This document shows, one piece after another, positions 1 through 60,509 of a stretch of DNA of 60,509 nt. The position numbers and the translations under genes are program-made. Position 1 is the stretch's first letter. Each line of letters starts with the position of its first letter. The DNA is from a virus: positions 1 to 60,509 of IMG/VR virus record IMGVR_UViG_3300042377_000486, one strand, 5' to 3'. The notes under the pieces were generated by a model. It searched no databases. It saw only the letters and a program-made list of their open reading frames with translations, and was not told the origin of the DNA.

Positions 1-173
1 AGACCTCTTTTTGCGTCATAGTTTGACGAGTCTTCGTCTAGCTCTTCAATAAAGCGGATCTTTACAGCTTGTCCGTCAGCTAGCTTTAGCCAGCGAACTT
101 TGCTTCCAGTTCCTTCGTATTTTGGTCTGTCAAGCAGGGCGTTGATATCTTTTAATCCCTTTGTTACGCTCAT
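1..173 (-). CDS. ssDNA-binding-like protein, N-terminal part (cut by window edge)
   Basis: The reading frame opens with ATG at 173 after a good ribosome binding site (AGGAGA, 7 nt before the start) and runs off the left edge, so only 57 residues are seen. The visible part has a short helical start (GLKDINALLDRP) and then WLKLADGQAVKIRFIEELDE, a pattern I associate with phage gp32-like or other ssDNA-binding proteins. It lies just downstream of the primase in the replication group, which fits that role. The identification rests on the N-terminus and position only. Confidence 0.55.
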   Translation of the reverse strand, partial: MSVTKGLKDINALLDRPKYEGTGSKVRWLKLADGQAVKIRFIEELDEDSSNYDAKRG

Positions 174-202
174 ATTATTTCTCCTATTTTATTTGTTATT
201 TA

Positions 203-1147
203 TTATTTTAGCATATTGGCAATAGCGTTGTCAAACTTAAAGTCTAATAACTTTATGTCTTCGTCCGACATATCACCAATGTCTTTATACTTATTATCTA
301 GTTGTATTACGGAAACACGAGAGCCAAGCTTTTCTAGCAGCCTGTTTTTCATATTACCGCCTGCCTCATCATTATCTGCAATAACAATAATGTTATTGAA
401 ATATTTCTGAAGAAGTTCTATTTGCATACCAGAGACGTTTGCCCCTAGCGTTGCGACTGCAGAAAGGCCAACCTGATCTAGCCTAATTGCATCGAAAGAA
501 GATTCTACCACATAAACCTGCTCTGCAGTTTTTACACGATTTATGTTAAACAGGGTTTTGCTCTTGGGAAGTCCTGGAGTATTCTTAAACTCTTTACCCT
601 CAATTGATCTGCCAACAAAACCCAAGAGCATTCCGTCTGGGGAGTGAACTGGAACAGTGACCATATCAAAATTTTCTGAAAAGCCTAGGCCAAACTTTGC
701 CATAGATTCTTTATTAATTTTTCTACCATTAAAGTAGGTGCTAGCTCTTGGAGAGTCCATAGCTTGAAGGTGAAGTTTTTTAACTTGCAGCTCATCGTAG
801 GGAACATACTCTTGCCTGGTATGTAGCTGCCTTGTCATCTCTTGCTCAAGATCTGTTTGCTGCTCTTTGCTTTTTATAAAACGAACTGACTCAAAGTATG
901 TTCTTGCAGATGTAAACATTACAAACTCCACAAGATCTGATGTTTTGTGACAAGAGAAGCAATAAAAGATACCACTCTTTTTGTCTACTTCTCCAGCTGG
1001 GCTACGATAGTTGTTGTGAAATGGGCAGAAGATTATAAAGTCGGAATCAACCTCAGACTGAACGTCTATACCCGATCCCTCAAGAACTCTTTCAACTTGC
1101 TCTTTTGTGTATAGATTACTCTTGTTCCGTCTAGTCCTATTATCCAC
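203..1147 (-). CDS. DNA primase (CHC2 zinc finger + TOPRIM)
   Basis: A primase would make RNA primers at the phage replication fork. At 314 aa it is about half the length of bacterial DnaG. It has an N-terminal zinc-finger pattern (CPFH at residues 41-44, Cys63 and Cys66), a middle region typical of the DnaG core, and a TOPRIM domain with the acidic motifs VVESSFDAIR and ADNDEAGG near residues 213-268. A C-terminal helicase-interaction domain is not evident, as in many short phage primases. The start used is GTG at 1147. It overlaps the upstream gene by 82 bp, but the zinc finger lies so near the N-terminus that a much later start is unlikely. The helicase gene is two genes upstream in the same direction. 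Confidence 0.92.
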   Translation of the reverse strand: MDNRTRRNKSNLYTKEQVERVLEGSGIDVQSEVDSDFIIFCPFHNNYRSPAGEVDKKSGIFYCFSCHKTSDLVEFVMFTSARTYFESVRFIKSKEQQTDLEQEMTRQLHTRQEYVPYDELQVKKLHLQAMDSPRASTYFNGRKINKESMAKFGLGFSENFDMVTVPVHSPDGMLLGFVGRSIEGKEFKNTPGLPKSKTLFNINRVKTAEQVYVVESSFDAIRLDQVGLSAVATLGANVSGMQIELLQKYFNNIIVIADNDEAGGNMKNRLLEKLGSRVSVIQLDNKYKDIGDMSDEDIKLLDFKFDNAIANMLK

Positions 1148-1392
1148 TGTGTTTTTTTCTTTCCTACGTATATTCCATATGTCGTTAATTTAAATTCAAA
1201 TATTTGTACTTCTTTATTATACCTTATTGTGAAGTCTGGGTCAAGGTCTAGCCTTGGCACATACCCCAAAGTTTTCATTTCAACTAGTAATAGTTTTATG
1301 TATTCTATTTTTAGTCGTGCAATTGTTGAATCGTCATAGATGATGCCATCTAGGAAGAAGCTCTTAATCGGTTTATGGTGTAAACTGTCCAT
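1066..1392 (-). CDS. conserved-looking phage protein of unknown function
   Basis: This 108-aa protein lies between the helicase and primase genes and overlaps the primase start by 82 bp in another frame. It is mixed alpha/beta in appearance, with a helical segment (IEYIKLLLVEMKTLGYVP) and a beta-rich second half ending in basic residues. I recognise no domain. A TATAAT box lies 5 nt before the ATG, right after the helicase stop codon, suggesting separate and possibly leaderless expression. Its position suggests a replication role, but that is only context. Confidence 0.7.
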   Translation of the reverse strand: MDSLHHKPIKSFFLDGIIYDDSTIARLKIEYIKLLLVEMKTLGYVPRLDLDPDFTIRYNKEVQIFEFKLTTYGIYVGKKKTQWIIGLDGTRVIYTQKSKLKEFLRDRV

Positions 1393-1397
1393 AAACC

Positions 1398-1403
1398 ATT
1401 ATA
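1398..1403 (-). promoter_or_regulatory. TATAAT -10 box, leaderless layout
   Basis: The minus strand reads TATAAT, then 5 nt, then the ATG of the 108-aa gene at 1392, directly behind the helicase stop codon. No ribosome binding site is visible. Transcription starting about 6 nt after the box would begin at the start codon. Confidence 0.5.
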
Positions 1404-1404
1404 A

Positions 1405-2625
1405 CTACTTATCTTCATAATCTTTATATTTGTACCATCCCTTGTCAAAGTCAGCTTGAACAAGGAAGTCTCCCATAAATCCATTACGGTTTTTCCTGAA
1501 TACACATTCTAGGATATCGCTATTAGCAGCTCTACCCATTGCTAGGACCCAGTCGGCATCGTAGGCAATTTGACGTGACCAAGCTGTCTGACCCAGCGTA
1601 GGGACGGTGTCTAGCTTTGTAACATCATCTGGCGTGGCAGAAGAAATAGCCATAATTGGAACTTCTTCTCCAATAGCCATAAGCTTTAGCTCACGAGACA
1701 AGTTCTTCATTCTTACAGTTTCGTTATCTGACTTTTGATTAGGACTCATTAGCTGTAGATAGTCAACAATAACAAAGTCTGGCTTATACTGATCTATCTT
1801 TCCACGAAGAACCGATGGGGTAATGTCTCCACCAGTATCATTAGAAATGATGTGAAACTCTGGCTTACCCTCGACGTTTACCTTGTGCCAACGCTTAAGG
1901 TCTTCAATATCTATTTCTCCGTTACTTATCTTACGGTGCGACCAAAGACCCTCGCCCATAATAGTAAATACACGATTACGAACTTCTGTCTCCGACATCT
2001 CAAGGCTGATGACCATTGGAGACTTGCCCTGCTTCCAAGCTTGAACAGCAAAGTAAAGAGATAGCCAAGACTTTCCAATACCTGGATAAGCAAGGAACAC
2101 TCCTAGCTGTCCTGGCATAATTCCAGAAGGGAGGTAGTTGTCAAAACCTGGCAAACCAGTTTTAATTCCAAGTATGCCCAGCTCTTTCTGTCTTTGCACA
2201 TTCTCAAAGTAAGCTACAGCAGAGTCAATATCTGTGACGTCAATGTCACGAATAACAGCCGTATTCTTTTTTAACTCTGATGTTTTTGTGATTAGCTCTT
2301 CTAGTGCTTCTGGGCCTTTGCCACTTTGGACATCTGCAGCTGTTGTCATAAGGATATCTTTTAGACTAGCATTAAGATACTCTGCTTGTAATTCTTCTAG
2401 GTGGTGCTTTGTTGAACCTACATCTTCTGTAGTAGAGAAGTCTCTAAATTTTTCTACAACTAGGGTTGTTGGGGGAACGGATCCATTTACCTCAGAATAT
2501 TTTCTAATGAACTGCCAAACATCTGTGTGAGTGCGCAATAGGTTTTCTACGTTTGCTTGCAGCAAAACGTGGACCTGTTTGTCTTTTAAGACTGCAGATA
2601 TTAGCTTAGCCTCTACATTACTCAC
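1405..2625 (-). CDS. replicative DNA helicase, DnaB family
   Basis: The 406-aa protein fits a DnaB/gp41-type hexameric helicase that unwinds DNA at the fork and works with the primase. It has an N-terminal helical domain and a RecA-like ATPase domain. The Walker A motif is in AYPGIGKSWLSL near residue 185 and Walker B in VIVDYLQLMSP near residue 290. It ends with a DnaB-like segment about distinguishing DNA-bound states (FRKNRNGFMGDF). The start is GTG at 2625 and overlaps the upstream 102-aa gene by 8 bp, suggesting coupled translation. No intein or frameshift is visible. Confidence 0.93.
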   Translation of the reverse strand: MSNVEAKLISAVLKDKQVHVLLQANVENLLRTHTDVWQFIRKYSEVNGSVPPTTLVVEKFRDFSTTEDVGSTKHHLEELQAEYLNASLKDILMTTAADVQSGKGPEALEELITKTSELKKNTAVIRDIDVTDIDSAVAYFENVQRQKELGILGIKTGLPGFDNYLPSGIMPGQLGVFLAYPGIGKSWLSLYFAVQAWKQGKSPMVISLEMSETEVRNRVFTIMGEGLWSHRKISNGEIDIEDLKRWHKVNVEGKPEFHIISNDTGGDITPSVLRGKIDQYKPDFVIVDYLQLMSPNQKSDNETVRMKNLSRELKLMAIGEEVPIMAISSATPDDVTKLDTVPTLGQTAWSRQIAYDADWVLAMGRAANSDILECVFRKNRNGFMGDFLVQADFDKGWYKYKDYEDK

Positions 2626-2926
2626 TTAACCATTCCTTCGCTTTTTGTCGTCTTTCAGATCTTTCCCTTAAGTCCTGAACAATTCTTTCTCTAGATTCTA
2701 TAATTGTTTCTGCGTAGTTTGCAAAATACTTCCAAGATGGGTTAGGGCTTACTTCAAAATAGTAGTCTAGCATATCGTAACAAATCTCTAGGGTAAAAGA
2801 CTCTATCAAGGCATCTGCAGCCCATTGCTCTACGTTAAGATTTACGATTGGCTTTTCTTCATACCTAGCTTTGTGTAGTTTACTATACCTACTAAGCAAA
2901 GCCATTCGGTATTTACGCTCAGCCAT
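2618..2926 (-). CDS. small helical protein upstream of helicase, possible helicase loader
   Basis: This 102-aa, charged, mostly helical protein directly precedes the helicase and overlaps it by 8 bp. It begins MAERKYRMALLSRYSKLHK, contains a central ICYDMLDYYFEV helix, and ends in a strongly basic/acidic helix (RERIVQDLRERSERRQKAKEW). Small helical proteins next to phage DnaB genes are often helicase loaders or inhibitors (for example the G39P type), so that is a reasonable guess. I see no diagnostic motif, and function is inferred from place and size alone. Confidence 0.65.
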   Translation of the reverse strand: MAERKYRMALLSRYSKLHKARYEEKPIVNLNVEQWAADALIESFTLEICYDMLDYYFEVSPNPSWKYFANYAETIIESRERIVQDLRERSERRQKAKEWLSE

Positions 2927-3135
2927 TACTTGCTGTCGATTTCAGAAGAGGCTTCTTTAACCTTTTCTGCTAGCTTGTTTTCTACAAATTCATAGACACG
3001 TTCAAAGGCTTCTCCAGTGTTTTCGCTGTCTCGCTTGCTATCTGATACCTCTAGGTCAATTCTTAGTGACTGAAAGTTGCCAAGGTTAAGAGTGTATCCT
3101 AACCCAACTTTTACTCTAGTGCTTTCGTTTTCCAT
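2926..3135 (-). CDS. conserved phage protein, unknown function (69 aa)
   Basis: This 69-aa protein contains a pattern seen in many actinophage genomes next to the replication genes: a beta-rich VGLGYTLNLGNFQSLRIDLE segment, then an acidic linker, then a helix (AFERVYEFVENKLAEKVKE). Function is not known to me. The GAAGGAAC sequence upstream is a plausible ribosome binding site. It ends at 2926, sharing one base with the start of the next gene, so it is probably co-translated with the helicase group. Confidence 0.75.
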   Translation of the reverse strand: MENESTRVKVGLGYTLNLGNFQSLRIDLEVSDSKRDSENTGEAFERVYEFVENKLAEKVKEASSEIDSK

Positions 3136-3150
3136 ACCCAGTTCCTTCTA

Positions 3151-3693
3151 TTATATGCTTTCATTCCAAATTGGAATAAATCTACCATCTTCTGTTTTCG
3201 TATAAGTCAGTATACCATCTCCCAGACGCCTTGTCAATTCCTGACGGCTAGGAGTTATATCGTTGGTTATTAGCTTATCATTTCTTGGTCTACCCATGTG
3301 GTAGGTAGCTAGTATATCACGAATTTCTTTTACCTGTGATTCTGCGTAATAGGATCTTACTTGCCATCCAGTTCCCCCGCCTTTTTGGGATCCAGTAGGA
3401 TGAGGAATAATTTCACGCTTCATCAAGCTTGGCATATACTTCTTATGACGATTTACTAGTGAGGCTGTTTCTCCAACAGTATAAGCCCTCTCCCTATTTT
3501 TTTTAAAATCTGAAATCAAACAACTCTCAATCCTATCTTTTACAATATTGTAAACTGACATGATTCCATTAGACTTGTTTAAGTGATGAACTCTTATTAG
3601 GTCTCCGTTTAAAAACCAAACCTTCTTGTTTCCTGGAATAACTGGTAAAGAGTTATACTCTACCATGTCGACTTGGCCGTGTCTTTTAGCCAT
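3151..3693 (-). CDS. MerR-like helix-turn-helix DNA-binding protein
   Basis: The 180-aa protein has a central segment, AYTVGETASLVNRHKKYMPS followed by LMKREIIPHPTG, that reads as a MerR/excisionase-type winged helix-turn-helix, then a basic helical tail with an AT-hook-like MGRPRND motif. The N-terminal 60 residues look like a small beta domain (WFLNGDLIRVHHL). Such proteins are common between tail and replication genes of actinophages and are thought to be regulators or DNA-binding accessories. It starts 2 nt after the tail-like gene at 3696, so it is probably transcribed from the structural operon into the replication genes. Confidence 0.7.
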   Translation of the reverse strand: MAKRHGQVDMVEYNSLPVIPGNKKVWFLNGDLIRVHHLNKSNGIMSVYNIVKDRIESCLISDFKKNRERAYTVGETASLVNRHKKYMPSLMKREIIPHPTGSQKGGGTGWQVRSYYAESQVKEIRDILATYHMGRPRNDKLITNDITPSRQELTRRLGDGILTYTKTEDGRFIPIWNESI

Positions 3694-3695
3694 TG

Positions 3696-4139
3696 TTAGT
3701 TTGGAATACCGACAGCAATAATATGAACCTTAACGGCTAGCTGTCCTGGGCTATTAAAACGAACAATTCCATTTACTGCCGAGTTAGTAACGCTTGAAAT
3801 AACTACAGACACATCTTTTCCAGATGATGTTCCCTCGATAAGAACTGGGGTAGCTGTGACAATTGGAGGATACTTGTATTCACCCTTAAAAGAGTATGTA
3901 AAAGATTGGTCTGTTTCTGCAGTTACATTTGTTAGGGTTGGATAAATAACATGCTCTCCAGCCACCACTTTTGTATCCGTAAGCAGTGTACTTTGGCGGC
4001 CCTCTGATGTATCTATCGATGCATACTTATATCTTGCAGAAGATATCTGAGAAGATAAATCATTGATTGCTTCAACTATTTGATAGACATAATTTACGTC
4101 TAGAGGCTGTCCTCTGTCTGGTGTTGGTATTCTTGCCAT
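3696..4139 (-). CDS. small virion/tail-associated protein (putative)
   Basis: The 147-aa protein has a short helical N-terminus (YVYQIVEAINDLSSQIS) followed by a beta-rich domain with many Ser/Thr/Val residues, typical of phage tail decoration or fibre C-terminal domains (FTYSFKGEYKYPPIVTATPV). No enzyme motif is seen. It sits at the end of the tail gene series. Its own extended -10 box lies 5 nt before the ATG and no ribosome binding site is visible, so it may be translated from a leaderless transcript. Confidence 0.6.
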   Translation of the reverse strand: MARIPTPDRGQPLDVNYVYQIVEAINDLSSQISSARYKYASIDTSEGRQSTLLTDTKVVAGEHVIYPTLTNVTAETDQSFTYSFKGEYKYPPIVTATPVLIEGTSSGKDVSVVISSVTNSAVNGIVRFNSPGQLAVKVHIIAVGIPN

Positions 4140-4144
4140 AGTTA

Positions 4145-4153
4145 ATTATAACA
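4145..4153 (-). promoter_or_regulatory. extended -10 promoter (TGTTATAAT), leaderless layout
   Basis: The minus strand reads TGTTATAAT, then TAACT, then the ATG at 4139. The 27-nt gap between genes has no Shine-Dalgarno sequence. The position of the box predicts a transcript starting at or next to the start codon. Confidence 0.6.
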
Positions 4154-4166
4154 CAAACAAACGGGT

Positions 4167-4628
4167 TTATGAGAGGCTAACTACAAAATCTTCTATATTG
4201 CAAATCTCTAGGGCAGGGCTTAATACCTTTTCTATCCCAGCAAGCTGTATCTTGACACGTATACCAGTGGCAGCAGAAGGTCTTAAAAAAGAATAAGATT
4301 GAGATAATGAAGATCCATGATAGGCATAGCTGCCCCAAGCAAACGTTGAGGTTCCAGTATTATATATGCCAAAACTTACAAAAACATCATATGATGAAGC
4401 TACGGGAGATTCTTCCCAAATTGCTGTAATTGCTAAAGAGGTGTCAGACAACTGAAGGCCCCCAAGTACATCTTCTATAAAAGGTTTTGCATCTAAGGTG
4501 TATATGGGAGACCAGGGGGATGTTCTATTCTTATCTTCCGAAATAACTCGGTATCGAATTAGGTACTCCCCATTTGGAGAAAGTGGTGGCAAGTCCTTTT
4601 TTTCAATAGTTACCTTTTTAGCTGGCAT
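4167..4628 (-). CDS. minor tail protein with Fn3-like fold (putative)
   Basis: The 153-aa protein begins with a lysine-rich stretch and then EYLIRYRVISEDKNRTSPWS, which reads like a fibronectin type III strand pattern with the SPWSPIY signature, followed by a second beta-rich half. It overlaps the upstream 393-aa gene by 11 bp. Such proteins are usually exposed tail-tip components that may touch the cell surface. No catalytic residues are visible. Confidence 0.65.
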   Translation of the reverse strand: MPAKKVTIEKKDLPPLSPNGEYLIRYRVISEDKNRTSPWSPIYTLDAKPFIEDVLGGLQLSDTSLAITAIWEESPVASSYDVFVSFGIYNTGTSTFAWGSYAYHGSSLSQSYSFLRPSAATGIRVKIQLAGIEKVLSPALEICNIEDFVVSLS

Positions 4629-5799
4629 TTCCAGTACCCAGATCTACATCTAGTGCAAAACGAAACTCTACTAGGTTTGCAGTATTTGAAACTTTTACAA
4701 TTGGAAGAATATCTGGAGATCTTACTACGGAATAGCCAGTCATTCCGTATAATGGATTAATAGAAGAAGTATTTTCTAGCCTAATTGCGTCGAGAGCTAC
4801 GTAGTAGTCTGAGGTTGGTGTTCCCCCAGCTCCCAATACCGATGCCCAAATTTTTACAACGTTAACAGTATTCCAAGTAAAGCTTGTGCTTTTGATTAAA
4901 TCTTTTAATTGCTTGGTTACAACAATATATCTATTGGTTGCAAAATCATAGCCACCAACTCCGTTAGTTATGTCTACTTGGAACTGAGCATAGTTTGTTG
5001 CTTCTTCAGCATCGCTATCTGCAAACTCAACTAACAGCTTTACTCTTGTTGGGTGAAAGCCATTTGCTGTAGGCGTTGCACTTTTATTAACAATAGAAAA
5101 TGCAAGCTTTAGCTCATCACTTGCTGAATTTTTATTAAAATCAAGACTTGCTCCAGTCAAGTGTATATGATTTGATCCATTAGTGGCTACCATCCTTGAT
5201 CCTGAAGGAATAGATAGGGTTGACTCATTTCCTGGGATAAATATTGTGTTATTTAAATACCTGCAAGACTCATATCTATTTAGCCTATTAATGTCAAGAA
5301 GGGTTGTATTGTCAGCATTGGTTTGAAAGACTGCGGGAACTCTAGGAGTAATTATTGCTTTCTCTAGAGGGTCTTGCGCCAAGGGGGTATTAACCACCTC
5401 AATCGTGGATGCTGCAGTTGCTGTGTGATACTCCCAGTTTTCTGCTGTTGAAAAAGAATAAACGGTTTTACTATCGTATGCTCCAGCAGTTGGATTTGAT
5501 GCAGCAGAATAAATTCCTATTTCTGTAATTTCGTATCTTTCAATCGTTGGTAGTTCGGCTGTTAAAACAATTTTAGAATCGCCATTTTCATTTACATATC
5601 CCCTTGAGCTAATTGGAACACGAAACATTTCAAAGTCTAAATTTTTCTTTGCTAGGATGTCGGTTATGTCCTCGCTGGTTGGGTCATAGGTTATAGCTTT
5701 AGGGGTTGGTCCACAACCAATAGCAATATGAGTTGCGTAAGATGGAGCCTGTCCAATAAGGTACTTAGCCAATAGGTTTTTGCCAACATCTGTAATCAT
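4618..5799 (-). CDS. minor tail / tail-tip protein
   Basis: The 393-aa protein starts ITDVGKNLLAKYLIGQAPSY, followed by a THIAIGCG segment. This N-terminus is common in phage baseplate or fibre adaptor proteins. The rest is beta-rich, with a lectin-like stretch (RLNRYESCRYLNN, MVATNGSNHIHLTG) that may be a carbohydrate-binding jelly roll, though that is not certain. It overlaps both neighbours by a few bases, so translation is probably coupled within the tail-tip group. Confidence 0.72.
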   Translation of the reverse strand: MITDVGKNLLAKYLIGQAPSYATHIAIGCGPTPKAITYDPTSEDITDILAKKNLDFEMFRVPISSRGYVNENGDSKIVLTAELPTIERYEITEIGIYSAASNPTAGAYDSKTVYSFSTAENWEYHTATAASTIEVVNTPLAQDPLEKAIITPRVPAVFQTNADNTTLLDINRLNRYESCRYLNNTIFIPGNESTLSIPSGSRMVATNGSNHIHLTGASLDFNKNSASDELKLAFSIVNKSATPTANGFHPTRVKLLVEFADSDAEEATNYAQFQVDITNGVGGYDFATNRYIVVTKQLKDLIKSTSFTWNTVNVVKIWASVLGAGGTPTSDYYVALDAIRLENTSSINPLYGMTGYSVVRSPDILPIVKVSNTANLVEFRFALDVDLGTGNAS

Positions 5800-6716
5800 G
5801 AATAATCCTCTTCATATATTGTACCATCAAAAACTTTTCCAGAAGAGACCATTTGGACCTCTATTTCGTAATCTGCCTTAGTGTTAATTACATCAATTAT
5901 AACATTTTTAGTAATTGGATCAATGTAGGCTACTAGGGGTGGGTCTTCGTTTGTAGTTTGCTCTATATGATTTTCTAGCTTTATTGCAAAATTCTTAAAA
6001 TATTCTTCTCCAGAGCCTGGCATCTTTACCATGTTTTGTGGGTTATAATCAATTGCCAACTGAGAAACGTTTTTTATTGGCCTATAGATTATGTTTTGTC
6101 CATTAACAGTATCGTGTCTTACAAGGTTTATTAATTCTAAGCCGCCAATTTTTTCTAAAGTTAGTTTAAGGATTAATTCTATCGGCACATCGTTTTCATC
6201 AATAAGGACATCTTCTGGTGTCGCATACTTGACTGGTTCTCTTGTAGCTGGAACGAGTGGTATTGGCATTCTGGCAATAGCCTCTTGCTTGGCTCGCTCT
6301 ACCGCTTCCTGCCTTTCTCTTTCAAGTCGTTCTCTTTCGAGCTGGGCCTGTCTTTCTCTTTCCAGTTGAGCCAGCCTATCTCTTTCTGCCTGGGCTGCCC
6401 TGTCCAGGGCTCCCTGATCTACCGCTGGAGCAGCGGGTCGTGATGGGGCTGAAGGGGCCGAAGGGGTTGAAGGAGCTGAAGGTTTGGCCGCAGCCGTAGC
6501 CTTGGAGTCTGTCATACTATTAAATCCAGAAATACCTAGCTTAGAGGCTTTAAAGGCTGCAGCACTTGCCTCCTGGTCTCTCTTTATTTGAGCAGCTTTT
6601 GCTGCAACCTCCCTCTCTATTTGATCTGGGGACTTTCCTACTTGTTGTGCCGTTGGCTTTGCTGCTGGTGCAGCAACTCTTTGTATTCTTGAGTTTGAGT
6701 CTTTACTAAGTGCCAT
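5796..6716 (-). CDS. minor tail protein with Ala/Pro and charged coiled region
   Basis: The 306-aa protein has two parts. Residues 1-160 are low complexity: Ala/Lys/Gln-rich, then a Pro-Ala-Ser stretch (APSTPSAPSAPSRPAAP), then a coil of repeated Glu-Arg-Gln-Ala units (RERQAQLERERLERERQEA). The C-terminal 145 residues form a compact domain (LTLEKIGGLELINLVRHDTV, then ENHIEQTTNEDPP) that I recall in minor tail proteins of actinophages. It lies between two large tail genes, so a rod or linker role in the tail tip is likely. Confidence 0.7.
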   Translation of the reverse strand: MALSKDSNSRIQRVAAPAAKPTAQQVGKSPDQIEREVAAKAAQIKRDQEASAAAFKASKLGISGFNSMTDSKATAAAKPSAPSTPSAPSAPSRPAAPAVDQGALDRAAQAERDRLAQLERERQAQLERERLERERQEAVERAKQEAIARMPIPLVPATREPVKYATPEDVLIDENDVPIELILKLTLEKIGGLELINLVRHDTVNGQNIIYRPIKNVSQLAIDYNPQNMVKMPGSGEEYFKNFAIKLENHIEQTTNEDPPLVAYIDPITKNVIIDVINTKADYEIEVQMVSSGKVFDGTIYEEDYS

Positions 6717-6718
6717 AA

Positions 6719-9700
6719 CTACACCTCACTCAAATATAGGCTCATGCTTGGTCCAGAAGAATCTTTTGCGTAGTCTATGCTGTATACTACAAATCTTTTT
6801 TCTGGTTCAAAGGCTACCTCGTCAGAGCTATCGGAATAGTTTATAGAAACTATATCTCCTAGCTGTATTGTTGGGTTAGCAAAAATGTTAACTCCCACAG
6901 ATTTTCTCGGCTTCATTATTTTTGATATTATCCATTTCATCAGATTGTTAGCTGTATCAGCGCTTTGAATATAGATAGAGTCAAGCAAGAATTGATTTCT
7001 GCCATAAGTTATTCTGCTAGTCTTTATATCATTGTAAAGCTCTTTTTGGGTAGTTGGAGATAAGATAGTCATATCTTCTTTTATCTGAGGGTTAGCAAAA
7101 TTTGCAGTTTTTTCAAAATAATTATCTACCGTTAGTTCGTAGCGAGAATCTTGGGTAAAAGTAATTCCTTGAATTCTTAGGTAGTTTCCTACAGTTTCAT
7201 CTAAGAACAAGAAGGTATCTGTAGCATTAAAGATTAGGAACTCTGCCCCATAGGCTCCTCCAAAAAATCCAGATACGGTATATCCACGAAGCTTGTTAAA
7301 GGTTGGAGATACCATCGAATATAAAGCTGGATATGCCTTATCATATTTGACGTTAAAGTATGCCATTTCTCTAAGAATACTTCCAAACTCCTCATAAAAA
7401 ATATTATACTGTGGTGGCTGCGCTGGACTTATTCCAGAAAGAAAGGTTGGCTGGACAATACCGTTAATTGAATATTTTCTGAATGCTTCGTTAGACGATA
7501 TATCAGTTTTATTTGTAAAAATTTTATTTGCAATTGGACCCAAAGAAACATCTGAGTTTTGACTATAGTTATTAGCTAGAGCATATACGTTTTCAAACAT
7601 ACAGTGAGAACCACCACGAACAAATAAAGACATGTTGTTTGCATTATTTAGCGGAAGGGGGTCTGGGTCATCTACGACAGCAACCTGAGTATCATTTAGA
7701 TATAGGTAAAATCTTCTAGATTTTTCTAGATCTTCATACTCTATTGCAAGGTCGTATACCGTTGTATACTCCTCAGCTATTACCCTAGACTGGCCAGCAA
7801 AATTTCCGTCATCAACAATAATTGAAGAAAGTCCACTCCAAAGTCTGACTGGTATTGCGTCTTCATCTTTAGTTAAAACCCATTTTGATGGTGGCCCAGA
7901 GTTATATATTGGAGGATTTACCCCAGAAATAATAACACGATTACCAGTTGTATAGCCGTGAGGCGTCGTTGTTGTATAGGTTAAAGTAGATACGTTCTTA
8001 GTGATTTGACTAATTTCATATACAACCGCAATACCAAATTGTCCATCTTCAACATGCCGAGATACATAACCACCAGAAACATAATCAGGAATTGTGCCGC
8101 TAGTTGGCAATGGCATAACAAAGGTGGTAGGGCTGGTTACAACAATTGTTGGCGGATTATTTCCAGCATTGGTTAATTTATAATAACCATTTTGTGAGGT
8201 AATTGTTTGTCCCCTTAGCAAAACTCTTTGCCCAGCCTGAACGATGGAAGGAGCAAGACTGCCAGATGGCAATATTAGTGGTGAGTTGGTTGAAGCTGTT
8301 AAAGTTGTTTCTGTAGCAACTGCAGGAAGATTATTGTCCAAAGTTAAACTTGTTGCTGTTGGGGTTGGTAGTGCTAGGGGGTCTCTCACAGGAGTCTGAA
8401 TATCATAGCTGGTATTTTTTAATAGTTTATAGAAAAATATATTGGATATTCCATCGGCACTATAAGTAGCGGGGGCCAAAGAAATATTTTCAGTTTGATT
8501 AATTCCTGTAGTATTTGCAACAGTAAACCCAGATCCACTTATTGTTATTGTGGTAGATGTTGCTGCAGTTACAGTCCAAGTTCCTAATGCATATACTGGC
8601 AAATTTACTGGGCTAGAAGTAGCAGATTTTCCAGAAGATATCATAACCTTACTGCCGACTGGATAGCTAGTGGCTGCGGAAGATACATAAACAGTTGCAA
8701 CGCTGGTTGTGGTAGCATCAAAGCGGGTTATGCTTTTTTTGATGTTAGGGGTACTTCTTTTATATAGGTCTATGTTTTTTTCTGACAATGCTGCTATTTC
8801 AAAATAATACCCATTGTTATTTTCTGGATTTAACAATGTTGCAATTCCACCACTTCCCCCAGAAATAGTTTTATTTTCATCTGGAGTTGTAGTAGGAACG
8901 TTAAAGTATGTTGTGGCCCCAGCTGGAGTTTGAACAGATTTCTCGTTATTTTCAAGTTTACCGACAATTCTCATTCTTGTTCCAAAATGTTTAAAAGAAC
9001 CACTAAGAGGTTTGTTTACATAGGAAATAAAGTCAATGGGGGTTTCTTGTGATGAAAAAGACGGACCGTTAAATACAAGAGCCGAAGCCTGAACAGTTTC
9101 TGAAGTTGAAGAGAGTTTATTCTTATTAGAGGTTTCTTCATTATGAGAAAAAGAAAGATAGTTTTTAATTACGCTAGATCTTGAGGCTTTTGTAGCTAGA
9201 GATTTGCTTACTCCAGCTGTACCAGCACTGGTGTCACCTTCAAAAGCAAGGTTTCCAAATAGATAAGCAGACTTCATTTTACAGCCATAAACATTTTCAT
9301 TATTTGTCCAGTATGGGTTTAGGCCAGCTGTGTGATTTACAACTGTTGTTCCAAACTGCCCCCTACCGTGCTTGGCTACTGAGCCATTAGACATTCTTGT
9401 TATTCCATCAAAAGTTTCATAGTTTGGCTCTGCATAAATTCTTGCACGGCCAGTTGGGTAAATCTTTCCGTTAAAAGAAAGTTTAGAAAAATAGTCTTCG
9501 TATTCTTGTGGACTAGATATCCAAACGTTTCCTCCAGTAAAATTAGAGTCTACCACGCTTGATGGCAAAACCGAAACATTGTATTCTACTGCGTCGTATC
9601 TAACGACCTCTCCATTAGAATAAAAGTATCCGTTATATCTTCCAATGTACAAAATGCCATCGCCAAAATCAATAATATTATTAACAAGTTCATGATTTAG

Positions 9701-11938
9701 AACTGCTGGTACTTGATCATTTAAATCTGAATTTAGTGGTATAGCTGCTAGGGCATACTTATTTCCAGTAGCTGTTTGTCCATTTGTTGGCTTTAGATTT
9801 TCTGTGCCAGATACTTCCCAAAGCAGGGCTGGCTTATATATCCAAGAAATATTTTTGTCTGCTACATAGGCCTGCTTGATTGAGCCCATAGATTTCTGGA
9901 TGTATCTTGCAATATAGCTTATTTTTCCATCATTATAGATGTTGTTATCCTGAGAGGCTATGTCTATAATGTTCTCTAATTGTCTTGGTTGAGCATCACG
10001 AATTTGTTCTGTTGTGGTTAACTTTGGATCAGTATTTGATCCCAGCAAAATTACATCTGTTTGCCTTTCTTCTTCAGTTGGCAAGGAGTAGTTTTTGCTC
10101 ATCATAACAAAGTTGTTGTACTCGTCAAAATACATTGCGGTCTGTGTTGCTATGGCTAGATCGTTTAATACCTCTGCTATAGTTTTATCTGGAGAAACAA
10201 AGAAGTATGGAATAATTGGATCGCTTTCTCCGTCAAGTCTTTTAAAGGAGTAGTTGCTAAAACCTATGCTGTCAAAAATTGTTGCAAGTGCGTATGACAA
10301 GGATGCGTTTGGAATCAAAAGCTCTGGGGCTGACTGAGACTCAAAATAGAAGAAAAGGTCTCTTAGTGATAGCTTAAGCTCTCTACTCTTTAGGTTTGAC
10401 TGTGGAAAAGATTCTGAATACAATGTTTTTATTGGAACATAAAAACTTTTTTTAATCTTATTTTCTTCATTATCTATGACAGTAACATCTGAGATTATCT
10501 CATAAAACTTTATTTGAATATTTTTGTTTATGTATTTTGCAATAATGCTTCCAGTTCCAGTTTTTGGATTCCAAATATTATTTTGATTAAAAGACTGGTC
10601 ATAGTCAAAGAGGGACAGCTCTCCATTAGATGCAAGTAGCTGACCAACTGGCAAACCACTTACCCCAAGATCTGAAGCATTTTTAGTTACTGAGTATGCT
10701 ACTGTTTTTTCAGTTAGATCTACTGTTAGTCTTGGAGAAAGTTCTATTAGGTCTAGGGTTGCTCCAAAACGATTCATTGTTTCAACAACTACCCTGATTC
10801 CTGAAATAAACAAAAACTCTTCATAGTCTAAAATACCAGCCTGAGCTGTATTGTATTTCTTAGGGCTTGTTGTATCTGTTACAAAGTTTGTAAGCTGGTC
10901 TACGTTTTCATCTACTACGTACCAACCATATTCTGGGTGAAATTCAAGGTAGCCACTGTCTTTCCAAATATAGTATCGCCCAAGGTCATTCGTGTTTTGT
11001 TTTACAAGGTAGGCCTGACCATTTTCATTTTCTGTTGGAAGCATAGTTGTGGAGGCTAGGATTCCATTATTTATAAAGTTTGACCTAAAACTATCTGGAA
11101 CAATAAGTCCATACCCAATTTCTAAGTATCCATCTGTTCCGATTATGGCATCGCCATTATAGCGTACAGAGTTTTTATTAAAGGAAATTGCGTCTAGCCA
11201 AATATTGTTTTTTAGATATTGGATTTTCCATTTTACTGGGGTTGTTTTATTTTCCTCTCCAAAAAATGGATCTGCAAATATTCCAGATGAGTTGGAGAAT
11301 GGTCCAAGATCAACATTTCCAACATTGGTTTGCGTCTTTACAACAATCCTGTTTACTGGAATTTCTTCTTTATATACAACATATGGGGCTACATCTTCTA
11401 CGTGGTAATTGCCATTAAGAGTATTGTTTGCAATTCCGTACTCTTTTCCATCCTCAGTCCTATATGAGGTCCAGTATTTAAAAGTATCATTCTTGTCTGG
11501 CATATAGTATCTTGGCCGATTAAACATGTCAACATTACTGTGATGTAGGTATTTTCCAGTAATTCCGTATCTAAGTTTGTTGATTCCAGACCTTGGCCTA
11601 AACTTTCCAAAACACTCTTCTAGAGAAAATAAAAGTTTTTCTTTTTCTTTTTTAGGTTTAAAAACAACTGGAGTTTGGCCATCCTCTTCAAAACCACCAT
11701 CTACTAAAACATCAGCATCTGTTGCGCCAGTGTAAAAGTTTCCTAGGTCTTTTGGGTCATAGATGTTTGGTATTGATCCGTATTTTTGAGCAATTCCAAG
11801 AAGTGGACGGTATCTGTAGTTTCCAATATCTGCAATATTTTCAAAGAAATTCATGTTCCATTCTGCAATAACTGCAGCACGAGACTTTATTGTAGAAGAA
11901 GTACTAAGATGATCGTTTAGCTCTTTGCTTTCAAACAT
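6719..11938 (-). CDS. very large minor tail protein (1739 aa), tail-tip/adhesion
   Basis: This is one of the largest genes of the window. The protein is rich in Asn, Ser, Thr, Tyr and aromatic residues and appears beta-rich throughout, with no transmembrane segment. The position after the tape measure and a Dit-like gene is that of the tail-associated hub or central fibre. Segments such as FYLYLNDTQVAVVDD near residue 1410 resemble LamG/ConA-like strands, and the C-terminal 100 residues (ANPTIQLGDIVSINYSDSSD) look like a tail-hub domain. It follows the 237-aa gene with no gap. Receptor binding is a reasonable inference only. Confidence 0.72.
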   Translation of the reverse strand: MFESKELNDHLSTSSTIKSRAAVIAEWNMNFFENIADIGNYRYRPLLGIAQKYGSIPNIYDPKDLGNFYTGATDADVLVDGGFEEDGQTPVVFKPKKEKEKLLFSLEECFGKFRPRSGINKLRYGITGKYLHHSNVDMFNRPRYYMPDKNDTFKYWTSYRTEDGKEYGIANNTLNGNYHVEDVAPYVVYKEEIPVNRIVVKTQTNVGNVDLGPFSNSSGIFADPFFGEENKTTPVKWKIQYLKNNIWLDAISFNKNSVRYNGDAIIGTDGYLEIGYGLIVPDSFRSNFINNGILASTTMLPTENENGQAYLVKQNTNDLGRYYIWKDSGYLEFHPEYGWYVVDENVDQLTNFVTDTTSPKKYNTAQAGILDYEEFLFISGIRVVVETMNRFGATLDLIELSPRLTVDLTEKTVAYSVTKNASDLGVSGLPVGQLLASNGELSLFDYDQSFNQNNIWNPKTGTGSIIAKYINKNIQIKFYEIISDVTVIDNEENKIKKSFYVPIKTLYSESFPQSNLKSRELKLSLRDLFFYFESQSAPELLIPNASLSYALATIFDSIGFSNYSFKRLDGESDPIIPYFFVSPDKTIAEVLNDLAIATQTAMYFDEYNNFVMMSKNYSLPTEEERQTDVILLGSNTDPKLTTTEQIRDAQPRQLENIIDIASQDNNIYNDGKISYIARYIQKSMGSIKQAYVADKNISWIYKPALLWEVSGTENLKPTNGQTATGNKYALAAIPLNSDLNDQVPAVLNHELVNNIIDFGDGILYIGRYNGYFYSNGEVVRYDAVEYNVSVLPSSVVDSNFTGGNVWISSPQEYEDYFSKLSFNGKIYPTGRARIYAEPNYETFDGITRMSNGSVAKHGRGQFGTTVVNHTAGLNPYWTNNENVYGCKMKSAYLFGNLAFEGDTSAGTAGVSKSLATKASRSSVIKNYLSFSHNEETSNKNKLSSTSETVQASALVFNGPSFSSQETPIDFISYVNKPLSGSFKHFGTRMRIVGKLENNEKSVQTPAGATTYFNVPTTTPDENKTISGGSGGIATLLNPENNNGYYFEIAALSEKNIDLYKRSTPNIKKSITRFDATTTSVATVYVSSAATSYPVGSKVMISSGKSATSSPVNLPVYALGTWTVTAATSTTITISGSGFTVANTTGINQTENISLAPATYSADGISNIFFYKLLKNTSYDIQTPVRDPLALPTPTATSLTLDNNLPAVATETTLTASTNSPLILPSGSLAPSIVQAGQRVLLRGQTITSQNGYYKLTNAGNNPPTIVVTSPTTFVMPLPTSGTIPDYVSGGYVSRHVEDGQFGIAVVYEISQITKNVSTLTYTTTTPHGYTTGNRVIISGVNPPIYNSGPPSKWVLTKDEDAIPVRLWSGLSSIIVDDGNFAGQSRVIAEEYTTVYDLAIEYEDLEKSRRFYLYLNDTQVAVVDDPDPLPLNNANNMSLFVRGGSHCMFENVYALANNYSQNSDVSLGPIANKIFTNKTDISSNEAFRKYSINGIVQPTFLSGISPAQPPQYNIFYEEFGSILREMAYFNVKYDKAYPALYSMVSPTFNKLRGYTVSGFFGGAYGAEFLIFNATDTFLFLDETVGNYLRIQGITFTQDSRYELTVDNYFEKTANFANPQIKEDMTILSPTTQKELYNDIKTSRITYGRNQFLLDSIYIQSADTANNLMKWIISKIMKPRKSVGVNIFANPTIQLGDIVSINYSDSSDEVAFEPEKRFVVYSIDYAKDSSGPSMSLYLSEV

Positions 11939-12652
11939 TTAAACCTCTTCTAGGCTTACGCTTATGTTCCATAAATCGTGGTTTGATCCCCCACGTTTTT
12001 CAACTGAGTAAGTAAAGCTAGAAATATACATTTCAAGAATTTCATTATACTGGCCCAACCTAGAATACTTTAGTGTGTCTTGGTCAGAAAATTCTGTATA
12101 TTTATCATAGGCAAGATAAACATAAAAAGGGCCCTTGTAGTTGGTATACCAATCAAGTATTTCCAACCCGCCAGCTCCGCCGTCAGAGGTGTATTGCTGA
12201 TCTTTATATAGGGGTGATCCACTAAGCTGAATAGTTTGATTTGGCGTTATGGGATTACTATCATGGTCTATAGAGGTTACTAACTCTTGCTGTCTTCCAT
12301 ACTCATCAAATCCTGGAAAGTCAGAAAATGATCTAGATGGGAGCATGCTCCAAGAAGTAGACAACTCTATCTTATCTGCAACATGGTATGACCTCATCCT
12401 ACCATTTATCATTCTTTCCTTTTTTTCAATTCTTAGCGAGTTAAACTGCAAAGCCGATCGATTATCGTCTGATAAAATTAAGAACTCATTAAGCAACTCT
12501 TCTTCTGTTGCAGTTGTTGGCCTAGTTTGTCCAACTTCAAATCCCGACGGAATATAGAACCCACCAACAGCATTACCTGGATTGTTTGCCCAAAGCATTG
12601 CTTGCGGACGACTATACTTTTTCCTATTTGTCATGTATGCATTAGTTGCCAT
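11939..12652 (-). CDS. distal tail (Dit-like) or tail-tip protein
   Basis: The 237-aa protein lies immediately after the tape measure and shares one base with it, the usual place of the distal tail protein that joins tube and tip. It is beta-rich and contains GPFYVYLAYDKYTEFSDQD and a C-terminal strand pattern with an aromatic-rich ending (ISSFTYSVEKRGGSNHDLWN). I assign it from position and general composition rather than a recognised motif. A tail-tip accessory protein is the alternative. Confidence 0.6.
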   Translation of the reverse strand: MATNAYMTNRKKYSRPQAMLWANNPGNAVGGFYIPSGFEVGQTRPTTATEEELLNEFLILSDDNRSALQFNSLRIEKKERMINGRMRSYHVADKIELSTSWSMLPSRSFSDFPGFDEYGRQQELVTSIDHDSNPITPNQTIQLSGSPLYKDQQYTSDGGAGGLEILDWYTNYKGPFYVYLAYDKYTEFSDQDTLKYSRLGQYNEILEMYISSFTYSVEKRGGSNHDLWNISVSLEEV

Positions 12653-15600
12653 TAGAACCTGTTGCCCCTTATTCTTTGAGAGTCAATCATTCTAATTTGA
12701 CCCATCACGGTTTGTGCAATTGAGTTAGGGTCTGACTGAGACGCAACGTTTACACTTAAGTTATAATTATACACTGAATTCGAAGATGGTGAGAGAACTT
12801 GTGTAGATGGCACAGAGTTTTTATCAACTGATACAGAAGGTCCTGTAGAGTTAAACATTGGGGTTGTTATGTTTTGAATGTTTGGACTAGACATGCCCTG
12901 AACATTGCTAAAGGATCCAGAGTTAATCTTGTTAAATAAATCTGTTCCATACTTCCTAACCATAGGTCTTCTTACTACAAATTCTCCAGGAGTTAACATT
13001 GCTGGTACGGTATCTGAGCCTAACGGAGATCCCCCATCTGACATGTAGGACATAACCCTTCCTCCATTAGCCAAGAATCGGTTAGCATTACTTCCGCCTC
13101 CGCTTCTTCCAGTAACGCCAGCCTTGGAAAGAATAGCGTCTGCCTGAGCTTTTGTTATTTTTGCAAGGTAGCTATTTATTAATGCCTCTGCTCTATCGGC
13201 ATTAGACATAGTTACTCCAGCTGCGTCTCTAAGTGCCTTAGAAACTTTAGGGGCAGTGGTAGCGTTATTTAATGCTTGTCTAATCCTATTTGCCTGAGCT
13301 GCTGGGGTGTCAGCGCTTGGATCTAGTGGGTCTGGGCCTGGGTTTCCTGGACCGCCTGGACCGCCTGGGCCTCCAGGGCTTACATCTCCCTCTCGAACTG
13401 TCGTTACTGTATAAACAGTGCTCTTTGGCTTCTCAATTTCATTCCAAGCATCTAGAACCTTTTGAACAATTTTTTCGGCTTCTATAATTGCATCTTTGTA
13501 AGTTTTACTATTTACTCTAGCGAAATCAATATTGTTCTTAATAGTTTCCCATTCAGTTTTTGTTTTGTCCAAAACTTCTAGCTCTTTAATTCTTGATGCT
13601 AGCTCTACTCCAGCCAAGCGGACTCTTTCTGTTGCTGGCTCTATAGAGTTTTCTTCAATTTCAAATATCTGATTTGTAAGAGTTTCTATTCTTTCTTGTA
13701 TTTCAATTCTAGATAGTCCATTTTCGCCTCTAATTGCGTCAAGGGCATTTTGCCTTCCCTGGTTAAGTGCGTCAGTTTGACTTGAGAAGTATCCAGAAGC
13801 AGAAGTTTGTCTTACGTCCTGAATAGCCCTAGCTGCTGCAGAAAGATCGCCACGAGTAATGGCTTCTGCAACTGATAGCTTGCCCTTTTCTTGATCAAGA
13901 ACTTTTTGATTTGCTTTGCGTACCTTTTCTAGTGCTTCTAGCTTATCGTCATAAGTCTTGTTAATAGCATCCTCTTGCTGCTCAATGCCACGCAAATCTG
14001 CTTCGTAATCGTCAAGCTGGTATCTTATTCCATCTATCTGATTTTGAGCATCTTCAATAATTTTTTGATCATCTGCTATCTTTAGCTCATACTCTAGAGT
14101 TAGTTTTTTCTCTTGAACGTCAAACGCTTCCATTGCCTTATTAAAGCCTTCATCAAAAACCTGTTGTTTTCCTTCTGGAGTTAGCCTTTCAAATTGCTTT
14201 GCTGCTTCTGCAGTTGCTCTCTGTAATGCAAGCATCTCAGCTATTTGTTGTTGGGTGTAATCTCCAGCAACTATGCCTGCGGCAAGCGCTGCATCCTGAA
14301 TTGCTTCATACGCTTCTGCAACAGAATATCCAGACGACCTTAACTGGTTAAATGCTAATACCTGATTCTTTGACTCTTGAGCCTGTTTCTGCTGCTGGTT
14401 AACATATTGACCAATAGCGATTGCAGAAAGAGCTTTTCCAATATTCTTTAACTGATTTTTAAATCCTATAATTTCTCCAGTTTGCTTGTCAAAATTAAAT
14501 AGGGTATTCTTTTTCTTTTCAAACTCTTCTGGATCCATTCCAGCTATAAGGCTGATTAGGTCTTCTCCAGCCCCTAGTCGTCTCATGTCATTTTCAATAC
14601 CGCTGAAAAGATTGATTCCAGCTCCGCCTCCAAACAACTTATTGATTGCGTTAGCTGATGCTTCAAAGCCCTTGGTTACACCAATTTGGTTTTTACGAAT
14701 ATCTCTAAGTTTTTTCAAGAGGTCGTCTAGTGGGGATGCAGATGGTCCTCCGCCACCGCCTCCGCTAGTGTCTTCTTGTTCTATGTCTACCGCCGATGCG
14801 TCTTTCCCAGCCTCAGTAACTCTTACTGCAGTAACAGTTGCAAAGTCTTCAAAGGCCCTAGCCTTTTGATCTGCAGGTAGTGTTTTCTGCCATGCTCTCC
14901 AAGCATCTTGCATATCCTTATCACCACGCAACTCCATGGTATTAACAAATGCAGAAACATAGTCTTTTCTTTGTTCATTGTCCAGACTTTCGAAATAAGC
15001 TTGGTTTTGTTTAAAGGCTTCAAACTGTGCTTCTCCAACTAGATTTTGAACAAAGTCCATGGTCAACTCTCCCCCATAAGAGTTTATTTGCTCTATCATG
15101 TCTTCCATTTTTTTCTGTGCTTGTGGATTCTTATTGTAGAATTGCATAATTACGCTAGCTTCAAGAACGTTAGCTCCACCCAGCTTTGCCACTTCTTCAA
15201 ACATGGCCAAGGCTTTTTGAGCTTGTGCTGGAGTTTTAGACTCTATATTTGCAATAAATGTTTTTTGTTGATCTGGCAAAGCCTCGCCATCTTTATCAAC
15301 AAACGCATTCATTAATGCGATTGCACGATTTCCATCAGCGGATCCGATGTTGGTCATGATATTAAGGACCTTCGTCAACTGTTCGCCATCATTACCAAAA
15401 CTAGATAGTAGCTGAGTAGCAACCATTGGGTCTAGCTCCTTGCTTGCAAGCATGAGCGTCATCTGGTACTTTTGAGTTTGGTCTAAGGCTGCACTGCCTA
15501 TTTGTCCCGTAGCACCCTTAGCAATCTGTCCCTTAACGGGATCGTCTGCGTAAGCCACATCAACAGCCTTCTTGGCTGCATCCATATAAGCACCTTGTCC

Positions 15601-18600
15601 AAAAAACACGTCTTGCTTAGCAAAGTTGTCAAGAACCATTTGAGTTGTTTCCGCATTCTTGATAAGAAGGGCTTCCCTGTCTCGTATATGCTGTGTTGTA
15701 AGCTCTTCTGCTCTTGCCACGTCCCCAGCTGCAACGGCATTGGCAATTCGTTTCTGATATTCTAGATCTAGAGAGTCTACCATTTCTTGCTGCTGCTGCA
15801 TAGCAATCATTCCCATGGCAACATTGGTACCAGAGACTTCTCCCAGCTTTGCCATTCTGTCTACTCCAGCTGCAATACCAGTTCCTAAAAGGACTGCTGC
15901 AGACGATGCAAGAAGTATTCCACTGGCAACTTGTCCGACTACTGGAACAGCGTTTGCCATTAAGCCAGTAGCCCCTAGGGCTGCGGATAACGCAAGTCCT
16001 TCGCTAACTAAAGGAGTTGCAGTAGAGCTTCGAACCTGGCCAGCTTTTATAGTAGCTCCAACCTGATCCTGAGTTTGCTCTATCATTTTTACTCTAACCT
16101 CAAGGGGCTCGTTTATAAGATTTTCTCCATTTGGACCGAATATTTCAATGAGCTTTGCATTAACGTTAATGCCAAAAGATTGATTCCCTAATTCTTTTCC
16201 AATACTAGCTGCAATGCTTCTTGCTTGTGCTTCATTTAATGCCCCAGAGGCAACGGCAGTTCCTAGCTGATTTACAAGTTGAGCTTGTGTTGCAGAAGAC
16301 CCAGAAGTTGCAACACTCTTTCTTAGTGACTCTAGCATACCCTTACCCTGTTCGCTAGTTACAAAAGATTCTCCAAATGTTGTTTTACCCTGCTGAACAG
16401 AAAAGGGAGAAGCGTTATTGGCTCTTTGCTTATCCATAACTTCTCCAGCTGATGCCGTTCCTGCAAATTCTGCATAAGCAAGAATTGCTTTTGAACCAGA
16501 GCCCAAAGTTTCTGTTAATTCTATCGCCTCTTTTTGAGCGGTGTCAAATGCACCCTTTAGAGCAAAGGCAGCCATGGCCAATCCAGAAATAGCAGCAACT
16601 GCAATAGCTACTGGGCCTGGCAACATTGGCAAAATCATTGAAAGTGCCATGATTGGCATCATTAGGTCTTGTGCAACTTTTCCTGCGGCACCAGGCAACA
16701 TTGACCCACCCATTACGGCTCCAGAAGCCACCATGCCAACCATACCAGCCCTTCCACCACCAGAGCCTCTTTGCTGAGCTTGAGGAGCCTGGGACCTTAG
16801 TGCAGCATTAGCCCTTCTTGTCTCTACACCCTTTGCAGCCCCCTGCTGTCTGTTATAGGTTGTTTGTCCAGCTTTTTGGTCTGCAACTAATTTGTTTCCA
16901 GAGTAGTAACGTGTGCCAGCTTTTGTTTCTCTAGCTGTAATTCTTTGAGACTGTCCTGGACCAGCAGGGGTTGCCAGCTTTTGCTTTGCCTTAGTCTCTT
17001 TGACTGTTTCTTTTTTGTTTTCTTTTACTGCCTTTGTAGCTGCAACTTTTTCTTTTGTTGCTTTTTCTGTAGCTTTTGTTTCTTTGTTAATTACAGAAGC
17101 TTGTTTTGCGGTAGCACTTGTTTTTGCTTTTTCTGCTTCTTGAGATTTTGCGAATGCCCTAGCAGACTCGTCTTTTTGAGCTTTAGTAAGTTTGTCAACT
17201 TTGGCCTTTGCCCTAGCGTCAGCCTTTGCTGTTGCCGCTTCTTGATTTTTCTTAACAGCTTCATCCTTAGAAGGATCGTATTTTCTACTTCCTAATGTTT
17301 CATAAAAACCTTTTCCTGGATTCTTCTTTGCAAAATCATCCCTAGATTTTAGAACTGACGCAGCAAGCCTTCCTTGATTTGGTTTTGGATCTCTTCTTGC
17401 CAGCTCTTGCATAACTTTTGATCCGCCAGCAGTAGAAGGAGATATTCCCTGACTTAACAGCTTTAACTGTTTGTTAAGTTCTTTTTGCGATACGCCCAGC
17501 TTTTTGGCTAGAGCCTCTTGCCCCTTTGGATCCATCATGCCCTTTAAAGCATTCTGGGTGCTTTTTGTTCCGCCGCCGCCTTTTTCTAGATTAGCTTGAG
17601 CAGCGTACCTATTAACCATTGGGTCATCTGCCAGCAAGCTCCTGGCCATCCAGGACTTGGTGGGGACTTGTCTTCCAGCTACTGAAATCTTGTAGCTAGA
17701 CTGCTTAACGTGAGCAGCATCTGGAGTTGCTTTAAGGAGAGATCGTTCTTGACTTGAAGAAATTTTTCTTCCCTCTTGTCTCATTTTTTCAAGTTCTGCT
17801 TTTTTGGCAGCCATTTCTTTATCCATGCCAGCCCAGGACTTTAGTTCGGTTTGCCTTCTGACCTCGTCTGGAGAGCTACTGAACCCACTACCCGCAACTT
17901 CTCTTTTTGCAATTGCCCTAACATAGTCTACGTCGCCCGTACCGTTTCTAAACCCAGGAATATTTCCAGAAATTAATGCTTGAATAAATCCACGATATTT
18001 TTCTGCTTTTTCTGCTGGGATAACTGCTTCTCCAGGAGAGAGCATGGCTGGAACAACGTCTCCAGCACCCTTTGGCCCAGGCACTGAAAGAATTCCAGAA
18101 GCTAGCTTCTTAGGAGATTTTGCTCCTCTTCCTATAGCCATTGGAGTTCCAGCAAAAGCAGCTTGCTTTAAGATTGCTCTTTCGTATGCGGCAGTCAATC
18201 CATTTATAGCTGCTGCTTCAGAAGTAAATGTTTGTTTTAGTTTTGTATGCACCTGATCTAGAGAGGCTGCTACTGCAGCTGCCTCTAGCTGTTGCTGAGT
18301 CATGTACTCAGTTTGCATTCCTAGCTGTGTGCTAGCACTTCCAGCTTTATTCATTGCGGTTTTAAAGAATACAAATCCCTTTATTACGTTTGCTACACCG
18401 TTAGCAATAAGACCAAAGCCCATTAGGAATATTGGACCAATTACTCCAGCAATAGCTGTTAGGCCAACAACAAATCCCTTTGCGCCTTCATCTAGCTCAT
18501 CAAACTTTTTAAGTACGCTAGTTCCAAACTCTAGCAGTGGGGTAACTGCCTTTAGGAATGCCTCGCCAAGTGGTACGAGAGTTACTTTAATGTCTTCCAA

Positions 18601-20103
18601 AGCTTTTTGGAATTTAAACATTGGAGAGTCTTCAATTTTCTTAAGCTCTCTTTCGGAAAGAACTGCTAGTTCAGCAGTGGTGGCATTTGTTAGCTTTAAG
18701 ACACGACTTGCTTGGTTTCCATCCTTAATAACGTTTTGGAATAAAGTTGATAGACGAGAGAATTGAAACTTTCCAAATAGCTGTTCAATTGCTCGTGCAC
18801 GATCTAGGGGGGCTAGCTCATCGAGTGCTGAAGCAAAGTCTATAACTAGACCTTTTACATCTCCAGCATTTGCTTCAACAATGCCCTTGATGTTAATACC
18901 AAACCCTGCAAGCATCTCGGACGCTTTTCCAGTTGGGTTAATAAGAGCTGCAAGACCAGACTTTAGTGCGTTAGCACCTTCAGAGGCATTGATTCCACCC
19001 TCACGCATAGCTGTTAGGAAGAACGTAAGGTCTTCAACATCTCCACCAAGCTGTTGTACGACTGGACCAGCTTTGGGAATAGCAATGGTTAGGTCTTCAA
19101 TAGAAGTAATAGTTTGGTTTTCAACAGCGTTTAGGAAATCAATCTTCCCTGCTAGATCTTCTGCAGAAACTCCAAAGGCGTCTGTTAATGATATTGTTGC
19201 TTGTAGGGCCTCTGCTTGCTCTACCCCACCAAGCACGGCTAGCCTTGTTGTTTCTGCAACTTGAGCGGTAAGCTCTGCACCCATCTTGCCAGTAGCTGCA
19301 ATGTCAGCAGCCAGTTCCATAGTTTTTGATACAGCGACACCATACTTTGTAAACTCATTTGCAAGATTCTTTATATCCTGAAGAGCCTTATTGGTTTCCT
19401 CTGTTGTAGTAAACATTTCGCCATAGACACGCTTAAATCTTACAGCTTGCTTTTCCATGTCCATGAATGTTTTAGCTGCAACGCTACCAAGCATTATTAG
19501 GGGTACGGTAAAACCAACCATAAGCTGACGACCAGCCCACTGGGTATTCTTACCAAAGTTTAGAAGATTAGTAGATCCCTGCTTAAGCATTTGATTAAGA
19601 AGGGCTTGGCGCTGAGCAGCAATTTGAGTTTTTGTTGCTAGGTTTTCCATGTCAAGCGATAGCGGTCTAACCGCAATGGCTCGCATCGCTCCATTTGCAT
19701 CTCTACCCATTTTAATATACTGGGTCTGCAAATCCTTAACACGTTCACGTGCTACCTTGTTTATTGTCTCAAACTCTGATGAGAAAAATCTTCCAAAGCT
19801 CTTTGTGGCTGCAGCAGAATACCTAAAGTATTCCCCCATAGAGAGTTTATTTTTTTGAAGCGAATTGGTAAAAGAGTCTGTGGTAGTTTTTATAGTTTTA
19901 ATACCAGCAGAAAATTGACCAGTCTTATTTATACCATTAATTAGGCTTTGCTGCAACTGTAAAGAAGATGCAGTAGCCTGCGCACTGGACTTTGCCAGAG
20001 AGGTGTGGAAAGTTGATATCTGCCGTTGGAGATTCTTAATATTGGCCAGCGCTGCGGCTGTGTCAATATCGACTCTTATTCTGGCATTGGCGTCTTCAGC
20101 CAT
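12652..20103 (-). CDS. tail tape measure protein (2483 aa)
   Basis: At 2483 residues it sets a tail of a few hundred nanometres if the usual relation of about 1.5 Å per residue holds. The N-terminus is coiled (IDTAAALANIKNLQRQISTF). Residues about 150-550 resemble the phage tail tape measure core domain (TIGR01760-type). A segment near 675-715 (GDVVPAMLSPGEAVIPAEKA) recurs in variant form near 2360-2390 (SDTVPAMLTPGEFVVRRPMV), a motif pair common in tape measures. There is a Lys/Ala-rich coil around 945-1040, a hydrophobic stretch around 1115-1180 (IMALSMILPMLPGPVAIAVA), a Gly-rich hinge near 1780 and a short collagen-like PGGPGGPGGPGNPGP near 2247. The start at 20103 has GAGGGTG upstream. 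Confidence 0.95.
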   Translation of the reverse strand: MAEDANARIRVDIDTAAALANIKNLQRQISTFHTSLAKSSAQATASSLQLQQSLINGINKTGQFSAGIKTIKTTTDSFTNSLQKNKLSMGEYFRYSAAATKSFGRFFSSEFETINKVARERVKDLQTQYIKMGRDANGAMRAIAVRPLSLDMENLATKTQIAAQRQALLNQMLKQGSTNLLNFGKNTQWAGRQLMVGFTVPLIMLGSVAAKTFMDMEKQAVRFKRVYGEMFTTTEETNKALQDIKNLANEFTKYGVAVSKTMELAADIAATGKMGAELTAQVAETTRLAVLGGVEQAEALQATISLTDAFGVSAEDLAGKIDFLNAVENQTITSIEDLTIAIPKAGPVVQQLGGDVEDLTFFLTAMREGGINASEGANALKSGLAALINPTGKASEMLAGFGINIKGIVEANAGDVKGLVIDFASALDELAPLDRARAIEQLFGKFQFSRLSTLFQNVIKDGNQASRVLKLTNATTAELAVLSERELKKIEDSPMFKFQKALEDIKVTLVPLGEAFLKAVTPLLEFGTSVLKKFDELDEGAKGFVVGLTAIAGVIGPIFLMGFGLIANGVANVIKGFVFFKTAMNKAGSASTQLGMQTEYMTQQQLEAAAVAASLDQVHTKLKQTFTSEAAAINGLTAAYERAILKQAAFAGTPMAIGRGAKSPKKLASGILSVPGPKGAGDVVPAMLSPGEAVIPAEKAEKYRGFIQALISGNIPGFRNGTGDVDYVRAIAKREVAGSGFSSSPDEVRRQTELKSWAGMDKEMAAKKAELEKMRQEGRKISSSQERSLLKATPDAAHVKQSSYKISVAGRQVPTKSWMARSLLADDPMVNRYAAQANLEKGGGGTKSTQNALKGMMDPKGQEALAKKLGVSQKELNKQLKLLSQGISPSTAGGSKVMQELARRDPKPNQGRLAASVLKSRDDFAKKNPGKGFYETLGSRKYDPSKDEAVKKNQEAATAKADARAKAKVDKLTKAQKDESARAFAKSQEAEKAKTSATAKQASVINKETKATEKATKEKVAATKAVKENKKETVKETKAKQKLATPAGPGQSQRITARETKAGTRYYSGNKLVADQKAGQTTYNRQQGAAKGVETRRANAALRSQAPQAQQRGSGGGRAGMVGMVASGAVMGGSMLPGAAGKVAQDLMMPIMALSMILPMLPGPVAIAVAAISGLAMAAFALKGAFDTAQKEAIELTETLGSGSKAILAYAEFAGTASAGEVMDKQRANNASPFSVQQGKTTFGESFVTSEQGKGMLESLRKSVATSGSSATQAQLVNQLGTAVASGALNEAQARSIAASIGKELGNQSFGINVNAKLIEIFGPNGENLINEPLEVRVKMIEQTQDQVGATIKAGQVRSSTATPLVSEGLALSAALGATGLMANAVPVVGQVASGILLASSAAVLLGTGIAAGVDRMAKLGEVSGTNVAMGMIAMQQQQEMVDSLDLEYQKRIANAVAAGDVARAEELTTQHIRDREALLIKNAETTQMVLDNFAKQDVFFGQGAYMDAAKKAVDVAYADDPVKGQIAKGATGQIGSAALDQTQKYQMTLMLASKELDPMVATQLLSSFGNDGEQLTKVLNIMTNIGSADGNRAIALMNAFVDKDGEALPDQQKTFIANIESKTPAQAQKALAMFEEVAKLGGANVLEASVIMQFYNKNPQAQKKMEDMIEQINSYGGELTMDFVQNLVGEAQFEAFKQNQAYFESLDNEQRKDYVSAFVNTMELRGDKDMQDAWRAWQKTLPADQKARAFEDFATVTAVRVTEAGKDASAVDIEQEDTSGGGGGGPSASPLDDLLKKLRDIRKNQIGVTKGFEASANAINKLFGGGAGINLFSGIENDMRRLGAGEDLISLIAGMDPEEFEKKKNTLFNFDKQTGEIIGFKNQLKNIGKALSAIAIGQYVNQQQKQAQESKNQVLAFNQLRSSGYSVAEAYEAIQDAALAAGIVAGDYTQQQIAEMLALQRATAEAAKQFERLTPEGKQQVFDEGFNKAMEAFDVQEKKLTLEYELKIADDQKIIEDAQNQIDGIRYQLDDYEADLRGIEQQEDAINKTYDDKLEALEKVRKANQKVLDQEKGKLSVAEAITRGDLSAAARAIQDVRQTSASGYFSSQTDALNQGRQNALDAIRGENGLSRIEIQERIETLTNQIFEIEENSIEPATERVRLAGVELASRIKELEVLDKTKTEWETIKNNIDFARVNSKTYKDAIIEAEKIVQKVLDAWNEIEKPKSTVYTVTTVREGDVSPGGPGGPGGPGNPGPDPLDPSADTPAAQANRIRQALNNATTAPKVSKALRDAAGVTMSNADRAEALINSYLAKITKAQADAILSKAGVTGRSGGGSNANRFLANGGRVMSYMSDGGSPLGSDTVPAMLTPGEFVVRRPMVRKYGTDLFNKINSGSFSNVQGMSSPNIQNITTPMFNSTGPSVSVDKNSVPSTQVLSPSSNSVYNYNLSVNVASQSDPNSIAQTVMGQIRMIDSQRIRGNRF

Positions 20104-20122
20104 CCACTAGCACCCTCTTTAC

Positions 20123-20443
20123 TTAGGCATTTACAAGACCAAGAGATGCCTCTGAGAGCTTAACCCCAGATGCTTCTTCTACAATCTTGTAGACTGTTGG
20201 AAGATCTAGATTATCTTCCAAAGCCTTTAAATCTTCAGCCATTTCTGGCTTGTACTGTCTCATTGCAATTTGAACACATTCCATCAGTAGGCTCATAGAC
20301 TTGTCGTTGTCTTCTGCTACTGCTGTAATACCCTCAAACTTTTTCATAAATGGACGTAGCAAAGAAATCTTTAGTGGGCGCACCTTAACTTCTGTTCCGT
20401 CAATTAACTTAATTGTTTTCTCTTCGTATACTTCTGTACTCAT
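20123..20443 (-). CDS. tail assembly chaperone, short paralog
   Basis: The 106-aa protein aligns by eye with the first half of the next upstream gene product: both have IDGTE, then a PLKI segment, then a YKI/YKV...A(S/A)G(V/I)K ending. Tail assembly chaperones sit between major tail protein and tape measure and keep the tape measure soluble during tube growth. Here the short form is a separate gene. It has its own promoter-like TGTTATAAT and a strong ribosome binding site (GGAAGGAA). No slippery sequence is needed to explain the pair. Confidence 0.78.
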   Translation of the reverse strand: MSTEVYEEKTIKLIDGTEVKVRPLKISLLRPFMKKFEGITAVAEDNDKSMSLLMECVQIAMRQYKPEMAEDLKALEDNLDLPTVYKIVEEASGVKLSEASLGLVNA

Positions 20444-20477
20444 ATTTTTGTATTCCTTCCGCTATGAGGCTTTATTA

Positions 20478-20486
20478 ATTATAACA
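20478..20486 (-). promoter_or_regulatory. extended -10 promoter (TGTTATAAT) before short chaperone gene
   Basis: TGTTATAAT on the minus strand lies 34 nt before the ATG at 20443, between the two chaperone genes. The predicted leader of about 28 nt holds the GGAAGGAA ribosome binding site. This allows the short chaperone and the tape measure to be transcribed separately from the longer chaperone. Confidence 0.6.
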
Positions 20487-20495
20487 CAAAAAGCT

Positions 20496-21197
20496 TTATT
20501 TTTTAGGCTTTTTAGTCAAGTCTTCATATCCAAGGCCCATTCCAATTCCAAAACCAGCCTTTTGAGCATTAACTCCTTGGAGGGCTAAGACGTCATTTCC
20601 GTCCTTAGCTTTTCCACCACTGAACACTCTGGCCTTCATGTCTTCCCACTTATTCTCTGGAGCTTGGCTATTGTTCTTATCTATGTCAACCCCCTGAATA
20701 GCGGCCAGGAACTTCTTTTCTTGATAGTCAAGTTCTCTTTTTGACTCTAAGGTTATTAGGAGCTCTGGCATAGACATGCTAATTTCTAATTCTTCGTAGT
20801 CTTTCCAAATGCCCAGCAAAAAAGCTTCTGCTTCAAGCTTAGCTAAATCAAGCTTGTCCCAAGAAGATCCGCCATCCCCAGCCTGATCTTTTACAGAGTC
20901 TTCAGAATCTTCATTAATTTTTATTCCAGCAGCAATTTCTAAGACCTTGTATATTCCTGGCAAATCCATAGAATCTTCTAGCTCGGCAATTGTTGCTATT
21001 TTGGGATGGTACTGTTGCATTGATATAGCAGCACAATTTGACAGAAATATGATAGCTTCTTCATCGCTATCTGCAGTTTTTACAAGCTCAAAGGCTTCCA
21101 TAAATTCTCTAAGATACTTTATTTTTAATGGAGATAGGTTAATCTCAGTACCGTCAATTAAGCTGACTTTTCCCGTTTTATATATTGTTGTTGCCAT
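20496..21197 (-). CDS. tail assembly chaperone, long form
   Basis: I start this gene at 21197 (MATTIYKTGKV), giving 233 aa. The frame is open further upstream to 21221, but that would run into a terminator-promoter unit. The first 110 residues match the shorter paralog downstream (LIDGTEINLSPLKIKYLREF). The C-terminal half is acidic then Lys/Gly-rich and ends GLGYEDLTKKPKK. In many siphoviruses the long form arises by -1 frameshift. Here it is one continuous frame. Its start lies 6 nt after a TATACT box and no ribosome binding site is visible. Confidence 0.78.
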   Translation of the reverse strand: MATTIYKTGKVSLIDGTEINLSPLKIKYLREFMEAFELVKTADSDEEAIIFLSNCAAISMQQYHPKIATIAELEDSMDLPGIYKVLEIAAGIKINEDSEDSVKDQAGDGGSSWDKLDLAKLEAEAFLLGIWKDYEELEISMSMPELLITLESKRELDYQEKKFLAAIQGVDIDKNNSQAPENKWEDMKARVFSGGKAKDGNDVLALQGVNAQKAGFGIGMGLGYEDLTKKPKK

Positions 21198-21203
21198 TAT
21201 ATA

Positions 21204-21209
21204 AGTATA
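21204..21209 (-). promoter_or_regulatory. TATACT -10 box, leaderless layout
   Basis: The minus strand reads GCGGTATACT, then TATATA, then the ATG at 21197. It comes directly after the terminator at 21214-21249, so a new transcript would begin at or next to the chaperone start codon. Confidence 0.5.
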
Positions 21210-21213
21210 CCGC

Positions 21214-21249
21214 AAAAACAAAATTACCCAGCCTAAAAAGACTGGGTAA
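21214..21249 (-). terminator. Rho-independent terminator after major tail protein gene
   Basis: On the minus strand a perfect 8-bp stem (TTACCCAG / CTGGGTAA, at 21242-21249 and 21224-21231) with a 10-nt loop is followed by TTTTGTTTTT at 21214-21223. It would stop most transcripts coming from the major tail protein gene, allowing a high ratio of tube subunit to chaperone. Confidence 0.85.
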
Positions 21250-21269
21250 CTCTGCGTTGTTAGTTTGTA

Positions 21270-21938
21270 TTACGATACTGCTGGGATAGTGCGGTCTACG
21301 ATCTTACCGTAGGATGCAGCATCGTTTGGCAGTAGACGGAATGAAACCTCGTACATAGTTGGCTCATCACGCTTTGCAGAAACTGTAACACTCTCAATAG
21401 AAAGTGCACGGTATGCAACGTAAATACGCTCAATCTGCTCGTCTGGGTCACAGTCACCTGTACCTGGACCAACAGCAACTAGGCCACGCTCAACTGGACA
21501 CTCACCGATGTCACCTGCTGATAGGTTTAGGGTTGGGGATCCAACCTTAATTCCTGTTGCTCCTGCGCTTGATGTGAGATCTGCATCTCTACCAGCCAAG
21601 GAGAACAGCAAGTTCTCTAGTGTTGCTTCAGCAAAAGCAGTGTTCAGGTTAACCTGCATACCCTGCTTGTATAGCTTTGCAACGTCAAGAACCTGATCAA
21701 CCTGTACCTCGCCAAAATCTGGCTGGAACTGTAGCTCTAGACCGTTCATTGTATAACCAACGTTACGGAAGGCTGCAGAGTCAGCTAGGGTTTCACGATA
21801 TGTTCCTGTTGTGTTTCCAACAGATCCTTCAGCTTCATAAGCTGGAAGACCTGCGTCTGTCAATACTCCTGCTTCGTAAGTAAACAAAGCAGCTGCTCCA
21901 ACAATAATGTTGGTGCTTGTACCTCTTGTATATGCCAT
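21270..21938 (-). CDS. major tail protein (tail tube subunit)
   Basis: The 222-aa protein is beta-rich and lies between the connector genes and the tail chaperones, the standard place for the tube subunit. The segment with MNGLELQFQPDFGEVQVDQV fits tube proteins, and the C-terminal segment (YRALSIESVTVSAKRDEPTM) ends in a strand pair. It is set apart by its own promoter upstream and a strong terminator downstream, fitting a protein needed in many copies. The ribosome binding site is GAGGTG. Codon choice here looks more regular than in neighbours, as also in the capsid gene. Confidence 0.85.
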   Translation of the reverse strand: MAYTRGTSTNIIVGAAALFTYEAGVLTDAGLPAYEAEGSVGNTTGTYRETLADSAAFRNVGYTMNGLELQFQPDFGEVQVDQVLDVAKLYKQGMQVNLNTAFAEATLENLLFSLAGRDADLTSSAGATGIKVGSPTLNLSAGDIGECPVERGLVAVGPGTGDCDPDEQIERIYVAYRALSIESVTVSAKRDEPTMYEVSFRLLPNDAASYGKIVDRTIPAVS

Positions 21939-21988
21939 TTATTTCACCTCTTCTTTTTATAGATAATAGGCGTGTTTCCTCAAGCTTA

Positions 21989-21997
21989 AGTATATCA
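21989..21997 (-). promoter_or_regulatory. extended -10 promoter (TGATATACT) for major tail protein
   Basis: On the minus strand TGATATACT lies about 50 nt before the major tail protein ATG, just after the end of the connector gene at 22004. The predicted leader carries the GAGGTG ribosome binding site. Confidence 0.55.
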
Positions 21998-22003
21998 GCT
22001 TAT

Positions 22004-22627
22004 TTAAATAATCTGTTTTACTGGTAAAATTCTTTCTGGAACCCAGTCTGAATTAGTCATGCTTGGCATCTGGTGGTAGTCATATTCAATAATAATCTTG
22101 TTACCGCCATAGGTTCTAGCAGTTCCGAAGTCAATTATGTCTCTAGACTCTTCTAGCTGATACACCTTAAAATCGTGAAAATAGAACATGTTATCTACAA
22201 GCAATTCTGGGTCAGTTGGATTACCACTACTGTCAAATCTGCCCAAATTTATCTGCCTATTTGCTGACCAGTTATTTACTTCTTGAGCTGTTTCATCGCC
22301 ACGGTCCATTAGTCTCAAAACCTGCTCTTGAATCTGAACCATCTTTTCAATAGGGTTTTCTCCGTTTGCGTAGAAGTAGTACATAATCTGCTCACACTTA
22401 ATGTGTGGAAAACTCTTCTTGTTCATTTTAATTAGTCTGTCCCAGGTAGCCATTGTTCCACCAGTAGGAAAATAAGAAGTTAAGTCATTAATTGTAGAAG
22501 GCAGAGTTGGAAAAAATGGAGTATCTAAGCTAGTACTATCTAGAATCTTGCTTTGAAGATACTTGTTTATCCATAACACTGGAGTATTTAGTAATGAGTC
22601 ATTAGCCAACCTTAGCCACCCCCGCAT
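22004..22627 (-). CDS. tail terminator-like protein (putative)
   Basis: The 207-aa protein is the last of the head-tail connector series before the major tail protein. It has a helical N-terminus (RLANDSLLNTPVLWINKYLQ) and a mixed alpha/beta body with VQIQEQVLRLMDRGDETAQE. Position and size fit the tail terminator, which caps the tube and joins the neck. It overlaps the upstream gene by 26 bp. Identification is from synteny. Confidence 0.6.
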   Translation of the reverse strand: MRGWLRLANDSLLNTPVLWINKYLQSKILDSTSLDTPFFPTLPSTINDLTSYFPTGGTMATWDRLIKMNKKSFPHIKCEQIMYYFYANGENPIEKMVQIQEQVLRLMDRGDETAQEVNNWSANRQINLGRFDSSGNPTDPELLVDNMFYFHDFKVYQLEESRDIIDFGTARTYGGNKIIIEYDYHQMPSMTNSDWVPERILPVKQII

Positions 22628-23279
22628 TTGCTACCCAGCGATATCCAGTAGACACTCCGCCTGCCTTGCCAGTTCTTTTTCCTTTTGACAAATTCTTTTT
22701 ATATACTGTAGGGTTTTCCAGATAAGCTGCCATACCGCTGGCCCTCAAGAAAGCTTGAGTAAAGTATTTATTGAAGAAGTTATCAAAAACTTCTTGAAAC
22801 TTTCCTTCAGTATTTCCTCCAGGATTTTGAACATACACTGGTCCTTTTGTAAAGACTTCTTCTCCATTATCCATATACCTTAATACCTGAGCATTTACTG
22901 GAACTATGGTAACAGGAATACCCTCTTCCATAATTCGTGCCTTGTCATAAAACGGTGTGTTTGACCCATTTTGAATGGTTGTAGACTGTCTAAAAGAAGA
23001 GTTAAAAGAGAGCCCCAGATTGCTTACGGAATATCCTATGTCATAAAGTCTTGCGGTCGGACTACCGATCCTATTCCACTCATAAACGTGATGAAGTATT
23101 GATGGGTTTACCTTTGCGTTAGAGTCTATATAGCTTTTTAAAATTTCTATTGTTTGAACTCCTAGAGAGTGCATAAGCTGTTGCTTGCCCATCTGTATAC
23201 CATCTAGGAATCCAGCTGAATAGTCCATCATGTTTTTCATGTCTCTGCCAAACTGTCTTCCATCAAACTTAATCCTCAT
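22602..23279 (-). CDS. neck / head-tail joining protein, HK97 gp10-like (putative)
   Basis: The 225-aa protein overlaps both neighbours, as in a tight connector operon. It begins MRIKFDGRQFGRDMKNMM and contains a helical N-terminal third and a basic C-terminus (KKNLSKGKRTGKAGG). Its size and position between the stopper-like and terminator-like genes match HK97 gp10-type neck proteins. No catalytic motif is seen. Confidence 0.6.
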   Translation of the reverse strand: MRIKFDGRQFGRDMKNMMDYSAGFLDGIQMGKQQLMHSLGVQTIEILKSYIDSNAKVNPSILHHVYEWNRIGSPTARLYDIGYSVSNLGLSFNSSFRQSTTIQNGSNTPFYDKARIMEEGIPVTIVPVNAQVLRYMDNGEEVFTKGPVYVQNPGGNTEGKFQEVFDNFFNKYFTQAFLRASGMAAYLENPTVYKKNLSKGKRTGKAGGVSTGYRWVANAGVAKVG

Positions 23280-23725
23280 AGGTCTGCCGCCTGATTCTCT
23301 GATCTACGAACAACAACCTTGTAATACTCTACTGATCCAAATGGCCCCATAAAAGGCTCAACAGTTGCTACCTCAAATAGGGTAGACCTTCCAGCTCTTG
23401 GGCCTGCTGTTTCTAAAAAAACCTCATTAAGATTTCTGTCTTTTATGTTAGTCACAATAATGTTTGTAATTGAATTTTGAGCATTTTCATTTGAAAACCG
23501 AATGTCTGTTTTTACTCTGCCTAGCATTATGCTATCCTGTGTAATGTTTGCGTTAGGCTTTATGTCTTCTTTCCAAGCTGTTCCTGCTGAATTAAAATTA
23601 CAGGCAATTGTTCTATCGTGAATCCAAGTTTTTTGAACATTTCCATATGCTCCTTGGTCAACAATTGGGTAGTATACGTCTGCAAGCATTGGAAAAATAA
23701 TTGACGTATTTTCGCAGGTAGCCAT
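23276..23725 (-). CDS. head-tail stopper-like protein (putative)
   Basis: The 149-aa beta-rich protein (ADVYYPIVDQGAYGNVQKTW ... VEYYKVVVRRSENQ) lies between the 295-aa adaptor-like gene and the neck gene, overlapping the next gene by 4 bp. Size, fold impression and position fit the head completion or stopper protein that closes the capsid after packaging. Synteny is the main evidence. Confidence 0.6.
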   Translation of the reverse strand: MATCENTSIIFPMLADVYYPIVDQGAYGNVQKTWIHDRTIACNFNSAGTAWKEDIKPNANITQDSIMLGRVKTDIRFSNENAQNSITNIIVTNIKDRNLNEVFLETAGPRAGRSTLFEVATVEPFMGPFGSVEYYKVVVRRSENQAADL

Positions 23726-24612
23726 TATAAGACTCCAAGTCTAGTAATAGACTTAGCATACTTTGAAAGTATCTTGTCTACTATGATGTTTCCTGTTCCC
23801 TCGAATACCCTGCTATCAAACTGTAGTCTAAACTGGTCTGTGTTATAGGCAGAAATATATCTTTGGTAGTAGTCATTTCTGCCACACTTAATATCGTCAA
23901 TAAGCAGAGTTGCTGCTCTAACGACGTCTGAGGGCACTGTAGGGTATCCCACCTCTAAAACAAACTTGTAGTCGTATCCATTAGGAAAGCCCCGCAGAGG
24001 CGGCAGAACGGTGTCTACAAGGTCTGAGGCTGCTGCTGGCAAAATTAATAGAGCCTGCTCATTACGATTAACTCCGTCAAGAACTGTTTCTGTTATTGCA
24101 GTTTTATCTCTAGTTATTTCATAAGTACGATCTTCAACTAAAACATTATTTTCATAGACGGATAAAATTCTTTTTGCTTCCCACCACAAGGGGATGTAGT
24201 CTGCCCCGAGACCAACAACTTCCAGGGTTCTTTTTTTGTAGTAAAATCCTTCTGGAATAACAGAGTCAAGAATTGCTCTTGCAATTTCTTCATACTTAGT
24301 ATATTCCGCAATTTCTGAGGCGGTTGTGCCCAAGGTATCTGGATTGACATATGGTCTACGTATCTCATATGTTTCATCGTGAATGACATCACCAGATGCA
24401 TCTGTAATTACAACACGATAGTCTGTATCATATTTACCAGATAGACCTATTGTCCAAACATAGTTTGCATTGTCTGTTACGGTTTTTGTTGTAAAAGAAA
24501 GGTCCGCTAGATCAGTAATCGTTGCCACAAAAGCCTCATTTAAAACATAAGCAGCTGGAATTGTAAATGTAATATTTACGTCTTGATATGGCAGAACCCT
24601 TAAAATTTCCAT
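23725..24612 (-). CDS. head-tail adaptor / connector protein (putative)
   Basis: The 295-aa protein has a beta-rich N-terminal domain of about 100 residues (LPYQDVNITFTIPAAYVLNE), which looks Ig-like, and a C-terminal helical and beta part with GYPTVPSDVVRAATLLIDDI. That last segment resembles the gp6-like connector adaptors, in which helices pack against the portal. The N-terminal extension is unusual for an adaptor. It shares one base with the genes on both sides. Confidence 0.6.
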   Translation of the reverse strand: MEILRVLPYQDVNITFTIPAAYVLNEAFVATITDLADLSFTTKTVTDNANYVWTIGLSGKYDTDYRVVITDASGDVIHDETYEIRRPYVNPDTLGTTASEIAEYTKYEEIARAILDSVIPEGFYYKKRTLEVVGLGADYIPLWWEAKRILSVYENNVLVEDRTYEITRDKTAITETVLDGVNRNEQALLILPAAASDLVDTVLPPLRGFPNGYDYKFVLEVGYPTVPSDVVRAATLLIDDIKCGRNDYYQRYISAYNTDQFRLQFDSRVFEGTGNIIVDKILSKYAKSITRLGVL

Positions 24613-25052
24613 TAAATTCCGTACTCTCCAGCAACTTCTTCTGGAGTTGCAATTCTAATGTGGTCACGTTCTGCCCATTTTTCTGCGGCTTGCTTAGTGA
24701 CAATATTATACCCCTTAGAAACCTGACCAACTCCAGACCAAGTAACATTTTTTGTAGAGTATACGGCTACGCTTTCTTTTTCAATAACTGGCTCTTGCTT
24801 GGCAGTTTCTTTTCTATCCGCACTACCAGAACCAATAACATTATCGTCGTTTGATACAACTGATGGGTTAGGGCTTGTGGCCAGCTTGTCAAAGGAAATT
24901 ACGTTATTGATTTCTGACTCTTTAGACTCTTCAATATGTTTATTTTTAAGCTCTTCTACTGCTTCTTTGTATTTTTCAACAAGTGGGTGTGGAATTAGTG
25001 ATTCGCCATCTTGTAGTTGGGCAGGAGCTACATCTATATTTTTTTCTGACAC
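24612..25052 (-). CDS. small capsid-associated protein (putative)
   Basis: The 146-aa protein starts with GTG at 25052 after an AAGGAGA ribosome binding site and is the first gene behind the capsid terminator. It is acidic and disordered for about 95 residues, then has a compact 45-residue end (NVTWSGVGQVSKGYNIVTKQ then AAEKWAERDHIRIATPEEVA). That short domain resembles C-terminal segments found in phage head or decoration-linked proteins. The exact role is unknown. Confidence 0.6.
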   Translation of the reverse strand: MSEKNIDVAPAQLQDGESLIPHPLVEKYKEAVEELKNKHIEESKESEINNVISFDKLATSPNPSVVSNDDNVIGSGSADRKETAKQEPVIEKESVAVYSTKNVTWSGVGQVSKGYNIVTKQAAEKWAERDHIRIATPEEVAGEYGI

Positions 25053-25076
25053 TTAAGTCTCCTTCTTTATCTTTTA

Positions 25077-25085
25077 ATTATAACA
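25077..25085 (-). promoter_or_regulatory. extended -10 promoter (TGTTATAAT) after capsid terminator
   Basis: The minus strand carries TGTTATAAT 24 nt before the GTG start at 25052 and 6 nt after the T-tract of the capsid terminator. It would restart transcription for the connector genes. Confidence 0.65.
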
Positions 25086-25091
25086 GATATT

Positions 25092-25128
25092 AAAAAAGGG
25101 AGCAGGAGATTTTACTCACCTGCCCCCT
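25092..25128 (-). terminator. Rho-independent terminator after major capsid gene
   Basis: The minus strand forms a stem of about 9 bp (GGGGGCAGG with CCTGCTCCC, allowing a G-U pair) and ends in TTTTTT at 25092-25097. It lies just after the capsid gene stop. Together with the promoter that follows it separates the highly expressed capsid gene from the connectors. Confidence 0.88.
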
Positions 25129-25148
25129 TTAATAGGTTGCGTTAGACT

Positions 25149-26258
25149 TTAGGAATCGCTAGAGTTTGAGTCAGCGAACGCAATTGCGTCCTCTTCCTCC
25201 CACTGAATACCAAAACGTACGAATACGGTGTATTCAATAGTGTCCTTCTTAGGAACATACTGGCGGTTCACTGTGATGTCTCTCTGGAAACCCCATACAC
25301 GGTTCTGTGGGAATGTAAGGTCTACATATCCTGCAGGGTAGTAAGGAACTTCCTGAACATCAATGCCTAGAACACGAGTAGTGCGAGCACCACCGAATGT
25401 CTGGCCCTGGCCGTCAAGGTAAGCCTGGGTATTAGCCTGGGTATTACCGTTCTGACCTAGTGCCTCAGCAATTGCATCTGATAGGGTACCGTTGTTCTTA
25501 ACAATTCCCTGGAATGCGTCTGTACCAGCATAGAACTTAAGATTGCTCTTAAGTGCACGGTACTTCCTTGGCAATGCAAGAATAATCTTCTGCATTACGT
25601 CTGGTGTCCATGCGTTGTCCGCAACTGTTACAACTGCTTCGTGTGCGTCTCCAGTAGTAGCCTTGTTAACAAATCCGTCCATGATGGATAGGAATGCGTC
25701 TGAGCCAGTGCCAGTACCGTTGATAGCTAGATCTTCGATGTCATTTGCAAATGCATTTGTCATCAAGCGAACTAGGTGATCTTCGAGAGCACCTCCTTCA
25801 ACGTTGTCTTCTAGTGCTTCAGCTGAAACTTCCCAGTCCAGACGAATTTTCTTGGTAGAAAGTTCGACCTTTGAGAATGTTGCACCTGTGTTTGTGTATA
25901 CGGCATCAGCCTGAGCTGCTGCACGAATTACACGTTCGCCTACGTTAACTTTTTCAAGTTCCATAGAGTTGGCTCGCATAGTTACACGACGACCATCTTT
26001 GGCGAGAATAGTAGCGTCCCATACGTAGTCAATAAAACGACGTGCCTGTTCAGGGCGTAGGATACCACTTGCCGCATCACCCGAAGGATTTACGGCATTT
26101 GGACCACTTGTTACTCCTAGTGTTGCTGTTGGGATGTTGCCCAGTGTGTCTGCACCTGGGTCAGTTACACCACCAATTCCTCCAGACGCAAATGCTCCTT
26201 GGCCATTGACCTCGTTAGCACCAGTACCTGGATAGTTTTTAATAATCTCTTCCGACAT
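25149..26258 (-). CDS. major capsid protein, HK97 fold
   Basis: I start the gene at the ATG at 26258 (MSEEIIKNYPGTG), 369 aa, because a very strong ribosome binding site (GGAGGTG) lies 6 nt before it. The longer reading from 26267 begins with a GTG inside that site. The N-terminal 60 residues are Gly/Pro/Asn-rich and flexible, followed by an HK97-type E-loop and spine region (FIDYVWDATILAKDGRRVTM) and the P/A-domain segments (VSAEALEDNVEGGALEDHLV, VRFGIQWEEEDAIAF). It follows the protease/scaffold and precedes a terminator, as expected for a major capsid gene. Confidence 0.92.
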   Translation of the reverse strand: MSEEIIKNYPGTGANEVNGQGAFASGGIGGVTDPGADTLGNIPTATLGVTSGPNAVNPSGDAASGILRPEQARRFIDYVWDATILAKDGRRVTMRANSMELEKVNVGERVIRAAAQADAVYTNTGATFSKVELSTKKIRLDWEVSAEALEDNVEGGALEDHLVRLMTNAFANDIEDLAINGTGTGSDAFLSIMDGFVNKATTGDAHEAVVTVADNAWTPDVMQKIILALPRKYRALKSNLKFYAGTDAFQGIVKNNGTLSDAIAEALGQNGNTQANTQAYLDGQGQTFGGARTTRVLGIDVQEVPYYPAGYVDLTFPQNRVWGFQRDITVNRQYVPKKDTIEYTVFVRFGIQWEEEDAIAFADSNSSDS

Positions 26259-26283
26259 AATTGTCACCTCCTAGTGATTTTCT

Positions 26284-26889
26284 TTATTTGAATAGATCGG
26301 CAGTTTTGAGGAAACGTCCGCCCCATAGGGATTTCTGAACCTGTTGTGGTTCAGATTCCTGAACGATCTCGCCTAGATCGCCAGACTTGCGGAAAGCGGT
26401 ATCTGCTTCTACTGCGTCTACCCTCTTTCCAAACTCATTAAACTGCCCCTTGGCCTCTGTTACCTCATTTTTTACAGAGTCAATTGACTTGTTTAGTGCA
26501 GATACCTGCTCGTGTAGAGCTTTTACGGTATTTGCTAGATCGCTAAAGGCTGATGTTAGAGTACCCTGAATTTCAGCAACTGCATCAGCAATTACTTCAT
26601 TCGACTTAGATACCTGATCTACCTCTGTTACAGCTTCTGCCTTCATTTCATCCTTAGACTTCATTTCTTCGTCTTCGTCCATGTCGTCAGATTTCTTTTC
26701 CTCATCCATGTGTCCAGACTTAATTGCTTCGTCTTCGTCCATGTCGTCAGATTTCTTGTCTTCTTCAATAGAATAAGACTTCTCTGCTGTATCTTCAGTT
26801 GGGGCATCTGCCTCTGGAGCGACCTGTGATTCTTCTACTACCTCGTCAGACTTCTCAACGATGTCTTCTGTGATTGTTTTTTTACTCAT
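26284..26889 (-). CDS. scaffolding protein from nested in-frame start
   Basis: Within the protease gene, the ATG at 26889 (MSKKTITEDIVEK) is preceded by AAGGAGGT at 26897-26904 with 7 nt spacing. That is among the strongest ribosome binding sites in the window, far stronger than that of the full-length start. It would give a separate 201-aa acidic, coiled-coil protein identical to the C-terminal part. The same arrangement is known for lambda C/Nu3. The protease part would be incorporated in few copies and the scaffold in many. The site is seen in the sequence; the use of it is inferred. Confidence 0.82.
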   Translation of the reverse strand: MSKKTITEDIVEKSDEVVEESQVAPEADAPTEDTAEKSYSIEEDKKSDDMDEDEAIKSGHMDEEKKSDDMDEDEEMKSKDEMKAEAVTEVDQVSKSNEVIADAVAEIQGTLTSAFSDLANTVKALHEQVSALNKSIDSVKNEVTEAKGQFNEFGKRVDAVEADTAFRKSGDLGEIVQESEPQQVQKSLWGGRFLKTADLFK

Positions 26890-27648
26890 AGGACTTACCT
26901 CCTTCTTAATCTCAATTGTATTAATGCCTTTAGCACTATCAACCAAGAACTTTATCATATCTGTTTTTTCGTTATCGTCTTTCTCAACGAAACCTATGTT
27001 CTGCATTGGAGCACCAGATGTTGGGCTTTGCTCTGCTTCATTTTCTGACAACATGACTATGCCAGATTCTGCGTCCCAAAAGACATTTTCAATTGGGGTG
27101 TCTAAGCTTTCGCCCTTAATCATATCTACTCCGTTAACTTTTTCGACGGATAAAACATTTGCAAACTGATTTGCTGGATTATCTACGAGAGACAATTCTA
27201 CCAGATCATAGTCTTTAATTATTCGAATTTTTGAATCCATTTTTTCGTCATACCCGTCATCCCACTTGTTCATTTTTCCACCAATGGAAAAACCAGAAAG
27301 TGTGCCGTCCAAAACTTTTTCCCAGGTGTTCTGAGCACCCTTTGAAATATATGTTGAGACATAAACACCAGAATAGAACTTCTTGGCTTCTGGGTCAAAA
27401 TACTTGTCTTCTTTAAAAGAGATCATCTTTCCAACTGCTGTTGGCTGGTGCATTTCTCTGATGTTGCCACGAAACTTGGAGAAGGCCTTTACGCTGGCTT
27501 CTGTTGTAACTATGTCAGCCTGCTTGTCGATGTTATCAAGTGTGGCAAAGCCAGAGACAATACGTCTCTCTACGTCCACTTTACTGAACGGCATTGATAG
27601 GCGAACGTTGTCGCCCTCAGTGTCCCAATGGGCTTTTTGCATAGTCAT
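26284..27648 (-). CDS. capsid maturation protease fused to scaffold-like tail
   Basis: The 454-aa protein has an N-terminal protease domain of about 170 residues of the prohead protease/XkdF type: the pattern GFATLDNIDKQADIVTTEAS, then NIREMHQPTAVGKM with the candidate catalytic His, then DGTLSGFSIGGKM with the candidate catalytic Ser. The remaining 280 residues are acidic, with repeats (KKSDDMDEDEA / KKSDDMDEDEE) and a coiled segment near 370-410 (ALHEQVSALNKSIDSVKNEV), as in scaffolding proteins. A strong internal start produces the scaffold part alone. The start could be the ATG at 27648 or 27642. No ribosome binding site is visible, and a TATAAT box lies 9 nt upstream. Confidence 0.88.
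   Translation of the reverse strand: MTMQKAHWDTEGDNVRLSMPFSKVDVERRIVSGFATLDNIDKQADIVTTEASVKAFSKFRGNIREMHQPTAVGKMISFKEDKYFDPEAKKFYSGVYVSTYISKGAQNTWEKVLDGTLSGFSIGGKMNKWDDGYDEKMDSKIRIIKDYDLVELSLVDNPANQFANVLSVEKVNGVDMIKGESLDTPIENVFWDAESGIVMLSENEAEQSPTSGAPMQNIGFVEKDDNEKTDMIKFLVDSAKGINTIEIKKEVSPMSKKTITEDIVEKSDEVVEESQVAPEADAPTEDTAEKSYSIEEDKKSDDMDEDEAIKSGHMDEEKKSDDMDEDEEMKSKDEMKAEAVTEVDQVSKSNEVIADAVAEIQGTLTSAFSDLANTVKALHEQVSALNKSIDSVKNEVTEAKGQFNEFGKRVDAVEADTAFRKSGDLGEIVQESEPQQVQKSLWGGRFLKTADLFK
26897..26904 (-). promoter_or_regulatory. internal ribosome binding site for nested scaffold
   Basis: The minus strand reads AAGGAGGT, 7 nt before the internal ATG at 26889. Such a perfect site inside a coding sequence, at the junction of the protease and scaffold domains, is unlikely to be chance. 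Confidence 0.8.
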
Positions 27649-27695
27649 GTTATTTCAATTATAAGGCTCTTTTATGAAAAGTATCAAAAATGATG

Positions 27696-29327
27696 CTATT
27701 CTGAAGACCTTCCCTCTCCAGCTGGATTTCGTCCAGCCAAAGTGGCAGAGCTATCTGAAGAGTTATTGGCTCTTTCAGAATCTCTTTCTCTGTTCTGAGA
27801 GGTGTTAGCTCTTGCATCTGCGGCTTGCCTAGTAGACATTTCAAATGGCTCATCGCCGTCTGGTCTCTGGGGTAGGCCAAGCTTTTCACGAGCTTCGTTG
27901 GGAACCATAATCTGAGTCTTTACATATCTTTCAAGGATCTGTGACTGAGCAATCTCGTCTGTCAGGGTTAGCTCATTAAACTTAAAGTCTAGAATATCAG
28001 TCTTTTCTCTAACAACCTTCTGGATCATCTTTTCTAGATTTGCCTGAGCTGGCCTTGCTACCTGCTCTTTAAACGTACGGTCTTGTGCTAAAGCAGCTGC
28101 AATGTTAGAAGCATCTCCTCCACCAATCTTTGACAATGGCACTTGGTGCGCAACTAGTATGTCATCTCTATTTCTAAGCCGATAGTCATTAAAGGAAGCC
28201 TCCTGAACGCCTGCCTCAATTGGCTCCATCTTGAACTCTACCTTATTAGTATCAGTATCTGCTGGCAAAGGAATATAAAGGGTTCTGTGAGACTGACCCT
28301 TTAGGCTAGTCTGAAGGAACCTAAACATCTTGTCTTCTGCGTCAGAGGATAGCTTGGCTCCCTTTAGTGTTACGATATATCTTGGGACACCCTTGTTTCC
28401 AAAGTAATCGATGTTGTACTGAGAGGCCAACTGGTCTCCATGCAAAGATGAAATTGCAGACATAATATCTGGAACTCCATAGAATGTGTTTAGCGGTGAG
28501 TATTCTTTGTAGTGAATAATCTCATTTGGTCTTGGGTCTGCAGTAATTGGGTTCTGATTCTTTGCCGCAAAGTTCTTAAAATAAACAACCTTTTGACCAA
28601 TAATCTGAACATAGCCATCACGAAGTCTTCGAACTCTCATAGTTGTGGATGGTATGTGACCAAGGTAACCAATCTCACCAGTTACGGTTCTTCCAACCTC
28701 TAGGTAACCATTTCCAGTTGCCTGAACGTCTGTGTAAAACTTCATCATTGTATTAGAGAAAGAGTCATCGCTATTCAGAGTTTCTAGCCATTCACGCATT
28801 TCAACTTTCGCTCTTTCAATACGCTTCCTGGCCTTGTCTGTTGCAGTTTCGCTAGTAGAAGCCTCAAGCTGCATCATGGTCCTTTTTGAAACCTGGAAGT
28901 CATATCCAAGGCCAACAATGTTTTCTACCTTTGCGTCAATTGCTGCATGATTAGCAAAAGAAGTGTCGTAATAATTTGCAAGCTCATAAAGGTTCCATGG
29001 CGGAGTAATAACGTCAAACATTCCATATCCGTTATGGAATACTGATCCAGGATTGATCTCTTTGGATCTTGCACCGTTTTGTCCAAAACTTGTAGCTAGA
29101 GCCCTATCCTGATATCCCTCGCTTAGGGTGTCTACTCCAGTAAAAGAAAGACTGTCGTATGCTTTTACAATACGATCAGAACGTCTTTTAAAATTTTTCT
29201 CTAGGCCGTAAAAACCTTTTAGATCATCCCATTTTTTGCTAAAGGGGTCTTGCTTCTTAAAAAGATCTTCTTCTTGCTCAGGCTCTGGGGTAAAGGCCTG
29301 TATTGGATACTGATACTCATCAGACAT
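27696..29327 (-). CDS. portal protein
   Basis: The 543-aa protein fits the dodecameric portal at the capsid vertex. Visible family features are the helical region (FANHAAIDAKVENIVGLGYD), the segment EIIHYKEYSPLNTFYGVPDI followed by MSAISSLHGDQLASQYN, the dispersed LRNRDDILVAHQVPLSKIG, and a C-terminal GLPQRPDGDEPFEMS before a Ser/Asn-rich disordered tail. It shares one base with the 123-aa gene upstream and is followed by the protease, the standard order. A terminase gene would be expected nearby but is not in the window. Confidence 0.93.
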   Translation of the reverse strand: MSDEYQYPIQAFTPEPEQEEDLFKKQDPFSKKWDDLKGFYGLEKNFKRRSDRIVKAYDSLSFTGVDTLSEGYQDRALATSFGQNGARSKEINPGSVFHNGYGMFDVITPPWNLYELANYYDTSFANHAAIDAKVENIVGLGYDFQVSKRTMMQLEASTSETATDKARKRIERAKVEMREWLETLNSDDSFSNTMMKFYTDVQATGNGYLEVGRTVTGEIGYLGHIPSTTMRVRRLRDGYVQIIGQKVVYFKNFAAKNQNPITADPRPNEIIHYKEYSPLNTFYGVPDIMSAISSLHGDQLASQYNIDYFGNKGVPRYIVTLKGAKLSSDAEDKMFRFLQTSLKGQSHRTLYIPLPADTDTNKVEFKMEPIEAGVQEASFNDYRLRNRDDILVAHQVPLSKIGGGDASNIAAALAQDRTFKEQVARPAQANLEKMIQKVVREKTDILDFKFNELTLTDEIAQSQILERYVKTQIMVPNEAREKLGLPQRPDGDEPFEMSTRQAADARANTSQNRERDSERANNSSDSSATLAGRNPAGEGRSSE

Positions 29328-29698
29328 TAATACTCATCTCCATAAAGCTCTAGGGTTTTCTTTGCTGCCATAACAGCGCCAATGTCATTCATTGATGGAA
29401 TTAGTCCTTGTTTCATTCTGTCTACCTGTTCGCTATATTCTTCATCGCTAATTCTTGATGTTCCTGGAAAAAACACGGGCGTTCCGTCGGGCTCACCGTG
29501 ATAAGCAGCTGTTTGCTTTAGCTTAGCTATTTGATCTTTATCGCCCTTATTGGCTGGAATGTTTAAAATGTTGCCATTTCCATCAGTGAACCACTTTCCG
29601 TTAGATTTTTTCCAAACGTATACTCCCCAAGCATACCCAGTTTGCTCAACTAGGGTTACTTTTGCTTTACCAATTGCTTCTGCGAATTTGTCTTCCAT
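29327..29698 (-). CDS. phage protein of unknown function next to portal
   Basis: I start at the ATG at 29698 (MEDKFAEAIGKAK), 123 aa, because a TGGTATACT box ends 7 nt before it and no ribosome binding site supports the GTG two codons upstream. The protein is mixed alpha/beta with WGVYVWKKSNGKWFTDGNGN and a helical end. I have no domain match. It forms a one-base overlap with the portal gene and so may be translated with it. Confidence 0.65.
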   Translation of the reverse strand: MEDKFAEAIGKAKVTLVEQTGYAWGVYVWKKSNGKWFTDGNGNILNIPANKGDKDQIAKLKQTAAYHGEPDGTPVFFPGTSRISDEEYSEQVDRMKQGLIPSMNDIGAVMAAKKTLELYGDEY

Positions 29699-29705
29699 GA
29701 CCACT

Positions 29706-29714
29706 AGTATACCA
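29706..29714 (-). promoter_or_regulatory. extended -10 promoter (TGGTATACT), leaderless layout
   Basis: TGGTATACT on the minus strand is followed by 7 nt and the ATG at 29698. It heads the portal-protease-capsid series. Confidence 0.55.
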
Positions 29715-29716
29715 TA

Positions 29717-32700
29717 TTATACAGCAGGAAGGATACGGGTTTGCCAAGTAATTCCTTGATAGGCAGTATATTCATACTTATTTACTGTTAAAGGCACATC
29801 GTCATCAATAATTATCTTGTTTGTTCCAGTATAAGTTTTATAAATATCTGATGGATTTACCCCAAAAATGTTTGACTGGCTTGCAATTAGAACACCATTC
29901 CAAGTAAAATCTTGATTCCAGAAGTTCCACTCTGTCAAATTAATCGAAGCCAGGAACCAGGATCTAAGGGTATTTCTTTGAATTTCTTGCAAGCTAGTTG
30001 CTTGATATTGAGAAATGTTATTGACTAATACCGATCCAGTAAACCTGAGTCCGCCAGGATAAGAGTCAAAGTCTAGGACTCTTGCAAAGGACACACCAAG
30101 GACTCCCCAGTCGCTCAGGGTAATAACTGGCTCCCTGACAAGGTTTCCGTTCCAGTAAAAAGCGATTCCATTTTCAAAATCACCAGTTTTAGCATTAATT
30201 CCATAGATACGTGCTCTTTTGCCACTAATGTCATTAGCAACAATATAAAATTTTATATATGTATCCTTGCTCTCAATTTCAAATATTTGCTCTGGCTCTG
30301 AAGGAAAGCTCTCTTTTCCGTATCTAAGAAAAGCCTGCATGGCAATAACCTTATAGCTATCAGCTACGTCTTTGTTGACTGGTACAGAAAAACCACGATT
30401 AACAAACTCATCGTAGTCCCCAACCTTTTCTATACCGCTATTTTTTGTGAGGTATAGGTATGGACTACTACCCTTATAAATTCTATAAGGATTTCTAGAT
30501 TTGTAGTCAAAGTAAGATCCATATTTTAGATAAGGGAAAACTGGAGAACCAAACCTTGTGCCAACAGGGTTTGAAGACACCTCGTTAAAAGCCTGAGACG
30601 CATACTGCATTTTTTTAACCACTAAAGGATTAGAGATAATTCCTGGAACAGTCCACTCCAAATGAGTTACAAGAGAGACATCTGTAATTCTAATTCCTTT
30701 TGGAGGGTATATAATTGTTCCATCTACAACTTCATATTTTGTAGTTATCCATTCTGATCCAGGAGAAACCACATTATTTTGAGATGCTGGCATTGTTGTA
30801 AAGTAAGAGTTTTTTGCAGACGGATTATTTTTTAAATATTGAAAAGATACATAAGACTTAACCATGTTTTGAGAGGTATCGTACTGCCCGTTTTCAAAAT
30901 TTTCTAATGCTGGATAGTCTATGTTAAATTGAACAAAGTCTACGTCATAATATTTCTTATCTTGAATGTCGGAGACGTACTGTGCAAAATACGTTAGTGG
31001 TTGGTAATCTTCCCAATATCCGTCTATTGCAATATCCATTATTATAGTATTAAAGTTTATTTTTGGAATTAGGGTATAGCTTGCAGTAAAGTCTTTTATC
31101 GCATCAAAGGTCAGGGAGCTATAGGAATTCCAAGCTCCACCGTCTAATTCGTCTGTAGGCAATAAGCTAGAGATTTCTCCTGCGTCATAAAAAGAGTCAA
31201 CTATATGATCGTCAAAGTAGTTTTCATAATTAAAATAGGTTAGCAACCCTTTTTCATCAAACAAGGGTGAAATTTTGCTTAGGCTTCTTTCACTACAAAA
31301 TCCTACTTTGTATATTTTTCCAGAGAATGTGTTGCCGAACTCCTGGCTTCCTCCAACAAACAAAGAGAGCTGATTCTTGTTTCCAAAAAACGTTAATGCC
31401 TGATTGCCAAAGTATTCCGAGAATGACTGTATGTTAATACCTACAGATAAGCTTTGTCCAGGAATAGCGGAGGCTTCTTGATATAGAGTTGTTAACGTTC
31501 CATCAAAGTATAGTTTGTAACACAAAGTTCCCGATTCAGTGTATATTTCTAAATAGTTTGAGTTGCTGTTGTCCTGTATTTTAAAAAGTGTTTGTTTGGT
31601 TGATGGAAAAGATTCTGGGAGGCCAAATACACCAAAGAGCGCTTTTGCATCTTGTTTTATAACGTTCATGTTTTCAAAAAACAAATATCCATTTTTATTA
31701 ACAAAACTTATAAAAGGATCTGCTTGCTGACCACTACTCTGATATAGGCTTTGGTACCAAGAGCTGATTGTTGAGTTGTCCTGAAACACTGCAACTGGAA
31801 GCTTACATTCTGGTACAGAAATTGAATCGTCAACTATGGACAGGTTCTCAACAATGCCCTGATTCCAACGACCAATATCTGGATAGCTATAGTTGCTAGT
31901 ATAGTCTGCAAAAGCATAATCTATAAGTACGGATGTTCCTCCATAAGCGCTATTTGCATTTTCTGGAAACTCAACTGCTTGTCCATAGGCAAATCTTCTT
32001 TTTGCAACTACTGCTGGGACTAGGTACGAATAGATAGCTACACAGTCAATATCTAAGAATGGGACATTTGGCGAAGCGTAAAACCCTAGCCAGTCATTGT
32101 TTTTTTCTGCACCACCCTGAACGATTGTCTCTGGTGCCAAAGATATATCTTCTGTTGAATAATTTATTTCTATAACCTGTTCTCCGTTTATTAATAATGA
32201 TGCGGAGTTTTCGATAATTTTAAAATCTAGAAGCATTGGCCTATACCATTCTGTAATTGGATGAGCTCCAACAGAATCTCCTACTTTAATTTTTATGAAG
32301 GGACCATCTACATAAATTCCATCTTGTGATCCAATTGGACCAAATATTCTTGTTGCCGTTGTTGCTTTAGAATCAACCCTTACCCACATTTCTGCAGTAT
32401 ATTCTCGATATCTACCAGATTCATTTAAAAATCCTTGTCCAGGAATAATCAGGGATGGATCAGTGCCGTTTGGCAAAACTCTTGTCACATTTGACGATCC
32501 ATAAACAATTGGAACTCCAGAATTTCTTGCAGTAAGGGACCCATTATTGATAAAGTAGTACCCGTCCAAGTCTTGTAATCCATAAGAGCTTGCCGTAATT
32601 GCAGAATAGGTAAATGGAACATCGGAGGGTAGGGCTTGACCAAAAACTCCAGAAGATATTGCTGAAAATTCTTCTGACCACTGCCCAAAAGTTACCCCAT

Positions 32701-33262
32701 TGATATAAAATTTGTATGTGCTTGGATCTCCGCCAGCATTAGCATGAGTAATTCTTATTACAATTTTTATTGGATTTGCTGTTGCTGGGATTCCAAAAGT
32801 TTCCGATATTAATCCCCACCTACCATCAACCTGAGAGTCAAATTTTCTTAAAACTGGAGCAGCTAGTCCGTCATAAGTATAACCAATTTCATAGGAAAGA
32901 ATGGTTGGGGTATCTGCAAAAACATAAGCTCCTATTGAAAAAGTTTCTAGAGAGCTATTCATTGCTAAGGGGCTAACCACTCCTGAACTTACTAATGTAA
33001 TTACATTTGTTGTGTCTAATCCAAGAGTTGCTGTAACTGTTGTTACTGAGGTGTCTGGGAGTGGCTCATTGAGTATTGTAGAGTTTACAGCTTTTGTACC
33101 GCCCGAGATCGTCCAGGCATCTAGGCTTGGAGATGCTTGATAGGCATTTCTTTTAGAGTTTGTAATTAAAGATACATAGTCAGCCTGATCATCTAACGCC
33201 CACATCGCAATGGGATGTTCGCTAAAAATTTTTTCTGCATACAGATTAGATGGGTTTACCAT
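29717..33262 (-). CDS. large LamG/ConA-like virion protein (1181 aa)
   Basis: The protein begins LYAEKIFSEHPIAMWALDDQ, an N-terminus I associate with phage structural proteins carrying laminin-G/concanavalin-like domains, and shows several jelly-roll strand patterns (EMWVRVDSKATTATRIFG, DFKIIENSASLLINGEQV, TLFKIQDNSNSNYLEIYTES). At least three LamG-like units can be suspected between residues 100 and 700. There is no enzyme signature. It lies between portal group and fibre group with its own -10 box, and likely forms a tail or capsid fibre that binds a surface sugar, which is inference. Confidence 0.72.
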   Translation of the reverse strand: MVNPSNLYAEKIFSEHPIAMWALDDQADYVSLITNSKRNAYQASPSLDAWTISGGTKAVNSTILNEPLPDTSVTTVTATLGLDTTNVITLVSSGVVSPLAMNSSLETFSIGAYVFADTPTILSYEIGYTYDGLAAPVLRKFDSQVDGRWGLISETFGIPATANPIKIVIRITHANAGGDPSTYKFYINGVTFGQWSEEFSAISSGVFGQALPSDVPFTYSAITASSYGLQDLDGYYFINNGSLTARNSGVPIVYGSSNVTRVLPNGTDPSLIIPGQGFLNESGRYREYTAEMWVRVDSKATTATRIFGPIGSQDGIYVDGPFIKIKVGDSVGAHPITEWYRPMLLDFKIIENSASLLINGEQVIEINYSTEDISLAPETIVQGGAEKNNDWLGFYASPNVPFLDIDCVAIYSYLVPAVVAKRRFAYGQAVEFPENANSAYGGTSVLIDYAFADYTSNYSYPDIGRWNQGIVENLSIVDDSISVPECKLPVAVFQDNSTISSWYQSLYQSSGQQADPFISFVNKNGYLFFENMNVIKQDAKALFGVFGLPESFPSTKQTLFKIQDNSNSNYLEIYTESGTLCYKLYFDGTLTTLYQEASAIPGQSLSVGINIQSFSEYFGNQALTFFGNKNQLSLFVGGSQEFGNTFSGKIYKVGFCSERSLSKISPLFDEKGLLTYFNYENYFDDHIVDSFYDAGEISSLLPTDELDGGAWNSYSSLTFDAIKDFTASYTLIPKINFNTIIMDIAIDGYWEDYQPLTYFAQYVSDIQDKKYYDVDFVQFNIDYPALENFENGQYDTSQNMVKSYVSFQYLKNNPSAKNSYFTTMPASQNNVVSPGSEWITTKYEVVDGTIIYPPKGIRITDVSLVTHLEWTVPGIISNPLVVKKMQYASQAFNEVSSNPVGTRFGSPVFPYLKYGSYFDYKSRNPYRIYKGSSPYLYLTKNSGIEKVGDYDEFVNRGFSVPVNKDVADSYKVIAMQAFLRYGKESFPSEPEQIFEIESKDTYIKFYIVANDISGKRARIYGINAKTGDFENGIAFYWNGNLVREPVITLSDWGVLGVSFARVLDFDSYPGGLRFTGSVLVNNISQYQATSLQEIQRNTLRSWFLASINLTEWNFWNQDFTWNGVLIASQSNIFGVNPSDIYKTYTGTNKIIIDDDVPLTVNKYEYTAYQGITWQTRILPAV

Positions 33263-33268
33263 AAGTCT

Positions 33269-33277
33269 ATTTTAACA
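33269..33277 (-). promoter_or_regulatory. extended -10 promoter (TGTTAAAAT), leaderless layout
   Basis: TGTTAAAAT on the minus strand is followed by 6 nt and the ATG at 33262, with no ribosome binding site. Confidence 0.55.
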
Positions 33278-33320
33278 CATTAAAGGGTTAAAGTTATAGG
33301 TTATTTTTAAATATTAGCTA

Positions 33321-33764
33321 TTAGCTTTCTTCTGGTGGAGAGAAGCTTTCTCCATCCCATGTCCACCAATAAGAGACATCTTCTGAAAAATCAGTTATAT
33401 CCATTCCAATTACGGCACCCGTACTAAATGCAGCCTCAAAAGAATTTTTAAGCAGTGAAAGACTGTCCGTTAAGTCTAATACCATAAAAACCAATTTTTC
33501 TTTGTCAAGCAAAGCGTACCTTTTTTGATTTGAATTAGTCTCAAAAATAATGCTATCCTCTGGGAGATGGGAGTTATCAAAGCTCTCGCCATTCCAAATT
33601 GATCCAATTGCTATATTTGGGATGCCGCTTATGTCTAGCCCTGTTGGCTCATTTAAAAAGCCATTTGACCATCTTAAAAAAACCTCATCTTCATAATTGC
33701 CTGCTATTGGCATAATGTGAAAAATTTCATTTTCTACTAAAAAAGCATATCTTTTCTTTTCCAT
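33321..33764 (-). CDS. protein with two tandem W-x-x-DG-x-x-F domains
   Basis: I start at MEKKRYAFLVENE (33764), 147 aa, 7 nt after a TATAAT box. The frame also has an ATG at 33773 inside that box. The protein is two copies of one small domain: RYAFLVENEIFHIMPI ... GSIWNGESF and RYALLDKEKLVFMVLD ... YWWTWDGESFSPPEE. A single copy forms the 89-aa gene at 51776-52045 (RVFALVTDNEVFHKW ... GWTVDGDNFLPPE). The family occurs in aquatic phage structural regions. Its function is unknown to me. Confidence 0.7.
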   Translation of the reverse strand: MEKKRYAFLVENEIFHIMPIAGNYEDEVFLRWSNGFLNEPTGLDISGIPNIAIGSIWNGESFDNSHLPEDSIIFETNSNQKRYALLDKEKLVFMVLDLTDSLSLLKNSFEAAFSTGAVIGMDITDFSEDVSYWWTWDGESFSPPEES

Positions 33765-33771
33765 ATTAATC

Positions 33772-33777
33772 ATTATA
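33772..33777 (-). promoter_or_regulatory. TATAAT -10 box, leaderless layout
   Basis: GGGTATAAT on the minus strand lies 7 nt before the ATG at 33764, and no ribosome binding site is present. Confidence 0.5.
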
Positions 33778-33803
33778 CCCTAATCTATCTATAAGTTTTA
33801 TAA

Positions 33804-34322
33804 TTACGCTGCACACGTGCCAGCTAGACACCTGAATGGTGAGACGCACGGAGGGCTACAAGAGGCAAACCTAGGTGGGAAGAATGGTGGGAAGAATGGT
33901 GGGAAGAATGGGAACCTAGGTGGGAAGAACGGTGGGAAGAACGGTGGAAAGAATGGCGGGAAGAATGGCGGGAAGAATGGCGGGAAGAATGGCGGGAAGA
34001 ATGGCGGGAAGAATGGCGGGGTAGTTATAACTGTATCAGAATACTCAGACCACTCACTCAACCCAACAGCATTTTGTGCACGAACACGATATGCCTGTGA
34101 GGTAGATCCTTCTTGAGCAACTAGAACCGATGTCCCAGCTGTGCTTCCACTTTTAGCGTCGTTGCTTTCCCAGTAATAAAGAGTTATGGGACTTCCTCCA
34201 TCATGTGGGGCTATCCAACTAACGGTATCTTGATTAACTTGCAAAGTTATAGTTGGTGCAACTGGTGGTCGTGGGACAAAGGGACCGATAGCCCCAAAAA
34301 GTGCACCTAGAACACCAGCCAT
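33804..34322 (-). CDS. Fn3 protein with Pro-Phe-Phe repeat tail
   Basis: The 172-aa protein has an Fn3 domain (residues about 22-103, ending SEWSEYSDTVITTPP) followed by a run of PPFF units broken by PPRF, and a Cys-rich end (CSPPCVSPFRCLAGTCAA) with four Cys. The repeat of about 48 residues is encoded by 12-bp DNA repeats. The same Fn3 plus PFF arrangement recurs in the gene at 44993-46270, which continues into a Hint domain. Fn3 domains and aromatic repeats suggest an exposed, possibly fibrous virion protein. The oxygenase island begins just beyond the next gene. Confidence 0.75.
   Translation of the reverse strand: MAGVLGALFGAIGPFVPRPPVAPTITLQVNQDTVSWIAPHDGGSPITLYYWESNDAKSGSTAGTSVLVAQEGSTSQAYRVRAQNAVGLSEWSEYSDTVITTPPFFPPFFPPFFPPFFPPFFPPFFPPFFPPFFPPRFPFFPPFFPPFFPPRFASCSPPCVSPFRCLAGTCAA
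33875..34020 (-). repeat. 12-bp tandem repeats encoding PPFF units
   Basis: On the plus strand the unit reads GGGAAGAATGGC or GGGAAGAATGGT, about a dozen times. On the coding minus strand it gives Pro-Pro-Phe-Phe. Such repeats can change length by slippage or recombination. A related array lies about 11.6 kb away at 45490-45655 in the same orientation. Confidence 0.9.
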
Positions 34323-35353
34323 TAGGTCAATCCATTACCAGAGGCTATCCACGTAGTTGCTTCTACTTTTACAATTGTTGCTATTCCGTAAGCTGCTAAA
34401 GTCCTGGTGCCCGTAGTAGCGGTTCCAGCAAGCCTGAGAGTATCAGTTGTAATTGCAATAGAGCTGGTTAGGTTTGCATTTATAATAGCAATGGTTGTTC
34501 CAATTTCAAACGGTACTGAAGAATTATCTGGAATAGTAATTGTCTGACTTGAACCAGTTACATAAATGTGTTCACCTGCGTGAGCCTTGCTTAAAGTTAA
34601 TCCGCCAGAGGCAAGTAGTACTTGTGGCATCCCAATATGGCCAACCGATGACGCTGTGTTAGTATTTGCGGATGGCTCAGCTGCCAAAAGACCAGACTTT
34701 GCATTAATCTGGGTCTGAATCGAGGATGTTACTCCATCTAAATATCCGATCTCGGTGTCAGACACATTTGTAACTTTGTCCTGCTTATTACCAAGAGCTG
34801 TAGTAACTGTTGATGCAAAGCTGGCATCGTCATTGATTGCAGCTGCAAGCTCGTTTAGTGTGTCTAGAGCACCAGGAGCTGAGTCAATTAGGTTGCTTAC
34901 TGCAGTAGATACGAAAGCTGTGGTTGCAACTTGTGTAGTGTTTGTTCCTGCTGTTGCTGTTGGAGCAGTAGGGGTGCCAGTAAGTGCAGGCGAAGCTAAA
35001 GGAGCCTTGTTATTTAACTGAGTCTGGATTGCTGAGGTAACTCCATTAAGATATCCAATTTCAGCATCCGATACGTCAGTAACCTTGTCTTGTTTTGTTG
35101 ATAGATCTACAGTTGCCCAGCTAGCAGCCGTACCATTTGTAGTTAAAAATTTGCCAGAATTGCTTGTTTGAACTGGAAGTGCCTTGTCAGCAATTGACGT
35201 TAAGGAGTTCCAAGCAGTGGTTCCGTCGCCAACTTTAATAACATTAGCATCATAGGCAACTCCAATTTCACCAACAGCCAAAATGGGGTTTGCAGTAGAC
35301 CATTGGCTGGCAGTTCCACGTCTTTGAATCATTCTATATAGTGAGGTTGCCAT
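34322..35353 (-). CDS. tail fibre protein with phage-tail repeats
   Basis: The 343-aa protein contains the repeat DTEIGYLNGVTSAIQTQLNN twice in variant form, and APLASPALTGTPTAP, all typical of trimeric phage fibre shafts. The C-terminal 100 residues (LSKAHAGEHIYVTGSSQTIT) form a beta domain seen again at the ends of other fibre genes here. The start lies 6 nt after a TGGTAAAAT box. The gene marks the right boundary of this strand block: the neighbouring oxygenase gene runs the other way. Confidence 0.82.
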   Translation of the reverse strand: MATSLYRMIQRRGTASQWSTANPILAVGEIGVAYDANVIKVGDGTTAWNSLTSIADKALPVQTSNSGKFLTTNGTAASWATVDLSTKQDKVTDVSDAEIGYLNGVTSAIQTQLNNKAPLASPALTGTPTAPTATAGTNTTQVATTAFVSTAVSNLIDSAPGALDTLNELAAAINDDASFASTVTTALGNKQDKVTNVSDTEIGYLDGVTSSIQTQINAKSGLLAAEPSANTNTASSVGHIGMPQVLLASGGLTLSKAHAGEHIYVTGSSQTITIPDNSSVPFEIGTTIAIINANLTSSIAITTDTLRLAGTATTGTRTLAAYGIATIVKVEATTWIASGNGLT

Positions 35354-35359
35354 ATCTCT

Positions 35360-35368
35360 ATTTTACCA
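35360..35368 (-). promoter_or_regulatory. extended -10 promoter (TGGTAAAAT), leaderless layout
   Basis: TGGTAAAAT on the minus strand is followed by 6 nt and the ATG at 35353. It is part of the 71-bp divergent region between the fibre and the first oxygenase gene. Confidence 0.55.
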
Positions 35369-35424
35369 TATGATTATTCTATTTATCAGTTTTAGCTATG
35401 ATACAATTAATTAAGGAGGTTTTT

Positions 35425-36066
35425 GTGTCAGTTCAGGTTATAGACAGCTTTATTTCAGATAATGAGGCTAAGGCTATTATTGAAGCCTTATCCCCGCATT
35501 TGGTGGCTAGTCAGAGATTTGCCATGGCAGAAACCCAGTTTGAAGATTATATGAAAATCTTGAAGAGTATCTATGATGGCAAATCAATATTTGAAAACGA
35601 AGAACATTCTGAAGCTGGGCTCTTATTTACAGAAACAATAAATAGAGTTGCCAAGGAAATTGGTACATTTTATGGAGTAGACGTTGTTCCGATAAACCCA
35701 ATGCTTGCTGAAATATCTGAGGGTGGTCAAAATGAGGGATTACATTGTGACTCTGTTCAGCTAGATGGAAGTCCTTGGGATGATGGAAATACCGCTTTAG
35801 AGGACCTTGAATTTTCAGCATTGGTTTACTTAAATACCTCTGGAATTGACTATGATGGTGGATCAATATACTTCCCAAATCAAGAGCTAGACCTCAGGCC
35901 AAAGGCTGGACAGTTGATATTTTTTCGAGGAGATATAGACCATCCTCACGGAGTTTCCATGGTAACTTCTGGAAATAGGTATACCTTAGTACTATTCTAT
36001 GGACGCTCTGATCGTGTTAAAGCTTATTTGCAGTATAAAGCTGGGGAGCCAATGGGGGAACGTTAG
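35425..36066 (+). CDS. 2-oxoglutarate/Fe(II) oxygenase, prolyl 4-hydroxylase type
   Basis: The start is GTG at 35425, not the ATG at 35398, since AAGGAGG lies 6 nt before the GTG. The 213-aa product has the full iron-binding triad of the family: HCD at residues about 107-109, a distal His in DHPHGV near residue 175, and the 2OG-binding Arg in NRYTL near 185, on a double-stranded beta-helix (DYDGGSIYFPNQELDLRPKA). It is the first of two oxygenase genes on this strand. The substrate is unknown, and P4H similarity suggests a peptide or protein side chain. Confidence 0.85.
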   Translation: MSVQVIDSFISDNEAKAIIEALSPHLVASQRFAMAETQFEDYMKILKSIYDGKSIFENEEHSEAGLLFTETINRVAKEIGTFYGVDVVPINPMLAEISEGGQNEGLHCDSVQLDGSPWDDGNTALEDLEFSALVYLNTSGIDYDGGSIYFPNQELDLRPKAGQLIFFRGDIDHPHGVSMVTSGNRYTLVLFYGRSDRVKAYLQYKAGEPMGER

Positions 36067-36096
36067 GCCCGTAAATTTTACAAAAACTACCCCTTA

Positions 36097-36105
36097 TGAT
36101 ATAAT
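36097..36105 (+). promoter_or_regulatory. extended -10 promoter (TGATATAAT)
   Basis: TGATATAAT on the plus strand lies 35 nt before the ATG at 36141. A weak AGGATA ribosome binding site lies between. Confidence 0.55.
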
Positions 36106-36140
36106 ATTTAAACCAAATTTTTAAAAGATAGGATATAGCA

Positions 36141-36326
36141 ATGAATAAAAATAAAGTAGTAGAAAAAATGGTTGCAATTGCAGAAGAATACAATATTTTG
36201 GCAATACAAGGGGCTGGGATGCCAGAGGACCAGATTGAGCAGATGATTAATCAGGTTAGGCCTCAGCTCTATACAATTCAGGGTGAGATTTATGATTACC
36301 TTCTTTCCCAAGGAATAATTAAATAA
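36141..36326 (+). CDS. small helical protein, unknown function
   Basis: The 61-aa protein is fully helical in appearance (VVEKMVAIAEEYNILAIQGA, then MPEDQIEQMINQVRPQLYTI) with no Cys and no membrane segment. It precedes the cupin-like oxygenase by 3 nt and follows its own promoter, so it may form a unit with that gene. I do not recognise the family. Confidence 0.65.
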   Translation: MNKNKVVEKMVAIAEEYNILAIQGAGMPEDQIEQMINQVRPQLYTIQGEIYDYLLSQGIIK

Positions 36327-36329
36327 ACT

Positions 36330-36911
36330 ATGAAGGAAGTCTGGGCTGAAGCCAAACTAAATAAAAAAATTTTACTTTTTGAAAACTTCCAAATTCCAGA
36401 AATTACATGGGAAGACGTTATGTCTTTTGTATATGAATTATCCAAAATTGAAGCTGATGAAAATTTAAAACAGAGGGCAGCTAGATCTTTTGGCGGCAAC
36501 GCCTCTCTCTTCGGTAGCGTGATATTTAAAGACGGCTACTTTCTTTTTGAGGAGAGCTATCTTTTTCCAATGTTTAAAGGTATTGCCAGACTTATGGAAA
36601 AAGTTAATGGAGGCAATAGCGGAGAAAAATGTGACTATTATGCTAGCCATAGCTCATGTAGCTGTGGCGGACAATGGCACATACAAGCCCTTAGAGTTTC
36701 AATAGGTGAATATGGTGTTTCCAACCATAATGATCCTAATGACGTGCTTTATTGGCAAGTACTGGGAAACTCTCAATGGACAATGAATGATAATGTTGAG
36801 TATATTTTGAAACCAGGAGATCTTTTGTACTTTAACCAAGAAGACGTTCACAGAGTTTTTCAAGATGGTCCCAGAGCTGGGATTATCATTGATGGCCCTA
36901 GAACATTATAA
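36330..36911 (+). CDS. cupin/JmjC-like 2-oxoglutarate oxygenase
   Basis: The 193-aa protein differs from the P4H-like set. The segment GVSNHNDPNDVLYWQVLGNS has an HxD pair and the Trp/Gln pattern of JmjC-like cupin hydroxylases. KPGDLLYFNQEDVHRV supplies a distal His, and AGIIIDGPRTL closes the barrel. The family hydroxylates protein residues (for example in ribosomal proteins) or small molecules. A CxC segment (SHSSCSCGGQWH) lies before the core. It is probably translated with the 61-aa gene upstream. Assignment to JmjC-like rather than another cupin is moderate. Confidence 0.72.
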   Translation: MKEVWAEAKLNKKILLFENFQIPEITWEDVMSFVYELSKIEADENLKQRAARSFGGNASLFGSVIFKDGYFLFEESYLFPMFKGIARLMEKVNGGNSGEKCDYYASHSSCSCGGQWHIQALRVSIGEYGVSNHNDPNDVLYWQVLGNSQWTMNDNVEYILKPGDLLYFNQEDVHRVFQDGPRAGIIIDGPRTL

Positions 36912-36932
36912 ATAACTAATATGAAGGACAAT

Positions 36933-37115
36933 ATGGAATTTAAATACCGTGCTACCCCAGACTTTGCTCTAGATTTTTACAAGGAAAATGGACAAGAAAT
37001 ATCTTTTGACGTAGACTTATTTAACGCTACACTAATGATAGAAGCTGCTGATGAAGATACCGCAGATAAAATTAGAATGACAATTACTGACATTAGAATG
37101 TGGGAAAAGATTTAG
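36933..37115 (+). CDS. small protein, unknown function
   Basis: I use the ATG at 36933 (MEFKYRATPDFAL, 60 aa) since GAAGGA lies 5 nt before it; the ATG at 36921 is in frame but without a ribosome binding site. The protein has an alternating hydrophobic/acidic pattern (FALDFYKENGQEISFDVDLF) followed by a helix rich in acids. It closes the plus-strand group and is 1 nt from a converging gene. Confidence 0.55.
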   Translation: MEFKYRATPDFALDFYKENGQEISFDVDLFNATLMIEAADEDTADKIRMTITDIRMWEKI

Positions 37116-37116
37116 T

Positions 37117-37683
37117 TTAATTAAATAATTCTTTTTTTAATTTTGCTGGTTCGTCTTTTGTTCCATAGACAAAAGCTGTTGAAAAATACCTAGACCTGTT
37201 TCCAACAACTGGCCTAGATCCATGCAGGATGTTTCCTCCGTGAATATATAGGGAATTTTCTTTTGGCTTAATGACTAGACCTATATCTTCATAGTCTAGC
37301 TCACCACCCAGATAGTCGTCGTTGTAGTACAATAGTACGCCATACGAAACGTATAGTGGTGTAGCTACATTCCAAACATCCTTATGATATTTTATGCTTT
37401 GCCCTGGCTCGTATCTCTGTAAACAGGTGTTATCTGGATACATAGAAAAGGACTCAAAAAGATCTTTTATCTTTTTATTAATAACAGGAAATATTGTATC
37501 CCCCTCAAAATCGATGGTTTTGCCATACCAAAAGTTTGCTTGATCCTGGTTTAAAAATGTGTCTTCTGAAAACCAGTCTTGCTCAGAAATATTTTTAATT
37601 ATTTCAAAAACTTCTTTTAGTTCTTGCTTTGTCAGAAAATCTGCAACCTCATAAATATCTTCGTGGAGTTTTGTAATCTGCAT
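37117..37683 (-). CDS. 2-oxoglutarate/Fe(II) oxygenase, P4H type
   Basis: This 188-aa protein has the HKD pair (His100, Asp102), a distal His in ILHGSRPV (near 154) and an Arg in NRSRYF (near 163-165), matching the iron and 2OG sites. YNDDYLGGELDYEDIGLVIK is the core strand pattern that recurs in almost all oxygenases here. The gene is last in the minus-strand series and converges on the plus-strand genes. Substrate unknown. Confidence 0.85.
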   Translation of the reverse strand: MQITKLHEDIYEVADFLTKQELKEVFEIIKNISEQDWFSEDTFLNQDQANFWYGKTIDFEGDTIFPVINKKIKDLFESFSMYPDNTCLQRYEPGQSIKYHKDVWNVATPLYVSYGVLLYYNDDYLGGELDYEDIGLVIKPKENSLYIHGGNILHGSRPVVGNRSRYFSTAFVYGTKDEPAKLKKELFN

Positions 37684-37687
37684 ACTA

Positions 37688-38356
37688 TCACATATACTTA
37701 CTATTAAAGATATTGCTAACCTCTAGATGGTTAACATTAAAATGTTTTGGCAAAGAGGCTACCCAGCGAATAGCCTCTGCCATATCTTCTGCCGTTAATG
37801 AATATGGCTTACTCTCTTCTTGGGTATCGATGGTTCCTGGACAAATTTCTGTCACCTTAATTCCGTATTCTGGAAATTCCATTCTCATGGTATCTACTAG
37901 GGCCATCTCGCCCCTCTTGGCATTGCTGTAGTTTCCTCCGCCACGAAAGGGAACCTTTCCAGATAAGGAGGTGACAAAAATGATAGTAGGAGATTCCGAT
38001 CTTTTAAGAGCTGGCACAAAAAGCTGGGAGAGATACATTGGACCAGAAACGTTTATCTCGTAGGCAGTCTTAAAGTTATCCATTGTCTCATTGATAATAC
38101 TTGTTGGACTAGCTCCGCCACCTGCATTATTAACAAGAAGATCTATGGTTAAGTCGCCATATTTTTCAAAGAATAGTTCAATTTGTTTTGGCTGGGTAAT
38201 ATCTAGCCTGTATGTTTCAACATTTTCAGACTCTAGCTGTGAGACCCTTGATAGATCTCTGGATACGGCAATAACCCTATACCCATTTTCAGATAGGAGC
38301 TTTACTGTTGCATATCCAACACCCTTACTTGCACCAGTTACTATAGCAGTTTTCAT
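37688..38356 (-). CDS. short-chain dehydrogenase/reductase
   Basis: The 222-aa protein has the family's Rossmann motif TGASKGVG at the N-terminus, NNAGG near residue 90, a Ser in VTSLSG and the YxxxK pair in NYSNAKRGE, so the catalytic set looks intact. It uses NAD(P)H to reduce or oxidise a carbonyl/alcohol. It overlaps the upstream oxygenase gene by 4 bp, which suggests a shared pathway: hydroxylation followed by oxidation of the new alcohol, or repair of a product, are both possible. I cannot tell its cofactor preference from motif alone with confidence (SRD after beta2 hints at NADPH). Confidence 0.88.
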   Translation of the reverse strand: MKTAIVTGASKGVGYATVKLLSENGYRVIAVSRDLSRVSQLESENVETYRLDITQPKQIELFFEKYGDLTIDLLVNNAGGGASPTSIINETMDNFKTAYEINVSGPMYLSQLFVPALKRSESPTIIFVTSLSGKVPFRGGGNYSNAKRGEMALVDTMRMEFPEYGIKVTEICPGTIDTQEESKPYSLTAEDMAEAIRWVASLPKHFNVNHLEVSNIFNSKYM

Positions 38357-39204
38357 AGGCCCAACAGCACAATCTCTTTTTTATAGTATTCTTCAAACTC
38401 TACCCAAAATGGAATATTATTTGTTATCTCTACGTTATTACTGTCTCTGTTGAACTTAAGTCTTTTTTCTTCTAACTCCCGCCAAAGATCCTCTCCGTAC
38501 TTTTCTTGAAGCTTTAGCCAAAGAGGGTGTCCAGGGTAATCGTATCTCCAATAATTTCTAATTATATACTTTTCCCCATTAGACACTGCCTTTACTCCGT
38601 GATAGTGTGGTGGGCCAGATGGAAATACAACAATGTCTCCAGCCGATGGCTTATAAGAGTAATCTTCTTTTATAACTGATCGATCGTTTTTATCAAGGAA
38701 TCGGAACATAACATCTCCACCATCATAATCTTCATTTAGATAGAAAACAGCAGTAAGTCCGAACTTTAATCCAGGATTATAAGCAAATTCTCTCTGAAAG
38801 TCTGTGTGGTGCATCATAACATAGTCTTTGTGCTTTTCTAAATTTGGAACATATTTAGCAATATTCCATCCATCAACAGACCAATTATCTAAAACAAAAT
38901 TATTACTTTCTGCATAAAGTTTTGTAGCGTAATAAAACAAATCATCTATTTGGTTTGCAAAATAGTCTTTACCGCCAATGGCTATGTCAGAGTAAGGCTT
39001 TGACTCTTCCCACTCTTCTGTAGTTGGAAATTTTTTAAAGGTTACGGCTGGCCATCCAGGCCCTTCTGACATTTTGCCAAACGTGTACCAGTCTTGCCAT
39101 TCTTGATTACCTTCAAAATATTCTACAAAATCTTTAGGATTTTTTATAGCACCTTTAAAGACCCAAACTAAATCATTTATTTTTTGAATTTCAAAATTAT
39201 ACAC
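38353..39204 (-). CDS. 2-oxoglutarate/Fe(II) oxygenase, P4H type (283 aa)
   Basis: It has an HHTD motif with the HxD pair at residues 133-135, a distal His in PHYHGV (near 202) and a Lys/Arg in GEKYIIRNYW (near 212-216). The core strand segment is YLNEDYDGGDVMFRFLD. It is the longest oxygenase of the cluster, with an extra C-terminal helical tail of about 60 residues rich in Lys/Glu. It overlaps both neighbours by a few bases and so is probably co-translated with the dehydrogenase. Confidence 0.83.
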   Translation of the reverse strand: MYNFEIQKINDLVWVFKGAIKNPKDFVEYFEGNQEWQDWYTFGKMSEGPGWPAVTFKKFPTTEEWEESKPYSDIAIGGKDYFANQIDDLFYYATKLYAESNNFVLDNWSVDGWNIAKYVPNLEKHKDYVMMHHTDFQREFAYNPGLKFGLTAVFYLNEDYDGGDVMFRFLDKNDRSVIKEDYSYKPSAGDIVVFPSGPPHYHGVKAVSNGEKYIIRNYWRYDYPGHPLWLKLQEKYGEDLWRELEEKRLKFNRDSNNVEITNNIPFWVEFEEYYKKEIVLLGL

Positions 39205-39898
39205 TGCATCCCTTTTTCATATCCATATCATTGTGAATCCAGTGGCTAGGAACCATATACTTTACCCCAGATTTTACTGTGTGTGCAATGTGATAGTATG
39301 GTGCTGAGGATGGAAATATAATAACACTTCCAGCACTAGGCTTTACCCCAAAGTCTATTTGGTTATTTGCTACGGCAACCCCATAGTCTAGGTCTGGGCT
39401 AACCACCTGATTGTGGTCTTCATAATCAGACAGCTTAAAGGAGATTTCTCCCCCTTCTGGAACCTCATTGAGATACATGACAAGAGAATACCTCAATGTC
39501 TTGTCTCCGTCTAGCTGGTCATAGTGGGCCCCCATGGATGCCCCAGTATTATATCTTTTAATATTAAAGACTGGGAATAGCCTTGGCTCATCATGATCCC
39601 CAACCGACTCAGCATAGTCTTTGGAAACAGCATAAAGTGCCTTCATAATGTTAATATAAACATACTCCATCTTACTTCTGTATGGCTCTGACATTTGATT
39701 AATTTGAGCAAGGTCAAATGTTTGTGTCTCTCCATAAATAAAATCTTTATCGTCTGAAGCTGTCCAAGTATCCCAAAGCCTACCATTTTCTGCACTATTT
39801 ATTTCAGCAAGTTCAGAAATAGTTTTCATTACTTCTTCAAAATTTTCAATAGCGTCCTCGTAGTAGTAGACCTTTTCGTGCAATATATTTTTTTTCAT
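39197..39898 (-). CDS. 2-oxoglutarate/Fe(II) oxygenase, P4H type
   Basis: The likely start is ATG at 39898 (MKKNILHEKVYY), one base after the previous gene's stop codon, giving 233 aa. The triad is HYD in GAHYDQLD, a distal His in YYHIAHTV, and Lys/Arg in GVKYMVPSHW. The strand core YLNEVPEGGEISFKLSD is present, followed by an insert rich in Asp/Val. The next gene overlaps by 8 bp. Confidence 0.83.
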   Translation of the reverse strand: MKKNILHEKVYYYEDAIENFEEVMKTISELAEINSAENGRLWDTWTASDDKDFIYGETQTFDLAQINQMSEPYRSKMEYVYINIMKALYAVSKDYAESVGDHDEPRLFPVFNIKRYNTGASMGAHYDQLDGDKTLRYSLVMYLNEVPEGGEISFKLSDYEDHNQVVSPDLDYGVAVANNQIDFGVKPSAGSVIIFPSSAPYYHIAHTVKSGVKYMVPSHWIHNDMDMKKGCSV

Positions 39899-39899
39899 G

Positions 39900-40559
39900 T
39901 TAATACCTATTCTTTTCATAATGGTCAATTTCTTTTATAAAGCCAACCAAAACATAGCGAATTGGACCTTCTGATACAGCCTCTACGCCATGTTCGTACT
40001 TTTCGTTACCTGGAAAAATTAACAAAGTTTTTGGTTTAGGCCTTAGCTTTATGTCTAGATTTTTAAAAAATAGCTCTCCATTAACATAGTCATCATTTAT
40101 GTATAGAATAGCTGCATAAGATATTGAGGGATCTGTACGATTATCTGTATGAGACTTTAGGTCTACCCCTGGTTGCATTCTTTGTATTGTAGCTAGTCCA
40201 CTAAGCTCTAAATTAGACTCAGTTTTTAGAGTTAGGCTATTTAGCCTTTCATAAAAAACACGATACTCTTGAGAATCACTAACGTTTAAGTTTTTATCAT
40301 TCCAGTTTTGAGTAATCTCAAACTTTCCTTCAGAAACCAGATTATCAACGTCTTCCCTGCCAAACTTTTGAAGACAGAAACGTTTTAAATTTGAGGTATA
40401 CTCTACTTCCCAATCTTCTTGTGTTGCTGAACCTATTCTATTCCAAATAAAGTCTAGCTCTTCATCTGTAAGAAAGTTTTCAATAGAAATAAGCTCGTCT
40501 GTAATTTCTGTAAACAGAATATCATTTTCTTTAAATATTTCTTTTAGCTTTTCAATCAT
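39900..40559 (-). CDS. 2-oxoglutarate/Fe(II) oxygenase, P4H type
   Basis: The 219-aa protein has HTD in LKSHTDNR, a distal His in YEHGVEAV and an Arg in PIRYVLVG. The core pattern YINDDYVNGELFFKNLDIKL is the recurrent one. The N-terminal half is helical and acidic. It overlaps the upstream gene by 8 bp, continuing the translationally coupled run of oxygenase genes. Confidence 0.84.
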   Translation of the reverse strand: MIEKLKEIFKENDILFTEITDELISIENFLTDEELDFIWNRIGSATQEDWEVEYTSNLKRFCLQKFGREDVDNLVSEGKFEITQNWNDKNLNVSDSQEYRVFYERLNSLTLKTESNLELSGLATIQRMQPGVDLKSHTDNRTDPSISYAAILYINDDYVNGELFFKNLDIKLRPKPKTLLIFPGNEKYEHGVEAVSEGPIRYVLVGFIKEIDHYEKNRY

Positions 40560-41310
40560 CTAAATCGCCATTCATCTTATAAGGATTGCCGTCTAGATCT
40601 AGCTTATATCCATCTTTAAGCAAATCTTGCCATTCTTTTTTTTCTACTTCTTGAGACTCTCTAATTTTTTTCATTTCTTCTACCCAGGCATCTCGGACTT
40701 CTTGTGGGTAAGCGTCTTCAGTGCGATCGTCCCAAAAAGAACCTATGGTATATCTAACGCCAGACTCTATTAGAGTTACTTCGTGCATATTATTAAATCC
40801 ACCATCGAATGCCGCCAGCATTCCAACCTTTGGAGATATCTCTAAGTCTTGTTTAGGAAACTTTAAAGTTCCACCAGAAAAATCATCATTTAAATAAAGA
40901 AATGCTGCATATCTACTTCTTGCAAATGGTCCAGAGTTTCCGTGTTCGTCTGTGTTGTCAGAGTGTACTCTAGCATATGCTCCTGGCTCCCACTTCTGAG
41001 TGTGATAGCCTATCTCTACTATTGTGGCTGGATCTAGGTCATGGACAGAGGCTACTGCTTCAACTATTTTAGCTTTAATTTGTTCAAAAATGTCTGATGG
41101 CAATCCAGCTTTTTCTATTTCTGGATCTCCTTTTTGTGGCAAAACCGAAGAGTAGGATTCATAAAAAGAAATTGGCATCCAGGTAATTGTGCCATTGTCG
41201 GCAACTGAGTCTAGCACTGAAATAATCTTTGAAGAATCTTCTGAGCTTAAAAAGTTTTCGTAGACCACAAGATCTTTTGTTAGCCTGTTTTTGTTATTTA
41301 AGTTTACCAT
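40552..41310 (-). CDS. 2-oxoglutarate/Fe(II) oxygenase, P4H type
   Basis: The 252-aa protein has HSD in RVHSDNTDE, a distal His in NNMHEVTL, and Arg in GVRYTIGSFW. The strand core LYLNDDFSGGTLKFPKQD is present. A C-terminal helical, strongly charged tail of about 45 residues follows. It has a good ribosome binding site (AAGGGAGA) and a TGGTATAAT box overlapping the end of the upstream gene, so it may head a sub-operon. Confidence 0.84.
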   Translation of the reverse strand: MVNLNNKNRLTKDLVVYENFLSSEDSSKIISVLDSVADNGTITWMPISFYESYSSVLPQKGDPEIEKAGLPSDIFEQIKAKIVEAVASVHDLDPATIVEIGYHTQKWEPGAYARVHSDNTDEHGNSGPFARSRYAAFLYLNDDFSGGTLKFPKQDLEISPKVGMLAAFDGGFNNMHEVTLIESGVRYTIGSFWDDRTEDAYPQEVRDAWVEEMKKIRESQEVEKKEWQDLLKDGYKLDLDGNPYKMNGDLDD

Positions 41311-41329
41311 ATAAAGATTCTCCCTTAAA

Positions 41330-41338
41330 ATTATACCA
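41330..41338 (-). promoter_or_regulatory. extended -10 promoter (TGGTATAAT) at oxygenase gene junction
   Basis: On the minus strand TGGTATAAT spans the last codons and stop of the upstream oxygenase gene and is followed by a leader of about 13 nt with AAGGGAGA before the ATG at 41310. Confidence 0.45.
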
Positions 41339-42011
41339 CGACTTGGGGCTTTTCCTGGTGACGCAAGATTGTCCAGAAGAATGGAACGGTATACCTAATT
41401 CCAGACTTTATCTCTGTTACCCCGTGAATATAGTTTTTATCTCCAGGGAAGAAATAGGCTGCCCCAGCTTTTGGTTTGAACTGAATGCCCTGGTTTGGAA
41501 AGTATAACTCTCCGCCCTCATAGTCATCATTTATATAGAAAAGTCCAGCTAGATCGTAGTATGGAAAATCATTAGGCTTGCCAGCATCTGGACCAGTATG
41601 CAACTCTTTATCTGCATGTGGCATTTGTAGCTGTCCAGGAAGCCATCTGACCATAGCTGGGCTAGTAGGATCGGCATCAACGCCAAAGAACTTGTCCACC
41701 TCAATCTTTAGTCTTCGAACCATTTTTTCTATAATAACTGGGACTTCAAGGCTACCTTTTTGAATTGTTGGATAAGTCGCAACACGATTTGCCCAGTAGT
41801 CTGCATCGTAAGTCACTGTGCCGTTTTCGTTGTGATGAGTTTCTGTAACATCCCAGTTAGTATTACTTCTAATAAAATCATTTAGCTTTGACAATTCTTC
41901 TTCAGTCATAAAGTTTTCAAGTGCTACGATGTTATCTGGAGAATCTCCAAAAAACCCAGATGGTGTTATTGACACTCTCTCTACAAAGTGATTATTTCTT
42001 AAATCTTCCAT
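41331..42011 (-). CDS. 2-oxoglutarate/Fe(II) oxygenase, P4H type
   Basis: The 226-aa protein has HAD in QMPHADKE, a distal His in YIHGVTEI and an Arg in GIRYTVPFFW. Core strands: YINDDYEGGELYFPNQGIQF. It is close in pattern to its neighbour at 40552-41310 and to the plus-strand copy at 35425, so these may be the least diverged copies. The ribosome binding site is AGGAGA. Confidence 0.85.
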   Translation of the reverse strand: MEDLRNNHFVERVSITPSGFFGDSPDNIVALENFMTEEELSKLNDFIRSNTNWDVTETHHNENGTVTYDADYWANRVATYPTIQKGSLEVPVIIEKMVRRLKIEVDKFFGVDADPTSPAMVRWLPGQLQMPHADKELHTGPDAGKPNDFPYYDLAGLFYINDDYEGGELYFPNQGIQFKPKAGAAYFFPGDKNYIHGVTEIKSGIRYTVPFFWTILRHQEKPQVVV

Positions 42012-42023
42012 AAAAACATTCTC

Positions 42024-42749
42024 CTATTCGTACTTTCGTTTTTCCCAAACATCTTTTAAGTATACGCCACCATCTGGAACCCTATACTTTTCAGAGTTTT
42101 TCATATTCTTTTTCATGATAGATATTCCAGATTCTTTAAGATACTCAGATGTCCAATCTTCTCTCTTGAATGGCATCATTTGCATATAAGGAGTTCCTGC
42201 TGGAAGAATCCCTACCCAATCTTTTACAACAAAGAATGGCATAGTCCCTGGAAGATTTACCTTATCATTGTCAATTATACCGCTAGTTGTTAAAAATGGT
42301 AGGTCGTACCTGTCATAAGGCTGAGAGTATAAAACGCTGTATCCTTCTGGCACCTCTACCGCCCAGTCTGGATACCAAGCAAAATGTTTTTCGTGATAAC
42401 CCAGAGGGCCATCAAACTGAGGCATCTTTTCTCTATTTTGAATAAAATCTGCATATTTTGGATCTAAAACTTTAGCAGAAATTTTTTGATTTGAGTCAAG
42501 GAAGAACTCAATATCGCAAGGGGTTTTATAAACGTATCCAGTAGTCAGGATGTCATACATTGCTGGGCAAGCTTTCCAGGTTGGAACCTTTCCACCATCT
42601 GGACCAACATAATTTTCTCCATGTGGGTTTTTGTAAAACCTATCTGCAGAAATATACCACTCTGGCAAACTTTTTGATGTGGGCTTTGGGGCAGAGGCAT
42701 CATCTTCAGAAAGCCATCCCTTATTTGTTACAAACTTAATCTTTGGCAT
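42024..42749 (-). CDS. phage cupin-like protein of unknown function (241 aa)
   Basis: The protein starts MPKIKFVTNKGWLSEDD and contains ASAPKPTSKSLPEWY and then PAGTPYMQMMPFKREDWT. The last pattern, together with the next gene, recalls cupin-like phage proteins of the DUF6065-related kind, in which a similar IPANTP...ILP segment occurs. No iron triad is visible. It overlaps the upstream gene by 14 bp, and the two are likely a functional pair. The function is unknown. Its presence inside the oxygenase run suggests a shared process. Confidence 0.7.
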   Translation of the reverse strand: MPKIKFVTNKGWLSEDDASAPKPTSKSLPEWYISADRFYKNPHGENYVGPDGGKVPTWKACPAMYDILTTGYVYKTPCDIEFFLDSNQKISAKVLDPKYADFIQNREKMPQFDGPLGYHEKHFAWYPDWAVEVPEGYSVLYSQPYDRYDLPFLTTSGIIDNDKVNLPGTMPFFVVKDWVGILPAGTPYMQMMPFKREDWTSEYLKESGISIMKKNMKNSEKYRVPDGGVYLKDVWEKRKYE

Positions 42750-43455
42750 TATCTTTTACTTTCATCAAAATTTTCTTAGCTTCGTGATATCCAGCTGGGC
42801 ATCCATTATGATCAACTGCGTCTCTATAAAAGTGTGTCCACTCTCCCTTAGAGTTCATTACCTGGCTAGCCTCTCCTCTTTTAATCATGTTTTGTTGCCA
42901 CTCTTGTGTTTCATATTCTGGCCTACCGCTTTTAATCTCTAGCTCATTTTCCTGGATATCCGATAGGGATATTGGCAAGATAGCTGCAATCGGAGTATTG
43001 GCTGGAATAGTTATCTCAATGTTTGGCTCAGTAATCATCCAAGCAATCGGAAAATCATTTGCCAACACTGATGTGCTGATTAGGGTAGTTATGCACTGTG
43101 CCCCTCTAATAAACTGATTTGGCACTGGCATTGTCAGTAGCGTCAGGTTTTCTTCATTTTCACCAACAAAAACAATGTCAGTATGAAAACTAACCGTCCT
43201 GTTTCCACGAAGTGACATCGCATACTTTTCTCCCGATAATATTTTTACATGATCTGCGGTTGAATCGTTTATACCATCCCATATAAAAACTATGTCTTCT
43301 GGATAGGATATTCCCCAACCCAGTCTATTTGATAATGACATTGGAAAGCATTGATAGGCATGTCTATCAAACGTTATGTCCATCCAGTCACGGTGCATAG
43401 GTAGCTGATCAACACGTGCTAACTTACCCTGAGTATAGGCAAAAACTTTTTTCAC
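42736..43455 (-). CDS. DUF6065-like phage protein
   Basis: The 239-aa protein includes HAYQCFPMSLSNRLGWGISY, then IVFIWDGINDSTADH, then PVPNQFIRGAQCITTLIST and IPANTPIAAILPISLSDIQE. I recall this series from the DUF6065 family found in phages and some bacteria, a beta-barrel of unknown activity. It has several aromatic and Cys residues but no HxD...H. It lies between two oxygenase genes and overlaps the next gene by 14 bp. Family name is from memory and unverified. Confidence 0.72.
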   Translation of the reverse strand: MKKVFAYTQGKLARVDQLPMHRDWMDITFDRHAYQCFPMSLSNRLGWGISYPEDIVFIWDGINDSTADHVKILSGEKYAMSLRGNRTVSFHTDIVFVGENEENLTLLTMPVPNQFIRGAQCITTLISTSVLANDFPIAWMITEPNIEITIPANTPIAAILPISLSDIQENELEIKSGRPEYETQEWQQNMIKRGEASQVMNSKGEWTHFYRDAVDHNGCPAGYHEAKKILMKVKDNAKD

Positions 43456-44177
43456 TAGCTTCCAGTTTCTTCATAAAACTTTGGATTGTGATATTTATCC
43501 GAATAGTCAATCATTGTAACAATCGAATGCTTTATCCCAGACTCAACTGGCAAAGACTTGTGGGGATACATAAAGTTAGATGGAAAAATAAACAAGTCTC
43601 CAGCCCTAGGCTTTGCCTTTATGCCCTGCAACCTAAACTCCAACTCTCCACCAACATAGTCATCGTTAGGATATGCAACCAAGGACACTACGCAGTTATA
43701 AGAATACCCGTGGTCTGTGTGCTCTTGAAAGTGTTGTCCTGGACCATATTTGACAAAGTTCATTGCCTCCCAGTATCTTAACTCTCCAACATTAAAATTT
43801 CTTGAGTAATGCTTTACTGCTGAAAGCTTTCTATCATAAAGGTCTTGCCATAACTGTTGAAGTTTTTGTGAGCTTGGGGATGGATCATTCATAATATCTG
43901 TTTTCTTAAACTTGAAATCATAGCAATCCCTATACTCTGGCATTTTCATTCCATAGCCAACCATGGCTTCCATGTAGTTATAGTAGTTTGACGGGTCATT
44001 AAGAACCTCTTCAAGCCTTTCTACAATATTCATATCTTTTGGCAATACGTCGTGATATACGAAAATTCCAGGAGCTAGCTGCTCTACTGACGACCAGGAC
44101 TCTTGCCCAATGTTGTAGTATTCTTGAATTCTATTGTGTGTTTCTAAGATGTCTTCTTTTATGCTGTTATCGTTCAT
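43455..44177 (-). CDS. 2-oxoglutarate/Fe(II) oxygenase, P4H type
   Basis: The 240-aa protein has HTD in FQEHTDHGYS, a distal His in YPHKSLPV and a Lys/His in GIKHSIVTMID. The strand core YPNDDYVGGELEFRLQG is present. With the next gene (EHASLPM, GTKYSVVVMTD) it makes a sister pair, and both have the unusual PHKSLP/EHASLP ending and a long N-terminal half. It shares one base with the DUF6065-like gene. Confidence 0.84.
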   Translation of the reverse strand: MNDNSIKEDILETHNRIQEYYNIGQESWSSVEQLAPGIFVYHDVLPKDMNIVERLEEVLNDPSNYYNYMEAMVGYGMKMPEYRDCYDFKFKKTDIMNDPSPSSQKLQQLWQDLYDRKLSAVKHYSRNFNVGELRYWEAMNFVKYGPGQHFQEHTDHGYSYNCVVSLVAYPNDDYVGGELEFRLQGIKAKPRAGDLFIFPSNFMYPHKSLPVESGIKHSIVTMIDYSDKYHNPKFYEETGS

Positions 44178-44188
44178 TTTTTTACCAA

Positions 44189-44932
44189 TCAGTATGTTAG
44201 TTTATTTTGATCTTCTTCTCTATACGGGAAGTACCGAAGTCCACCACGGCTATTGTAGTCTGTCATTACAACTACGGAATATTTTGTACCGCTCTTCATT
44301 GGCAAGGAAGCATGTTCATAGACATAAGTCGATGGGAAAACAACAATATCCCCCTGCTTTGGTTTAATGGTTAGGTCAAATCTTGGGAAATATATTTCTC
44401 CGCCCTCATAGTCATCATTTAGGTATGCTACCACGGATACTGTAGTTACGTATGCGGGACCGTGGTCAGCATGGATATTAAAATGTTTTCCAGCACCCTC
44501 GTACTTTACAAAATTAAAAGCTTCATAATAAGAGATGCCAACACCCCAGTATTTTCCATAGTCTTGAACATTTGGATGAATTGCATCAAATGTAATTTGA
44601 TGGATATCGTAGAAATCTGAGTTTTCTTCATTTCTAGGGCCATAGCTGTTGCTACTAATCTTAAAGTCAACGCAGTCTCTGGCGTCAGTGCTTACAGAGT
44701 CTGATTCAGTAACCATTGCTCCCTGCCACCTGTACATCTGGCTAGAACTATTTGTTAGCCTTGATTCTAAGGTTTTTATAATTTTTTCAGAGTTTTCTGG
44801 GGAGATTGCATTGTTGTATAGATTTATACCCATTGCTGGATTCGAAACAACTACGCCTTCGACAGTAGTCCTGTCTGGCATTCTATTTTTATCTGTTTCT
44901 GATCTATCTTTTGTTAACCATTCATTATTCAT
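44189..44932 (-). CDS. 2-oxoglutarate/Fe(II) oxygenase, P4H type
   Basis: I start at ATG 44932 (MNNEWLTKDRSE), 247 aa, 6 nt after a strong promoter; the longer open frame upstream includes the promoter itself. The triad is HAD in NIHADHGPA, His in YEHASLPM and Lys in GTKYSVVVM. The core YLNDDYEGGEIYFPRFDLTI is typical. It is the first gene of the minus-strand oxygenase run and probably leaderless. Confidence 0.84.
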   Translation of the reverse strand: MNNEWLTKDRSETDKNRMPDRTTVEGVVVSNPAMGINLYNNAISPENSEKIIKTLESRLTNSSSQMYRWQGAMVTESDSVSTDARDCVDFKISSNSYGPRNEENSDFYDIHQITFDAIHPNVQDYGKYWGVGISYYEAFNFVKYEGAGKHFNIHADHGPAYVTTVSVVAYLNDDYEGGEIYFPRFDLTIKPKQGDIVVFPSTYVYEHASLPMKSGTKYSVVVMTDYNSRGGLRYFPYREEDQNKLTY

Positions 44933-44938
44933 AAACAA

Positions 44939-44967
44939 ATTATAGCACACCTGCCCACAAGGATCAA
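44939..44967 (-). promoter_or_regulatory. strong promoter of oxygenase operon (TTGATC-17-TATAAT)
   Basis: The minus strand has TTGATC (44962-44967), a 17-nt spacer, and TGCTATAAT (44939-44947), followed by 6 nt and the ATG at 44932. It is the only box seen here with a convincing -35, an optimal spacer, an extended -10 and a leaderless layout together, and it heads the run of oxygenase genes down to 37117. Confidence 0.8.
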
Positions 44968-44992
44968 GCCCCGCCCCTGGCTTTGAGAAAAA

Positions 44993-46270
44993 CTATTTAT
45001 TATGAACTAGGTATCCACCAGCTACGAACCAGTCTTGTGGCTCGCAGGCAATTAGATAGGTCATTTCTGGTATCTCTACTTCGTGAAGTGTTTCAATAAC
45101 TTCTTCTCCATAAGTTCCGTTTTCTAAGACCTTTATCAAAATGTCTCCAACAACCAGCTCTAGGGTTGGCAATATCTTGTATAGTCCATCTCTCTTAACG
45201 TATATGGTTTGAGTTATTGAAAACTTTGCAGACTCGTTATTGTTAAAGTATCTACACGGAGACATCTTTGGAGCTAAGTCTGTAATTTCAGTCTCAACAA
45301 CTTCTCCGAATGTAAGAGTTTCTGATGACCAAGCAAACATAGATGGCTTATCATCTCCAGGAGAAGTATCTGTGTTTTCTGCTAGTAAAGGAACAAGAAT
45401 CTTGTCTCTAAGAACAACATCTTTTGCTGGAATCTCGCCTCTAGCTGTTCTAACCAAGGTGTCTTCATGTATACACCAAGCGTGGAACCTAGGAAACCTT
45501 GGTGGAAAAAATGGAAAGAACGGAAAGAACGGTGGGAAGAACGGGAACCTGGGTGGAAAGAATGGAAAGAATGGAGGAAAGAACGGAAAAAACGGTGGGA
45601 AAAATGGAAAGAACGGTGGGAAGAACGGAAAGAACGGTGGGAAAAATGGCGGAGTAGTCGTAATTTCTCCAGAATATGGAGACCATGCTCCTGGGCCATT
45701 TACGTTTTCTGCACGGACACGATACTTTTGAACAGTTGATCCTTCTTGAGTAACAGTAACAGATGTTCCAGTAGTGGTATTGGTTTTAGGAGTTGCACCA
45801 TCTAGTTCGAGACTTTCCCATCTGTATAGAGTAATTGCACTCCCACCACTAGCGGGAGCAACCCAACTAACTATATCTTGAAGTGCATTTGGAGAAGAGG
45901 CAGTTGGTGCAGCTGGTGTTGCAGGCACAGTTGTTACTGCTACTGTAGTTGTTAAAGATTCTGGAGATGTTCCTGCAGCGTCTGTTACAGTTACACTTAC
46001 AGTATAGGTTGTTGAAGATCTAAGGGTTTCTACTATGATTGGGGAGGTGGCTCCTGTAGCTGTTCTGGTTGTCTCCCCAGCTGCAACGGCAGTTACTGTA
46101 AATGAAATTGCTGCAGGAGAACCTGCTGGTAATTCAAAAGATACTGAAGCCGCTCCATCATCAAATGCCCTGCTTGTTCCAACATTTGTGGCAACTACGT
46201 TTATGGGGGCGGGGGAACTTAAAAAGTCATTTTGTTGTGATGACCTTCCTCCCGATTCTTTCTTTGCCAT
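44993..46270 (-). CDS. Fn3 / Pro-Phe-Phe repeat / Hint domain protein
   Basis: The 425-aa protein has two Fn3-like domains (residues about 18-113 and 115-206), a run of PPFF and PFF units with PPRF interruptions (residues 207-262), and a C-terminal Hint domain of about 160 residues. The Hint begins with Cys in AWCIHEDTLVRTARGEIPAK and ends in GGYLVHNK, with HN followed by only one residue. The block-B position reads ITQTIYVKRDG, where the usual His appears to be Ile. Self-cleavage at the N-terminal side may therefore be impaired or altered. This is the repeat-bearing neighbour of the oxygenase operon. Confidence 0.85.
   Translation of the reverse strand: MAKKESGGRSSQQNDFLSSPAPINVVATNVGTSRAFDDGAASVSFELPAGSPAAISFTVTAVAAGETTRTATGATSPIIVETLRSSTTYTVSVTVTDAAGTSPESLTTTVAVTTVPATPAAPTASSPNALQDIVSWVAPASGGSAITLYRWESLELDGATPKTNTTTGTSVTVTQEGSTVQKYRVRAENVNGPGAWSPYSGEITTTPPFFPPFFPFFPPFFPFFPPFFPFFPPFFPFFPPRFPFFPPFFPFFPFFPPRFPRFHAWCIHEDTLVRTARGEIPAKDVVLRDKILVPLLAENTDTSPGDDKPSMFAWSSETLTFGEVVETEITDLAPKMSPCRYFNNNESAKFSITQTIYVKRDGLYKILPTLELVVGDILIKVLENGTYGEEVIETLHEVEIPEMTYLIACEPQDWFVAGGYLVHNK
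45490..45655 (-). repeat. PFF-encoding tandem repeats
   Basis: Plus-strand units such as GGAAAGAACGGTGGGAAGAA repeat in varied register, giving PFF and PPFF on the coding strand. The array is more diverged than the one at 33875-34020. Both arrays are direct repeats around the oxygenase island. Confidence 0.85.
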
Positions 46271-46282
46271 TTATTCTGCCCC

Positions 46283-48367
46283 TTAAGCCTTAAGATCTCC
46301 ATAGAGAATCCAGCTATCTGTTCCACGCTTTAATATTGTAGCAGATGACCACTGTGTTCGTAGCTTATTTCCTGGAGTTCTGTTTAAAGTCACACCCACA
46401 ACGGCATCAATAGTTACCTCTCCAGTGTTTGTTTGGAAAATGTCCATAGATGCTCCAATTGGCCAAGCTAATGTTGCATTAGTTGGAATTGTAAAAGTCA
46501 TCGGGCTGGTAGAGTTCATCTCAATAACGCTATCTTGATGTACAAGAGTATCTAAAGTATAACTTGCAGTCTTTTCTACAAATGTAGTTAGTGATGGGAC
46601 ACCAGCCTTAGTCTGGGTGCCGTCAGAAAAAGCTACTCCAGAGCTAGCCGTAACTACACCAGAAAATGTTGGGGCATTGACAACAGACACCTGAAGACCC
46701 GAAACGCTAACGTTAGTTCCAGCAGTAACTGTTCCAGCTCCAGAAAATTGTGCCCACAGAATGTTATCGGTTCCAATAGTATTTACTTCATTTTCAACGA
46801 CCCACGAAGTAGTGTTGTAAAGTGTTCCATTTTCTATGAATGCTAGGTCACCTCCAGCTATTTCGGCTGCTGAGTTAAAGTCATCTGCCCTAGTAAGAAC
46901 AGTTGAAGAGGTTCTCACATAAATACCATTATGGGCTGCGTTTGCTTGATTCTTAACAAGAATGCGGTCTCCGTTTGTTAGGGTATGGCCATCAATAACA
47001 GTTAAGGCAGTTCCAAGAACTAGAGTTGCTCCAACTCCGTCAGTTCCATTATCATAGGTGACTGTTCCTCCAGATAAAACTGCCAAAGTATCAGGTGTAG
47101 CGATATGTGCGGCTTCATGAATATGCAGTCCTGCTGAAACATTATCTACATATGCCTTTGTAGCTGCATGTAAGGCTTGTGTTGGATCTCCATCAAGAAT
47201 AATTTTTCCAGTCATAGTGCCGCCAGAAAGATTTAGCTTAGCATCTAAAGCAGTCTGCTGAGCTGTGGAGATGGGCTTGTTGGCATCTGAAGTGTTGTCG
47301 ACATTTCCAAGACCAACCATAGAAGAAGTAATACCAGAAACAGTGCCCGTAAAAGTTGGGGCTGCAAGATTTGCTTTTGTTGTCTCCAGATTTGTAAGTT
47401 GAGTCTGAACAGAAGAAGTTGCACCATTCAGATAACCAATTTCTGTTGCAGAAACATCTCCAATAGAAGTGGTGCCTGGAAGGGATACAGTGCCACCAAA
47501 AGTAGGGCTATTAAGTGGTGCATAGATTCCAGTTGCCGTTGCTGAGCTTAACTTGGCATCAATTTGAGTTTGGAGTGCTGAGGTTACCCCATTCAGATGG
47601 CCAAGTTCATCAGCAGATACGTCCCCGATTGTTGTTGTTAGTGGAAGCACCACGTTTCCTGTAAAAGTTGGGGCGGCAAGGTTTGCCTTTGCTGTGTCTA
47701 AATTTGTAAACTGAGTTTGGATAGCTGAAGTAACCCCATTAAGATATCCAATTTCAATATCTGATACGTCAGTAACCTTGTCTTGCTTGTTTCCAAACTG
47801 GGTCTGAATTGCAGAAGTTACTCCATTTAGATATCCGATTTCAGTATCCGATACGTCAGCAACCTTGTCCTGTTTAGAATTATTTATTGAAGTAATAGAA
47901 TTATTTATTGTACTAATAGAAGTATTTATTGTACTAATGTCTCCCTCGATCACGCCATCAGCTAATTGAAGAGCAGTGTCAAGGTTCAATATGGACGTAT
48001 CTACGTAGCTTTTTGTTGCTGCGTGTAAGTTTGTTGTCGGGGCTCCAGAAAGTGTCAGGGCACCAGTCATAGAGTCTCCAGCTCTAGCTACAAAGTCACC
48101 TCCACCGCCAGCTAACAGATTACTTCCGACTCCTATTGAAGCTGCAGATAAATCAATATATGCACCACGATTTGATCCGCCTTTATCAAAAATACGAAGT
48201 TTGTTTTGATGAATATCGATAGCTATGTCACCAGATAGGGTTGTATTTGTTTGTGGTTTAGCTAGGTTTAGCTGGCCACCCTCGTCTCCCCCGACAGCGG
48301 CAGCAGTTATCTCACCATTAACGTCAAGTCCATTTTTGACTTTAAAGTTTTTGTTTGAAGTTGCCAA
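46283..48367 (-). CDS. long tail fibre with phage-tail repeats (694 aa)
   Basis: The start is TTG at 48367 (MATSNKNFKVKNGLDVNG), supported by a GAGGTG ribosome binding site and by the alignable N-terminus of the next fibre. The shaft has several EIGYLNGVTSAIQTQ repeats. A central domain (GLHIHEAAHIATPDTLAVLS then GDRILVKNQANAAHNGIYV) recurs in the next fibre. The C-terminal beta domain ends TLKRGTDSWILYGDLKA-like and matches the end of the gene at 52964. It probably binds the host cell as a trimer. Confidence 0.86.
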   Translation of the reverse strand: MATSNKNFKVKNGLDVNGEITAAAVGGDEGGQLNLAKPQTNTTLSGDIAIDIHQNKLRIFDKGGSNRGAYIDLSAASIGVGSNLLAGGGGDFVARAGDSMTGALTLSGAPTTNLHAATKSYVDTSILNLDTALQLADGVIEGDISTINTSISTINNSITSINNSKQDKVADVSDTEIGYLNGVTSAIQTQFGNKQDKVTDVSDIEIGYLNGVTSAIQTQFTNLDTAKANLAAPTFTGNVVLPLTTTIGDVSADELGHLNGVTSALQTQIDAKLSSATATGIYAPLNSPTFGGTVSLPGTTSIGDVSATEIGYLNGATSSVQTQLTNLETTKANLAAPTFTGTVSGITSSMVGLGNVDNTSDANKPISTAQQTALDAKLNLSGGTMTGKIILDGDPTQALHAATKAYVDNVSAGLHIHEAAHIATPDTLAVLSGGTVTYDNGTDGVGATLVLGTALTVIDGHTLTNGDRILVKNQANAAHNGIYVRTSSTVLTRADDFNSAAEIAGGDLAFIENGTLYNTTSWVVENEVNTIGTDNILWAQFSGAGTVTAGTNVSVSGLQVSVVNAPTFSGVVTASSGVAFSDGTQTKAGVPSLTTFVEKTASYTLDTLVHQDSVIEMNSTSPMTFTIPTNATLAWPIGASMDIFQTNTGEVTIDAVVGVTLNRTPGNKLRTQWSSATILKRGTDSWILYGDLKA

Positions 48368-48385
48368 ATATATTCACCTCGATTA

Positions 48386-48394
48386 ATTATAACA
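48386..48394 (-). promoter_or_regulatory. extended -10 promoter (TGTTATAAT)
   Basis: TGTTATAAT on the minus strand lies 18 nt before the TTG start at 48367, with GAGGTG between. Confidence 0.6.
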
Positions 48395-48438
48395 GATTAT
48401 AGTGAATTATGGCATTAAAATAGACGAATACCGCTTTT

Positions 48439-48461
48439 GGGGGATTTTGAAAGGATCCCCC
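48439..48461 (-). other. stem-loop after fibre gene
   Basis: A perfect 7-bp stem (GGGGGAT / ATCCCCC) with a 9-nt loop lies 15 nt past the end of the fibre gene at 48476. It has no T-tract, so it could be a weak terminator or an mRNA 3'-end or processing signal. Confidence 0.5.
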
Positions 48462-48475
48462 TAACCTTTAATATA

Positions 48476-50365
48476 TTAAACTAGCAGTGTTCCCATTACT
48501 GTAACTGTAGAGCTGGCATTAACTGGAGTTACACGTAGTCTTACGTTAGTTCCGTCAATATCAGCAGAAATTGCAGAAGAAGAACCGTTGGTTCCTACAA
48601 CTGCATACTCAGTTATTGCAATGTTATCGCTTGTGTCTAGAGTTAGAAGTACCTCCGAAATCTCAGTGTGGGTGCTGTAAGCAACCTTAACCAAGAATTT
48701 TGCTGAACGATAAGATGCCTTAGCAAAAGCAAAAGCTGTTACAGCAGTAGCTGCTGTTGGAGCAGAAACTGTAGCCGCAACCTGTCTTGCTATATTGTTT
48801 ACCTCTACCGCTGTAAAGTCTGGAACAACTGCCTCTAGAGCTGTTACTGCACGAGCATTTGTAAAGTAAAGGTTTGTGTTTTCTTCAATAACAGCTGTTG
48901 TAATTGCGTCTACTGCTGTGGTAATGTCTGCAGGGGTAGCCTTAGCATTTAGCTGTGTCTGAATTGCTGATGTAACACCATCCACATAGTTAAGCTCTGT
49001 TGCAGTTGCTGTAAGAACAACATCTTCATTAATTTTAGGTGAGGTTAAAGTCTTGTTAGTAAGAGTCTGAGCGGTTGTCTTGTCTACTAGGTAGGTAAGA
49101 TCTGGAGAGATTGCACCTGTTGTGTCGTTGTACGACAAACCAGTTCCAACTGCGTTACCTACTGCATCTTGTGCTCTTTCAACTGTGAAGTACTCGTTTG
49201 TTCCTTCTGGAAGAGTTGTTGTGCTTACCTCAGAAAGGTCAAGAACAAACTCTGTTCCGTTTAGGTCTAGACCAGTTCCAGCGGTAAATGTTCCAGCACC
49301 AGAGAACTGAGTAAACTGAAGTGGATCTGTTCCAATTGTAGCTGGCTTAAGGGTTTGAACCCAACCAGTGTTTGCATAGGTTCCAGCACTTACGAAAACA
49401 AAGTCTCCGCTGTCTATTTCTGTTGCAGTGTCAAAGTCTGTTGCACGAAGAGCCTGGCCAGAAGCCTGGACAACATATATACCGTTTTCAGCAGTGTTTG
49501 TCTGATCTTTAAGAAGAACACGGTCTCCTGTAACAAGTGTTACTCCACCAGCAGTATCTCCATTTTCAAGTGCAGTGGCAATTGCGATGTTTCCGTTTAC
49601 TGCAACTCTAGCTGCCTCGTGAACGTGCAGTCCTTCAACAGCAGCATCTACATAAGCCTTTGTTGCTGCGTCTGTAGATTCAGTTGGAGCTCCAAGACCT
49701 GTAATCTTACTAGTACCCATTGCAATGGCACCAGTCATGGTACCGCCAGCTAATGGTAGTTTTGCACCTAGCTGAGTCTGAATTGAACTTGTAACTCCGT
49801 CAACGTAGTTTAGCTCTGTAGTAGTTAGAGTTGCACCATCTAAAATATTTAACTCTGTAGCTGTAGCAGTAAGAACAACATCCTCATTAATCTTTGGTGA
49901 GGTAAGTGTCTTGTTGGTTAGAGTCTGAGTATTAGTTGTTCCAACTACTGCACCAGTTGCACCATGGGCCTCTGTTGCACTTGTGTGAGTTGTCAGGTTG
50001 CCTGCAACTGTTGATGCTGAACCGTATGCATCATATGTGTTTGCGGTTACAGAGATTGCACCAGTTGAATCTGTATATGTAAGACCAGTTCCAACAGCAT
50101 TTCCTACTGCATCCTGAGCTCTTTCATCTGTAAAGTACTTGTTTGTAGAACCTTCAGCTAGGGCGTCTGTGTTTGAATCAGCAACACCATTTTCAGCTAC
50201 AAAGCTTACTAGTTTTGTAGTTGGGTTGTATGTTACTGAAATGTTTGTCTGAGTACCGCCAGTAATGGCGTCCTCTGTAATAATATCTGAGGCGTTGATG
50301 GTACCGTTTGTACCTTCAACAACCAAACCTGACTTAATTCTAAAGTCTTTAGTTACTGTTGCCAT
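48476..50365 (-). CDS. long tail fibre with phage-tail repeats (629 aa)
   Basis: The protein starts MATVTKDFRIKSGLVVEG and has fibre-shaft motifs (AQDAVGNAVGTGLTYTD twice, ELNYVDGVTSSIQTQL repeated). The GLHVHEAARVAVNGNIAIAT segment aligns with the 694-aa fibre, followed by NGIYVVQASGQALRATDF. The C-terminus (LTLDTSDNIAITEYAVVGTN) resembles the 148-aa gene downstream on the map at 50383. It has a strong AAGGAGA ribosome binding site. Confidence 0.86.
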   Translation of the reverse strand: MATVTKDFRIKSGLVVEGTNGTINASDIITEDAITGGTQTNISVTYNPTTKLVSFVAENGVADSNTDALAEGSTNKYFTDERAQDAVGNAVGTGLTYTDSTGAISVTANTYDAYGSASTVAGNLTTHTSATEAHGATGAVVGTTNTQTLTNKTLTSPKINEDVVLTATATELNILDGATLTTTELNYVDGVTSSIQTQLGAKLPLAGGTMTGAIAMGTSKITGLGAPTESTDAATKAYVDAAVEGLHVHEAARVAVNGNIAIATALENGDTAGGVTLVTGDRVLLKDQTNTAENGIYVVQASGQALRATDFDTATEIDSGDFVFVSAGTYANTGWVQTLKPATIGTDPLQFTQFSGAGTFTAGTGLDLNGTEFVLDLSEVSTTTLPEGTNEYFTVERAQDAVGNAVGTGLSYNDTTGAISPDLTYLVDKTTAQTLTNKTLTSPKINEDVVLTATATELNYVDGVTSAIQTQLNAKATPADITTAVDAITTAVIEENTNLYFTNARAVTALEAVVPDFTAVEVNNIARQVAATVSAPTAATAVTAFAFAKASYRSAKFLVKVAYSTHTEISEVLLTLDTSDNIAITEYAVVGTNGSSSAISADIDGTNVRLRVTPVNASSTVTVMGTLLV

Positions 50366-50382
50366 GGGTTTATCTCCTTATT

Positions 50383-50829
50383 TTATGCCTTAAGTCCAAC
50401 ACGAGCGAATCGTGCTGTGACTGGCTTAACTGCAGGGTTTGGAATAATACTTAATACTAAGTTTGATCCTACCCTTGAGACATCAACGGTTCCTATATCC
50501 CCATCATTGTCTATAATTCCATACTGACTAATGTTAATGTTTGTTCCATCAATCAATATGGTAAATTCTGTTGCGTAAAATTTATTAGCTCCGCCTGTCG
50601 TTTTTGACAAAGAAACCATATACTTTACGAGTCTCCAGCTTGCTACTGGAATACTTTCTAAAACTGTCGTGTTTTCAATACCAGAAACAATATTCTCATT
50701 GTTTCCATCTGAGCCAAGATCCGTTGCTTGAGCAGCTAATGTATCAATAAGGTCTACGTAGTCTTGCCCAGTAGGCTTATCCCCTGTCTCAAATTTTGAT
50801 TTTAGCGTGTTTAAGTTAATCTTGGCCAT
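50383..50829 (-). CDS. fibre-associated protein with shared C-terminal beta domain
   Basis: The 148-aa protein has a short helical fibre-like N-terminus (LKSKFETGDKPTGQDYVDLI) and a beta domain (TEFTILIDGTNINISQYGII) that matches the end of the 629-aa fibre. It could be a fibre tip or a chaperone-like homologue. It begins 6 nt after a TGATATAAT box without a ribosome binding site. Confidence 0.72.
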   Translation of the reverse strand: MAKINLNTLKSKFETGDKPTGQDYVDLIDTLAAQATDLGSDGNNENIVSGIENTTVLESIPVASWRLVKYMVSLSKTTGGANKFYATEFTILIDGTNINISQYGIIDNDGDIGTVDVSRVGSNLVLSIIPNPAVKPVTARFARVGLKA

Positions 50830-50835
50830 ACTAGT

Positions 50836-50844
50836 ATTATATCA
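50836..50844 (-). promoter_or_regulatory. extended -10 promoter (TGATATAAT), leaderless layout
   Basis: TGATATAAT on the minus strand, 6 nt, then the ATG at 50829. Confidence 0.6.
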
Positions 50845-50856
50845 TTGTTTGTAATT

Positions 50857-51081
50857 TTAAAGGATATAATTATTTAAGCCAATAACGGCAATGCCAATTG
50901 GGGCTGGATTGCTTGCAGAGTATCCTGGAACCATTATGTTAGTAAATCTAATTCTAAAAGGAAGAACTTCACTAATTTTTGCGGTTCTTTTACCCTCGGA
51001 AATTTTAACAATTGGGTAGTTTTTTGTACCTAAAGATCTGACTTTTTGTTTTTGTTTAGTGGATATAACCGCAGAGGCCAT
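50857..51081 (-). CDS. small virion-region protein, unknown function
   Basis: The 74-aa protein is basic at the N-terminus (STKQKQKVRSLGTKNYPIVK) and beta-rich after that (FRIRFTNIMVPGYSASNPAP). It shares the TAATG junction with the 136-aa gene upstream, so translation is coupled. I have no family match. Confidence 0.65.
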   Translation of the reverse strand: MASAVISTKQKQKVRSLGTKNYPIVKISEGKRTAKISEVLPFRIRFTNIMVPGYSASNPAPIGIAVIGLNNYIL

Positions 51082-51491
51082 TAGTCAGTAACGTCTTCTA
51101 GGATAATTACGCTACCCTGAGCTACTGTCCAAACAATCTGATCTTGAGCTGTAGATAGCTCTATATCAAAAATGTCTCCAGTTTGCAAAATTTGTGACTG
51201 GGTCGCTGTAAGAGATACGGTGAATTCTCCAGCCAGGTCATCTGGGTCCTGTTCTGGAGTTAGGGTTAAAATTAAAGTTGCGGCATCTGTAATTACTCCA
51301 GAGGTTGCACCACTTGTTGGTCTCTTTATCTTCATTGAGATAGACCAGTCATCAAGATTCAAGGGGGCTTTTGCGTCATCTGTAACGTATACCTTAAATG
51401 CAGCGGTATCACCACGAACAATAGTCCAAGTTACCCTTGGAGGAGTATTGCCCACATTATAAGAACTAGAAGATCCTCTGAGCGTAGCCAT
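51081..51491 (-). CDS. RGDT-domain baseplate-like protein
   Basis: The 136-aa protein has TWTIVRGDTAAFKVYVTDDA and PLNLDDWSISMKIKRPTSG, an Ig-like strand pattern resembling the N-terminal domain of upper baseplate proteins (BppU type). Two paralogs lie at 54970 and 55448 (RGDTYEFRIYPKD, RGDTARLRVDFLQ). All may be structural components of the fibre base. Confidence 0.72.
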   Translation of the reverse strand: MATLRGSSSSYNVGNTPPRVTWTIVRGDTAAFKVYVTDDAKAPLNLDDWSISMKIKRPTSGATSGVITDAATLILTLTPEQDPDDLAGEFTVSLTATQSQILQTGDIFDIELSTAQDQIVWTVAQGSVIILEDVTD

Positions 51492-51497
51492 AATAAA

Positions 51498-51506
51498 ATT
51501 ATATCA
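51498..51506 (-). promoter_or_regulatory. extended -10 promoter (TGATATAAT), leaderless layout
   Basis: TGATATAAT on the minus strand, 6 nt, then the ATG at 51491. Confidence 0.6.
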
Positions 51507-51536
51507 TAGTATATAGCTTTAAAATGATTATAAAAG

Positions 51537-51776
51537 CTACCAGTTACCCACTGGACACTCTGCACCCTTTAGCGTTGTCTTAAGATGCATTATGCAGCCA
51601 CACTTTTTGCACTGACCAGTTGCTTTAATTAAGAATGGGCATGCCTTGCAAATATCCATTCTTCTAGAAGCTTCTTCGTCTTCAACATATTCAGTTTTAG
51701 GATTTAGCAAGTCCCACGGTCTAGTTGTACCAAGGTTCTTTTTCCATTGCTGGTATGGCGTAAGTTTTTCTTCCAT
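51537..51776 (-). CDS. small Cys-rich zinc-ribbon-like protein
   Basis: The 79-aa protein has CKACPFLIKATGQCKKCGCI followed by MHLKTTLKGAECPVGNW, a four-to-six-Cys pattern that could bind a metal ion. A paralog is on the plus strand at 56488 (CKVCPAF, CSKCGCFMELKS, CPIGKW). The family resembles DUF6171-type phage proteins; this name is from memory. It shares a TAATG junction with the 89-aa gene. Confidence 0.78.
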   Translation of the reverse strand: MEEKLTPYQQWKKNLGTTRPWDLLNPKTEYVEDEEASRRMDICKACPFLIKATGQCKKCGCIMHLKTTLKGAECPVGNW

Positions 51777-52045
51777 TAGTTGTCCCCTGGATTTTCTGGG
51801 GGAAGAAAGTTATCCCCATCTACAGTCCATCCAAAACCAATTTCATCATAATTTTTATCAGTAATGTCAATAACTACTGGTTGAGATTGAAGCCCATAAA
51901 TTAACGATGCCATGATTGGATCAGAATAATTTTCTTCTACATACCATTTGTGAAAGACTTCATTATCTGTAACTAAAGCAAAGACTCTTTGAGGTCTTTG
52001 GGTCTGTTCTGTTTCAAAATTTTCTTTTTGTGTCATCTCATCCAT
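51776..52045 (-). CDS. single W-x-x-DG-x-x-F domain protein
   Basis: The 89-aa protein contains RVFALVTDNEVFHKWYVEEN and GFGWTVDGDNFLPPENPG, the same small domain that is duplicated at 33321-33764. The domain recurs near fibre genes in aquatic phages, function unknown to me. It starts 6 nt after a TGATATAAT box. Confidence 0.7.
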   Translation of the reverse strand: MDEMTQKENFETEQTQRPQRVFALVTDNEVFHKWYVEENYSDPIMASLIYGLQSQPVVIDITDKNYDEIGFGWTVDGDNFLPPENPGDN

Positions 52046-52051
52046 TAGAAA

Positions 52052-52060
52052 ATTATATCA
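52052..52060 (-). promoter_or_regulatory. extended -10 promoter (TGATATAAT), leaderless layout
   Basis: TGATATAAT on the minus strand, 6 nt, then the ATG at 52045. Confidence 0.6.
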
Positions 52061-52062
52061 TA

Positions 52063-52956
52063 TCAGACTGCGTTGCAGGATATTGTTGTTGAGCTGCTGG
52101 ATATTAGGTTACCAGTACATGCGTCATATACTTTTGTTGTTCTAATTCTTGTTTTTTTAGACCCACACCCACCGTAAGTAATAACAGTATTTGTCTTACA
52201 CCTTGAATCTCTATCTAAATACGTAGTACAATCTGTGTTTTGACAAGTTCTTGCTCTTTGCTCTTTATTGGTATCGCTTGGAACAGTGCTCCATGGTGAC
52301 CAGGAACCGCATACCGCTTGGCAGCAAGCCGTATACTGTGTATAAGAAAATGTACTGCAATCTTTGTTAGTTCCTGATACTGTCCTCTCTTTTGTTCCAG
52401 ATGAGCTAAGTGCAAAGGCTGCATTGCAAACGCTGTATGCTCCATAATTTGTTGTTGCTGTGCATGTAGTTGGTGGAGTAACATAACCACAACTACCGTC
52501 TACATAGGCACTAGGAGTACTAATAACTCTATCAGTACAATTATTATCATAAGACGTTGTTGTTACCCCAGTAATGTTGTTTGTTACAGTTATTGTTTTT
52601 CTACGTTTGGTTATTTTGTTTGCATAAACAGTCAGCTTACCCTCGCATGAAGCTGTGGCTGCAGATTCTTCTCCATAAGTTTCACATGGCCCTGTCGTTA
52701 TTGTATCTGCAATAAAGTTTCCAAAGTTTACAAGAATTGGTGTTTCGTAGTCTACCAAAGTTCCTGCAGCTGGTTGCTGAGATAGGGCTTTGCCACCTTG
52801 TAAAGAATTGTTTGTAGCAATTAGTCCAGAAAGACTATCGAGAGTTAGCCCTGAAGATGCCAGTTGGGTTGTTACCGTGCCACTAGTAAGTCCTGAAAAA
52901 TCAGGAACAGCAACCATTCCTTTAGATGAGCCATACCTAGCAACAAAACCTAACAT
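52063..52956 (-). CDS. PASTA-like and Cys-rich TSP1-like virion protein
   Basis: The 297-aa protein begins with a segment close to a PASTA domain (VPDFSGLTSGTVTTQLASSG, then QQPAAGTLVDYETPILVNFG), residues about 18-85. PASTA domains bind peptidoglycan or related muropeptides. The rest is a Cys-rich region with at least 20 Cys, including CGSWSPWSTVPSDTNKEQRA with a following RTCQNTDCTTYLDRDSRC that looks like a thrombospondin type 1 repeat. A cell-wall-binding fibre or tip protein fits. The last part repeats a CxxC beta pattern. Confidence 0.78.
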   Translation of the reverse strand: MLGFVARYGSSKGMVAVPDFSGLTSGTVTTQLASSGLTLDSLSGLIATNNSLQGGKALSQQPAAGTLVDYETPILVNFGNFIADTITTGPCETYGEESAATASCEGKLTVYANKITKRRKTITVTNNITGVTTTSYDNNCTDRVISTPSAYVDGSCGYVTPPTTCTATTNYGAYSVCNAAFALSSSGTKERTVSGTNKDCSTFSYTQYTACCQAVCGSWSPWSTVPSDTNKEQRARTCQNTDCTTYLDRDSRCKTNTVITYGGCGSKKTRIRTTKVYDACTGNLISSSSTTISCNAV

Positions 52957-52963
52957 GGCTATC

Positions 52964-53593
52964 CTATGCCGTCAAATCACCGATTAAAATCCAGGTATCT
53001 GTATCTCTTTTTATCAGAGTTGCTGGAGAATACCTTGCAGCAACTTTTTTATTAGAGTTTTTACTTAGAAGTGTGACCCCGCTTGCTGCGGTAAAAATTA
53101 ATTGTCCAGCACCAGTTTGAATAAAGGCAATCTGAGTTCCTGTTAGAAATGGCACAGAAGCATTGGTTGGTATTGTAACAGTTACTGCTGTTGCAGAGTC
53201 AACGTCTAAAGTTCTTCCAGAATCTGATAACGATAATGTAAAGTTTGATGACTTTGTAAACAACTGGGCATTGTCTCCATAAACTCTCCAAGATCCATTA
53301 AAGTAATACTGAATTTGATTTAAGACTGCCCCATCATCTGTCTGTCTAACAAATGCAACAAGACCATTTGTTGGTGAAGTAATAACGGTATCTCTAGAGT
53401 TTGGGTTTAAAAAATTATTTACCCCAGCTTTTGCATTCAATACAGAAGCAAAGTTTACAGTATTTGTAAAATCATGGACTCCAGACCAAGAATACGGCAC
53501 GGTTGTGCTTGCATATCCAGCAACTGGATACCATTTGTCGTCTGACAGATCGTATACATAAGCAACTTTTCCAACGGAATCAATTGTAGCCAT
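52964..53593 (-). CDS. fibre protein with shared C-terminal domain
   Basis: The 209-aa protein begins MATIDSVGKVAYVYDLSDDK and ends in the same beta domain as the 694-aa fibre (TIPTNASVPFLTGTQIAFIQ, then LIKRDTDTWILIGDLTA). It could be a short fibre or tip protein. It shares a TAATG junction with the 162-aa gene. Confidence 0.75.
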   Translation of the reverse strand: MATIDSVGKVAYVYDLSDDKWYPVAGYASTTVPYSWSGVHDFTNTVNFASVLNAKAGVNNFLNPNSRDTVITSPTNGLVAFVRQTDDGAVLNQIQYYFNGSWRVYGDNAQLFTKSSNFTLSLSDSGRTLDVDSATAVTVTIPTNASVPFLTGTQIAFIQTGAGQLIFTAASGVTLLSKNSNKKVAARYSPATLIKRDTDTWILIGDLTA

Positions 53594-54081
53594 TAGCTCA
53601 TGTCACCGCCTATTTCTTTCCATCCAACGGTTCCGTCATAAACGTACATGGTTAGTGGGTCAGAGCCCTTGTCTACCCAGAGAGAACCCTCTGCAATAGT
53701 TCCAGTTGGAGTAGTTGTCTGATATCTTGCAACTGCAACTGGTGTCAGGCCATTAATATTAAAAGTTGGTGCAGATGAAGTTGCGTCAACCCAAACAAAT
53801 CCATCTGGGATGGCTGTTTGTGCTAGATTTTGTGGGGTAGGAATTGAAGAAGAATAAACAGAACCAATACCAGTAGTTTCTAGACTAACCACACGATTAG
53901 ATACAGCTTTTAAGTGTCCAGCTATAGAGTTTTCTAGAACTGCAGCCATGTTTATTGGTGGAATTTTTGTACCATAATGGTAAATTCTTAAGGCATCTTG
54001 AATGTTTGCATTTTCTGATAATTCTGGAATGCTGGTGTTATATGGCCCACTACCGCCAGCGTTATCAATATTTTCTGCCAT
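53593..54081 (-). CDS. virion-region structural protein (putative)
   Basis: I start at the ATG at 54081 (MAENIDNAGGSG), 162 aa, with AAGGTG upstream and a TGATAAAAT box 19 nt before; the TTG codon 2 residues upstream lacks support. It includes ENANIQDALRIYHYGTKIPP and then a beta-rich segment with EGSLWVDKGSDPLTMYVYDG, a pattern common in fibre chaperone-like and spike proteins. Confidence 0.65.
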   Translation of the reverse strand: MAENIDNAGGSGPYNTSIPELSENANIQDALRIYHYGTKIPPINMAAVLENSIAGHLKAVSNRVVSLETTGIGSVYSSSIPTPQNLAQTAIPDGFVWVDATSSAPTFNINGLTPVAVARYQTTTPTGTIAEGSLWVDKGSDPLTMYVYDGTVGWKEIGGDMS

Positions 54082-54099
54082 AATCAATCACCTTCTTAA

Positions 54100-54108
54100 A
54101 TTTTATCA
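54100..54108 (-). promoter_or_regulatory. extended -10 promoter (TGATAAAAT)
   Basis: TGATAAAAT on the minus strand lies 18 nt before the ATG at 54081, with AAGGTG in between. Confidence 0.45.
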
Positions 54109-54115
54109 CAATATA

Positions 54116-54970
54116 CTAAATTAGTGGCAGATTTCCAATACCTGCAACAAGAACAAAGTTTAAGTCTCTTACACCATTTACTTTTTGCCAAGTTAACAAC
54201 GATCCAGGACTAAAGGGAATGGTCTCTGTTGCTGTTATATTAACTGGAAGATAAAGTGTAGAGCCAATTGTTGTTAAAGGAGATATTGTTATACCAGAGG
54301 ATATTGGGGTTTCGTTTCTAATTATATACTGAACGTTAAAACCAGAAGTTGCTCCAAGCGCAATCTCCTCTGCGCTAAAGTAAGAAGCAATTGGAAAAAA
54401 TAAACCAGTTTGTATTGTTGCAAAATTTATCCAAGCAGTTCCAGAGTAAGCTTTTAGTATTGGTGATGGGGATTGGCTAATATCTAGCCAAAACATTCCA
54501 GCTGTTGGTGTGGATGGCGCCGTAGAACTTATAGTAGTTACAGCAAGAATACCATCTATAATTTCTGAAGTTGGAGTTGCTGGAACAGTTGGGGGAATTG
54601 CTGCTATATATGTTAAAGCATATTCTGTAGGAACAACTGTCCTAGCAATTCCATCAATAAACACAACTGGTATATTGGCAAGAGCTGTGCTTGGAATAAG
54701 TCTTAATAGTTTTGACCAACCAAGAGTTCCATTTACACTGCCATACTGGTATAAAAACAAAAACTCAAAGTCGGATGGCAGTAGGTTTATATAAAGATCT
54801 TGTGGTAGCGGTGCAGTTGAAAAAGTTACAGCTACATCTGTTGGTTTTCCTGGGCCAGTAAAAATAAGACTACCACGAACTCCTGGAGCTCCATAGTCAA
54901 CGTTAACGTCTACTGATGCTGGGCCACCAAAAATAGATAGAGTTTCATTCGATAATAATATGTCTACCAT
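54116..54970 (-). CDS. virion-region fibre-like protein
   Basis: The 284-aa protein begins with MVDILLSNETLSIFGGPASV and then GAPGVRGSLIFTGPGKPTDV, a segment that recalls fibre or adaptor proteins of aquatic phages. The central part has FWLDISQSPSPILKAYSGTA, similar to a repeat also seen at 53593, and the C-terminal 80 residues are beta-rich. It shares TAATG with the 129-aa RGDT gene. Confidence 0.68.
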   Translation of the reverse strand: MVDILLSNETLSIFGGPASVDVNVDYGAPGVRGSLIFTGPGKPTDVAVTFSTAPLPQDLYINLLPSDFEFLFLYQYGSVNGTLGWSKLLRLIPSTALANIPVVFIDGIARTVVPTEYALTYIAAIPPTVPATPTSEIIDGILAVTTISSTAPSTPTAGMFWLDISQSPSPILKAYSGTAWINFATIQTGLFFPIASYFSAEEIALGATSGFNVQYIIRNETPISSGITISPLTTIGSTLYLPVNITATETIPFSPGSLLTWQKVNGVRDLNFVLVAGIGNLPLI

Positions 54971-55359
54971 TAGCTTAAGAACGCCTCCGAAGCGCCAGTA
55001 ATTTGTTCTGTAACAGATATTGTTCCAGTAAGAAGTGTTATCACGCTGTCATATGGTGATCCAGATTTAAAAATTTGTACGTCATAAACGTAGTTTAGGC
55101 TAAAGTCCATGTCTATTCCATTTTCTGGAAGTATGGCGCAATCAATGTAGGTTGCATCTGAAGATATTCTGGCATAGCCCTGTAGCTGATCGCTAATTCC
55201 AGACTGTCCACGCTCTGTTGACATTGTAAACTTTGCACCAGAAATTGGGTTATAGCCAGTCAAAGGGAATTGATTACCGCTAGCATCTTTCGGGTATATC
55301 CTAAATTCATAGGTGTCACCCCTGTAATATGAAATATTAAAAACTGCTGGAAATGCCAT
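54970..55359 (-). CDS. RGDT-domain baseplate-like protein
   Basis: The 129-aa protein contains NISYYRGDTYEFRIYPKDA and ends in a paired-strand domain, as in its paralogs at 51081 and 55448. It has a strong ribosome binding site (AAGGAGA) located in the end of the tiny 26-aa gene. It probably forms the base on which fibres sit, which is inference. Confidence 0.7.
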   Translation of the reverse strand: MAFPAVFNISYYRGDTYEFRIYPKDASGNQFPLTGYNPISGAKFTMSTERGQSGISDQLQGYARISSDATYIDCAILPENGIDMDFSLNYVYDVQIFKSGSPYDSVITLLTGTISVTEQITGASEAFLS

Positions 55360-55367
55360 GATTCTCC

Positions 55368-55448
55368 TTAAACCTTGTAGACCTTGCCTTGTACTTTGAT
55401 TACTGGTGGTAAGTTAGTTTTTACTGTTGAAATCTTTACGGTTGCCAT
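55368..55448 (-). CDS. tiny protein between RGDT genes (26 aa)
   Basis: The ATG at 55448 overlaps the stop codon of the gene before it (TAATG). The frame reads MATVKISTVKTNLPPVIKVQ and ends GKVYKV. The overlapping junction, the lack of any alternative use of the interval, and the ribosome binding site for the next gene placed after its stop all favour a real small gene. Function unknown. Confidence 0.5.
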   Translation of the reverse strand: MATVKISTVKTNLPPVIKVQGKVYKV

Positions 55449-55828
55449 TATAGAGTTCCCGCCGTGACATCAGCAGCTACCTTGATTGTTCCAAGAACTG
55501 GAGTCCAGATTATATCACCAATCTGTACTTCTAGATCAAAAGCAATCTCGGCTACTGTCTTGTTATAGCCAGCTCCCCAAGCAGAAGTAATTTCTGGCGG
55601 GGCAATAATATTAACATATCCTGACCCCTTTTCAACTGTCAAAGAGTCTAGAATATCTCCAAAATTATCATATGTTGTAGATGCAAAGTTCCAAGTACTT
55701 ATGTTAAAAATAGTTGTTTCATCATTTTGAAGAAAATCTACACGCAGCCTAGCTGTATCCCCACGAACAATGTTCCATTTAACTATTGCTGGGGTATTGC
55801 CAAATGATTCAGGTATAGACATAGTCAT
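55448..55828 (-). CDS. RGDT-domain baseplate-like protein (first gene of late block)
   Basis: I start at 55828 (MTMSIPESFGNT), 126 aa, 7 nt after a TGATATAAT box; the longer open frame to 55894 includes that box and part of the hairpin. The segment VKWNIVRGDTARLRVDFLQN matches the two paralogs downstream. The gene follows the hairpin at 55856-55909. Confidence 0.72.
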   Translation of the reverse strand: MTMSIPESFGNTPAIVKWNIVRGDTARLRVDFLQNDETTIFNISTWNFASTTYDNFGDILDSLTVEKGSGYVNIIAPPEITSAWGAGYNKTVAEIAFDLEVQIGDIIWTPVLGTIKVAADVTAGTL

Positions 55829-55835
55829 AATATTG

Positions 55836-55844
55836 ATTATATCA
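55836..55844 (-). promoter_or_regulatory. extended -10 promoter (TGATATAAT), leaderless layout
   Basis: TGATATAAT on the minus strand, 7 nt, then the ATG at 55828. It follows the T-tract of the hairpin by 11 nt and so restarts transcription after it. Confidence 0.6.
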
Positions 55845-55855
55845 CAGAAAACGTT

Positions 55856-55909
55856 AAAAAGACTAATACTCAGGTTGGTGGGTATGAGAGACAAACCCGA
55901 GTATTAGCC
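55856..55909 (-). terminator. long-stem terminator directly behind a promoter (tiny RNA candidate)
   Basis: The minus strand forms a stem of about 14-16 bp (GGCTAATACTCGGGTT with AACCTGAGTATTAGTC), a loop of about 16 nt and TTTTT at 55856-55860. A TGTTATAAT box ends 6 nt before the GG that opens the stem, so the predicted transcript is nearly only the hairpin, about 54 nt. It may terminate leaders or act as a small RNA or attenuator. Confidence 0.75.
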
Positions 55910-55915
55910 TTATAG

Positions 55916-55924
55916 ATTATAACA
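55916..55924 (-). promoter_or_regulatory. extended -10 promoter (TGTTATAAT) aimed into the hairpin
   Basis: TGTTATAAT on the minus strand lies 6 nt before the first base of the hairpin. No good -35 hexamer is present, which an extended -10 may offset. Confidence 0.5.
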
Positions 55925-56072
55925 TATCAAACGTTATAATATCGTTATAAAGTATTTGCACTTAAAAATAAAAAGTGTGGTATATTGTTATAATTAGGTT
56001 TTAAGATATATATGATATAAAGTGTATAAGAATATAAAGTATATAGTATAGTTTATATATTATATATAATAA
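55925..56072. other. AT-rich non-coding tract
   Basis: Between the hairpin promoter and the holin-like gene lies about 150 bp of nearly pure A/T with many TATA runs (for example tatattatatataataatc on the plus strand) and a plus-strand TGTTATAAT near 55989. It contains no credible gene. It may hold several weak promoters or an easily melted region. Confidence 0.6.
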
Positions 56073-56324
56073 TCACTTTTTCGTTTTAACAACTGTGACT
56101 GGTTTTGTCTGTTCTAGCAAAATATCATAAATTTTATCAACTTTTGATTCCAGTTTTGAATGTTGGTTTTCTAGTCTGTTAACCTGATCTTTTAAAGAAG
56201 ATCCTCCATTAGGTCTTAATTCAGCAAAATAGTGCTTTACTAGCCACTTGATTCCAAAAGCCAGGGAACCCAGAATAGATATAATACCTACAATAACAGC
56301 CACTAAGGATTCGAGCATATTCAT
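56073..56324 (-). CDS. small membrane protein, holin-like
   Basis: The 83-aa protein has one N-terminal membrane helix (LVAVIVGIISILGSLAFGI), then WLVKHYFAELRPNGGSSLKD, then a coiled region (QVNRLENQHSKLESKVDKIY) and a basic tail. The ELxPNGGSSLKD motif is characteristic of a phage family, DUF2746-like by memory, thought to be holin- or lysis-linked. There is no endolysin nearby, so a holin role is tentative. A TATAAT box lies 9 nt before the first ATG. Confidence 0.65.
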   Translation of the reverse strand: MNMLESLVAVIVGIISILGSLAFGIKWLVKHYFAELRPNGGSSLKDQVNRLENQHSKLESKVDKIYDILLEQTKPVTVVKTKK

Positions 56325-56472
56325 AATGGTTTAATTATAATAGCGTTTATGAAACATAAAAGCTCGGCGTAAAAAAGTATTTAAGTTTCGACGATTTTAA
56401 GCACGGCGATAATAGAGATACAAAACACATACCTACAAAATATGCATTACAAATGCACTATGTAGGAACAGG
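56325..56472. other. divergent intergenic region
   Basis: About 150 bp between the holin-like gene (minus) and the small Cys-rich gene (plus). It holds the TATAAT box of the holin-like gene (56334-56339) and shows no other clear element. Confidence 0.5.
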
Positions 56473-56481
56473 TGCTATAAT
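56473..56481 (+). promoter_or_regulatory. extended -10 promoter (TGCTATAAT), leaderless layout
   Basis: TGCTATAAT on the plus strand, 6 nt, then the ATG at 56488, with no ribosome binding site. It shows that the leaderless layout also occurs on this strand. Confidence 0.6.
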
Positions 56482-56487
56482 TAATAT

Positions 56488-56688
56488 ATGGCTGATGACG
56501 TAACCTTTTTTGATCTATTTGATCCTAGCCAGCCTAGAAGTGACCAAGCGCTTATTGAGCAAAGACTAGAAATTTGCAAGGTATGTCCAGCATTCAGACC
56601 TAGAACAAAAAGATGTAGTAAGTGTGGATGCTTTATGGAATTAAAGAGTACGCTCTTAGAAGCAAAATGTCCTATCGGCAAATGGTAA
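56488..56688 (+). CDS. small Cys-rich zinc-ribbon-like protein
   Basis: The 66-aa protein has CKVCPAFRPRTKRCSKCGCF then MELKSTLLEAKCPIGKW. It is a paralog of the 79-aa gene at 51537-51776: both have CxxCP, CxxCGC and CPxGxW. A metal-binding role is likely. The copies differ in the N-terminal 30 residues, so they may bind different partners. Confidence 0.75.
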   Translation: MADDVTFFDLFDPSQPRSDQALIEQRLEICKVCPAFRPRTKRCSKCGCFMELKSTLLEAKCPIGKW

Positions 56689-56953
56689 TATAAAATCGCT
56701 GTACGCCTCTATACGGGCTTCAAATATCAAATACGTCTTCCAGTATGCCAGATGTGTCAAAAGTCCTCAGAGAAGGCTTGTATGGCTTTATAGAGTTATA
56801 TGTGTGTAATTGATAATGAGGGTTTTTGACTATCAGGAGAAATGTCCTGATTTGTACCCGAAAAATTTATATGCTTATAGCATGAAAGAAGATAGGCCCA
56901 AGGCCTATTATGTTACCAAATTGTAACTATTTCGTTACCAAATTGTTATAATA
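56689..56953. other. non-coding region with hairpin and 13-bp direct repeats
   Basis: About 265 bp without a credible gene. It includes ATCAGGA/TCCTGAT inverted repeats near 56840, a hairpin (ATAGGCC, CAA, GGCCTAT at 56892-56908) that could end transcripts from the 13-aa gene, and two exact copies of GTTACCAAATTGT at 56912-56924 and 56934-56946, 22 bp apart, the second overlapping a plus-strand TGTTATAAT at 56944-56952. The repeats look like operator sites. Confidence 0.55.
56944..56952 (+). promoter_or_regulatory. plus-strand promoter (TGTTATAAT) with tandem operator-like repeats
   Basis: TGTTATAAT overlaps the second of two GTTACCAAATTGT copies. A transcript from here would run rightward, antisense to the tiny genes at 56954-57078, to the terminator at 57266-57299, giving about 350 nt with no convincing gene. 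It may be a non-coding RNA. Confidence 0.4.
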
Positions 56954-56995
56954 TTAGTTCTTACCACATTTGCAGTTATCGCAATTGCAATCCAT
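56954..56995 (-). CDS. tiny Cys-rich peptide (13 aa)
   Basis: The minus-strand frame reads MDCNCDNCKCGKN, with four Cys in thirteen residues. It starts 2 nt after the stop of the 26-aa gene. Such CxC...CxC spacing could bind a metal ion. It is too short to judge from coding statistics, so this is a low-certainty gene, helped only by its position in a possible two-gene unit. Confidence 0.35.
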   Translation of the reverse strand: MDCNCDNCKCGKN

Positions 56996-56997
56996 GA

Positions 56998-57078
56998 TTA
57001 ATCCCTATCTTTATTAATGATCAGGACATAGATGCAGATTGAGCATACCCCCAAAAATAACATCGTTGCTATATCCAT
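56998..57078 (-). CDS. tiny membrane peptide (26 aa)
   Basis: The frame reads MDIATMLFLGVCSICIYVLI then INKDRD, a single hydrophobic helix with two Cys and a charged end. It starts 6 nt after a TATAAT box, the leaderless layout of the region, and AAGGAG is 13 nt before. A plus-strand transcript could run antisense to it. Type I toxin-like peptides have such size and composition, but similarity is only of shape. Confidence 0.45.
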   Translation of the reverse strand: MDIATMLFLGVCSICIYVLIINKDRD

Positions 57079-57084
57079 GTATCT

Positions 57085-57090
57085 ATTATA
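57085..57090 (-). promoter_or_regulatory. TATAAT -10 box, leaderless layout
   Basis: GAGTATAAT on the minus strand, 6 nt, then the ATG at 57078. Confidence 0.45.
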
Positions 57091-57118
57091 CTCCTTTTGA
57101 TGGATCAGGAGAAGGACC

Positions 57119-57127
57119 TGTGGATAA
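57119..57127 (-). other. perfect DnaA box (TTATCCACA on minus strand)
   Basis: TGTGGATAA on the plus strand is the exact reverse of the TTATCCACA consensus. It stands in an AT-rich interval (57128-57260) of repeated AAATCTGAA and TATTT runs. Two more boxes lie at 58105-58125. Confidence 0.7.
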
Positions 57128-57265
57128 CTTTGAATACCCTGGAAATCTGAAAAATATTTCAAATTAGGGAAAATCTGAATATTTGTTAGTTATGTATGAT
57201 GCAGAAATTGAATAAAAAAATTTGCTTTTCTTATAGCGCACACACGCCAACCAAAAAAATAATGA

Positions 57266-57299
57266 GTGGTGCCAGCATTTTATTTTTGACTGGCGCCAC
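57266..57299. terminator. bidirectional terminator
   Basis: A 10-bp stem (GTGGTGCCAG / CTGGCGCCAC, one wobble) with a 14-nt loop is followed on the plus strand by CTTTTTATTTTTTATTT and on the minus strand by CATTATTTTTTTGG after a few bases. It lies just past the end of the minus-strand gene at 57311 and would also stop the predicted plus-strand transcript. Confidence 0.8.
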
Positions 57300-57310
57300 C
57301 TTTTTATTTT

Positions 57311-57511
57311 TTATTTGATAATGCTTAGACTTGCCAAAGCATCTTCCGCATTGTCAAACATTTTCACAAAAGCATTTTCAGCTTTTTTGTTTTTACAAAA
57401 TTCTAAAGTGTGAATTGTGTCCCAACTTTTTTTCATCTTGTAATAAGTTCCAACCTGCTTGTCGGAATACTCGCAACCCTTACAAGTCCAAATTCTCATT
57501 GCTACTGTCAT
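57311..57511 (-). CDS. small protein with CxxC (66 aa)
   Basis: The protein starts MTVAMRIWTCKGCEYSDKQV, with TCKGC as a metal-site half, and ends AFVKMFDNAEDALASLSIIK. A third Cys is at FCKNKK. The start overlaps the stop of the upstream 33-aa gene by 4 bp (ATGA). An AGGAAA ribosome binding site precedes it. It is the last gene of a chain of tiny overlapping genes read leftward. Confidence 0.68.
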   Translation of the reverse strand: MTVAMRIWTCKGCEYSDKQVGTYYKMKKSWDTIHTLEFCKNKKAENAFVKMFDNAEDALASLSIIK

Positions 57512-57609
57512 TTATTTTTTTCCTTTTCTGCTATTGCGATTGTTAGTGAGGTGATAGAAGAAATAGCATTGTCGTATTCTTCCCAAGTGTCAAAGGTGAG
57601 AGTTATCAC
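57508..57609 (-). CDS. tiny protein (33 aa), translationally coupled
   Basis: The start is GTG at 57609, overlapping the stop of the 49-aa gene (GTGA). The frame reads MITLTFDTWEEYDNAISSIT then SLTIAIAEKEKNK. Its own stop overlaps the next start (ATGA). The overlaps on both sides are the main evidence that it is real. Confidence 0.55.
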   Translation of the reverse strand: MITLTFDTWEEYDNAISSITSLTIAIAEKEKNK

Positions 57610-57755
57610 ACTCTACCCCCGATACTTTTGACTAACTTAGTTAGTGATAGCAACTCACTTTGGAATTGTGGCGTAAGTTCTACGCCAAGAGCTATTGAGC
57701 TTTTGGCAACTTTTGCCATAGCGTCGTATTGTTTTTGTAATTGTAATTTATTCAT
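57606..57755 (-). CDS. small helical protein (49 aa)
   Basis: The ATG at 57755 follows AAGGA. The frame reads MNKLQLQKQYDAMAKVAKSS then IALGVELTPQFQSELLSLTK and ends LVKSIGGRV. It is amphipathic and helical. It overlaps the 33-aa gene by 4 bp. No family match. Confidence 0.6.
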   Translation of the reverse strand: MNKLQLQKQYDAMAKVAKSSIALGVELTPQFQSELLSLTKLVKSIGGRV

Positions 57756-57769
57756 TTTCTAATTCCTTT

Positions 57770-57916
57770 CTAGAATTCCATTAGCTCTACGCCGTAAGCG
57801 TCAAAGCAAATCTCACAGCCAAATTCTTTGGCTTCTTCTACCCAAACTTGAGTGGTGTAGTTATCGCAAATCTCGCAAATTGCTAATCTTTGTTCTTGTA
57901 TTTTCATCTTGTTCAT
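57770..57916 (-). CDS. small zinc-ribbon-like protein (48 aa)
   Basis: The frame reads MNKMKIQEQRLAICEICDNY, then TTQVWVEEAKEFGCEICFDA, ending YGVELMEF. Two CxxC pairs (CEIC and CEIC) 20 residues apart suggest one bound metal ion. It has an AAAGG ribosome binding site and a copy of the 22-bp promoter motif upstream, so it heads the leftward chain of small genes. Confidence 0.68.
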   Translation of the reverse strand: MNKMKIQEQRLAICEICDNYTTQVWVEEAKEFGCEICFDAYGVELMEF

Positions 57917-57943
57917 TTTTATAACCTTTCTTTCTATACTCTA

Positions 57944-57965
57944 AACCTATCACATACCCCCGACA
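57944..57965 (-). promoter_or_regulatory. 22-bp early promoter motif, copy E
   Basis: The minus strand reads TGTCGG GGG TATG TGATAGGTT, 28 nt before the 48-aa gene. It matches the other copies in the fixed distance between the TGTCGG block and the TGnTAnnnT box. Confidence 0.65.
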
Positions 57966-58001
57966 TTTTTGACCATTTTTAGGGTATTTTGGGCAATTCT
58001 T

Positions 58002-58021
58002 TTATAACAAAATTGTTATAA
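58002..58021. repeat. 20-bp palindrome with back-to-back -10 boxes
   Basis: TTATAACAA, AA, TTGTTATAA is a perfect inverted repeat. Plus strand gives TGTTATAAT (58014-58022) and minus strand TGTTATAAA (58001-58009). It could be a divergent promoter whose operator is the palindrome itself. Confidence 0.6.
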
Positions 58022-58027
58022 TTCTAT

Positions 58028-58047
58028 CGGCGTGTCGGCTTGACAAA
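58028..58047 (+). repeat. 20-bp direct repeat, copy 1 (with TTGACA)
   Basis: CGGCGTGTCGGCTTGACAAA occurs here and exactly again at 58470-58489, on either side of the 78-aa gene. A degenerate copy lies at 59746-59764. TTGACA at 58040-58045 with TAGGAT at 58064-58069 (18-nt spacer) is a possible promoter for this copy only. Confidence 0.75.
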
Positions 58048-58070
58048 TGTCCCTGCCACCCGATAGGATA

Positions 58071-58099
58071 GGGAGGGGAGGCGGGGGAGGGAGGCTGGG
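58071..58099 (+). other. G-rich tract, quadruplex-prone
   Basis: Runs of G (GGG, GGGG, GGGGG, GGG separated by one to four bases) satisfy the usual four-run pattern for a G-quadruplex. It lies directly before the DnaA boxes. A matching C-rich tract lies at 58505-58539. Confidence 0.55.
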
Positions 58100-58104
58100 C
58101 GACC

Positions 58105-58125
58105 TGTGGATAACTCTGTGGATAA
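58105..58125 (-). other. two perfect DnaA boxes in tandem
   Basis: TGTGGATAA occurs at 58105-58113 and 58117-58125, 12 bp apart, each the exact reverse of TTATCCACA. With the box at 57119 this is three perfect sites within 1 kb. Confidence 0.72.
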
Positions 58126-58172
58126 CTGTTTACCTAATGTTCACTAAGTAAACCCCTGAAATGTGCCAGAAA

Positions 58173-58194
58173 TGTCTTAGGGTCGTGTTAGGCT
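58173..58194 (+). promoter_or_regulatory. 22-bp early promoter motif, copy F (variant)
   Basis: TGTCTT AGG GTCG TGTTAGGCT, 24 nt before the 78-aa gene. The left block differs in two bases from the others, while the spacing and the TGnTAnnnT box are kept. Confidence 0.55.
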
Positions 58195-58218
58195 AATGGT
58201 GTAAAGAAAGGAGTTCAG

Positions 58219-58455
58219 ATGAACTTAGTAGAAATCAGAAAGGGTGGAATCGGAAACGGTTTCACTGTAATCAACCCGCAGGACGGCTACCGCAAGGACA
58301 ACACCGTCTGGTTCGGAACTTGCTCTAACTGTAATGAAATGGTTAGCTCTAGCAGGTTTAGCTCAGAGTCTGGTTGGACTCACTCAGTAGTTGTTAGACT
58401 TATCGGAACTACTGGTAAAGAAATAAAGTCAGTAGACTACTGCCCAAAGGGTTAG
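58219..58455 (+). CDS. small protein with CxxC (78 aa)
   Basis: The protein starts MNLVEIRKGGIGNGFTVINP and has TCSNCNEMVSSSRF then SGWTHSVVVRLIGTTGKEIK. I recall similar small zinc-site proteins in actinophages. It follows AAAGGAG and a variant of the 22-bp motif. The first third of the gene uses markedly more GC-rich codons (AACCCGCAGGACGGCTAC) than neighbouring genes, which may mark recent transfer. Confidence 0.75.
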   Translation: MNLVEIRKGGIGNGFTVINPQDGYRKDNTVWFGTCSNCNEMVSSSRFSSESGWTHSVVVRLIGTTGKEIKSVDYCPKG

Positions 58456-58469
58456 TAGTTTACGCCTAA

Positions 58470-58489
58470 CGGCGTGTCGGCTTGACAAA
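58470..58489 (+). repeat. 20-bp direct repeat, copy 2 (with TTGACA)
   Basis: Exact second copy of CGGCGTGTCGGCTTGACAAA. No -10 box lies 17-18 bp downstream, so promoter activity is doubtful. CTTGACA here can pair with TGTCAAG at 58627-58633. Confidence 0.75.
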
Positions 58490-58708
58490 CCCGACAAAAA
58501 ATTTCCCACCCCCAGCCCTCCCCTCCCCACCCCCACCCCGTTACACCCTATATTCCCTTTATGAAGATCTATTAAAAACCCCCGAATTTATTTCCCAGAA
58601 ATTACCCTGGGCCTTTTTTCTTGGAGATGTCAAGTTAAGACACGACAAAGAATCCCCCTAAATTTTGTGATAATCTACAATAGGAAAATACGGCGTTTCT
58701 GTTGTAAA
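58490..58708. other. intergenic cassette: C-rich tract, terminator and spacer
   Basis: Between the 78-aa and 46-aa genes lies about 300 bp without a gene. It has a C-rich tract at 58505-58539 (quadruplex-prone on the minus strand), a terminator hairpin at 58594-58619, an AATCCCCCTAAAT block near 58650 and then the promoter motif. The same order of parts recurs before the genes at 59815 and at the right edge. Confidence 0.6.
58594..58619 (+). terminator. terminator hairpin
   Basis: CCCAG, 8-nt loop, CTGGG, then CCTTTTTT on the plus strand. The stem is short, but the T-tract is good. It would end transcripts from the 78-aa gene. Confidence 0.6.
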
Positions 58709-58730
58709 TGTCGGTGGTTTGTGATAGGGT
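58709..58730 (+). promoter_or_regulatory. 22-bp early promoter motif, copy A
   Basis: TGTCGG TGG TTTG TGATAGGGT, 30 nt before the ATG of the 46-aa gene, which has AAAGGAAA as its ribosome binding site. Confidence 0.7.
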
Positions 58731-58760
58731 TTTAGTAAGCCAAAAGAAAGGAAATAGCAA

Positions 58761-58901
58761 ATGGACAAGATGTGTGTTTACTGCGAGAGTGTTTTCACTA
58801 GCGACACGATTGTTTGCCACAACTGTAATGAGTATGACGGAATGATGCCGTTAGAGCAAGCGATTGACTACCTAAACCTTGACCCTAACGACTATCTATA
58901 A
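58761..58901 (+). CDS. small zinc-ribbon-like protein (46 aa)
   Basis: The frame reads MDKMCVYCESVFTSDTIVCH then NCNEYDGMMPLEQAIDYLNL and ends DPNDYL. CVYC and CHNC pairs form a probable metal site. It has a good ribosome binding site and lies between two copies of the promoter motif; the next copy starts 2 nt after its stop. Confidence 0.75.
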   Translation: MDKMCVYCESVFTSDTIVCHNCNEYDGMMPLEQAIDYLNLDPNDYL

Positions 58902-58902
58902 A

Positions 58903-58924
58903 TGTCGGTGGGGTATGCTAAGTT
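58903..58924 (+). promoter_or_regulatory. 22-bp early promoter motif, copy B
   Basis: TGTCGG TGG GGTA TGCTAAGTT, 21 nt before the 62-aa gene. Confidence 0.7.
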
Positions 58925-58945
58925 GGATTCTATGAAAGGAAAAAA

Positions 58946-59134
58946 ATGAACAAAAATGAATTGCTAGAAGCTATTGAGGAAATGGAAACAGCAGAGCTAA
59001 TAGAGCTTGTTGGTATCAAGACAGGATTTGATAGACTTGGGTCTTATGCTTATGCTTTATCTTTATTCTGGCACTTGTCAGACAACAAGCTAAAGAGTAA
59101 GATTGTAAAGATGATAGATGAGGAGAGCAACTAA
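58946..59134 (+). CDS. small helical protein (62 aa)
   Basis: The protein starts MNKNELLEAIEEMETAELIE, helical and acidic, and continues LVGIKTGFDRLGSYAYALSL then FWHLSDNKLKSKIVKMIDEE. It has AAAGGA before the start. Its stop overlaps the start of the 59-aa gene. Function unknown. Confidence 0.72.
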   Translation: MNKNELLEAIEEMETAELIELVGIKTGFDRLGSYAYALSLFWHLSDNKLKSKIVKMIDEESN

Positions 59135-59313
59135 TGACTGAGGAAATGTTTGATGATTGGCTAGATGAAGTTTACCTGCCTTATCACATTGAGGCGATAA
59201 CCTTGCGTCCCTCGCAAATACTAAAAAATTGTGACCCTATCGCTTACAGAATTGCGTTATCAGAATGGGAAGATAGAGAAGAAGAATGGAAAGACTACCT
59301 TGACAACAAGTGA
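59134..59313 (+). CDS. small acidic protein (59 aa)
   Basis: The ATG at 59134 overlaps the preceding stop (TAATG). The frame reads MTEEMFDDWLDEVYLPYHIE then AITLRPSQILKNCDPIAYRI and ALSEWEDREEEWKDYLDNK. The helical, acidic, Trp-rich composition and the overlap argue for a real gene. I do not recognise it. Confidence 0.65.
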   Translation: MTEEMFDDWLDEVYLPYHIEAITLRPSQILKNCDPIAYRIALSEWEDREEEWKDYLDNK

Positions 59314-59320
59314 ATTGGAA

Positions 59321-59395
59321 ATGTTGATTTACCAAATTGACCTAATGCTAACCGAAGATGTTGGCGAATTGTTTACAACACCAGAGGAGAAATAA
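59321..59395 (+). CDS. tiny protein (24 aa)
   Basis: The frame reads MLIYQIDLMLTEDVGELFTT and ends PEEK. It starts 7 nt after the previous stop and ends directly before the next ATG. Its end provides the next gene's GAGGAGA ribosome binding site. Real-gene status is uncertain. Confidence 0.4.
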   Translation: MLIYQIDLMLTEDVGELFTTPEEK

Positions 59396-59512
59396 ATGGG
59401 ACACATCTTTTCTTATGGAATGGATGACGAAGTTATGCGTTGCGAAGATTGTGGCGTGAACATTTTATCAGACAGGGCTAAAATACTTTGCCCTTATGCG
59501 GAGGAGAAATAA
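59396..59512 (+). CDS. small CxxC protein (38 aa)
   Basis: The frame reads MGHIFSYGMDDEVMRCEDCG then VNILSDRAKILCPYAEEK. CEDC plus a further Cys in LCPY suggests a half zinc-ribbon, which may be complete only in a dimer. Start and end lie in GAGGAGAAATAAATGG junctions identical to the previous one. Confidence 0.6.
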   Translation: MGHIFSYGMDDEVMRCEDCGVNILSDRAKILCPYAEEK

Positions 59513-59653
59513 ATGGAATGGATAATTGGAATTGCGATTGTTGCGTTTTTGATTGTTGTGTTTGTTGTTATTCAACTAATAGGAATTTTATTTTTGTTAG
59601 ATGAAAACAGAAGAATTAGCGAAGAGCTAGAAAAAAACTCACCGCCGTTTTGA
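59513..59653 (+). CDS. small membrane protein (46 aa)
   Basis: The frame reads MEWIIGIAIVAFLIVVFVVI then QLIGILFLLDENRRISEELE and KNSPPF. A long hydrophobic helix followed by a charged tail predicts one membrane span with the C-terminus inside. It could be a holin-like or accessory lysis protein, but nothing specific supports this. It has GAGGAGA upstream. Confidence 0.68.
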   Translation: MEWIIGIAIVAFLIVVFVVIQLIGILFLLDENRRISEELEKNSPPF

Positions 59654-59663
59654 TTTGACAAAC

Positions 59664-59690
59664 GCCCCGAAAGGGGCCCTGGGGCTTTTT
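59664..59690 (+). terminator. GC-rich hairpin with two possible stems and T-tract
   Basis: GCCCC can pair with the GGGGC that follows a GAAA tetraloop (59664-59677) or with the later GGGGC (59681-59685) that is next to TTTTT. Only the second choice gives a terminator. TTGACAA at 59655 and TTGTCAA at 59697 can close an outer stem. The same block recurs at 60396-60425. Confidence 0.6.
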
Positions 59691-59764
59691 CTTGATCTTG
59701 TCAAGTCTAATTAAGAGGTGGGTTAAGATCCCCCCAAAATTTCCTGGCGTGTCGGTATCACAAA

Positions 59765-59786
59765 TGTCGGTGGCTAATGATAATCT
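59765..59786 (+). promoter_or_regulatory. 22-bp early promoter motif, copy C
   Basis: TGTCGG TGG CTAA TGATAATCT, 28 nt before the ATG at 59815. A degenerate GGCGTGTCGG lies immediately upstream at 59746-59755. Confidence 0.7.
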
Positions 59787-59814
59787 TGTTTTTATCAAAC
59801 AGAAAAGGAAACCA

Positions 59815-60333
59815 ATGGACTACTACGCAATTTATTCAGACCTAGCAAAAAAGGCTACCTTTGGTCAGGTAGAGCAAGCAAGCAAGTGGTATGTGGACGC
59901 CGAGAAGGTTGCCCATGAGGTAGCTAGAAACTTAGACACTTATCTTGAAGTTGGTGCAAGTGTTGTATCTGCATTCTCACCTAGAGAGCGTTGGACTACC
60001 AATGTTGCTAAGGCTATTGCATTCTCACTTGGCAATGATGTTGCAGGATTCAAGAACAACATGGTCATGGCTAACAATTCTTTGACACTTGGCTTTGGTG
60101 CATTGAAAGGTCTCAAGACTAATTCATTCGCTAAAGCTATTGCAGGTGATGAGCAGGCTGTTGTGATTGATGTTTGGATGTTGAGAGCTGTTGGAATTGA
60201 AAAGAAAACACCTAACCAGTCACAATACAATGAGCTAGCAAGTGCAGTAAAAAAAGTTGCATTTGATTTTGGCATGACACCTAGAGCAATGCAGGCTTTG
60301 ATTTGGATAATGATTAGAGGTAGCGGTGAGTAG
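59815..60333 (+). CDS. HhH-glycosylase-like protein (putative)
   Basis: I start at the ATG at 59815 (MDYYAIYSDLAKK), 172 aa, after AAAAGGAAA and the promoter motif; the longer frame upstream covers these elements. The segments AFSPRERWTTNVAKAIAF, then LKTNSFAKAIAGDEQAVVID, then VWMLRAVGIEKK resemble the helix-hairpin-helix and following catalytic Asp region of DNA glycosylases. The Asp in VIDVWMLR would be the catalytic candidate. The match is suggestive only; a small DNA-binding protein of a phage family (DUF7178-like by memory) is the alternative. Confidence 0.6.
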   Translation: MDYYAIYSDLAKKATFGQVEQASKWYVDAEKVAHEVARNLDTYLEVGASVVSAFSPRERWTTNVAKAIAFSLGNDVAGFKNNMVMANNSLTLGFGALKGLKTNSFAKAIAGDEQAVVIDVWMLRAVGIEKKTPNQSQYNELASAVKKVAFDFGMTPRAMQALIWIMIRGSGE

Positions 60334-60394
60334 CGAACACGTTATGCTTATAGCGCTTGTTTGGATTCTTGTGTTATATTTCGCAGGCCAGTGA
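60326..60394 (+). CDS. tiny membrane peptide (22 aa)
   Basis: A GTG at 60326 overlaps the end of the 172-aa gene by 8 bp. The frame reads MSSEHVMLIALVWILVLYFA and ends GQ, one hydrophobic helix. No separate ribosome binding site is obvious, so translation would be coupled. Uncertain. Confidence 0.4.
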   Translation: MSSEHVMLIALVWILVLYFAGQ

Positions 60395-60404
60395 CTTGAC
60401 AAGT

Positions 60405-60425
60405 CCCCCGAAAGGGGCCCAGGGC
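60405..60425 (+). terminator. GC-rich hairpin, second copy
   Basis: CCCC, GAAA, GGGG at 60406-60417, then CCCAGGGCCC. It has the same core as the hairpin at 59664, but no T-tract follows here, so it may be a weaker or non-terminating copy. Confidence 0.45.
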
Positions 60426-60480
60426 CCGTTATCGGATCGTTATAAACTATTTTAAGAAAGAGTGTTTTTTATCCCCAAAA

Positions 60481-60502
60481 TGTCGGAGGGTAATGATAAG
60501 AT
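60481..60502 (+). promoter_or_regulatory. 22-bp early promoter motif, copy D
   Basis: TGTCGG AGG GTAA TGATAAGAT close to the right edge. The gene it serves lies outside the window. Confidence 0.65.
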
Positions 60503-60509
60503 AAAGTTA

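Follow-up and report, generated by a model that had tools for sequence, protein, structure and literature searches.

The window, i.e., the whole stretch of 60,509 nucleotides of the virus record IMGVR_UViG_3300042377_000486, contains within 9.6 kb nine genes encoding 2OG/Fe(II) oxygenases with complete metal triads, together with one JmjC/cupin-type gene (B), a short-chain dehydrogenase gene (D; E 3e-39), both as described in the original prediction, and two genes encoding non-cupin proteins (K and J) (Table 1). The boundaries of this island, formerly given as 35425-44932, are corrected here to 35398-44950. Eleven genes (M-L-K-J-I-H-G-F-E-D-C) follow one another head to tail, with -29 to +20 nt between neighbours, and constitute one operon, which is headed by the N gene, located 42 nt 5' of M. 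The ten oxygenase genes predicted to stand side by side do share these 9.6 kb, but A and B are separate genes on the strand opposite to the M-C block. Gene B is variable among relatives, and in most related loci a homolog of O stands ahead of the array gene. The locus adjoins variable fibre genes.

Table 1. Features of the oxygenase island and of its surroundings in the window.
Feature	Position	Strand	Evidence or remark
O, tail-fibre-like protein	46283..48367	-	ORF; gene upstream of operon head
N, fn3 + (FFPP)n array + C-terminal Hint/intein-like domain	44993..46270	-	Operon head, candidate substrate
N, aromatic-proline array (PPFFPPFFPFFPPFFPFFPP...)	45500..45652	-	8 PP, 13 FF
N, Hint/intein-like domain, immediately after array	44993..45475	-	Profile match
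M, 2OG/Fe(II) oxygenase	44189..44950	-	PF13640 2.1e-12; HAD...H...K
L, 2OG/Fe(II) oxygenase	43455..44177	-	PF13640 2.1e-12; predicted fold nearest PHD2/P4H
K, DUF6065, predicted dUTPase-like fold, cassette marker	42736..43455	-	PF19541 2e-27
J, phrog_7084	42024..42749	-	phrog_7084 6.7e-30
I, 2OG/Fe(II) oxygenase, core member	41331..42011	-	PF13640 1.3e-6
H, 2OG/Fe(II) oxygenase	40552..41310	-	PF13640 1.8e-8
G, 2OG/Fe(II) oxygenase	39900..40559	-	PF13640 1.4e-9
F, 2OG/Fe(II) oxygenase	39197..39928	-	PF13640 5.4e-10
E, 2OG/Fe(II) oxygenase	38353..39204	-	PF13640 3e-11
D, short-chain dehydrogenase/reductase	37688..38356	-	PF00106 3.3e-39; TGASKGVG, YSNAK motifs
C, 2OG/Fe(II) oxygenase, last gene of operon	37117..37683	-	PF13640 1.4e-5
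B, JmjC_2/cupin-type oxygenase, separate gene	36330..36911	+	PF08007 1.4e-5
A, 2OG/Fe(II) oxygenase, separate gene	35398..36066	+	PF13640 1.9e-10
Second fn3 protein, (FFPP)n array + Cys-rich end	33804..34322	-	Second candidate substrate
Aromatic-proline array of second fn3 protein	33849..34019	-	13 PP, 11 FF

Nine ORFs match the P4H-like Pfam family 2OG-FeII_Oxy_3 (PF13640) with E values of 1e-5 to 2e-12, and the scan of the whole record yielded exactly A, C, E, F, G, H, I, L, and M, all over the family cut-off, although C fell just under it when scanned as a single protein (26.4 vs. 27 bits). The alignment showed that the HxD motif and the distal His are retained in the nine proteins, in agreement with the HxD...H...R motif originally ascribed to them, whereas the 2OG-anchoring residue is Arg in only five (A, C, G, H, and I) and Lys in the other four (E, F, L, and M). 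Both residues are found at this position in known prolyl hydroxylases. The model of L, the only oxygenase modelled (pLDDT 88.8), has the double-stranded beta-helix fold, and its nearest structures are PHD2 (Foldseek E 7e-11), the EF-Tu prolyl hydroxylase, an algal P4H, and the vCPH of chlorella virus PBCV-1 (PDB 5c5t). The profiles of I and L find P3H1, P4H, PiuC, and lysyl hydroxylases, that of I matching prolyl 3-hydroxylase 1 and bacterial P4H. The substrate of a 2OG oxygenase, however, is not predictable from its fold.

The K and J products had been taken for cupin-like proteins, an assignment that we abandoned, since no cupin match was found in profile searches; K belongs to DUF6065 and its model is dUTPase-like, while J belongs to phrog_7084. 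The K model reaches a Z of about 10 to dUTPases, but its best Foldseek E value is only 0.018, the consensus of its family has no dUTPase catalytic motifs recognisable by eye, and no dUTPase was matched when K was compared with PDB sequences. J is weakly similar to K (hhalign probability 76). No credible sequence relative of either protein was found among solved structures, and no K homolog was found in GenBank phages at E 1e-3.

Both the operon head N and a second gene, some 9 kb from it, code for fn3 proteins with terminal (Phe-Phe-Pro-Pro)n arrays. These tail-associated proteins were overlooked in the original prediction, where phage peptides appeared only in a list with nucleosides and wall sugars; being linked to the oxygenases, they provide a specific candidate substrate. 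Across phages, Pro-Pro is always present in the repeats of this family and Phe occurs in 99.8% of the spacers. The N- and C-terminal modules that bear the array are unrelated to one another, a Peptidase_S74 tail-fibre domain being among them. In relatives without the cassette, the same fn3 protein carries an FGFSP or FSFAP tail instead. By profile similarity, the C-terminal domain of N is Hint/intein-like: a profile of 11 such domains matched the radA intein at 1.2e-6 and an intein-like domain from bacteria at 1.4e-5. The Cys at the N-terminal end is invariant, and most rows finish in ...VHN.

The association between arrays and oxygenases was examined in both directions. When IMG/VR records were chosen by FFPPFFPPFFP-coding DNA alone, PF13640 was present in 47 out of 50, mostly in 6-11 copies, and the three records without any oxygenase are fragments. 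The family was found in 4 of 40 records chosen by a tail-fibre motif and in 7 of 50 chosen by collagen-like (GPP)n repeats (Fisher P about 4e-17 and 5e-17, respectively), the latter never containing more than three copies; collagen-like (Gly-X-Y) proteins were thus discarded as the partner of the enzymes. The two control records rich in oxygenases bear FFPP or (PPGFFA)n arrays. Conversely, when 80 loci were chosen by the non-oxygenase gene K alone, all of them contained at least two oxygenases, and an aromatic-Pro array was found in every one of the 51 loci with at least 3 kb of upstream DNA (49 by rule and 2 on reading). The arrangement is polar: in 116 of 131 cases, an oxygenase is encoded downstream of the array at no more than 2.5 kb from it, the other 15 having none within that distance, whereas an upstream one is present in only 6 of 83. 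In addition, the composition of the cassette varies with the repeat type. The high number of oxygenases is not due to chance, as judged from the 4/40 tail-fibre-motif controls and from the 16 published cyanomyoviruses tabulated by Sullivan et al. (2010; PMC3037559), which have at most five 2OG oxygenases per genome.

The island is not confined to one phage, as it had been presented, since K, its marker gene, occurs in at least 593 IMG/VR stretches and many uncultured phages, with several different structural backbones, have the ordered cassette, its gene order being conserved. No near-identical DNA was found in GenBank phages. Bacterial genomes were discarded as the source, the FFPP pattern appearing in only 17 stretches of 84,980 genomes; three of these loci, probably phage contigs in MAGs, contain oxygenases as well. 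Phylogeny had been suggested as a check, and in our tree, a quick one with long branches and weak support at several deep forks, every lettered oxygenase forms its own clade across phages. This result rules out a recent tandem duplication and, as far as the tree tells, the paralogs are older than the split of the phages that bear them, so that the duplication or capture originally invoked would not be recent. Purifying selection acts on each copy (dN/dS about 0.03-0.23, dS being close to saturation), which, together with their divergence, discards simple dosage copies, as already anticipated.

Taken together, the island is probably a tail-protein modification cassette of the peptidyl-hydroxylase type, acting on the Phe/Pro repeats of the phage's own tail proteins. 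The enzyme families, the operon, the arrays, their two-way association with the oxygenases, the polarity, and the conservation are observed here, whereas the arrays as substrates, the residues changed, the display on the virion, and its purpose are inferred. The operon would first yield the tail-associated fn3 protein, whose C-terminal part is the array of Phe-Phe and Pro-Pro dyads, and then the peptidyl-hydroxylase-type oxygenases M, L, I, H, G, F, E, and C, the dehydrogenase D, and the putative helpers K and J. In collagen, P4H and P3H act at C4 and C3 on Pro-Pro. The cassette oxygenases could hydroxylate the array at differing positions, most likely C3 and C4 of both prolines and perhaps the phenylalanines too, and D could further oxidise some of the hydroxyls. 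They would also modify the second array protein in trans, and the Hint domain of N may cleave itself off, leaving the array as the C-terminus. The outcome would be a very hydrophobic sequence turned into a polar, possibly adhesive appendage, displayed on the tail for contact with the host or a surface. Counting against modification, nine is a large number of enzymes for a repeat of four residues. Proline hydroxylation alone does not account for K, J, and D. The association could alternatively mean that the array and the enzymes are both parts of one appendage module.

It seems unlikely that the oxygenases act on a small molecule or glycan, such as a host wall sugar, a lipid, or a natural product, with the array protein being a neighbouring adhesin that profits from it. 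The many substrates of 2OG oxygenases, the dehydrogenase within the operon, and a weak sulfotransferase-like or glutathione-peroxidase gene near a few cassettes would fit such a role, but the common neighbours in our survey include no recurrent glycosyltransferase, sugar-nucleotide, or carrier-protein gene, the nearest solved relatives are peptidyl hydroxylases, and a specific protein repeat that tracks the cassette on unrelated proteins would be left unexplained. Distinctly improbable is that array genes and oxygenases, enzymatically unrelated, were merely co-inherited in one hypervariable tail-fibre locus. Fibre hot spots of this kind do collect cargo, but here the order and polarity are fixed, the genes are under purifying selection, and the association is maintained over several portal lineages; moreover, where the cassette is absent, the FFPP tail is also gone from the second, non-adjacent protein.

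Some 2OG oxygenases oxidise thymine or cytosine, the predicted fold of K is dUTPase-like, and a distant J homolog in halovirus HSTV-2 adjoins a thymidylate synthase gene, all of which could suggest that the cassette modifies nucleotides or DNA. We regard this as very improbable, since the oxygenases match prolyl and lysyl hydroxylases while all the Tet_JBP matches are below the Pfam cut-off, the K consensus has no dUTPase signature recognisable by eye, and the cassette is placed behind a tail gene, the arrays being left unexplained.

The proposed tail-protein modification by peptidyl hydroxylases has partial counterparts elsewhere. Collagen prolyl 3- and 4-hydroxylases, HIF PHD2, and the EF-Tu prolyl hydroxylase share fold and metal triad with the cassette enzymes and are their closest solved relatives, and the two collagen enzyme classes acting on adjacent Pro-Pro positions are the model proposed here; however, identity is under about 21%, and the repeat is Phe-Phe-Pro-Pro instead of Gly-Pro-Pro. 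Collagen-like phage proteins have no association with the cassette. PBCV-1 vCPH is also a virus-encoded P4H-like enzyme, but a single one from an algal virus, with neither a multi-enzyme operon nor an FFPP array. It was proposed to hydroxylate prolines of virus-encoded proteins (Eriksson et al., 1999), although, as far as the account referenced in PMC7019647 goes, amino-acid analysis of the virions revealed no hydroxyproline despite the P4H. The T4-like cyanophage oxygenases (phrog_61) belong to the same superfamily and are the best GenBank phage matches (25-35% identity), but they have no operon with K, and no array partner has been reported for them. As in RiPP-type operons, the candidate substrate gene comes first and the modifying enzymes directly downstream in one operon, but here that candidate is multidomain and tail-associated, not a small peptide.

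A search of the available literature on phage hydroxyproline, oxygenase-linked tail fibres, and DUF6065 found nothing relevant, and, as far as we know, no dedicated protein-modification system of this kind has yet been reported for bacterial viruses. The 2OG oxygenase genes rank with the most frequent metabolic genes of aquatic phages that still lack an explanation, with proposed roles ranging from DNA repair to the exploitation of host nitrogen signalling (PMC3037559). A large class of them is now tied to a specific co-encoded protein repeat, so that mass spectrometry of a single purified protein would be enough to put their role to the test. The chances seem about even that widespread uncultured, largely aquatic phages build a hyper-hydroxylated Phe/Pro tail appendage by means of a dedicated operon of several position-specific hydroxylases, the first multi-enzyme protein-hydroxylation system known in phages, in which K and J would represent new accessory families. 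If true, this would also provide peptidyl hydroxylases that come as a modular set, together with a short repeat as their tag, and some phage tail appendages would bear a chemistry invisible to genome annotation, a natural analogue of that of collagen or mussel adhesives.

The 2OG-FeII_Oxy_3 profile (PF13640) was matched by nine ORFs of the window (A, C, E, F, G, H, I, L, and M) in a single-protein search, and a scan of the whole record returned the identical nine oxygenases, each above the cut-off. The original prediction had given all nine a complete HxD...H...R motif; the alignment confirms the HxD and the distal His in 9/9, but at the 2OG-anchoring position five carry Arg and the other four Lys. 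The JmjC/cupin-like oxygenase and the dehydrogenase also predicted were recovered as B, a JmjC_2/cupin protein, and D, an SDR (motifs TGASKGVG and YSNAK), while the two supposed cupin-like proteins were reassigned, K to DUF6065 and J to phrog_7084. The genes M-L-K-J-I-H-G-F-E-D-C follow one another in the same direction, their junctions measuring -29 to +20 nt. The gene of the array protein N heads the series, 42 nt upstream of M, so the natural unit is an operon running from N to C. The genes A and B stand apart from this unit and are encoded on the opposite strand. This 60,509-base IMG/VR virus record also encodes a portal, a head maturation protease, a major head protein, a tail module, and a primase/helicase pair. 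Streptomyces phage proteins are ~40% identical to its capsid protease, relatives of which are encoded in 393 IMG/VR stretches.

Coordinates of the array proteins and of associated features in the window and in compared loci (L-numbers)
Feature	Position	Strand	Description
N	44993-46270		fn3 domains, then an array such as PPFFPPFFPPFFPPFF
Second array protein	33804-34322	-	fn3 domains, then an array of the same kind (PPFFPPFFPPFFPPFF-like)
Hint/intein-like domain of N	44993-45475	-	starts at Cys266 directly after the array, ends in VHNK
Open frames antisense to the arrays	33817-34116, 45240-45731	+	rich in GGKNGGKN
Cassette-less fn3 orthologs	L009:3847-4302, L058:1302-2027, L044:1992-2714		Phe/Gly-rich ends FGFSPFGFSP, FGVFGFGPFG, FSFAPFSFAP, not FFPP
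Two J homologs in tandem	L094:15721-17426		record G005
Glutathione-peroxidase-like gene	L200:9279-9896		recurrent near 13 array/oxygenase loci

The constants across 173 distinct array proteins are a Pro-Pro dyad and Phe: Phe occurs in 99.8% of the 1,707 inter-PP spacers and Phe-Phe in 85%. The arrays take the forms FFPP, YFPP, and HFPP, or hexads such as GFFAPP and SFFAPP. They are preceded by mutually unrelated modules (fn3, He_PIG, PASTA) and followed by Hint/intein-like domains, Peptidase_S74 (a tail-fibre chaperone domain), or Cys-rich ends. In other phages, too, many arrays are followed by Hint/intein-like domains; self-processing of the one in N would expose the array. Relatives without the cassette retain the fn3 protein with other ends, that is, with another aromatic low-complexity tail. 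The array is exchanged along with the cassette and turns up on proteins that are otherwise unrelated, in the manner of a target recognised in trans. L, K, I, and H are retained in hexad loci; M was found in 0/19 of these vs. 62% of 76 tetrad loci, a difference possibly confounded by kinship. The antisense frames are likely false genes in automatic annotation.

The association was examined from both sides. PF13640 was present in 47/50 IMG/VR records chosen solely by DNA coding for FFPPFFPPFFP, mostly in 6-11 copies, vs. 4/40 tail-fibre-motif control records and 7/50 collagen-like (GPP)n control records (Fisher P about 4e-17 and 5e-17, values that assume independent records, which related phages are not). 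The (GPP)n records never carried more than three copies, so that a link of the oxygenases to a collagen-like Gly-X-Y substrate was not found. The two oxygenase-rich control records proved to have arrays themselves, FFPP in G113 and (PPGFFA)n in G108. Conversely, at least two oxygenases (median five) were found in 80/80 loci chosen solely by similarity to K; among the 51 whose upstream DNA spans 3 kb or more, an aromatic-Pro array was called by rule in 49 and recognised on reading in the other two, one of which is interrupted by a frameshift. Among 80 capsid-related loci, arrays with at least five FFP occurred only in island-bearing genomes; two more cases, short or truncated, emerged under relaxed criteria, and cassette genes adjoin one of these. 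The link is polar: an oxygenase lies within 2.5 kb downstream of the array in 116/131 cases (in 109 the strand is shared; the median gap is 87 nt) and upstream in only 6/83. FFPP arrays with oxygenases were also seen on a few MAG contigs (L448, Verrucomicrobiales; L452 and L459, Gammaproteobacteria; L460, Chitinophagaceae), which are probably phage contigs within the bins, and whose assignments might hint at hosts.

Six of 30 capsid-related records carry 6-13 oxygenases, a seventh, truncated by its contig end, has two, and the remaining 23 have 0-4. The order M-L-K-J-I-H-G-F-E-D-C is conserved in island-bearing records at roughly 50-94% protein identity, with variable flanking fibre genes; one cassette (G007) has no G, and two (G017 and G019) have an additional H-like gene. 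Pairwise dN/dS is about 0.03-0.23 wherever computable, with dS near saturation, and a tree of 149 oxygenases, built by a quick method, resolves one clade per letter across phages and pairs M with L as sister groups. Thus, the copies, diverged as had been anticipated, are separately maintained, and the duplications behind them are old. Portal identity to that of the window in 26 large array-bearing records is 69-76% in seven, 53-54% in seven, and 21% in one, and no window-like portal was detected in 11, some of which may simply lack that genome part; this spread places the cassette on several structural backbones.

The profiles of I and L matched solved structures of prolyl 3-hydroxylase 1, bacterial P4H, PiuC, and lysyl hydroxylases, and L, as modelled (pLDDT 88.8), comes nearest to PHD2, EF-Tu prolyl hydroxylase, algal P4H, and the PBCV-1 enzyme. 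The K model (pLDDT 86.5) is dUTPase-like (Z about 10; weak Foldseek support), and no dUTPase signature is recognisable in the K consensus; K shows weak similarity to J. The relative that holds the tandem J homologs (112 kb) gave no PF13640 match, so J can occur without oxygenases. A distant J homolog is found in 49 GenBank records, chiefly of haloarchaeal tailed viruses; in HSTV-2 (KC117376, gene 40; L572) it adjoins thymidylate synthase near DNA polymerase, and the ancestry of J may be nucleotide-related. The PHROG models "DNA endonuclease V" (274), "DNA endonuclease" (2297), and "ferrochelatase" (3531) align to 2OG oxygenases, as do GenBank genes named "ferrochelatase" among the cyanophage matches of the window oxygenases; part of these phage annotations may be erroneous.

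The best-supported mechanism is hydroxylation of the array protein by the downstream enzymes. The oxygenases might instead tailor a small molecule or glycan, or the cassette might modify nucleotides, but both proposals account more poorly for an association that holds in both directions and involves a repeat borne by unrelated proteins. The same holds for array genes and oxygenases as co-inherited passengers. Kinship as the whole cause of the association is disfavoured by the within-capsid-family control and the several backbones. Under hydroxylation, the array protein would be synthesised first and then modified, most likely at the Pro-Pro dyads and perhaps at Phe, with different paralogs taking separate positions. 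D may further oxidise some hydroxyls, and the Hint domain of N may subsequently remove itself. The array protein would presumably be displayed on the virion and may act in adsorption.

Single prolyl hydroxylases of viruses were already known, as in PBCV-1, in whose virions amino-acid analysis reportedly did not find hydroxyproline (reference in PMC7019647). A cyanomyovirus genome can hold as many as five such oxygenases, none with an assigned substrate (PMC3037559), and PHD-like proteins proved widespread among phages in a recent survey (PMC12774648). K was absent among 50,697 GenBank phage records, and our literature search found no publication tying phage oxygenases to tail proteins or Phe/Pro arrays. 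We rate the oxygenases themselves as of a known kind and the novelty as lying in the cassette plus its array partner, which has a real chance of being a new kind of system.
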